Positions 1 to 25,744 of a DNA stretch of 25,744 nucleotides are shown piece after piece. Location: the IMG/VR virus record IMGVR_UViG_3300025874_000079, positions 1 to 25,744 of that record, one strand, 5' to 3'. The position numbers and the translations under genes were made by a program. The notes under the pieces were generated by a model that was given only the letters and a program-made list of their open reading frames with translations, was not told the origin of the DNA and did no database searches. Source of the stretch: a virus. The number at the start of each line of letters is the position of its first letter. Position 1 is the stretch's first letter.

Positions 1-1
1 G

Positions 2-115
2 ATAAATATAAATGTTGAAATAGATACCAATGATGAACGTGACTGCGATCAAATTGAAGAACTTATAAATTTACTAACTGATTTAAAAAAGAAGATGGAA
101 TATTGTGAAGATTAA
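2..115 (+). CDS. C-terminal end of an unknown phage protein (partial)
   Basis: The frame is open from the left edge to a TAA at 113-115, giving the last 37 residues of a protein whose start lies outside the window. The tail is acidic and then lysine-rich, with a predicted helical stretch (ELINLLTDLKKKM). It overlaps the GTG start of the next gene by 11 nt, which is typical of translationally coupled phage genes. No family is recognised from this fragment. It could instead be a chance open frame, but the overlap and the matching strand favour a real gene end. Confidence 0.45.
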   Translation: MNINVEIDTNDERDCDQIEELINLLTDLKKKMEYCED

Positions 116-434
116 CTTTAAAAATACTTGGAGACCATTACCAAGTTGTGTTACTATTAAACAAAGCAAGATCGATGGCCTTGGTTTGTTTGCTGTTAAA
201 GATATTCCTGCTAATACAAATCTAGGACTAATGCGATTAATGTATAATGGAGAGTGGATAAGAACTTCATTAGGGTCATATTCCAATCACACTGAGACAC
301 CTTCTTGTATTAGCGTCTGTTATAAAAATCTATATGGCGATGAAGAATTCTATCTAATAACAGCTAAAGATTTAGTAGCAGGCGATGAGTTAACTCTTAC
401 GTATCAAATGCCAGAGTATCATCAAACTGATTAA
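105..434 (+). CDS. Small SET-domain protein (putative protein-lysine methyltransferase)
   Basis: This 109-aa protein keeps the landmark motifs of a SET domain in order: G25-L-G-L-F-A30 (the GxG S-adenosylmethionine-binding strand), N61-H62 in the NHxxxPSC block, and the C-terminal AKDLVAGDELTLTY segment ending in Y100, the usual catalytic tyrosine. SET proteins transfer methyl groups from SAM to lysine side chains. At 109 residues it is near the minimal size, without pre- or post-SET cysteine clusters. The start is GTG at 105, with GAAGATGGAA upstream as a weak ribosome site, inside the end of the preceding gene. A 52-nt gap holding a late promoter follows. The family call is from visible motifs; the substrate (host or virion protein) is unknown. 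Confidence 0.7.
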   Translation: MKINFKNTWRPLPSCVTIKQSKIDGLGLFAVKDIPANTNLGLMRLMYNGEWIRTSLGSYSNHTETPSCISVCYKNLYGDEEFYLITAKDLVAGDELTLTYQMPEYHQTD

Positions 435-461
435 TTAATTACTCGTTAGCTTTTTTACTTG

Positions 462-469
462 TATAAATA
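462..469 (+). promoter_or_regulatory. T4-type late promoter TATAAATA
   Basis: An exact match to the T4 late promoter -10 box lies 18 nt before the ATG of the 87-aa gene, in a short intergenic gap and on the coding strand. In T4 this box is read by the phage sigma factor gp55 with gp33, and a gp33 homologue is encoded at 14568. No other clear promoter or terminator is seen before 10328, so this box may serve the whole run down to the adenylate cyclase. Confidence 0.7.
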
Positions 470-486
470 ACAGTAAAGGAGAACAA

Positions 487-750
487 ATGAGTGATTTATT
501 AGATTTTGATTTTGGCTTTACTGCTGTCGATGAAGACGAGCTAGAAGCTGTACAATCTGTCAAATCTGAAGCTACATCAGCTTCAGCAAATGCACATGAG
601 CTAGAAGATAAGCTTAATAAGCTATATAACTCTATACTTCCTCTATTAACAAACTTAAAGAAAAATCCTGAAAAGGAATATATTCTATGGCCAAATAGAG
701 TTGAAAAGATAGAACAATTTGAAGATTTAATTACGGAGATTATTAAATAA
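487..750 (+). CDS. Conserved small T4-like phage protein, function unknown
   Basis: An 87-aa acidic protein preceded by a good ribosome site (AAAGGAG). Its N-terminus (LLDFDFGFTAVDEDEL) and C-terminal block (NPEKEYILWPNRVEKIEQF) resemble a small protein I recall as widespread in cyanomyophages and pelagimyophages. The middle is predicted to be a long helix, possibly a coiled coil (about residues 35-60). It is the first gene after the late promoter and shares one base with the next start (TAATG), so it is probably made late with structural genes. It could be a minor virion or assembly factor; no enzymatic motif is visible. Confidence 0.6.
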   Translation: MSDLLDFDFGFTAVDEDELEAVQSVKSEATSASANAHELEDKLNKLYNSILPLLTNLKKNPEKEYILWPNRVEKIEQFEDLITEIIK

Positions 751-2246
751 TGTCTATTGTTAAAAGCGGACCTATAGGTCTTGGTAATCCTGCAGGAACT
801 GTAGAAGATATTATAGTGCAAATGAACCTAGCTAAGTCCTCTCGTACTATGAATGTTCAAGTATATCATAGAATAACTCCACCGTTTGGTGGTACTCCGT
901 CAGCTGCCGTTTCTAGAGGTATAAGCGGATCACTTCAAGGTTATACCGATCATATAGTACAAAGCTCTTCATCTTATTTAGATGATGAACTATCTATTAC
1001 TAAAACATTATCCAACACCAATGTCGGGTCAGTTTCTAGCTCTAGCGGTTGGAACACGAGCAATGGATACCCCTCGGGAACATTTTTTGATGGCTTTGAC
1101 GCAGGCCATACTCATTTCGCTACTAATCAAGTTATTCCAAATGAATTTACATATAATGGGCCGATAACACCTGGTGTGTATATATCAGGGAATAGTTCAG
1201 GTTTTGGTACAACTTCAAATATTTCTTCTACGTATTCAGGGACTTTTGGTGGTGGTGGAACACCAGGTGTTGGATCATATTCTCCCCCAGTGTTTACGTA
1301 TCAGGGCCTTGTTCTTAATATAAGTCAATTACTTTGGTTTAAAAACATCCAAACGTCAGGGCCTTTTGATTCCGGTTTCCCGTATTTTTCGAACTCACTT
1401 CTGAGCTCCAGTGAACCTACCAACGGTAATTTTCTTGTTCTAGCTCTTAAAGGACCCGGAGGCAGCACCGCGAATTTCAAGCTTGAACATTTTCCGAAAA
1501 CGCTTAGCATAGGTAGTAGTTCATTTAATTTTGCTGATGCAACTATGGAATTTGACACTAATGTTTTCGTAACTTTTGTATGGGAATTAACTTCAACCCA
1601 AGCTGATACGCTCAACTCAACGAGTTCTGGTATACTAGTTAAACTGACTGATACTGATCGTAAAAATGGTATTGCTGAAGAGTTTGGTGGGGACGATAAC
1701 TCTGATGTTAGAATCTCAGACTATTATAGTGGTGGTGGTATTACTCCATCCGGCATTACTGGAATTCCAACATCAGGTCAAATTAAGTTTTCTGACTTCC
1801 ATGATACCAGTAGCATAGTAACAAATACTTATTCTGCTACTGGTACTTCTGCTATGTGGGGTAAGGGTTCACGACTAAGAATTGGACGTGTTATTACAAG
1901 TTATTATGTTGGCGGAGCTCAAGGTTCTGGCGGAACACCTAGTCCTTTAGCCACCACAGGTTTTGGCTTATCACTTACATGTCAAACCGCAGCTTGGTAT
2001 GAAGGAGCAAGTTCCGCAGGCATGGGTTTTAGATGGGAAGCTACTAGTTCTTCAGCTACCGGAGCCAATACTACATGGTGGAATAAGGTTACTATATCAA
2101 GATCAGGACAAACTGATGTCGTACTTCTTAGATCTGATGCAACAGTTAACCAGCATACAAACTATAGATATTCTATATTTTGGCCGACGGATAGTACACC
2201 TAATTATATTGCCAATGGTGCATTTACTTGGACATTCTCCTCATGA
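750..2246 (+). CDS. Fiber-like virion structural protein
   Basis: This 498-aa protein is rich in Ser, Thr, Gly and Asn, with no catalytic motif. Two segments are typical of marine T4-like phage fiber or appendage proteins: the N-terminus (SGPIGLGNPAGTVEDI) and the block around residues 320-354 containing SDYYSGGGITPSG and then GIPTSGQIKFSDFH. In cyanophage structural proteins, similar 'PTSGTISFSxFY' modules recur. Long low-complexity S/G/T stretches (about residues 100-180) fit a surface-exposed, variable appendage, and a host-recognition role is inferred. It starts in the TAATG overlap with the previous gene and ends in an ATGA overlap with the next, so it is co-translated with its neighbours. 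Other possibilities are a baseplate-attached or capsid-decorating protein. Confidence 0.6.
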   Translation: MSIVKSGPIGLGNPAGTVEDIIVQMNLAKSSRTMNVQVYHRITPPFGGTPSAAVSRGISGSLQGYTDHIVQSSSSYLDDELSITKTLSNTNVGSVSSSSGWNTSNGYPSGTFFDGFDAGHTHFATNQVIPNEFTYNGPITPGVYISGNSSGFGTTSNISSTYSGTFGGGGTPGVGSYSPPVFTYQGLVLNISQLLWFKNIQTSGPFDSGFPYFSNSLLSSSEPTNGNFLVLALKGPGGSTANFKLEHFPKTLSIGSSSFNFADATMEFDTNVFVTFVWELTSTQADTLNSTSSGILVKLTDTDRKNGIAEEFGGDDNSDVRISDYYSGGGITPSGITGIPTSGQIKFSDFHDTSSIVTNTYSATGTSAMWGKGSRLRIGRVITSYYVGGAQGSGGTPSPLATTGFGLSLTCQTAAWYEGASSAGMGFRWEATSSSATGANTTWWNKVTISRSGQTDVVLLRSDATVNQHTNYRYSIFWPTDSTPNYIANGAFTWTFSS

Positions 2247-3217
2247 AAATATTACTTATTGCAATGCCAACAACATTTGAAACAAAGGTTTTACCCTTAG
2301 AAGAAGCAGGACATACTGTCTTATTGCTTACTGGACAGAATGACTCTGAAGCACCTTTAAATTTAGTACATGATGCTGAAGCTGAAGATTACATATTAGA
2401 AAAGATTGTAACATTTGAACCAGACATGGTTATTAACGCAATAACTTCAATAGTATTACCTCTTTCAGATAGTTATACTTATGTGGGTAATACTGAGCTT
2501 AGTGCAAGGCTAGAAACTCACAAATGGGAAACACGAACAAAGGCTGGCGAATTAGGTTGGTCTTTACCTACTCTTTTAGAAGAGTGTAAAATGAATGCAA
2601 TATCGGACTATGATGATACCGTGTATGTAAAACCTAAAGATGATATTCAAAAATTTACTCAAATTTATAAAATACCAACTTCTTTAGAGCGCACAACACA
2701 TGATATAACTGAAAGCGCAAGCACTGTTTGGAATCAAATAGCAACTGGTGAAGGCCTTGGTAATACTGATTGTTATGTAGAAGCTAGCGTAGATTATTCA
2801 GTTGAAGCGTGGTGTTTCTTTACAATATCTAATGGTTCATATTCTATTATTAGAACATTAGGATGTACAGGTTTTGGTAACGATAAACTACCAACTAGTA
2901 ATGGTGATTGGACTGGCGAAGATATTACATTATTAGATCTTACAGATTCTCAAGATGCTGCATTTAGATCTAAGTGTAATACATGGCTGGATTATGCTGT
3001 AACTCTTGGCGGTAACTACGAAGGAACATTAGGTGGAGCAATTACTGAAGACAATACAGTAGTTTGGTTCGAACAAAACAGTAGACCCGGAACATATAAT
3101 AATGGTATGTTACCTGGGACTATACAAGATTGGATTGATGGTTTAACAACCGATTCAGCAAAATCCATAAATCAAATATCAGCAGCAACAATTAGATCTG
3201 CAAAAGGTTATGGTTAA
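2243..3217 (+). CDS. ATP-grasp-like / PurD-like enzyme (putative carboxylate-amine ligase)
   Basis: The best start is ATG 2243 (ATGA overlap with the fiber gene) rather than a TTG five codons earlier, giving 324 aa. The N-terminus (MKILLIAMPTTFETKVLPL) looks like the first strand-loop of a Rossmann-type preATP-grasp domain. The VYVKPKD strand (near residue 130) and the closing E277-Q-N-S-R-P-G283 motif resemble the lysine strand and the metal-binding ENxRxG strand of ATP-grasp enzymes such as phosphoribosylamine-glycine ligase (PurD). At 324 aa it is shorter than bacterial PurD (about 430 aa). Its place between a fiber gene and the endolysin suggests it may modify a phage or envelope component rather than make purines. 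The fold call is moderate, and the substrate is unknown. Confidence 0.5.
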   Translation: MKILLIAMPTTFETKVLPLEEAGHTVLLLTGQNDSEAPLNLVHDAEAEDYILEKIVTFEPDMVINAITSIVLPLSDSYTYVGNTELSARLETHKWETRTKAGELGWSLPTLLEECKMNAISDYDDTVYVKPKDDIQKFTQIYKIPTSLERTTHDITESASTVWNQIATGEGLGNTDCYVEASVDYSVEAWCFFTISNGSYSIIRTLGCTGFGNDKLPTSNGDWTGEDITLLDLTDSQDAAFRSKCNTWLDYAVTLGGNYEGTLGGAITEDNTVVWFEQNSRPGTYNNGMLPGTIQDWIDGLTTDSAKSINQISAATIRSAKGYG

Positions 3218-3234
3218 TAATTAAAGGAAAGAAT

Positions 3235-3675
3235 ATGAATATTGAACAATTAAGAGAAACACTGACTATTGATGAGGGTAAAGTCAATGAAATTTATAAA
3301 GATCATTTGGGCTACGCAACTTTCGGCATTGGCCATTTGGTCCTCGAATCAGATCCAGAGCATGGACAAGCTGTGGGAACACCCGTCTCAGAAGAAAGAA
3401 CAATTGAATGCTTTGAGCACGATGTACAGTCAGTACTTAAAGACTGTAAAATATTACATGAAGGATGGGATGATTACCCCGAAGAAGCTAAACAAGTAAT
3501 TGCTAATATGATGTTTAATATGGGTAGAACAAGATTAAGTAAATTTAAGAATCATAATTCTGCTTTGCGGGACGGTGATTGGAAAAAAGCTGCTATTGAA
3601 GGAAGAGATTCTAGATGGCATAAACAAGTAACGAATAGAGCTGAACGACTAATGATTCGTTTAGAAAACATTTAA
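3235..3675 (+). CDS. e: T4-type lysozyme (endolysin, GH24 family)
   Basis: A 146-aa protein aligning along its length with T4 lysozyme (164 aa). The catalytic triad is present with T4 spacing: E14 in IDEG, D23 in YKD and T29 in the YATFGIGH block, equivalent to T4 Glu11, Asp20 and Thr26. The later NMMFNMG and SRWHKQVTNRAERL segments match T4's NMVFQMG and SRWYNQTPNRAKRV. It cleaves the glycan strands of peptidoglycan at lysis. There is no signal peptide, so a holin or another route is needed to reach the wall. The ribosome site is AAAGGAAAG upstream of ATG 3235. Two small membrane-protein genes that could supply the holin function follow closely. Confidence 0.92.
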   Translation: MNIEQLRETLTIDEGKVNEIYKDHLGYATFGIGHLVLESDPEHGQAVGTPVSEERTIECFEHDVQSVLKDCKILHEGWDDYPEEAKQVIANMMFNMGRTRLSKFKNHNSALRDGDWKKAAIEGRDSRWHKQVTNRAERLMIRLENI

Positions 3676-3688
3676 TTAGGAGATACAA

Positions 3689-3931
3689 ATGAAAATTAAG
3701 TTACAAGGTAGTCAAGGTAACCTAGCTACAGCAACAAACATGAGCTTTAGCACGCTAATAAGAGTATATAACAGCGGAGCTAGCGATTTGGTATTAACTC
3801 AAAAAGAAGGCGCTGCTGTTATTGGTACCATTACTATTCCAAGTAAAGGTATTGAACTTATTCGTAAAATGCCATCTGAAACTTTGGAAGGTGGAGCTGC
3901 TTTATTGGCTGTATCAGTGGCTAAGCTTTAA
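3689..3931 (+). CDS. Small conserved phage protein, predicted beta-rich
   Basis: An 80-aa protein with a strong ribosome site (TTAGGAGATACAA before ATG 3689). The sequence alternates hydrophobic and polar residues as in a small beta-sandwich (LIRVYNSGASDLVLT, then VIGTITIPSKGIELIRK, then ALLAVSVAKL). It resembles a small protein I recall from many cyanomyophages, with the same 'VYNS...VTQK...G.ALLA.SV' pattern. No signal peptide or catalytic residue is visible. Its place in the late operon suggests a minor structural or decoration protein; this is inference only. Confidence 0.55.
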   Translation: MKIKLQGSQGNLATATNMSFSTLIRVYNSGASDLVLTQKEGAAVIGTITIPSKGIELIRKMPSETLEGGAALLAVSVAKL

Positions 3932-3940
3932 TTAGTTAAT

Positions 3941-4237
3941 ATGGAAAATATATTTGCTCTTATAAATGATGTAGGATTACCAATTGCAGGTGCGCTTGTA
4001 AGTGGTTTCTTTATATTCACTATTATAAAGCAAATGTTAAGCGGGGTCTTAGAACAAATAGATACCCTCAACATATTTACCAAAAGTTTAGAAAATAGAG
4101 CGCGTACTATGAATAACGAAATTATTAAAATCGATATGTTGGTTTCTAGTGCGCTTGAACTTACTCCACCTATAGACAGAATAGCGAGAGCAGAAAATTT
4201 TGTAGAAGATGGTAATATCGATACAAGACGAGACTAA
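3941..4237 (+). CDS. Small membrane protein with coiled coil (holin candidate 1)
   Basis: A 98-aa protein with one predicted transmembrane segment (about residues 10-30, VGLPIAGALVSGFFIFTIIK). A charged, heptad-like helix follows (about 33-75), then a polar tail. There is no clear ribosome site before ATG 3941. It overlaps the next gene by one base (TAATG), and that gene encodes a protein of the same architecture. Small one-TM proteins with a coiled coil beside an endolysin are often holins or holin-like (BhlA/UviB type), so a role in lysis timing is plausible. They could equally be membrane adaptors for the downstream CsgF/CsgG module. Confidence 0.55.
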   Translation: MENIFALINDVGLPIAGALVSGFFIFTIIKQMLSGVLEQIDTLNIFTKSLENRARTMNNEIIKIDMLVSSALELTPPIDRIARAENFVEDGNIDTRRD

Positions 4238-4521
4238 TGGACGAATTAAATCCTGCTGTCTTGGTCGCAGAATATGGATTTAGCACGATAGCGATAGTTG
4301 GTATGGGATACTTTGTATTCTTTATCTGGAAGTTTATTAATGATGAATTAGATCCAAAATTATCAGAAATGCATATGGGACTTATTAGATTAATTGATCA
4401 AATTAGAATGCTTGATCAGGATATGATACGCCTTCAAGAAAAAGTAAAGGTTGTGTTAGAATACAAAGAGAGACAAAAGCAACTCAATGAGAATATATAT
4501 GAAGATAAAAATAAAAGTTGA
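4237..4521 (+). CDS. Small membrane protein with coiled coil (holin candidate 2)
   Basis: A 94-aa protein with a predicted transmembrane helix (about residues 14-34, IAIVGMGYFVFFIWKFI). A long amphipathic helix follows (about 38-80, MGLIRLIDQIRMLDQDMIRL), ending in a lysine- and glutamate-rich tail. Its layout matches the preceding gene (short N-terminal segment, one TM, coiled coil), suggesting a diverged paralogue or a hetero-oligomer partner. The start lies in the TAATG overlap and the end overlaps csgF by about 23 nt. A holin/antiholin-type pair next to lysozyme is the simplest reading. No experimental counterpart is recognised. Confidence 0.55.
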   Translation: MDELNPAVLVAEYGFSTIAIVGMGYFVFFIWKFINDELDPKLSEMHMGLIRLIDQIRMLDQDMIRLQEKVKVVLEYKERQKQLNENIYEDKNKS

Positions 4522-5002
4522 AGATATAATATTAACAGGAATGTTTTGCCTAACATTAATTGGACCAGTTTCTGCTAGTGAAATAAAGTTTGGATTTAAG
4601 AATCCTTCGTTTAGTGGAATCGGTACAAGCAATCATTATTTAACAATTGATAATATAGAACATTCGAGAAAAAAGGCAATTGAAGATGCTTTAGAAGCTG
4701 CAAGAAAGGCAGCAGAAAGAGAAGCAGATAATACTACAATGGCTAAGTTTATTCGTAACTTAGAAAGTAGAATATATGCTCAAATGTCTAAACAACTTGT
4801 TGAATCAATGTTTAGTAATGATGGATCTGTTAGATATGGATCATTTACTTTAGAAGGTAATATTGTTACATATGAAGTTATAGTAAATGCTGATGGATCA
4901 GAAGTAATTAGAATGACAATTGTAGATTCTGAAGGATCAGAAACTGTTATTGAAATACCAGTAGGAACTGGTAACTTTAGTCAGGATTCTGACGGTGGGT
5001 AA
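4499..5002 (+). CDS. csgF: CsgF-like curli assembly factor
   Basis: The mature N-terminus reads EIKFGFKNPSFSG, closely matching E. coli CsgF (TFQFRNPNFGG), the segment that inserts into the CsgG pore and forms a second constriction. A signal peptide precedes it (hydrophobic core about residues 9-24, cleavage near PVSAS/EIK). A charged helix follows (about 48-70) and then a C-terminal beta-rich domain with repeated DGSE/EGSE turns. Length is 167 aa from ATG 4499 (an in-frame ATG at 4487 adds four residues), against 138 aa in E. coli. In E. coli, CsgF sits at the cell surface, couples CsgB to CsgG and helps nucleate curli. It overlaps csgG by 8 nt. Confidence 0.8.
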   Translation: MKIKIKVEDIILTGMFCLTLIGPVSASEIKFGFKNPSFSGIGTSNHYLTIDNIEHSRKKAIEDALEAARKAAEREADNTTMAKFIRNLESRIYAQMSKQLVESMFSNDGSVRYGSFTLEGNIVTYEVIVNADGSEVIRMTIVDSEGSETVIEIPVGTGNFSQDSDGG

Positions 5003-5927
5003 GTATTTAATAATATTACTGCTTTTAAGCGGGTGTGCGCAAATACCAAAATGGTCTGCAGATCCAAAAAAATGCGCAAATGATAAACCTTATGTTTGGG
5101 ATCAATTTAAATCTCGAAAGTTTATATGTGTAGATTATCCAACAGCGGAAAAACTACCAGCATTTGTTGATTTATTAAATTTACCACCGGCTAAAAGTAA
5201 ACCTGTGGTTGCTGTGTATGGATTTAATGATCTTACAGGACAAAGAAAATCAGTAGATAATATAGCATCGTTTTCTACTGCAGTTACTCAAGGTGGCACT
5301 GAAATGCTAATAGATGCTCTCAAAACTGCAGGTGGTGGAACCTGGTTTAGAGTAGTAGAAAGACAAGGAATAGATAATCTTGTGCGAGAAAGACAAATAG
5401 TAAGATCTACTCGTCAAGATGTCGCTAAAGCTAACGGGACGGAACCCACTGGTGTAGGCCCACTCTTATTTGCAGGAATGATTATTGAGGGTGGTATTAT
5501 AGGTTATGATACAAATATGGAAACTGGAGGTCGAGGAGCAAGAACTCTTGGCGTTGGTTTTAGTAAAATGTATCGTAAAGACGTTGTTACAGTATCTGTG
5601 AGAGCAGTATCTGTATTAACGGGTGAAGTTTTGTTAAACGTCCAAGCTAAGAAATCGGTACTTTCTTACGGCTCTTCGGGTGACGTGTTTAGGTTCTATG
5701 AACAAGGCACACAACTTATTGAGTATGAGGACGGAGTGGGTAATAATGAGTCAGTGACATACGCAGTACGAGCGGCTATTGAAGCTGCAGTACTTGAACT
5801 AATATACCAGGGTCACGACCGTAAATTCTGGGATTTAACTGAGCGCCATAGACATCCCCATCAAGTTGATGGAAATAACGAAAGGCACTCAATAAAAGGG
5901 GAAAACAAAAATGAAAAAACTAATTAG
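4995..5927 (+). CDS. csgG: CsgG-like outer-membrane lipoprotein, curli (type VIII) secretion pore
   Basis: A 310-aa homologue of the nonameric curli secretion channel. A lipoprotein signal (LLSGC, Cys14) is followed by signature blocks shared with E. coli CsgG: FSTAV (93-97), VERQGIDNLVRERQIVR (121-137), IEGGIIGYDTN (164-174), GGRGARTLGVG (178-188), LTGEVL (208-213) and DRKFWDL (275-281). The pore constriction in E. coli uses Tyr51, Asn55 and Phe56; here Phe (F93) is kept, but by alignment the Tyr and Asn positions are Asp and Ser. An insertion between the lipobox and the core carries two extra cysteines (C27, C45), and the C-terminus has a polar His/Asn-rich extension (E. coli: 277 aa). The GTG start lies inside csgF, and the end overlaps the next gene by 17 nt. 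Confidence 0.9.
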   Translation: MGKYLIILLLLSGCAQIPKWSADPKKCANDKPYVWDQFKSRKFICVDYPTAEKLPAFVDLLNLPPAKSKPVVAVYGFNDLTGQRKSVDNIASFSTAVTQGGTEMLIDALKTAGGGTWFRVVERQGIDNLVRERQIVRSTRQDVAKANGTEPTGVGPLLFAGMIIEGGIIGYDTNMETGGRGARTLGVGFSKMYRKDVVTVSVRAVSVLTGEVLLNVQAKKSVLSYGSSGDVFRFYEQGTQLIEYEDGVGNNESVTYAVRAAIEAAVLELIYQGHDRKFWDLTERHRHPHQVDGNNERHSIKGENKNEKTN

Positions 5928-6648
5928 TATAGCGGGATTGCTATTCTTGGTTACGTCAGGTTTGGTTTTTGCAGATGATGATAATGAGATTATGATAGAA
6001 CAAAGTGGTGACACTTTAACTTTATATATTGATCAAGTCGGTTACGGTAATAAGATTGGTTTAGACGATTTTTCTGGAACGGGTTCAGATATGACTATTG
6101 TTGGTTCAAATTTAACGTTTGATATTGATATGGTTGGTAATCAGAATTTAATTTATGGTCCTATTGATATGGACTCATCTTCTTTGGTGTTCTCGTTAAC
6201 GGGAGACTCAAATGAGGTGGACTGGAATATCGGTTATATCGGTAGTTCGGACGCTTCTGATTATAACTTTAGTATTACAGGAGATAGCAATACATTTGAT
6301 ATCGATCAAGGATACGTTTATAGTGCTGAAAGATTAGATGCAGATCTAGTTTTAGTTGGTAGTTATAATATATTTGACTTAGACTTCGAAGCTGATGATT
6401 CTGTTTGGACTTTTGATATTACTGGAGATGATAATGATATTAATACATTACAAAATGACGGAGCTCAAGAATTAATATTTGACTTTGTTGGTGATTCTGG
6501 TGATATTGATATTAATCAGATTAGTGGTACATGTGCACAAACCGCCGGTGTTGGATGTTTAACTCCAAACGCTGTAATCAATCTAGATATTACTTCAGAT
6601 AATGCTACTATTCAGATTAATCAAAAAGACGCACCTGGGGATTCTTAA
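5911..6648 (+). CDS. Curlin-repeat-like secreted protein 1 (amyloid subunit candidate)
   Basis: A 245-aa protein with a clear Sec signal peptide (MKKLISIAGLLFLVTSGLVFA, cut before DDDN). The mature chain is very acidic and built from about eight imperfect repeats of 20-25 residues, each with a G-D-x-N turn and then an alternating strand, several matching the curlin pattern N-x5-Q (NEIMIEQ, NTFDIDQ, NDINTLQ). It lacks many of the Gln/Asn ladder residues of E. coli CsgA and is more Asp-rich. Two cysteines lie in the C-terminal quarter (GTCAQTAGVGCL). The mature N-terminus is nearly the same as that of the second curlin-like protein, so the two are paralogues. Encoded directly after csgG, it is the likely substrate; a major subunit or nucleator role is undecided. 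Confidence 0.7.
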   Translation: MKKLISIAGLLFLVTSGLVFADDDNEIMIEQSGDTLTLYIDQVGYGNKIGLDDFSGTGSDMTIVGSNLTFDIDMVGNQNLIYGPIDMDSSSLVFSLTGDSNEVDWNIGYIGSSDASDYNFSITGDSNTFDIDQGYVYSAERLDADLVLVGSYNIFDLDFEADDSVWTFDITGDDNDINTLQNDGAQELIFDFVGDSGDIDINQISGTCAQTAGVGCLTPNAVINLDITSDNATIQINQKDAPGDS

Positions 6649-7714
6649 TTTACTATTCATTAGTGGAATCTCATTTGCAGATTCCATTGGTGATATAGTA
6701 GAATCAACTGGCATAAGTCAGATAGTACGTAATAACGAAGAAATAGTTTTATCAGGAAATATAGTTCCAGTAGAACTAAACGATGAAGCAAAAACTGGTA
6801 ATGGAAGAATGCTTATTGAGTTTTTAGATAAGGCTCAATTGTCTTTAAAAGAACATTCTGAAGTCTTAATTGACGAAATATATTATGACCCAGATCCTTC
6901 GCTTTCAAAAATGAGTATGAAGTTTACAATGGGTACAGCAAGATTTGCTTCTGGTAGATTAGGCTTAGTTAATAAAGCAAATATTGATATTAAAACTCCT
7001 ACAGCTTCAATTGCTGTAAGAGGAACTGATTTTACGACAACAGTAGATGAGTTGGGTAGAAGTTTAATCATACTTTTACCTGATGAAAATGGTGATCCAT
7101 CTGGAGAAATTATAGTTTCAAACCAGGGTGGAGTAGTTACATTAAATGAAGCTTATGCAGCAACAATGGTATCATCATTAGATTCATCGCCAACGCAATC
7201 TATTAAAGTAAATGGAATTACAGCTGCTACGATAGATAATATGTTTATTGTATCACCTCCAGAAGAAGTAGAAGATAGAATAAAGGAAGAATTGGCTGAT
7301 GAACAAGATCAAGATCGAGGTTTACTTGATGGAGATTTTTTAGAGTTTACTGAATTAGAAGAAGACGAATTAAAAGAAGATGAACTTAACGATTTTAATG
7401 AGTTGGATATTGACGAGTTAGATGTCGAATATTTAGTCGATGTTTTAGACATTATAGATAGTTCTGACTTGTTTGATAATCTAGGTGAGTTTGATATCAA
7501 AGGCGCAGCAAGAGGATTTAACGACCAATCACAGTATAATGTATATTTAGAAGATGGCAATTTAGTATTATATAGAAACGTGAATGGCAAGATAAGAATA
7601 AAAATAGGAGCTGGCGGTAACTTTACGCTTAACACTATAACGCCAACCTGGGATGGCATAATTACAGGAAATGAGGGTGAAGACATCCTTATCTATATAA
7701 ATCAGGTGAATTGA
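6602..7714 (+). CDS. FecR-domain periplasmic protein
   Basis: A 370-aa protein with a predicted signal peptide (core LGILNLLFISGISFA, then DSIG). The FecR domain follows at about residues 28-150. It shows the glycine-rich start (IGDIVESTGISQIVRNN), the beta-strands around FLDKAQLSLKEHSEVLID and the hallmark TPTASIAVRGTDF near residues 134-146. The second half is an unusual Glu/Asp/Leu-rich stretch (about 225-295) and then a small beta domain. FecR domains are periplasmic and relay signals or bind envelope polymers; standalone secreted FecR proteins often sit next to CHASE2 cyclases in bacteria, as here. It overlaps curlin 1 by 47 nt and ends 1 nt before curlin 2. The start is chosen because it gives a proper signal peptide; no good ribosome site is seen, implying coupling. 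Confidence 0.75.
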   Translation: MLLFRLIKKTHLGILNLLFISGISFADSIGDIVESTGISQIVRNNEEIVLSGNIVPVELNDEAKTGNGRMLIEFLDKAQLSLKEHSEVLIDEIYYDPDPSLSKMSMKFTMGTARFASGRLGLVNKANIDIKTPTASIAVRGTDFTTTVDELGRSLIILLPDENGDPSGEIIVSNQGGVVTLNEAYAATMVSSLDSSPTQSIKVNGITAATIDNMFIVSPPEEVEDRIKEELADEQDQDRGLLDGDFLEFTELEEDELKEDELNDFNELDIDELDVEYLVDVLDIIDSSDLFDNLGEFDIKGAARGFNDQSQYNVYLEDGNLVLYRNVNGKIRIKIGAGGNFTLNTITPTWDGIITGNEGEDILIYINQVN

Positions 7715-7715
7715 T

Positions 7716-8480
7716 ATGTTGGAAAAATTAGAAGAATATTCAATAAAAGTTTTAATCTATGTAGGCTTAGTTATGTGGCCTATGATAATTCTAGTAGCTA
7801 TTTTTAGTTTTGTAACAGAAGTAGCAGCTGATGATAATGTTATATCATTGGAACAATCGGGCGATAACCTCGCGTTAGGCGTAGATCAGATAGGTTATAA
7901 TAACAAAATTGTTATGTTAGATAATCAATCATACATTAATTCTTCAAATTTAAATATGTATTTAGTACAGGTCAATGATTCTGAAGGCCTGAATAAAATT
8001 ACATTTGACGAAGTAAGTGGTTCAGGCAATCAAATGAAACTGGCTCAAGGTGTTGCATGGAATACTCTTGATTCTTATACTGATTTAACTTGGTGGGCAG
8101 ATGGTTATGAAGGTGGTGGTCATGAAATAGATATTACACTATATGGTGATAATAATGATATGGCAGTACAACAAACAAATCAAGGGTCTACTACAGGTCA
8201 TAGTTTTGATTTACATCTCGACGGAGATGGTAATAAGGTTCAGGTCAAACAACAAAGCGATGGTGATAAGAATTTAAACTTAACAATCTATAATGATTAC
8301 AATGATGTATTTGTTCGCCAAAAAGGTAATAATGCAAGTCATAATGCTAATGTAACACTTGACGGTTTATATGGAACAGACTTAATATTAAAACAAATGA
8401 CTACTACAGATCAAACATATAATCTAATGCAATATTGTGGAAATCCAGCTGGTTGTATAGTATCAATAACTCAACAATAA
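7716..8480 (+). CDS. Curlin-repeat-like secreted protein 2 (amyloid subunit candidate)
   Basis: A 254-aa protein with a long N-terminal hydrophobic segment (about residues 12-36) ending VAADDN, either a long signal peptide or an anchor. The mature region has many curlin-type N-x5-Q units: NVISLEQ, NQMKLAQ, NDMAVQQ, NKVQVKQ, NDVFVRQ, and the related TDLILKQ and CIVSITQ. They are separated by about 23 residues and preceded by G-D-x-N-like turns. This is closer to canonical CsgA/CsgB than curlin 1. Its mature start (DDNVISLEQSGDNLALGVDQ) mirrors that of curlin 1. Two cysteines sit near the C-terminus (YCGNPAGC). It lies 1 nt after fecR and 3 nt before the cyclase. It is likely exported through CsgG and may co-assemble with curlin 1. 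Confidence 0.75.
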   Translation: MLEKLEEYSIKVLIYVGLVMWPMIILVAIFSFVTEVAADDNVISLEQSGDNLALGVDQIGYNNKIVMLDNQSYINSSNLNMYLVQVNDSEGLNKITFDEVSGSGNQMKLAQGVAWNTLDSYTDLTWWADGYEGGGHEIDITLYGDNNDMAVQQTNQGSTTGHSFDLHLDGDGNKVQVKQQSDGDKNLNLTIYNDYNDVFVRQKGNNASHNANVTLDGLYGTDLILKQMTTTDQTYNLMQYCGNPAGCIVSITQQ

Positions 8481-8483
8481 CTT

Positions 8484-10328
8484 ATGAAACATATAACATC
8501 TATCTGGGCTACAATATTCATAGCAGCAATGCTAATAGGTATAAGAGTATCTGATCCGGCATTAGTTGAGCAATTACGATTAAATACCTTTGATACCTAT
8601 ATCAAGACAATCACTCAGCGTGATTCCACTAGGGTTACCCTATTGAACATAGGAGAAGATTCACTCAGCGTGATGGGTCAATATCCCTTTCCGAGATCAA
8701 CATATGCTCAAATGATAAGTGACCTCAGAGGTGCAAACGCGGGGCTTATTGGGTTTACTATTATGTTTCCAGAGGCTGACAGGTTTGGCGGTGATGAAAT
8801 CTTTGCTTCTTGGGTGAAAGATAATGGTATTATACTAGCTCAAGATGCTGATGAAAACGGAAAAAGCACTTCTGCGCCCTATGTTGGAACTGCCATCTTT
8901 GGGACAGGTAATCCACTAGATTGGGCAATAAGATATAGAGGATTAGTAACCAATATTCCTGAAATAGAAGCTGGTGCATGGGGTCATGGTCTTATAAATG
9001 CTATGCCAGAAGTCGATGGATTAGTAAGACGTATACCATTAATCTCTCAGATCAATGATCAATTATATCCTTCGTTTGCTTTAGAAACAACTCGAGTGCT
9101 AAGTGAAAAACCTTCGTATACAGTAAAGGTAAATGATATTGGTATTGAAGAGGTTATAATTAGACCTCATAGAATATCATCAGATGCTAATGGTTCTATA
9201 TGGATTAATCCAAACTATAAGTTTACGGAAATAGAGTACGGGTCCAACGAATTACCTGATCTACAGGGTTCGACTGTTTTGATTGGTCTGACTGCCAAAG
9301 GTCTAGCTGCTCAGGTTCCAACTCCTTCAGGTCTAAGATCTGCACATCATCTTCAAGCTGCAGCTCTTGAGACGATATTGTCAGGAGACTCGATATCTCG
9401 TCCGATATGGGCTGATCTAGGTGAAATAGCTGTAGTTCTAATTGGATCTCTTGCGATAATTCTTTCAATTTATCATTTGCCATTGTGGGCTTCTCTCTTG
9501 ACATTTGTGTCGACTCTGAGTATTTCAATTGGCGGCGCTTTCTACTTCTGGTACGAATCTCAAATTCTCCTTGATATAAGTTATCCTATGATAATATATA
9601 TACTTGTGTTCGCGTCAGGGTCTTTTAATAACTTCTATAAACAATTCATGCTAAGACAACAGATTAAGAAACAATTTGAGACCTACCTAGATCCTAAGCA
9701 AGTCTATCTACTACAAAAGAATCCTGAGTTACTAAGACTTGGCGGTGATAGACGAGAGATGTCATTCTTGTTTATGGACATATGTGGATTTACTCCAATA
9801 TCAGAACATTATAAAAATAATGATGATCCAGAAGGATTAGTAGAGTTAGTAAACGAATTTCTTGATGCTATGACTAAGATCATATTAAATAATGGTGGCA
9901 CAATCGATAAGTATATGGGTGATTGTATTATGGCGTTTTGGAATGCTCCGTTACCATGTGAAAACCATGCTGAGATGGCCGTTAAATCAGCAATACAAAT
10001 AGAGGCTAAAACCAATGAACTTAAAGAAACTTACAAAGAACGAGGCCTTCCGGACATTAACGTCGGCACTGGCATTAATACCGGCGATTGCATTGTTGGG
10101 AATATGGGAAGCGAATCAAGGTTTGACTATTCAGTCATCGGAGATGCAGTTAACCTTGCAGCTAGACTCGAAGCAACAGCTGCAAGACATGAATACGTAG
10201 AGTATAAAACAATCATATCGTCATATACTAAGGATCAACTACCAGACAATTATCCATGTATAGACATAGGTAACATTAAAGTAAAGGGTAAGGACGAGCT
10301 TATAACCATTTATTCACCAATTACCTAG
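8484..10328 (+). CDS. CHASE2-domain class III adenylate cyclase
   Basis: A 614-aa membrane enzyme that converts ATP to cAMP. An N-terminal TM (about residues 5-20) leads into a CHASE2 extracytoplasmic sensor (about 25-300). Three TMs follow (about 311-331, 335-356, 362-380) and then a cytoplasmic cyclase domain (about 425-600). All key residues are visible: metal-binding D432 (FMDICGFT) and D480 (DKYMGD), substrate-selecting K476 and D548 (FDYSVIGD, which favours ATP over GTP), and transition-state N557 and R561 (VNLAARLE). The catalytic domain therefore looks intact. It ends the curli-FecR run, 3 nt after curlin 2. CHASE2 cyclases next to FecR proteins are a bacterial arrangement, which suggests acquisition as a unit. 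Phage-made cAMP could act on host CRP-like regulation, but no receptor is encoded in the window. Confidence 0.92.
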   Translation: MKHITSIWATIFIAAMLIGIRVSDPALVEQLRLNTFDTYIKTITQRDSTRVTLLNIGEDSLSVMGQYPFPRSTYAQMISDLRGANAGLIGFTIMFPEADRFGGDEIFASWVKDNGIILAQDADENGKSTSAPYVGTAIFGTGNPLDWAIRYRGLVTNIPEIEAGAWGHGLINAMPEVDGLVRRIPLISQINDQLYPSFALETTRVLSEKPSYTVKVNDIGIEEVIIRPHRISSDANGSIWINPNYKFTEIEYGSNELPDLQGSTVLIGLTAKGLAAQVPTPSGLRSAHHLQAAALETILSGDSISRPIWADLGEIAVVLIGSLAIILSIYHLPLWASLLTFVSTLSISIGGAFYFWYESQILLDISYPMIIYILVFASGSFNNFYKQFMLRQQIKKQFETYLDPKQVYLLQKNPELLRLGGDRREMSFLFMDICGFTPISEHYKNNDDPEGLVELVNEFLDAMTKIILNNGGTIDKYMGDCIMAFWNAPLPCENHAEMAVKSAIQIEAKTNELKETYKERGLPDINVGTGINTGDCIVGNMGSESRFDYSVIGDAVNLAARLEATAARHEYVEYKTIISSYTKDQLPDNYPCIDIGNIKVKGKDELITIYSPIT

Positions 10329-10330
10329 TC

Positions 10331-10384
10331 TTATAACAAATTGATCTAAAAAAAGTGAATTATTTTCACTCAGGTCGTTTACAA
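10331..10384 (+). repeat. 54-bp perfect direct repeat, copy 1 (stem-loop plus promoter -35)
   Basis: This 54-bp segment recurs without mismatch at 10848-10901, on either side of the metallopeptidase gene. It holds a small hairpin (AGTGAA, 5-nt loop, TTCACT) with seven A's before it, and ends in the -35 box of an early promoter. Read on the - strand, the hairpin is followed by seven T's, so it could stop antisense transcripts. The unit resembles the mobile 'promoter-early stem-loop' cassettes of T-even phages. Confidence 0.9.
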
Positions 10385-10406
10385 AGGTCCCAAAATGTAG
10401 TATAAT
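10378..10406 (+). promoter_or_regulatory. Sigma70-type early promoter P1
   Basis: TTTACA at 10378-10383 and TATAAT at 10401-10406 are separated by exactly 17 nt. They are followed by ATACCCATATTA, a downstream block shared with the other early promoters here. It drives the metallopeptidase gene starting at 10437. Confidence 0.85.
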
Positions 10407-10436
10407 ATACCCATATTAACGATAAGGAACCAAGCA

Positions 10437-10853
10437 ATGCCGTATTTTAAAGTAACTGGTCAAGTTAAAAACAAAAAGAAAGTCAAAGAGTATTTAGATA
10501 ATCTTTCTAAAGAGCTTGGTATCAATCGTATGTGGTCAAAGGTAATATTCGTAAGGTTTAAAACTAAGCTTGATAATGATAGTCAGGGCCTCTGCTGGGG
10601 TGATTATAAAGAAGGATACGCTGAAATTAAAATTGCTCGTACGTCTGAGGGTAATGATATACCATATGATATGATGATGCAAACTTTAGCTCATGAAATG
10701 GTTCATGCTAAACAATATCTAAGAAAGGAACTTAATGGTTGGACTAACTCATGGATGAATAGAAAGCCTCGTAACTATAAGTACGAAAACGCTCCTTGGG
10801 AAAAAGAAGCTTATGGGCGTGAAGAAGAGTTATATAAGAAGTGCTGGTTATAA
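10437..10853 (+). CDS. Small zinc metallopeptidase-like protein (SprT-like)
   Basis: A 138-aa protein with the zincin motif H86-E-M-V-H90 inside LAHEMVHAKQY, and a downstream PWEKEAY block whose E124 is a candidate third zinc ligand. The overall layout resembles small SprT-like phage proteins. The N-terminal third is basic (VKNKKKVKEYL). It would be cytoplasmic, having no signal peptide. It has its own promoter (P1) and ribosome site (AAGGAA) and sits alone between two copies of a 54-bp repeat, as if it were an exchangeable cassette. Early expression suggests a role in host takeover or protein/DNA-crosslink processing. The zinc motif is seen directly; the role is inferred. Confidence 0.75.
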   Translation: MPYFKVTGQVKNKKKVKEYLDNLSKELGINRMWSKVIFVRFKTKLDNDSQGLCWGDYKEGYAEIKIARTSEGNDIPYDMMMQTLAHEMVHAKQYLRKELNGWTNSWMNRKPRNYKYENAPWEKEAYGREEELYKKCWL

Positions 10854-10901
10854 CAAATTGATCTAAAAAAAGTGAATTATTTTCACTCAGGTCGTTTACA
10901 A
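10848..10901 (+). repeat. 54-bp perfect direct repeat, copy 2
   Basis: Identical to 10331-10384. This copy begins inside the last codons of the metallopeptidase gene (its TTATAA supplies the stop) and ends within the next promoter. The duplication therefore brackets the gene exactly. Confidence 0.9.
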
Positions 10902-10923
10902 TGCTCCCAGACTATGATACAAT
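10895..10923 (+). promoter_or_regulatory. Sigma70-type early promoter P2
   Basis: TTTACA at 10895-10900, a 17-nt spacer and TACAAT at 10918-10923, followed by ATACCTATATTAAA. The -10 box has one change from the P1 version. It drives the KOW-like gene and probably the small genes to 12078. Confidence 0.8.
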
Positions 10924-10960
10924 ATACCTATATTAAATAATGCTGAAAAGGAAATATACT

Positions 10961-11233
10961 ATGAAAAAATCAATCTTAAATGCGATCAACTCCATCAGTT
11001 CTACTGAAGAAATGAACGAAGTAATTAATTTAATAAAGCTCAAGCAGCGCCAGTTACGTGATGTTAAAGCTTTCTCAATTAAAGCTAGTCTTAATGTTGG
11101 TGATACTGTTAGCGTCAACGGTCGACACGGTAAGAGAACTGGGGTGATCGAAAAAATCAAAGTCAAAAAGGCAATTGTTAGAATCGATGGTGGCCTTTGG
11201 GATTGTCCTTTAACTCTTCTGGAGGCAGTATAA
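10961..11233 (+). CDS. Small KOW-like protein
   Basis: The start is placed at ATG 10961, after the ribosome site AAAAGGAAA, rather than the ATG at 10940 that lacks one, giving 90 aa. The N-terminal half is helical and charged (EEMNEVINLIKLKQRQL). The C-terminal half (about residues 44-77: LNVGDTVSVNGRHGKRTGVI) has the V-G-D-x-V ... G-x-x-G pattern of KOW/SH3-like barrels that bind RNA polymerase factors or RNA. It heads an early transcript, so it could influence host transcription or translation. The KOW similarity is modest. Confidence 0.6.
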   Translation: MKKSILNAINSISSTEEMNEVINLIKLKQRQLRDVKAFSIKASLNVGDTVSVNGRHGKRTGVIEKIKVKKAIVRIDGGLWDCPLTLLEAV

Positions 11234-11234
11234 T

Positions 11235-11465
11235 ATGTCTAAAGTAATGCTTGAAATGGAGTTTGAACAGATTGCCGCGATAATGATCAGTGAATTGAAA
11301 CGGCAAATCGAAACCTTCAGGAAAGATCTGGAACGCAGAGAAAAAGCTGAGGGTGTGTGTATAGATAATGACCCTTACGCTGATCTCGATGCTTACCTGA
11401 ATGCACATATCGAAGCGTTTAGTCTGGTACTGGATTACTACGGAGGTGATTATGTCATTAAGTAA
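11235..11465 (+). CDS. Small acidic/helical protein, unknown
   Basis: A 76-aa protein starting 1 nt after the previous stop, preceded by TCTGGAGGCAG as ribosome site. The first 40 residues form a charged helix (ELKRQIETFRKDLERREK). The C-terminus (DAYLNAHIEAFSLVLDYY) is a second helix. Its end overlaps the next start by 14 nt. No function is recognised. Confidence 0.55.
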   Translation: MSKVMLEMEFEQIAAIMISELKRQIETFRKDLERREKAEGVCIDNDPYADLDAYLNAHIEAFSLVLDYYGGDYVIK

Positions 11466-11676
11466 AACTGAAAAATTCACTGCAATTACATGGGGTTTAG
11501 CTGGAGCTTTACTTCTTACATTGTTAGTCAATGCTGTTGAAACTTCTCTTGATCGACCTGATGTTCATATCAGTCATTCTACTGGAGAATGTGTAAGAGT
11601 TCTTAATTACGTTGAAGGAGATAGCTATTCTTGTAATAATTTTCCTTCTAAATATAACAAAGTGTGGGTAAAATAA
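11452..11676 (+). CDS. Small membrane protein conserved in marine T4-like phages
   Basis: The start at ATG 11452 is fixed by a near-perfect ribosome site (GGAGGTGATT). The product is 74 aa: one TM (about residues 9-28, TAITWGLAGALLLTLLVNAV) and then a polar domain with two cysteines in SHSTGECVRVLNYVEG and DSYSCNNFP. The C-terminal domain resembles small proteins I recall in many cyanomyophages. By charge it is likely anchored in the inner membrane with the cysteine domain in the periplasm. The function is unknown; superinfection exclusion is one possibility for early membrane proteins. Confidence 0.65.
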   Translation: MSLSKTEKFTAITWGLAGALLLTLLVNAVETSLDRPDVHISHSTGECVRVLNYVEGDSYSCNNFPSKYNKVWVK

Positions 11677-11677
11677 T

Positions 11678-11878
11678 ATGTTGATATGGCAAAAAGAATC
11701 TCCAGTTACTGGTGAAACCAACACAATGGCTATCAATGCGACAGTTGAACAAGTCGAGTTGTGGCAAAACGGTACGCTTATCCAAGAAGCTATGCCTTCA
11801 GCAACTGCTGATCAGAGGGAGTTTCTAATCAGTGGCTGTACTCCAGCATGCTGGGATCAATTAGGAGGAGAAGAGTAA
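11678..11878 (+). CDS. Small conserved phage protein (SPVTGETN motif), unknown
   Basis: A 66-aa protein. It starts 1 nt after the previous stop and shares its last base with the next start (TAATG). The N-terminal SPVTGETN and the later TADQREFLISGCTPACW recall a small cyanophage and pelagiphage early protein. The start at 11678 keeps the SPVTGETN block; an internal ATG at 11726 would remove it. Two cysteines (GCTPAC) are close together. No function is known. Confidence 0.6.
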   Translation: MLIWQKESPVTGETNTMAINATVEQVELWQNGTLIQEAMPSATADQREFLISGCTPACWDQLGGEE

Positions 11879-12078
11879 TGAAGGGCATGGCGTACTGTGA
11901 CTACATTGCGCATTCAGTAATAAAGCCGGCACTAGGAGAAGATGGCTTTATTACTGAAGTTGGTAAAGTTAAAATGGATCTTTGTCCTAAAGAAGGATAC
12001 TTAGTATCTACAGCAAAGACCATCAATGTCAAAGATCAGAATGGCAAAGAATATAAAATTACTGTTGAAGAAATTTAA
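11878..12078 (+). CDS. Small early protein, unknown
   Basis: A 66-aa protein. ATG 11878 is chosen over the upstream in-frame ATG because AGGAGGAGAAG sits just before it and it forms a TAATG overlap. Content: a short N-terminal helix and then alternating strands (GKVKMDLCPKEGYLVS, DQNGKEYKITVEEI), suggesting a small beta fold. No family is recognised. It is the last gene of the P2 transcript; P3 lies immediately downstream. Confidence 0.55.
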   Translation: MKGMAYCDYIAHSVIKPALGEDGFITEVGKVKMDLCPKEGYLVSTAKTINVKDQNGKEYKITVEEI

Positions 12079-12095
12079 AATAAGTGAAAATAAAC

Positions 12096-12125
12096 GTTTA
12101 CAAACACTGTAAACTATGATATAAT
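12096..12125 (+). promoter_or_regulatory. Sigma70-type early promoter P3 with overlapping inverted repeat
   Basis: TTTACA at 12097-12102, a 17-nt spacer and TATAAT at 12120-12125, followed by ATACCTATATTAAA. A perfect 7-bp inverted repeat, GTTTACA (12096-12102), 5 nt, TGTAAAC (12108-12114), covers the -35 box and could be a repressor operator. Confidence 0.85.
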
Positions 12126-12160
12126 ATACCTATATTAAATGATAAAGAAAGGAAAAGATT

Positions 12161-12430
12161 ATGGATAGAATGGCAATGATCAAAGCAGCTGCAGAAAAAG
12201 CTAAGCAAGAAGTAGAATTTAAAGCTGCTGTAAACAGGGTTTATTCTAAACCAAAAGACCACTATAACAAGCTTACGAAGACAGTCAAAAAGGCTGCTCA
12301 TCAAGCTCCTGGTAGTCTTGAATGTTTTAAAGAAGAAAATATGTTCTATACAGACAAAGAGACTCAAGATTTTATTGCGGGTTCATCTTTAATGGATGCA
12401 TACAACGATCAAAAAAACGATTGGGATTAA
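12161..12430 (+). CDS. Small basic early protein, unknown
   Basis: An 89-aa protein behind promoter P3 with ribosome site AAAGGAAAAG. The N-terminal half is a Lys/Ala/Glu-rich helix (MIKAAAEKAKQEVEFKAAV). The C-terminal part is acidic and ends NDQKNDWD. One cysteine is present (SLECF). No conserved motif is recognised. It is first in a short operon with the next two or three genes. Confidence 0.55.
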   Translation: MDRMAMIKAAAEKAKQEVEFKAAVNRVYSKPKDHYNKLTKTVKKAAHQAPGSLECFKEENMFYTDKETQDFIAGSSLMDAYNDQKNDWD

Positions 12431-12433
12431 GCT

Positions 12434-12649
12434 ATGACTCAGTATACTGATAAAGTTGAATACGTAAAGCGTAAACAATTTGTTGAAGAATGGGCTGCTA
12501 AATGTGATTATATGCTAGCTCAAAATGGTTATATTGAGCGTAGCTTTAATAGTGGTTTAATAACACGTTCTTATGCTGATGGTAGAACTGAAACAATTCA
12601 AGAGTCTATGGACTTTGCAAGTCTTATGAAATCGGCACCAATCAAATGA
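12434..12649 (+). CDS. Small early protein, unknown
   Basis: A 71-aa protein 3 nt after the previous stop, sharing ATGA with the next start. An N-terminal helix (VKRKQFVEEWAAKCDYML) precedes a compact polar segment with Tyr and Arg (YIERSFNSGLITRSYADG). No family is recognised. Tight coupling on both sides supports it as a real gene. Confidence 0.55.
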   Translation: MTQYTDKVEYVKRKQFVEEWAAKCDYMLAQNGYIERSFNSGLITRSYADGRTETIQESMDFASLMKSAPIK

Positions 12650-12951
12650 ACTATATTGGATCTATAAACTACACCCCATCGGGTCGTAAAAGAAAGAGCA
12701 AAGCTCTTAAGACAGTGCGTAAAACCAAGCGAGTGTTTAAACCACTTAAGGTAGAAAAGTCTTTAGCTGAACTTAGAATGGAAGAATTCAATACCAAGTA
12801 TCCATCTTTTACTGGAGAATCTAAATATCAAACTCCAGAAGACACCTCTTGGAAAGCAACAGAATCCAAGAATTTCACAGTCGCGCCAGCATATAATAAA
12901 GGCGCATATCAAGTAATTCCACGTAAAGATGTGGAACATATAGGAAAGTAA
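12646..12951 (+). CDS. Basic conserved phage protein, unknown
   Basis: A 101-aa protein with a strongly basic N-terminal third (SGRKRKSKALKTVRKTKRVF), suggesting nucleic-acid binding. The C-terminal block (DTSWKATESKNFTVAPAYNK, then GAYQVIPRKDVEHIGK) matches the style of a small protein I recall in cyanomyophages. The ATG lies in the stop of the previous gene. The function is unknown; RNA or DNA binding is inferred from charge only. Confidence 0.6.
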   Translation: MNYIGSINYTPSGRKRKSKALKTVRKTKRVFKPLKVEKSLAELRMEEFNTKYPSFTGESKYQTPEDTSWKATESKNFTVAPAYNKGAYQVIPRKDVEHIGK

Positions 12952-12953
12952 CT

Positions 12954-13124
12954 ATGGAAATCATAGAAATAGCAGCAGGAATCGCCTTCGCGGGCTTTAT
13001 TATGTGGTTTGGAATAACATCATCAATTATAGCAGCAAATGAAAACGCCGCAAGACGTAAAAACTTTGATGCCGGAACTCATGATTATTATGGTAATAAA
13101 CTAGGAGAAGATGATGACAAATAA
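12954..13124 (+). CDS. 56-aa single-pass membrane protein
   Basis: A short gene running from ATG 12954, 2 nt after the previous stop, to TAA 13122-13124, overlapping the next gene by 11-14 nt. One hydrophobic helix (about residues 5-27, EIAAGIAFAGFIMWFGITSS) is followed by a charged tail (NENAARRKNFDAG ... GEDDDK). No family is recognised. Spacing and composition fit a real phage membrane microprotein. Confidence 0.55.
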   Translation: MEIIEIAAGIAFAGFIMWFGITSSIIAANENAARRKNFDAGTHDYYGNKLGEDDDK

Positions 13125-13338
13125 CATGTTACTTAGTGAGTTTAACGGCTCAGATGATTTTAAAAATCGTAAAGCTGAGGTACTACGTTCGTTTGGAGAT
13201 AATCCTAGGTTTGGAATTCGAATGTATATTGATGGCGAATCTCTAGGCATTGAGTGGTACAAAGGACATAACGAACTGTATGCTGAGTCAGCTGCTGAAA
13301 ACTATGTTCTAGGCATTAAAAACTATGAAAGGAATTAA
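13111..13338 (+). CDS. Small early protein, unknown
   Basis: A 75-aa protein starting at ATG 13111 or the adjacent ATG 13114, behind AGGAGAAG. Predicted as a short helix, then beta strands (RFGIRMYIDGESLGIEWYKG), then a C-terminal helix (YAESAAENYVLGIKNY). No motif is recognised. It ends the P3 transcript; P4 begins within 15 nt. Confidence 0.55.
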   Translation: MMTNNMLLSEFNGSDDFKNRKAEVLRSFGDNPRFGIRMYIDGESLGIEWYKGHNELYAESAAENYVLGIKNYERN

Positions 13339-13351
13339 TTGAAAATAATTG

Positions 13352-13380
13352 TTTACATTTGTAGTAAAGTATGTTATAAT
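13352..13380 (+). promoter_or_regulatory. Sigma70-type early promoter P4
   Basis: TTTACA at 13352-13357, a 17-nt spacer and TATAAT at 13375-13380, followed by AGATCTATATTATAA. A degenerate form of the P3 inverted repeat is present at the same spacing (GTTTACA, 5 nt, AGTAAAG). It drives the 387-aa gene and probably gp33, DsbA and gp59. Confidence 0.85.
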
Positions 13381-13407
13381 AGATCTATATTATAAAAGGA
13401 GTAGATT

Positions 13408-14571
13408 ATGGCGAGTAAATCATTGGAGAAGGCTAGAGTTAAAGGCCGCAAAAACAGAAGTTCTATTGATTCAATTAAGATGGGTGATGAACCAATCTTT
13501 AATAAAGGTGAAACTTCAAAAGATGCAGCAAAGCGATTAGCTTTGTGGAGTAAAGCTGCTGCTTGGTATAACTATTTCTATAAGCCTAAAGACTATATTG
13601 ATCCTGTATTATCCTTTGCTACTGAAGTCTGCAAGTACGATAAAGATAAAATTAGAACTCTTAAGAAGCTTAAGGATTGGGAACTTACTCTTACTCTTGG
13701 TAAAGTAGCAAAGCTTTGGCAAAGAGGCTATGAATATACTAAGCCTGAAATGAAAAGATGGAAAGCAGAGCTTAATGAAATCTATATCAAAGCACAAACA
13801 ACCATAGAAGAAGAAGTTGCTGTTCCTACCAAAAAGGTTGTTATATCAGTTCAACAAAGGCAAAGAGATAAAATCAACGAAACTATCGCAGTAGATTGGG
13901 ATGAAATAGTTGATGGCTGGTGCGATGAAAAATACACTCAAAGTATCGATGTGTTTAAGTTGTTTAAGGCATATGATCTTAAAGGTTCATCTATAAACAT
14001 GTTTAAAGATATGGTGATGCTTGAGTATCAACCAATTAAAGACGCGTATGACCAAACGTGTGAGCAAAGCATTGAAGCCTATAGCCATATCACTAAGCGT
14101 AAGCAGAATAAAATGCTTAAGGTTATGGAAGGTATCTTTAGTGATTTAGAACAATTAAAGACTGCTAATAAAGCAGCTAAAGTTCCAAGAGCTAAAAAGC
14201 CTAAAGCTTCTGATGTGCAAATAAAGAACCTTAAATATCGCACCGATAGTGTTGACGATAAGGTAAGTTCTATCAATCCAGTTATGATTCCTGGTAAAGA
14301 CGTATTGTTTGTATATAATACTAAGTCTAAAAAATTAATTCAGTATAATACAAATTCAACAAAAGGGTTTGAAGTAAGTGGTACTACCATTAAGAATATC
14401 TGCGAAAAAAGTAGGCAAACTACTCTTAGAAAGCCAGGAGAAATACTGCCACTTATTTTAAATAAATCAATCAAGCAAATCGACAAACTAGTTTGGGATA
14501 CTGTTACTACTAAGATCAGTGAACCCAATGGTAGAATAAGTGCCGATTGCATACTACTCAGGGCGCTATGA
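13408..14571 (+). CDS. Conserved 387-aa phage protein, unknown (DNA-metabolism neighbourhood)
   Basis: A lysine-rich, mainly helical protein behind P4 with a strong ribosome site (AAAAGGAG). The N-terminus is basic (ARVKGRKNRSS), followed by a Trp/Tyr-rich helical region (LWSKAAAWYNYFYKPKDYID). The middle is coiled (about residues 220-255). The C-terminal domain (about 285-387) is beta-rich (VLFVYNTKSKKLIQYNT, TLRKPGEILPLIL, NGRISADCILL). The C-terminal part resembles a conserved cyanomyophage hypothetical that I recall in the same position, upstream of gp33. Charge and context suggest nucleic-acid binding in replication or late transcription, but no catalytic motif is visible. It overlaps the gp33 start (ATGA). 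Confidence 0.65.
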   Translation: MASKSLEKARVKGRKNRSSIDSIKMGDEPIFNKGETSKDAAKRLALWSKAAAWYNYFYKPKDYIDPVLSFATEVCKYDKDKIRTLKKLKDWELTLTLGKVAKLWQRGYEYTKPEMKRWKAELNEIYIKAQTTIEEEVAVPTKKVVISVQQRQRDKINETIAVDWDEIVDGWCDEKYTQSIDVFKLFKAYDLKGSSINMFKDMVMLEYQPIKDAYDQTCEQSIEAYSHITKRKQNKMLKVMEGIFSDLEQLKTANKAAKVPRAKKPKASDVQIKNLKYRTDSVDDKVSSINPVMIPGKDVLFVYNTKSKKLIQYNTNSTKGFEVSGTTIKNICEKSRQTTLRKPGEILPLILNKSIKQIDKLVWDTVTTKISEPNGRISADCILLRAL

Positions 14572-14810
14572 TTATTGACTTAGAACAAAAAATTATGACA
14601 AAAAAGCGGTTCTCAACTGCCGTAGAACAACTAGTTGTAAAGGGAAATATGTCTTATATAGATGCAGCAACTTATATTATTGAAGAGAGGGGTATGGACT
14701 ATAGTAATCTAAAGAAACTATTAACAGATTCACTCAAAGATAAGATGGAAGCTGAAGCAATAAGACTTAATTTAATTAGAGGCAAAAAGGGTAATCAACT
14801 ACCCATTTAG
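14568..14810 (+). CDS. 33: gp33-like late transcription co-activator
   Basis: Start at ATG 14568 (ATGA overlap), giving 80 aa. The pattern IMTKKRFSTAVEQLV, then MSYIDAATYIIEERGMD, ending RLNLIRGKKGNQLPI, matches the gp33 of T4-like cyanophages. In T4, gp33 (112 aa) bridges the RNA polymerase beta flap and the sliding clamp for late promoters with gp55. It is adjacent to the DsbA-like gene, gp59 and gp32, the same grouping as in T4. TATAAATA promoters in this window are its expected targets. Confidence 0.75.
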   Translation: MIIDLEQKIMTKKRFSTAVEQLVVKGNMSYIDAATYIIEERGMDYSNLKKLLTDSLKDKMEAEAIRLNLIRGKKGNQLPI

Positions 14811-14819
14811 GAGAATATT

Positions 14820-15080
14820 ATGAGTAACGTTATTATACCATCATCACCAGCAGATGTTAAGCGAATCAAAGACTGTATTATTGAAATCAGTAATGCTATG
14901 ACTTTGATCCAAGCACAAAAAGACTTTATTAAAGAGGCTGTTAACCTTTGCGTTGAAGATGTTGAAATTGATAAAAAGCATTTGAAAAAAATGGCCACGA
15001 TCTATCACAAGCAAAACCTATCTGAAATCCTAGGTGAGATCGAAGATGTAGAAGCTTTGTACGAAGGAGTCATGGCTTAA
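14820..15080 (+). CDS. dsbA: DsbA-like double-stranded DNA-binding late transcription protein
   Basis: An 86-aa protein behind TTAGGAGAATATT. Its C-terminal half (IYHKQNLSEILGEIEDVEAL, then YEGVM) aligns with T4 DsbA (89 aa; YHKDNRDVFEAETEEVVELY). The N-terminal half is helical. T4 DsbA binds dsDNA near late promoters and enhances late transcription; this is not the thiol oxidase DsbA. Gene order with gp33 and gp59 is as in T4. It starts 9 nt after gp33. Confidence 0.75.
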   Translation: MSNVIIPSSPADVKRIKDCIIEISNAMTLIQAQKDFIKEAVNLCVEDVEIDKKHLKKMATIYHKQNLSEILGEIEDVEALYEGVMA

Positions 15081-15082
15081 TA

Positions 15083-15196
15083 ATGTTTGATTTCTTAACC
15101 GCAATAGTTAATGGGATTTTTAAACTAGCAGTCTGGTCTTTAATTACTGCGGTTATTTTAACAATATATTTATCAGAGTCAGGGGTTATACATTAA
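15083..15196 (+). CDS. 37-aa single-pass membrane protein
   Basis: A microprotein between dsbA (2 nt before) and gp59 (TAATG overlap at 15194-15198). Almost the whole chain is one hydrophobic helix (about residues 8-30, IVNGIFKLAVWSLITAVILT), ending YLSESGVIH. No family is recognised. The tight spacing argues that it is translated, perhaps coupled to gp59. Membrane microproteins in phage early regions can affect host envelope or superinfection; nothing specific can be said here. Confidence 0.5.
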   Translation: MFDFLTAIVNGIFKLAVWSLITAVILTIYLSESGVIH

Positions 15197-15783
15197 TGGA
15201 TCCATTTGAATCATATAAGTTATATAACGCGTTAAAGCTACACTTTGAGTCTGGTTACGATGCTGTTAAATATAACTTTAAGTCTAATGTAAGTCAAAAG
15301 ACATTCTTTAAACGAAGAGATAAGTACTTCTTTGCTAAGCTAGCTAAGAAACACAATGGTAATCTAAAAGATTACTATATCTCTAACTTTAAAATGGGTC
15401 TGAGTTACATTGGTGACATGATGGATGATGATGGCGAAAGGAACTATAAGGATCACCAAAGGATACAAGAAAGTATTCATAGAGTGTTTTCAGTTGATAT
15501 AAATAGATTACGAGAAGAGGATATTGTCTTTGATGGATTGTTTCAATCTGTTGATGGACAACTACCTCCACTCGTTAAACTATGGTTGCAAGAAGAGATT
15601 AGTTTAGAGACTGTTGTTATTCTTAACGCCATTTTTGGATTTGTACCTAGAGAATCTGTAAAGATATCGGACACAATTATGTGGCCTGATACTCAACGGA
15701 AGATCGAAAAGTATAGTCCATTCGTAAACTTTAGTCGTGATAAATGTATAAGTTTATTACAAAAAACGTTTACAAACGCATGA
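15196..15783 (+). CDS. 59: gp59-like loader of the gp41 replicative helicase
   Basis: A 195-aa protein aligning with T4 gp59 (217 aa). Shared segments are the N-terminal SYKLYNALKLHFESGYDAVKY/N (T4: SVYKLYLMIKQHMNGKYDVIKYN), then KRRDKYFFAKLAKK (T4: KRRDKYFFQKLSEK), ISNFKM...YIGDMMD, and LWLQEEISLETVVILNAIF (T4: LLQSNIISFETFILLDSFL). gp59 binds fork DNA and gp32 and loads the gp41 helicase. It is encoded just before gp32 as in T4, and its last codons carry the -35 box of the gp32 promoter. Confidence 0.88.
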   Translation: MDPFESYKLYNALKLHFESGYDAVKYNFKSNVSQKTFFKRRDKYFFAKLAKKHNGNLKDYYISNFKMGLSYIGDMMDDDGERNYKDHQRIQESIHRVFSVDINRLREEDIVFDGLFQSVDGQLPPLVKLWLQEEISLETVVILNAIFGFVPRESVKISDTIMWPDTQRKIEKYSPFVNFSRDKCISLLQKTFTNA

Positions 15784-15797
15784 AAATGTGTTATAAT
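15769..15797 (+). promoter_or_regulatory. Sigma70-type early promoter P5 (gp32 promoter)
   Basis: TTTACA at 15769-15774 (inside the end of gp59), a 17-nt spacer and TATAAT at 15792-15797, followed by ATAACTTATATTATG. It is the same module as P1-P4 and drives gp32 alone, ending at the terminator at 16906-16932. Confidence 0.85.
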
Positions 15798-15834
15798 ATA
15801 ACTTATATTATGCATTATGTGAAATACAATAGAA

Positions 15835-15850
15835 ACGACAATTTTGTCGT
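15835..15850 (+). promoter_or_regulatory. Hairpin in the gp32 leader (possible autoregulatory operator)
   Basis: A perfect 6-bp stem, ACGACA and TGTCGT with an ATTT loop, sits 26 nt upstream of the gp32 ATG. An A-rich, unstructured stretch containing AATACAA and the ribosome site (CGGAG) follows. In T4, gp32 represses its own translation by binding a leader structure and then the single-stranded region over the start. This leader has the same parts, but a pseudoknot is not evident. Confidence 0.45.
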
Positions 15851-15876
15851 AATACAACGCAATACGGAGATATAAA

Positions 15877-16782
15877 ATGTCATTTGCAAACCTAAAGAGC
15901 TCGCGAGGCTCGTCAATCGACCAACTCGTAAAAGCAGCGGAAGCTGTATCTACTAAAACTGAATCAAAGAACTACGATGATGATCGGTTTTGGAAACCTA
16001 CTAGAGATAAGGCAGGAAACGGCTATGCCGTAGTCAGATTTTTACCAGCTAAAGAGGGTGAAGACCTTCCTTGGGTAAGGTATTGGGATCATGGCTTTAA
16101 AGGTCCTACCGGTCTTTGGTACATTGAAAATAGCCGAACTTCAATTGGACAAGAAGATCCTGTTAGTGAATCAAATGGTTTACTATGGAACTCTGGTCGT
16201 GATGAGGATAAAGCATTAGCCCGGGAACGTAAGCGTAGGTTACATTATGTGAGTAATGTGCTAGTCGTATCTGATCCATCTAATCCTCAAAATGAAGGTA
16301 AGGTATTCGTATACAAGTTTGGTAAAAAGATCTTTGATAAAATCATGGATGTAATGCAGCCACAATTTGCAGATGAACAACCAGTAAATCCATACGACTT
16401 CTGGGAAGGCGCTGACTTTAAGATTAAAATTCGTAAAGTCGAAGGTTGGGTAAACTATGATAAGTCAGAGTTTGCGCAGGCTGCCCCTCTTATGGGTGGA
16501 GATGAAGAACAACTTGAGGGTGTATACAACAAACTACATTCTTTGGCTGACTTTATTGACCCTAAGAACTATAAGTCATATGATGAACTTAAAGCTAAGA
16601 TGAATAAGGTGCTAGGCGTTGACGCTGGTCATGTAGCTATGGATAACAATTCCATGATGCAATCAGCTCCTGTTGTTGAACAACCAACAATGGCAGCGGC
16701 TGAATCAGCTCCTTTAAGTTCTAGCGATGAGGGGGAAGAGGATACATTGTCCTACTTTGACAAGCTAGCTCAACAGGGCTAG
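15877..16782 (+). CDS. 32: gp32-like single-stranded DNA-binding protein, zinc-less
   Basis: A 301-aa protein equal in length to T4 gp32 (301 aa). It has a basic N-terminal cooperativity region, an OB-fold core (about residues 40-240) and an acidic tail (SSSDEGEEDTLSYFDKLA) for binding partner proteins. The core keeps the HGFKGPTGLWYIEN segment, but the T4 zinc ligands after it are gone: where T4 has Cys77, Cys87 and Cys90, this protein has Ser, Asp/Pro and Ser (ENSRTSIGQEDPVSESN). The same loss is common in cyanophage gp32. It coats ssDNA during replication, recombination and repair. It has its own promoter (P5), a leader hairpin and a strong terminator, fitting high, self-limited expression. 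Confidence 0.93.
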   Translation: MSFANLKSSRGSSIDQLVKAAEAVSTKTESKNYDDDRFWKPTRDKAGNGYAVVRFLPAKEGEDLPWVRYWDHGFKGPTGLWYIENSRTSIGQEDPVSESNGLLWNSGRDEDKALARERKRRLHYVSNVLVVSDPSNPQNEGKVFVYKFGKKIFDKIMDVMQPQFADEQPVNPYDFWEGADFKIKIRKVEGWVNYDKSEFAQAAPLMGGDEEQLEGVYNKLHSLADFIDPKNYKSYDELKAKMNKVLGVDAGHVAMDNNSMMQSAPVVEQPTMAAAESAPLSSSDEGEEDTLSYFDKLAQQG

Positions 16783-16905
16783 CCTGAATAGGCAACGGCG
16801 AAGTCTATAAGGATTGGGAGTAACCCGGTCGAAGAGCCATAACAATAGGAGAAATAATAAGAGTTTGGGACGAATCTGATAAATCGTAAACCAGACCACC
16901 TTTTC
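16783..16905 (+). other. Gene-free gp32 3' region with several predicted RNA stems
   Basis: No ORF with a start codon is seen on the + strand. Successive stems can be drawn: GCCT/AGGC around the gp32 stop (16782-16793), a 7-bp stem GATTGGG/CCCGGTC with an AGTAA loop (16812-16830), and a nested GTTTGG/CCAGAC (16863-16868 with 16891-16896) enclosing ACGA/TCGT. A purine-rich AGGAGAAATAATAAG lies between them. G-U wobbles within stems hint at RNA-level selection. It may be a 3' UTR stabiliser or a small RNA ending at the terminator. Confidence 0.4.
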
Positions 16906-16932
16906 AAGGGATCCTTCGGGGTCCCTTTTTTT
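16906..16932 (+). terminator. Strong rho-independent terminator after gp32
   Basis: A 9-bp stem (AAGGGATCC pairing with GGGTCCCTT, one T-G wobble) is capped by a stable TTCG loop and followed by seven T's (16926-16932). It ends the rightward early/gp32 transcripts, right where the converging leftward gene stops at 16931. Confidence 0.95.
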
Positions 16933-17080
16933 ATTTCTTAGGAATATAATCCGGATTTCGTTCTCCTACTAATACTAATTCAGGTATCAGTTCCTTTCCG
17001 CCATCCTTTTTATCAACTTCAATAATATTACCTGTCTTAATCCATTTGGATGTCCAGTATACAACAGGACTACTATCCAT
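16931..17080 (-). CDS. 49-aa conserved-looking protein, unknown
   Basis: On the - strand, ATG at 17080-17078 overlaps the end of the tape-measure candidate by 8 nt, and the frame runs to TAA at 16933-16931. The product begins MDSSPVVYWTSKWIKTGN and ends PDYIPKK; it contains a KKDGGKEL turn and the strand LIPELVLVGE. The small beta-rich character and tight coupling suggest a genuine last gene of the leftward tail operon. Its stop codon lies inside the T-run of the gp32 terminator, so the converging genes have almost no spacer. Confidence 0.6.
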   Translation of the reverse strand: MDSSPVVYWTSKWIKTGNIIEVDKKDGGKELIPELVLVGERNPDYIPKK

Positions 17081-18974
17081 AAGCATTTTGAAGAGTATCG
17101 CTAACTCTATTTTTAGGTTGGGTATTGACTATTGTATTTTGAACAGTAGACTTTTTACTGTTATCAGCAACAGCAACAGTATTACCTTGAGCCGCTGCTT
17201 GTGGCATTCTTAATTCTATATTTTCAGCTGATATAGTGATGATCTTATTACCAGATTGAGACTCTTCAGCTTGCACTTGAGAACCTGAACCAGATTGTAA
17301 TTGTAATACATCACGTACTCTATTAATATTACTAACAGCTTTATCAACATCACCTGTAAGATTAGCAAGACCATCAGTTTCAAAGTTTTTGCCAATAGTA
17401 AGTTTACCACCCTGCAAGATCTTTTCAAGAGTTTTGGTATATTCTACCATTTCTTCAATTGCATCGTCCATATCAATTGATATATCACCCATCGTACTCA
17501 TTCTTTCAAATACATCAGCAAACGCGGAAAACGCATCTGCGCCAGCTTGAATTGTCTCGGCCTTTTCGCCTACTTCAATTGCTTGTTCTACCGGACTCTT
17601 AGATCCAGTAAAGAATCCAACAATAGAAGACCCTAAGTCAGCAAGAGCATTGACACCTTTACCAGCACCGAATGCAGTTAGACCAGCACCTAGGGCAGCA
17701 AGAGATCCAGTAGCCGCTAGTGTTCTTTCTATATCAGCGCTATCGCCAATAGTTAATAGTGTATCGACTTCGCGTTTAATATCTTCAGCAAAATTATCAC
17801 CAGCTGTAAATTTAGTAAGAGCATCTGCAGCTCCAGCGCTGCCTTTACCTATTGCAAATGCAACTAAACCGGCTGATAGAGCTGTCATAGTTCCTACAAA
17901 TCCACTAACATCGCCTTTAGCACCAGTATCAATCGATAGCAAAGTCTCTACTTCTTTCTTGATATCAGCCGCAAAGTTATCACCTTGAGTAAATTGAGTT
18001 ACTCCATCAGCAACTCCTGATCCAGCTTTACCAACACTAAATAAAGCTAAGCCGACTCCTAGACCTGCAAGCGTTGCAACTAAACCGGCTGTATCTTTAG
18101 CTGATGCAGTATCTATTGATAGTAAAGTTTCTACTTCTTTCTTAATATTGTCTGCAAAGTTACCTTCACTAAATGATGATATTGCAGTACCAACACCGTC
18201 TGCGGCTTTACCTATACCAAATGCCGCTAGGCCAATTCCTAGACCAGTTAATGTTGCACTTACAGCTGCAGCATCTCCACCCATGCCTGGTATATCGCTT
18301 ATCGATAATAGCGTTTCAACATTATCTTTTATGTCTTGAGGCCAATCACTACCTTCAGAAAACTTAGCAACAGCCTTTGAAGCGCCTTCGCCTAAAGTAA
18401 AGGCAGCTAAGCCAATTCCAAGAGCTGTCATAGTTGCACTTACTGCTGCAACATTACCTACAGTCATTCTATCAGATTCAGCCATTGACAATAGATCATC
18501 AACGTTTTCTTTAATCTTTTTGGTGTCTAACTCTTCCATCTTGCCCATAGCATATGTAAGACCAGCTGCACCTATACCTACACCTGCAAGTAATGCGCCA
18601 GCGGCCATAGCAGCTCCGCCCATCATACCACCGAGCTTGCCCATCATACCAGGACCAGATTTACTATCTGACTTATCGTTATCGTTAACTACTATACCAC
18701 CATCTAACGACGCTCTAATATCTTCGAATAGAGATAATCTTTCCATCTCTCCTTCTGCATCAGAAAGCCTATTAGCGTCCATAGCTTCGAAGAAGTTTTC
18801 AAATACTGTTGATATACTCTTATTCGTCTCAAGAGCAGATGTTTGCAGTTTCTTCATTTCCAATAAATGACGTCGTGTATTTCTGCCATCACGTTCAATC
18901 TCAATGGTTGACTTATTATTAGCCGCCATTAAATCGATTAGTTCTTGAAATTGCCCTGTGTTATCATCTGCCAT
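17073..18974 (-). CDS. Repeat-rich tape-measure candidate / tail structural protein
   Basis: A 633-aa protein. The N-terminal 110 residues are charged and helical. A Gly/Ala/Met-rich hydrophobic stretch follows (GMMGGAAMAAGALLAGVGIG). The centre has five tandem repeats of about 61 residues, each starting IKxEVxTLLSI and continuing A-L-G-x-G-L-x-A-F-x-x-G-K. The C-terminal 200 residues are helical and then polar. Tape-measure proteins are long, helical, hydrophobic-patched and often repetitive. T4 gp29, its hub/tape measure, is 590 aa. The position is also right: downstream of the tail-tube-fold gene and a frameshifted gp26 pair. About 1.5 angstrom per residue would predict a tail near 95 nm. 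No direct similarity to gp29 is visible to me, so another virion role is possible. Confidence 0.55.
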   Translation of the reverse strand: MADDNTGQFQELIDLMAANNKSTIEIERDGRNTRRHLLEMKKLQTSALETNKSISTVFENFFEAMDANRLSDAEGEMERLSLFEDIRASLDGGIVVNDNDKSDSKSGPGMMGKLGGMMGGAAMAAGALLAGVGIGAAGLTYAMGKMEELDTKKIKENVDDLLSMAESDRMTVGNVAAVSATMTALGIGLAAFTLGEGASKAVAKFSEGSDWPQDIKDNVETLLSISDIPGMGGDAAAVSATLTGLGIGLAAFGIGKAADGVGTAISSFSEGNFADNIKKEVETLLSIDTASAKDTAGLVATLAGLGVGLALFSVGKAGSGVADGVTQFTQGDNFAADIKKEVETLLSIDTGAKGDVSGFVGTMTALSAGLVAFAIGKGSAGAADALTKFTAGDNFAEDIKREVDTLLTIGDSADIERTLAATGSLAALGAGLTAFGAGKGVNALADLGSSIVGFFTGSKSPVEQAIEVGEKAETIQAGADAFSAFADVFERMSTMGDISIDMDDAIEEMVEYTKTLEKILQGGKLTIGKNFETDGLANLTGDVDKAVSNINRVRDVLQLQSGSGSQVQAEESQSGNKIITISAENIELRMPQAAAQGNTVAVADNSKKSTVQNTIVNTQPKNRVSDTLQNAYG

Positions 18975-18986
18975 GAGTGTCTACCT

Positions 18987-19304
18987 TTATTTTTTGTTAA
19001 ATGCCTGAGCCCCAAAGAATGCTGCAACAATACCAGCAACAGCTACAAAATATGTAGGTGCCATACTACCTAGAGTTGCTTGCGCTTGGTCTAAACCAGC
19101 TAATGATGCTAGTACTACAGCAAAAGGATACAGTAACATACCACCTAGTGCAAACCAAGCCATTGATCTTTGTGCATCTCGCATAGCATCTTGATCATCA
19201 AGCTCTTTACGCTTAAACTCAAGATACATAGCTTCTTCTTCTTTGGATACCTTGCCATCACCGTTGCTATCTGCTGGGTGATGTCCCTTTGTTTCTTCTG
19301 TCAT
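18987..19304 (-). CDS. Membrane protein with one EF-hand calcium-binding loop
   Basis: A 105-aa protein. Residues 12-23 (DSNGDGKVSKEE) are a canonical EF-hand loop: D12, N14, D16, G17, V19 and E23 occupy positions 1, 3, 5, 6, 8 and 12. A charged helix follows (about 24-46) and then two TM segments (about 48-68 and 80-101). The arrangement resembles a small protein I recall in many cyanomyophages. Its ATG overlaps the stop of the upstream frameshift ORF (TAATG), so it is coupled to gp26/gp51-like expression and lies just before the tape-measure candidate. It may be virion-associated, perhaps acting at the inner membrane during DNA entry; calcium binding is predicted only. Confidence 0.7.
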   Translation of the reverse strand: MTEETKGHHPADSNGDGKVSKEEEAMYLEFKRKELDDQDAMRDAQRSMAWFALGGMLLYPFAVVLASLAGLDQAQATLGSMAPTYFVAVAGIVAAFFGAQAFNKK

Positions 19305-19489
19305 TATCGATTCCTCTGTTTCATTTTTCGATTTTCTTCTTCAATATACTGATGTAGTAGACTAACGTATATTTGCCTTTCCCACGGTAGCATATCTTCC
19401 AATTCTGTCAAGCTGTACTTATGATGTTGTACTAATGCAAAGTTTGTCTTATAATAATTGGTCAAGCTTTCGTGAGAAAGGCCTATGAA
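19304..19489 (-). CDS. 51: gp51-like ORF, probably expressed as a -1 frameshift extension of gp26
   Basis: In the -1 frame relative to gp26, an open frame continues through the gp26 stop for 61 codons to TAA at 19306-19304. It includes HHKYSLTELEDMLPWERQIY and then VSLLHQYIEEENRK, a pattern I recall from the small protein annotated gp51 (hub assembly catalyst) in marine T4-like phages. It has no ATG or GTG near its start; only a weak TTG lies before the conserved core, and there is no ribosome site. The last gp26 codons contain T_TTT_TTT, an ideal -1 slip site (19495-19489), placed 3 nt before the gp26 stop codon. The predicted fusion is 294 aa. Frameshifted tail assembly chaperone pairs occur at this position in many tailed phages. 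Confidence 0.65.
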   Translation of the reverse strand, partial: FIGLSHESLTNYYKTNFALVQHHKYSLTELEDMLPWERQIYVSLLHQYIEEENRKMKQRNR

Positions 19490-20187
19490 AAAAAACTTTG
19501 CAGACCCTTTAACTCAATCTCATTCTCTTCTTTGCATTTGTGACATATCAACTTAGTCTTATACTCTACAGCTGGAATGTCTTGAAAGAATGCTTGCACC
19601 TTTTTAAACTGTGCTGAATTTAAGTTGTCAATAAAATCAACTAATTCATCTTTACCCATCTCATCTCTATTGTATACTGCATCTGCATCAAATATACTTT
19701 CAATGCATTCCATTATTAGATCCATTAAACCTTCAACTGAGTTTAACTTTGTTGCATCAATACTACCAAATGTCTTAACTGAAGGCCACTTCATTTTAAG
19801 ACCTACTTCATCAGTTATCATTACAACATTACTTTTATCACTAATATTTGTCATCTTAACGTCATTAACATTAACAACAAGTGGATTTAACGTATCGCAC
19901 TTATCGCACTTAAGCTGTAATTCCATATCCTCACCAACTGATTTACCTCTTAGTTGTAAGAACAAATATTCTATATCAAATGTTGTTAGATCATCAACGT
20001 TTTCAATTGAATAACACGAACTAATAACATTCCGTACTGATTGTGCAATTTGTCCAGGGTCACTGGATTCTAATGCTATCATTAGGACCTTTTCTTCTTT
20101 TACTAAGTAAGGTCTCATATTTAGTTTTGCACCTGTTGACGGTAAATACACGTCATACATAGGTACGTTAATCTTGGGTAAAGCCAT
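19483..20187 (-). CDS. 26: gp26-like baseplate hub assembly protein
   Basis: A 234-aa protein (T4 gp26: 208 aa). The N-terminus PKINVPMYDVYLPSTGAKL, then MRPYLVKEEKVLMIALES, is the hallmark of the T4 gp26 / baseplate hub family. Two CxxC pairs (C94/C97 in LKCDKC and C215/C218 in ICHKC) could form a zinc knuckle. The ribosome site is AGGAGAAT upstream. The gene ends in the run of eight T's that can shift ribosomes into the following ORF. In T4, gp26 acts in hub assembly. Its position between a tube-fold gene and a tape-measure candidate also fits a tail assembly chaperone. Confidence 0.82.
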   Translation of the reverse strand: MALPKINVPMYDVYLPSTGAKLNMRPYLVKEEKVLMIALESSDPGQIAQSVRNVISSCYSIENVDDLTTFDIEYLFLQLRGKSVGEDMELQLKCDKCDTLNPLVVNVNDVKMTNISDKSNVVMITDEVGLKMKWPSVKTFGSIDATKLNSVEGLMDLIMECIESIFDADAVYNRDEMGKDELVDFIDNLNSAQFKKVQAFFQDIPAVEYKTKLICHKCKEENEIELKGLQSFFS

Positions 20188-20225
20188 TCTATTCTCCTAA
20201 TTATAAAAAATTATATTAAATCATA

Positions 20226-20888
20226 TTAACCAAGAAGCGAATTGAGAACCGTTCCTGCTGTTGAGAACGCGGTATCCACAATATCTTCTGGTACGTAGTT
20301 TTCGTAACTCATTGTCACTGTCATTTTCTGAACGGTGTTTTCACTGTTGTTGTCCAGATTAATTGCACTGATTGTTGTAGGGAAAGCACCCTCCAGTTTT
20401 ACAGCATAAACTGGGATATTGTTTTGATCTAACTGTTGTATAACAATATCTGTAACGAAATCTTTTTTGTATCCGGCCCTATAATTCTCAACATCGAATA
20501 TACCAGTAGACCATGTATCAAACATCTTTTTGACATAGTAATCATTAGTAAGAAGAAAAGTCATACTGATATCTTCATTGATAACTGAGTATGGGATCTT
20601 AATTGCTTGTCGTTCAGCAATATAGTCTATAGTACTAATTTGTCTACCAGGAAAGCTAACAGCTTCGCATAGTATAGAGATGTCTCTTGGATCTGGTATA
20701 AGATTCTTTGGTGATCCACCACTAATAGCATTCTTTGCAAGGTCACCAATTAAACTACCAATATCCTGATTAAGTAATGACCTAACGCTGTTGGCTGTAG
20801 GAGGAGTAAAGAATATTTGAAAGCGATTTTGCATTGCAAGACCACCCTTCTTAGATATTACTGCTTTAAGGTTGTCTATACTGTTCAT
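20226..20888 (-). CDS. Tail-tube-fold protein (gp19/gp54-like)
   Basis: The start is at 20888 (ATGA overlap with the upstream stop), giving 220 aa. The layout matches the T4 tail tube fold shared by gp19, gp48 and gp54: NRFQIFFTPP, then ILCEAVSFPGRQISTIDY, then AIKIPYSVINEDISMTFLL, TNDYYVKKMFDTW, and near the end KLEGAFPTTISAINL and VTMSYENY. It could be the tube protein itself (T4 gp19 is 163 aa) or the tube initiator gp54 (320 aa); its place next to gp26 favours a baseplate tube initiator. The fold call is confident, the gene name is not. Confidence 0.65.
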   Translation of the reverse strand: MNSIDNLKAVISKKGGLAMQNRFQIFFTPPTANSVRSLLNQDIGSLIGDLAKNAISGGSPKNLIPDPRDISILCEAVSFPGRQISTIDYIAERQAIKIPYSVINEDISMTFLLTNDYYVKKMFDTWSTGIFDVENYRAGYKKDFVTDIVIQQLDQNNIPVYAVKLEGAFPTTISAINLDNNSENTVQKMTVTMSYENYVPEDIVDTAFSTAGTVLNSLLG

Positions 20889-21478
20889 GATGCGTATTGT
20901 TTCCTTGAGTATCTCCAAACAGATTCGGCTTTAACGCCTTTGAACTGTTCTGTTGGTAAGAATATTGCAATAGGCCATTCAGTCATAGGGACACGTACTA
21001 TACGTGACTTAACATGGTCCATTAAGTAATGCTTAAAACATGGTGCAAATTCTTTATATTTCTTAGCACCTATTATAGTTGCATAACGTAGTTTCTGCAA
21101 TCGTGTAGTATCATTCATAGTCTTAGGCGCTAAATCCATCATTGCATCTAAGAACCGAGCACGTACTCCTGGTGATAGATAGTGCAAGTTCAGTCCATAG
21201 AAACCACCAGGTGCTGGTTCTACCATGATTGCTAGAGGGAATCTATCATAGTATGGTAGAGTTGCTTTGTGCTTAGGATCATAGAAATACATCATCATAT
21301 CGCCAACTCTTGGCTTTGTTGTAGGTTCTAATGCTGTATCCTTAAGCAACGATCGTGGATTAGTATCGCCCAACTTCTTAACGTTGCGCTTAAACCAGTT
21401 CTGAGCATCCTTAGTCCTAGGTGTTACCCCAGCTCTAAATGCTTGCGATTGTAGTGTATCAAAAAGTGAATTTGCCAT
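20885..21478 (-). CDS. Conserved T4-like structural/assembly protein, unknown
   Basis: A 197-aa protein with an even distribution of charge and several aromatic-proline motifs: GDMMMYFYDPKHKATLPYYD, then GFYGLNLHYLSPGVRARFLD, and a C-terminal MTEWPIAIFLPTEQF. The same motif set appears, as I recall, in marine T4-like phages next to gp4. There is no signal peptide or catalytic signature. Its -10-type late box lies just upstream (21491-21484), which places the start almost at the mRNA 5' end. A role in neck, tail or baseplate assembly is inferred from its neighbours (gp4 upstream, a tube-fold gene downstream). Confidence 0.65.
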   Translation of the reverse strand: MANSLFDTLQSQAFRAGVTPRTKDAQNWFKRNVKKLGDTNPRSLLKDTALEPTTKPRVGDMMMYFYDPKHKATLPYYDRFPLAIMVEPAPGGFYGLNLHYLSPGVRARFLDAMMDLAPKTMNDTTRLQKLRYATIIGAKKYKEFAPCFKHYLMDHVKSRIVRVPMTEWPIAIFLPTEQFKGVKAESVWRYSRKQYAS

Positions 21479-21482
21479 ATAA

Positions 21483-21959
21483 CTATTTATAACTCTTCTT
21501 CGATTCGTTAATCATCTTAACACCGATATTTTTCAAGGTGTCCTCAGTCCATATCTGAAACTTCCATCCACGTGACTTAGCATAGTGCTGAGCTGCATTC
21601 CATTTAGATGTGTTCTTAATATATGTAGTAACTTCAGCAATATACTTCTTAGTCTTCTTACGAGTACTCTTAGGTGGTATAGTCTGTTTCTTAGGTTTGA
21701 TTTCAACAAGGATAACTTCACCATTAGACATCTCAATCAGCATATCAACAAAGTATCTATGCATTCGACCATCAGTGTTGCACTTATATGGTATAACAAT
21801 CTCTTCGCTATTCCATCGTACTATCTGTGGATTAGCCTCAGCCCATCTCATTGCATTACGTTCCCATAGAGATCTATATGTTACCTTAGTAGGATCTCCA
21901 GCATATTTCTTTTTGTTCTTTACTGTGTATTTACCCTTGTAAGCGCTTGCGTAAGCCAT
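21483..21959 (-). CDS. 4: gp4-like head completion protein (TnsA/PD-(D/E)xK nuclease fold)
   Basis: A 158-aa protein aligning with T4 gp4 (about 150 aa). The N-terminus SAYKGKYTVKNKKKYAGDP and the block VTYRSLWERNAMRW are family signatures. Nuclease-type residues are E33 (in SLWER), D72 (in HRYFVD) and E86-x-K88 (in LVEIKPKKQT), the PD-(D/E)xK pattern of TnsA-like endonucleases. gp4 (formerly gp50/gp65) acts in head completion before tail joining. It is the first gene of the leftward tail-assembly operon, with a late promoter just upstream on its strand. Confidence 0.88.
   Translation of the reverse strand: MAYASAYKGKYTVKNKKKYAGDPTKVTYRSLWERNAMRWAEANPQIVRWNSEEIVIPYKCNTDGRMHRYFVDMLIEMSNGEVILVEIKPKKQTIPPKSTRKKTKKYIAEVTTYIKNTSKWNAAQHYAKSRGWKFQIWTEDTLKNIGVKMINESKKSYK
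21484..21491 (-). promoter_or_regulatory. Late promoter TATAAATA, - strand, before the 197-aa gene
   Basis: TATAAATA on the - strand, overlapping the TAG stop of gp4 (TATAAATAG). It lies 5 nt before the ATG of the next gene, so an mRNA from here would have almost no leader. Confidence 0.55.
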
Positions 21960-21966
21960 ATAAATA
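21959..21966 (+). promoter_or_regulatory. Late promoter TATAAATA, + strand, before gp48-like gene
   Basis: An exact late box on the + strand, 47 nt before ATG 22014. Its first base coincides with the gp4 start codon on the other strand. It faces the - strand late box at 21991-21998. Confidence 0.75.
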
Positions 21967-21990
21967 GTTCTATAGTTATTAATGTATTAG

Positions 21991-21998
21991 TATTTATA
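21991..21998 (-). promoter_or_regulatory. Late promoter TATAAATA, - strand, before gp4
   Basis: An exact late box on the - strand, 31 nt upstream of the gp4 ATG. With the + strand box at 21959-21966 it forms a face-to-face pair whose transcripts would overlap at their 5' ends. Confidence 0.75.
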
Positions 21999-22013
21999 TA
22001 GGTAGACAAACAC

Positions 22014-22850
22014 ATGACAATCTTAACATTCCCTGAGACACTCAGGTCAAGAGTATCCGAAGATGGATTTCCACACGTATCTTTTTCAATGGCAAGAAAA
22101 GGAGTTCCTGAGTTCACTCAGATTCACTTGTTCGTCCCAGTGGGTATAGGATCTAATGACGGTATGAACTACGGGTCTGCTGAATTAGGCATTGGAGGTA
22201 TGGTTGCAAATGCTGCAGTAAATGGTGAAAGCGTTACTGGAGCTGACGTGAAATCGAATGTCATCAAAAACGGGCAAGGCTTTCTGGGTTCTGTTCCTGG
22301 CATTGGTGGATTTGCAAAATCAGCTGAACTGAAGAGTGGATTGATAGTTAATCCCTATACTGCAACGACATTCGAAGGAGTCAACGTAAGACAATTCGAG
22401 TTTGCGTTCAAACTTGTACCTACATCAGCTGCAGAATCAGTAACAGCTCATGATATAGAAAATGCGTTTAGAAAGTATATGTATCCAAAGGATATAGGTG
22501 CAGGATCATTAGAGTATCCACCTACGTTTCGTATCAAATTCATGGCTGGGGGAAAGGTCAATAAGTATATGCCAAGAATCATAGATACATACCTTACCGG
22601 AATGACCGCGAGCTATAATGCAACAGGCAATTCCTTTCATGCAAACGACGGTAAGAAAGGAGCTGCACCAGTAGAAGTAGATCTTACGTTATCATTCCAA
22701 GAGGTACGTGCAATAACAAGAGATGATCTCTATGGAGCAGGACTTGACTATATAGATGGATACGAATCTGCCGGTCATGTTGTTGGCGATTCTGCAGATA
22801 GCCTTAATCAGAATAAAGAAACAAACGTATCTAATAGAGTAGGAGGATAA
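22014..22850 (+). CDS. 48: gp48-like baseplate tail-tube cap protein
   Basis: A 278-aa protein (T4 gp48: 364 aa). Diagnostic segments are GLIVNPYTATTFEGVNVRQF, then EFAFKLVPTSAAESVTAHDI, YPPTFRIKFM, MTASYNATGNSFH and the closing VDLTLSFQEVRAITRDDL, matching the tube-like beta-barrel of gp48 in T4-like phages. gp48 sits on the baseplate hub and starts tube polymerisation with gp54. It is preceded by a late promoter and opens the rightward baseplate run. Hydrophobic Gly/Val stretches near residues 55-105 are an insertion relative to the core fold. Confidence 0.8.
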   Translation: MTILTFPETLRSRVSEDGFPHVSFSMARKGVPEFTQIHLFVPVGIGSNDGMNYGSAELGIGGMVANAAVNGESVTGADVKSNVIKNGQGFLGSVPGIGGFAKSAELKSGLIVNPYTATTFEGVNVRQFEFAFKLVPTSAAESVTAHDIENAFRKYMYPKDIGAGSLEYPPTFRIKFMAGGKVNKYMPRIIDTYLTGMTASYNATGNSFHANDGKKGAAPVEVDLTLSFQEVRAITRDDLYGAGLDYIDGYESAGHVVGDSADSLNQNKETNVSNRVGG

Positions 22851-22851
22851 T

Positions 22852-23673
22852 ATGAGTTACTTTCGACAGTTTCCTAAGTTGCCATATGATTTCGATCGTA
22901 ATGGTATTCAACAGACAGTAGTCGATATCTATAGAAGTGCAAGACCACTCAAAGCATTCCTTGATGATCTTAATGCGTATAGCTTCTATGAGATAAAGAA
23001 TGGTGAAAGACCTGATATCGTCAGTCAGAGACTGTATGGTACTACTCAGTTCTATTGGACGTTCTTCGTTATTAACGATTTCCTTCATGACGGACTTGCT
23101 GCATGGCCGATGAGTCAAGAGAAGCTTCATGCGTATATGGATCAAGAATTCGAGGGTGTAGTCATTACAACGAATCCCTATGTAGATGAGACAGGAGATC
23201 CTGGAGTGATATCATCCTATCCTAATAGCTTAGCAGGACGATTCGAACTTGGAGAAACAGTAACAGGAACGACGTCAGGTGCAACAGGTACTATAGTAGT
23301 AAAGAATCTTGATATGAATCAGTTAGTCTTGCAAAATGTTGTAGGATCATTCATAGGATCTTCAGCCTCAGGACCATCTAATGCGACAGAATCTATAACC
23401 GGACTTACCTCAGATGATAGCGTTAATACACATGATGTCTATAAGTATATAGACGCTCCACATGATTACTATAGAACAGACGATCCAGAGAAAAGAGTAC
23501 AATCAGTTGCAACATTCATTACTGGTGGAGAGCCAGCCGGAGAACTTTCCTTTCATACTCATAGGAATCATCTCTTTACGAGTAACGAAGCAAGATCAAA
23601 GATAAGAGTAATAGATCCAAAGTATATAACAGACTTTGTAGAAAAATATGAGGCAATAATAAACAATGTCTAA
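22852..23673 (+). CDS. 53: gp53-like baseplate wedge protein with an inserted domain
   Basis: A 273-aa protein (T4 gp53: 196 aa). The N-terminal 110 residues show the family pattern: SYFRQFPKLPYDF, then YEIKNGERPDIVSQRLYGTT, then QFYWTFFVINDFLHDGLAAW (T4: SPRPEELANAIYGNPQLYWV). The C-terminus IRVIDPKYITDFVEKYEAII matches the terminal helix. Residues about 125-190 form an extra beta-rich Gly/Ser/Thr domain (FELGETVTGTTSGATGTIVV) not found in T4; it also resembles repeats in cyanophage structural proteins. gp53 joins wedges around the hub. Ribosome site AGGAGGATAAT; the end overlaps the gp27-like gene by 8 nt. Confidence 0.85.
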   Translation: MSYFRQFPKLPYDFDRNGIQQTVVDIYRSARPLKAFLDDLNAYSFYEIKNGERPDIVSQRLYGTTQFYWTFFVINDFLHDGLAAWPMSQEKLHAYMDQEFEGVVITTNPYVDETGDPGVISSYPNSLAGRFELGETVTGTTSGATGTIVVKNLDMNQLVLQNVVGSFIGSSASGPSNATESITGLTSDDSVNTHDVYKYIDAPHDYYRTDDPEKRVQSVATFITGGEPAGELSFHTHRNHLFTSNEARSKIRVIDPKYITDFVEKYEAIINNV

Positions 23674-24979
23674 TTCTAATAGTAAACTTGCTAATGGATC
23701 AGAAGCTATAGTACCATCATCTTATGAGTTAGAGAGTGCAGTACTTACATGTAGTAATGGTACAGAATACGATATATCAGATCTTATAGCATCTCTCTCT
23801 ATAGAAGAGTCTCTGTATAGTGGATCCTTGCAAGGTGAGGTATCTATATTAGATGCTGCACAAATGCTTGAAAAAGTGAAATGTGTGAGTGGGGAGGGAC
23901 TACACCTAGTACTGAAGAGACGGCTTCAAGATGGTCAACAGGACAAATACTCGCACAAATTCAAGATCGCAGAGATACATAGTTACGCTAAACTCAGTCC
24001 TGGTACAGCAACGTATGTATTCAGAGTAGTCTCAGAGCATGCGTATATCAGTCAGTCTAAGACTATATCTAAGCCGTTTAACAATGTACCTGGTCAGTTA
24101 ATAAAGAATATCTGTACAGATGAGTTGTCTATAGATGAGAAGAATCTATCTATTAATACAGAGACGAAACAGACTATAGTAGGTGTATATCCACGTATGA
24201 GACCTATGTACCTTATTAATTGGTTAGTAAGGAGATCCTATGACAATGGTACACCGTTCTTCTTCTATGAGACTCTTGGTGATGGTATACATTTTAATTC
24301 GTATGAGAACATTGTTAATAAAGAATCCTATAGAGAGTATAAGTACGCTCCTAATATTAATACTATAGTTGGTAGTGAAGAGAACAATAAGTTACTTGCT
24401 CGGAAGATATTAACGTTATCATCAGAATTTAATATGAGTCAGTATATGAATATAGGTGCTGGAGCTTATTCATCAACATTACATACTATAGATATTGCTA
24501 CTAAGTCGTACGATACACAGACGTACTCATACAGTGATTCTAAGCTACGCCTTAATGCCAATGGGGTATTACCTAAAGGGAGTCAGATACAAGAGAGACC
24601 CTTAGATGAGCATAGGGATTCGACTAACTTTTATATCAGTCTAAACACCCAGGCCGTATCAGGGGGGTCTAGTTACCAGGCACCAGCGAACTCAGATATA
24701 CTCGCAGCGAATGCTTATATACAGAATATGGATTCTCTTGAGTTAAACGTTGAGATATTCGGAGACTTTAATCTCTCTGTTGGTATGACTATAGATATAA
24801 ACATAGTTAAATCAGTAGATGCTGGAGATACTAAGAGAGGTAAAGATTTGTTCTTATCTGGTAAGTATATAGTATCTTCTATAGTACATGACTTTAAAGA
24901 CGAGTATCGTATGAAGTTACTCTTAAAGAAAGATTCCTTTATAGAGTCATTAGATAATATACAAGAAAGAGATAAATAA
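23666..24979 (+). CDS. 27: gp27-like baseplate hub protein
   Basis: A 437-aa protein (T4 gp27: 391 aa). The N-terminal DISDLIASLSIEESLYSGSL, then QGEVSILDAAQMLEKVKCVSG, and VFRVVSEHAYISQSKTISKP are typical of the hub/tail-spike base family (T4 gp27, VgrG-like first domains). The C-terminal LFLSGKYIVSSIVHDF, then YRMKLLLKKDS, fits the last beta domain. gp27 forms the trimer that holds gp5 and leads the tube. It overlaps gp53 by 8 nt and precedes gp5, a logical pairing. Confidence 0.75.
   Translation: MSNSNSKLANGSEAIVPSSYELESAVLTCSNGTEYDISDLIASLSIEESLYSGSLQGEVSILDAAQMLEKVKCVSGEGLHLVLKRRLQDGQQDKYSHKFKIAEIHSYAKLSPGTATYVFRVVSEHAYISQSKTISKPFNNVPGQLIKNICTDELSIDEKNLSINTETKQTIVGVYPRMRPMYLINWLVRRSYDNGTPFFFYETLGDGIHFNSYENIVNKESYREYKYAPNINTIVGSEENNKLLARKILTLSSEFNMSQYMNIGAGAYSSTLHTIDIATKSYDTQTYSYSDSKLRLNANGVLPKGSQIQERPLDEHRDSTNFYISLNTQAVSGGSSYQAPANSDILAANAYIQNMDSLELNVEIFGDFNLSVGMTIDINIVKSVDAGDTKRGKDLFLSGKYIVSSIVHDFKDEYRMKLLLKKDSFIESLDNIQERDK
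24971..24978 (+). promoter_or_regulatory. Possible late promoter GATAAATA before gp5
   Basis: It has one mismatch to TATAAATA, sits over the last codons of the gp27-like gene and lies about 94 nt before the gp5 start. A hairpin (TTTTTC, CGCC, GAAAAA at 25022-25037) lies between. The region 24980-25071 also holds a 31-codon ORF that I do not call as a gene. Confidence 0.35.
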
Positions 24980-25071
24980 TAATATGTTGAATTTAGTTCT
25001 GACAGAAACACATCAAAAAAATTTTTCCGCCGAAAAACAGTGGCTGAAAGGGAGTATAGGAGTTTTAAATA

Positions 25072-25744
25072 ATGAATAGAATGGATCAGTTTATAGGTGG
25101 AGGATTTACATGGTTTACCGGTGTAGTTGAAGATCGATTCGATCCTTTAGAAATGAACAGAGTTAAAGTCAGATGTTTTGGTTTCCATACAGAGAATAAA
25201 GGTACTATAGATGTCGACGACTTACCATGGGCTACTGTTATGTTACCCACAACTTCCTCTGGTACTTCTGGTATAGGAGATACGCCTCACGGTTTAATGG
25301 AAGGTTCATGGGTAGTCGGTTTCTTTAGAGATGGTGTATCAGCTCAGGATCCTATTATACTCGGTTCAATCGCATCTCAAAATTCTCCTCGGTCCAAGTC
25401 ATTAGGCTTTACGGGAGATCATTATCCTATAGCAGAATATCAGAATGAATCAGATATAAACTTCGCAGGTCGCCAGGATAAGTATTCCGTTTCGAGTCAA
25501 TATGATACTAGGGCGCAAGGTTCCTCTCCTTCCGATATTCAGGTTGCGGTTCCTCCTAAAATTCCTTCGGTATCCGAGGATAAGGCTGACGCTTATTATG
25601 CTGAGACTCCATGGAAAGAATTACCTCCTATGAATGGTCATATACCTGATTATCCATACAATAAAGTTAATCAGTCAGAAGCGGGTCATGTTACAGAAAT
25701 TGACGATACTCCAGGTAATGAACGTACTCATCGTATGCATACAT
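25072..25744 (+). CDS. 5: gp5-like baseplate spike protein (partial at right edge)
   Basis: The first 224 residues are present. An N-terminal OB-fold (about 1-115) contains FTWFTGVVEDRFDPLEMNRV, KVRCFGFH and MEGSWVVGFFRDG; a polar linker follows and then the SEAGHVTEIDDTPGNERTHR motif that opens the beta-helix spike of gp5/VgrG proteins. In T4 a lysozyme domain (about 160 aa) sits between OB-fold and spike; here the gap is only about 90 residues and shows no lysozyme motifs. gp5 pierces the envelope at infection. Ribosome site AGGAG at about 25058; the gene runs past the window end. Confidence 0.88.
   Translation, partial: MNRMDQFIGGGFTWFTGVVEDRFDPLEMNRVKVRCFGFHTENKGTIDVDDLPWATVMLPTTSSGTSGIGDTPHGLMEGSWVVGFFRDGVSAQDPIILGSIASQNSPRSKSLGFTGDHYPIAEYQNESDINFAGRQDKYSVSSQYDTRAQGSSPSDIQVAVPPKIPSVSEDKADAYYAETPWKELPPMNGHIPDYPYNKVNQSEAGHVTEIDDTPGNERTHRMHT

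Follow-up and report, generated by a model that had tools for sequence, protein, structure and literature searches.

We analyzed a window of 25,744 nucleotides, i.e., the whole stretch of the IMG/VR record IMGVR_UViG_3300025874_000079 presented here, which belongs to the genome of a T4-like marine virus of bacteria. Its plus strand carries, between positions 4487 and 10328, consecutive genes for CsgF and CsgG, for two curlin-family proteins with a FecR-domain protein encoded between them, and lastly for a CHASE2 adenylate cyclase (Table 1). A sequence-only reading had placed these six genes at this position, and Pfam profile matches confirmed four of them outright and the two curlins through their relatives. 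The tight packing it described was also recovered, with gaps of ≤3 nt and overlaps of up to 47 nt. Its outline of the module held for the six genes and left out two further members directly upstream, the small membrane-protein genes TM1 and TM2.

Table 1 Genes of the curli-like module in the window.
Feature	Position	Strand	Evidence
TM1, 98-aa membrane protein	3941..4237	+	One transmembrane helix and coiled coil; phrog_18771
TM2, 94-aa TM1 paralogue	4237..4521	+	No kinase domain in 45 family members
CsgF	4487..5002 (start may be 4499)	+	PF10614, E = 1.8e-14; FxNPxF motif
CsgG outer-membrane lipoprotein pore	4995..5927	+	GTG start, lipobox; PF03783, E = 4.6e-52; solved CsgG, 1e-45
Cur1, exported curlin-family protein	5911..6648	+	PF07012, E = 0.0015; 41/45 homologues match; beta-solenoid-like model
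Exported FecR-domain protein	6602..7714	+	PF04773, E = 1.9e-8; PupR fold, Z 16.1; C-terminal motif
Cur2, exported curlin-family protein	7716..8480	+	Homologous to Cur1; relatives match PF07012 and CsgA
CHASE2 adenylate cyclase	8484..10328	+	PF05226, E = 7.3e-36; PF00211 (class III cyclase), E = 3.6e-19; catalytic residues intact

Profile searches returned significant matches for both export components, and the CsgF and CsgG identities first read from sequence signatures were thereby upheld (Table 1). All 71 CsgG homologues share the lipobox of the window protein, and the CsgG-binding FxNPxF motif of CsgF, which aligns with TFQFRNPNFGG of E. coli CsgF, is conserved in all 68 full-length homologues; a single-sequence search of CsgF against the PDB gave no match. 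Signal peptides are visible in the exported proteins of the module. A Pfam search of the genes at 3235–10853 yielded no match to CsgE or CsgC, and CsgD was likewise not found among the module genes. CsgE has been described as not essential (PMC7029224), and alphaproteobacterial curli modules are without CsgE and CsgC (PMC9599517). At the sequence level, CsgG, a CsgF with a CsgG-binding N-terminus, and two exported curlin-family subunits form a minimal but complete set for type VIII secretion.

The assignment of the two subunits as curlin-repeat proteins stood through their relatives and mutual homology, while the window's own pair fell below the PF07012 cut-off of 20.7 bits (18.9 bits for Cur1; E = 0.57 for Cur2). 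Since PF07012 is matched by relatives in both slots (including 15/31 for Cur2), hhalign identifies the Cur1 and Cur2 families as homologues (99.4%, E 1.1e-21), and the Cur2 family matches solved CsgA (E = 0.0048), we consider the curlin identity of the pair settled. G[DSYNG]xN motifs number six in one curlin against a shuffle mean of 0.87 (reached in 0 of 5000 shuffles) and five in the other against 1.03 (reached in 9 of 5000). The predicted structure of Cur1 is all-beta and solenoid-like (mean pLDDT 81); against the PDB, Foldseek found nothing at E ≤ 0.001 and VIA-align a general beta-helix likeness only. In some phages, the second subunit bears PA14 or F5/8C binding domains.

The FecR protein consists of a signal peptide directly followed by the FecR region, whose model matches the PupR cell-surface signalling fold (rmsd 2.6 over 136 aligned residues), then an acidic low-confidence linker (~215–291) and a C-terminal beta domain ending in ILIYINQVN. 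This beta-strand-Gln ending, typical of curlin C-termini, closes 55 of 55 phage FecR proteins in a first set and, in a second, 88 of 93, whereas it is absent from all 1015 other ORFs and all 28 bacterial FecR proteins compared. Homology of the C-terminal domain to curlins received no support from profile comparison; agreement is confined to the short terminal motif and strand spacing, which counts against the fibre explanation given below. Neither a cytoplasmic anti-sigma part nor an adjacent sigma gene, as in the FecR/PupR anti-sigma type, was found. We infer that the phage FecR protein may anchor a fibre and signal to CHASE2 through a presumed contact with the cyclase. Against this inference, a cAMP-regulated FecR protein of Sinorhizobium, SMc02177, was dispensable for signal perception (PMC5498481).

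The cyclase retains the two metal-binding Asp (D432, D480), the adenine-specifying Lys (K476), and the transition-state Asn and Arg (N557, R561) of class III enzymes as well as S550, and these catalytic residues are kept in 34–35 of 35 cyclases. Among ~35 cyclase-centred loci with ≥5.8 kb of upstream sequence, all contain an export module, either curli or type I. No cAMP (cNMP)-binding domain was found in six phage records (two complete isolate genomes and four contigs >100 kb), so that cAMP would have to act through a host receptor.

The module is very common in the ocean, with at least 587 confirmed phage loci, and longer phage contigs repeat it with identical gene order. A synteny table of 84 sequences, complemented by two complete isolate genomes (HTVC008M and Melnitz), showed this order to be kept, with curlin substrates in nearly all loci. 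Chimeric assembly of bacterial and phage DNA, which the sequence-only reading had named as a possible refutation, is ruled out because the same synteny occurs in many viral contigs and both isolate genomes. T4 late promoters (TATAAATA/CTAAATA) do not exceed chance frequency, with none on the plus strand just before the module, and candidate sigma-70 sites are no more frequent than chance.

In 81 of 84 sequences, csgF is preceded by the small transmembrane/coiled-coil genes TM1 and TM2, which nearly always accompany the module, inverted operons included. A published description labels the genes before CsgF histidine kinases (PMC9599517), which by position would correspond to TM1/TM2; among 45 family members of these ~95-aa proteins, no HisKA or HATPase match was detected. 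An apparent independence of the pair from export modules, suggested by 40 of 80 TM-centred loci seemingly without csgG, was rejected: csgG was present in 12 of 16 such contigs checked, and in those read it sat immediately outside the extracted region, in an operon running along the opposite strand. Of the other contigs read, L389 stops at a contig end, L387 belongs to the type I variant, and L386 seems to be an exception.

In the type I variant, seen in some viral contigs, the FecR domain, cyclase, and TM pair are kept, and curli is replaced by TolC/HlyD and a FecR-cadherin adhesin. T4 gp23 and portal genes were not found in these contigs, and their phage identity therefore rests on IMG/VR and on phage-type genes, i.e., nuclease, ATPase, RNR, and tail-fibre-like genes. 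In the literature searched, no description of such a FecR-adhesin-cyclase system was found. The variant sets an exchangeable adhesin exporter apart from the components that stay constant, namely FecR, CHASE2 cyclase, and the TM pair. As these components, with FecR from one and the same family, also accompany type I adhesin export, the constant function would be adhesin display.

Our preferred explanation, to which we assign a probability of about one half, is that during infection the phage causes its host to produce an adhesive, curli-like fibre on the cell surface and to monitor it. Specifically, CsgG and CsgF would export Cur1 and Cur2 for assembly outside the cell, while the FecR protein would serve as anchor and sensor: its FecR domain would stay periplasmic, its acidic linker would traverse the CsgG channel, and the curlin-type C-terminus would join or seed the fibre. 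The periplasmic CHASE2 domain would then read the state of the FecR domain and set cAMP for the putative host receptor. The benefit would most likely be a changed infected-cell surface, giving adhesion to cells or particles or a block on competing phages. This explanation is supported by the domain identities, the kept gene order, the export modules at the cyclase-centred loci, the invariant CsgF motif, the FecR ending in both samples, the PA14 and F5/8C domains, the type I variant, the kept catalytic residues of the cyclase, and the absence of cNMP-binding domains from the six phage records. Against it, the study of Melnitz saw no clumping of infected cells and made no report of fibres (PMC9004378). 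The missing CsgE also weighs against a fibre.

Alternatively, phage CsgG may time lysis, as proposed for Melnitz (PMC9004378), acting as a pinholin- or secretin-like pore in one lysis set with TM1, TM2, and the lysozyme encoded next to them in the window's clade. TM1 and TM2 are small membrane proteins with a single helix; when compared with holins and pinholins of the BhlA or YvrJ type, they resemble YvrJ very weakly (E 0.05, 3/45). The window and ~20 close relatives have a lysozyme gene immediately upstream; in most other loci, however, lysozyme is elsewhere or absent. We regard this role as unlikely, given that the CsgG-binding motif of CsgF is kept, that nearly all loci have curlin substrates, and that curlins, FecR, and cyclase would be superfluous for a lysis pore. 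The separation of constant from exchangeable parts, with pore swapped for type I secretion components and adhesin, counts further against lysis, makes the adhesion idea directly testable, and favours surface-adhesin display with cAMP feedback. Of the roles offered from sequence, adhesion or an altered infected-cell surface is thus favoured, short of proof. Highly improbable is an ungated CsgG, put forward in PMC7029224 and PMC9599517, through which larger nutrients, e.g., siderophores or cofactors, would enter the periplasm: the lack of a CsgE gate among the module genes would fit, but CsgF, two curlins, and the type I adhesin variant would be left unexplained.

It is more conceivable, yet doubtful, that cyclase, FecR, and TM pair form a separate signalling device altering host physiology via cAMP, with the curli genes as mere neighbours or target. 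Bacterial FecR–cyclase pairs exist without curli, and on contig L386 (31.8 kb), which retains the cyclase and the TM pair, CsgG was not found; on the other hand, the FecR gene sits between two curlin genes, its product ends in a curlin-type motif, and an export module accompanies nearly all cyclase-centred loci whose upstream sequence is long enough. Extending the fibre explanation, it is possible that marine phages carry an exchangeable surface-adhesin cassette, with a fixed FecR/CHASE2/TM1/TM2 sensor core and either curli or a type I adhesin, and that in the curli version FecR is the fibre anchor, its curlin-like tail threading CsgG and its periplasmic domain reporting fibre state as cAMP. 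If so, the virus would measure the surface of the infected cell via a fibre of its own making.

The statement that pelagimyophages carry curli-related clusters was right: the same module, a type VIII secretion module of pelagiphages and methylophages, is annotated in HTVC008M (KC465899, 7562–13807) and Melnitz (MZ577097, 50731–56876), described in 2020 and 2022 (PMC7029224, PMC9599517, PMC9004378), with genes and order as in the window, including FecR and CHASE2 cyclase (CsgG 40–47% and cyclase 35–46% identical). A module complete with FecR and cyclase had thus been described by 2022 (PMC9599517) and is not in itself new; new here are the TM pair travelling with the module, the FecR C-terminal motif, and the type I secretion variant. 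Compared to both isolates, the window's curlins are more degenerate, its Cur2 is shorter and without the PA14 domain of HTVC008M, and its clade has the upstream lysozyme gene. CsgG, CsgF, and curlin-family subunits are shared with the bacterial curli operon (csgBAC/csgDEFG). The phage module lacks recognizable CsgE, CsgC, and CsgD and adds genes for FecR, the CHASE2 cyclase, and the TM pair, which were not seen in the neighbourhood of 10 related bacterial curli loci. Bacterial CHASE2 cyclase loci (Bradyrhizobium, Thalassospira, and marine Alphaproteobacteria; L084–L163) share the cyclase architecture and encode a FecR-domain protein in 27 of 80 cases, and 23 of the 80 have type I secretion-like parts; unlike the phage loci, they have no curli genes or TM pair, and no CsgF was found in 16 such genomes. 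Although its output is a histidine kinase rather than a cyclase and it has no curli, the biofilm-linked Burkholderia BiofilmReg operon (PMC5192318) encodes an exported FecR-LysM protein beside a CHASE2 receptor, like the phage pair.

Overall, we established directly which genes make up a curli module in the window and which domains they encode, that active-site residues are intact and that the linkage is conserved; eight genes follow one another with overlaps of ≤47 nt and gaps of ≤3 nt (see table). The curlin identity of Cur1 and Cur2 is secured by PF07012 matches in relatives (41/45 Cur1 and 15/31 Cur2 homologues), by their homology to each other, and by a match to the solved CsgA structure. 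The predicted Cur1 model is all-beta and solenoid-like; against solved structures it placed no curlin at the top of the list, and Foldseek returned no significant match.

Features of the window and of related records
Feature	Record	Coordinates	Strand	Remark
SET-domain protein, 109 aa	window	105-434	+	PF00856, E=3.6e-7
T4-type lysozyme	window	3235-3675	+	
TM1	window	3941-4237	+	
TM2	window	4237-4521	+	
CsgF	window	4487-5002	+	firm Pfam match
CsgG	window	4995-5927	+	firm Pfam match
Cur1	window	5911-6648	+	weak Pfam match; relatives
FecR	window	6602-7714	+	firm Pfam match
Cur2	window	7716-8480	+	weak Pfam match; relatives
Cyclase	window	8484-10328	+	CHASE2 cyclase, firm Pfam match
Putative SprT/M91-like metallopeptidase	window	10437-10853	+	matches below cut-offs
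Cyclase	Melnitz (L003)	12526-14577	+	
Second subunit, F5/8C domain	L382	4837-6510	-	
Extra exported protein	L380	4391-6421	-	
Extra exported protein	L381	4777-6786	-	
Extra exported protein	L384	9717-11627	+	
ABC-like membrane protein	L391	8203-8955	+	
ABC-like membrane protein	L395	2801-3550	+	
ABC-like membrane protein	L402	1810-2565	+	
ABC-like membrane protein	L398	180-932	+	
CsgG match	OR851715.1	226-957		

The window, a viral record of 25,744 bases, derives from a T4-like phage, as it also encodes a single-strand DNA-binding protein, gp59 helicase loader, DNA end protector, head closure, tail tube, and gp53 and gp5-type baseplate genes. DNA comparison with public phages gave no near match, and the closest isolates at the protein level were Pelagibacter phage HTVC008M and Methylophilales phage Melnitz. 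The SET-domain protein is possibly a protein methyltransferase or a derived fold. The lysozyme gene adjoins the module upstream, next to the TM pair, in the window's clade, and lies 0.4–3 kb 3′ of the cyclase in some other clades; the putative metallopeptidase gene just 3′ of the cyclase recurs after the module in ~10 related contigs.

A CsgG scan yielded at least 587 confirmed loci. Across 84 tabulated sequences (the best 80 of these loci, the window, HTVC008M, Melnitz and a short locus from the window itself), the order TM1-TM2-CsgF-CsgG-Cur1-FecR-Cur2-cyclase held nearly everywhere the contig was long enough. TM pairs seemingly without curli, first apparent in a TM1 scan, were rejected as such, csgG being present in 12 of 16 such contigs checked; in the csgG-bearing contigs read among those 12, the operon lay on the opposite strand, converging with the TM pair. 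This linkage through an inversion points to function rather than chance neighbourhood. Both TM proteins combine one transmembrane helix with a coiled coil, no kinase domain was found in either, and their position makes them the most likely counterparts of the “histidine kinases” in PMC9599517.

Very large viral contigs carry the module as well (L382, 357 kb; L380, 203 kb; L454, 250 kb). In some contigs an extra exported protein of 640–680 aa, ending in aromatic residues (xIKF/LKF), lies between FecR/Cur2 and the cyclase; one or two members were scanned and gave no match in Pfam, and the protein is perhaps an outer-membrane barrel. By its size and host label, OR851715.1 (a “Salmonella phage” record of 1,499 bases) probably represents a csg fragment from a host, mislabelled as phage.

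The AlphaFold2 model of FecR was moderate as a whole (mean pLDDT 65, pTM 0.46): its FecR domain matched that of PupR, a cell-surface signalling domain, over 136 residues (Z 16.1), confidence was very low over ~215-291, and the C-terminal beta domain after it was predicted with confidence (~291-370, pLDDT 73–89). The linker is strongly acidic (median net charge -23 over the 75 residues preceding the last 80) and would suit the CsgG/CsgF channel, predicted in PMC9004378 to be positively charged. An [ILV]x[ILV]xQ ending plus 1–3 residues occurred in 55/55 distinct FecR proteins of a first set, 88/93 of a second FecR sample and 44/51 Cur2, with a slightly longer tail in 59/60 Cur1 and in looser form in 16/17 bacterial curlin-like ORFs, all counts of related sequences, not independent events. 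It was absent from 1015 other phage ORFs and from 28 FecR proteins that bacteria encode close to CHASE2 cyclases. Profile comparison of the FecR C-terminal domain with curlins revealed no homology beyond the motif; through this tail FecR may join the fibre.

The window's cyclase retains all catalytic residues. In Melnitz, Ser replaces the transition-state Asn kept by others, so that enzyme may have little or no activity. In Sinorhizobium, CyaD1 becomes constitutively active when its CHASE2 is removed (PMC5498481), which supports a controlling, sensory role for this domain. No cNMP-binding domain is encoded by either isolate genome or by four contigs >100 kb; reading of cAMP must therefore fall to the host. 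In a quick tree of 102 cyclases, a branch with 98% SH-aLRT set off all curli-phage cyclases, and the type I variant formed one group lying between these and the single bacterial group; on the assumption of a bacterial root, this would fit one transfer into viruses.

That variant comprises L391 and a 148-kb contig (L390/L394), with L395, L398, L402, L403, L404 and L409 partial. Upstream of the cyclase stand some or all of a FecR-cadherin protein, a TolC-type protein, an ABC-like membrane protein and an HlyD protein. The first has 1299 aa, combines FecR with cadherin domains, shares its family (phrog_37870, E=1.8e-32) with the window's FecR, and is complete in L390/L394 and L391 alone. The TM pair is present in all but the short L398, and the 148-kb contig has no CsgG. 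The ABC-like protein has only ~250 aa and lacks a Walker A motif; no ABC ATPase turned up in its vicinity. Neither capsid nor portal genes were found in the variant contigs, which are putative phage sequences.

We propose that the curlins would be exported and then assembled into a fibre, with FecR as probable anchor and sensor, cAMP as the likely output, and adhesion or surface change as the presumed benefit. The strongest argument for adhesion is that a cadherin-adhesin exporter takes the place of curli in the variant, with FecR, cyclase and TM pair retained; the strongest against it is that Melnitz cultures showed no clumping (PMC9004378, 2022). The same study proposed a role in lysis in Melnitz, under which the module would be a lysis pore; other rival readings are that the pore serves uptake, or that the cyclase has no connection with the fibre.

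Parts resembling type I machinery occurred at 23/80 bacterial cyclase loci, while FecR, cyclase and TM genes were all missing around 10 related bacterial curli loci, and CsgF was missing from 16 bacterial genomes that carry a related cyclase; sensor and curli parts thus probably have different sources. For the module, PMC9599517 (2022) reported an alphaproteobacterial origin; there the full module consists of one or two “histidine kinases”, CsgF, CsgG, curlin and FecR, often with a second curlin and cyclase, in podo- and myophages, and is expressed in ocean metatranscriptomes. PMC7029224 (2020) had described csgF and csgG, together with genes associated with them, from pelagimyophages, proposing “sibling capture”. 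PMC9004378 stated that csgA/csgB are missing from Melnitz, contrary to its GenBank entry, in which two curlin-associated repeat proteins are annotated. Taken together, these reports make the module in the window another example of an already published kind.
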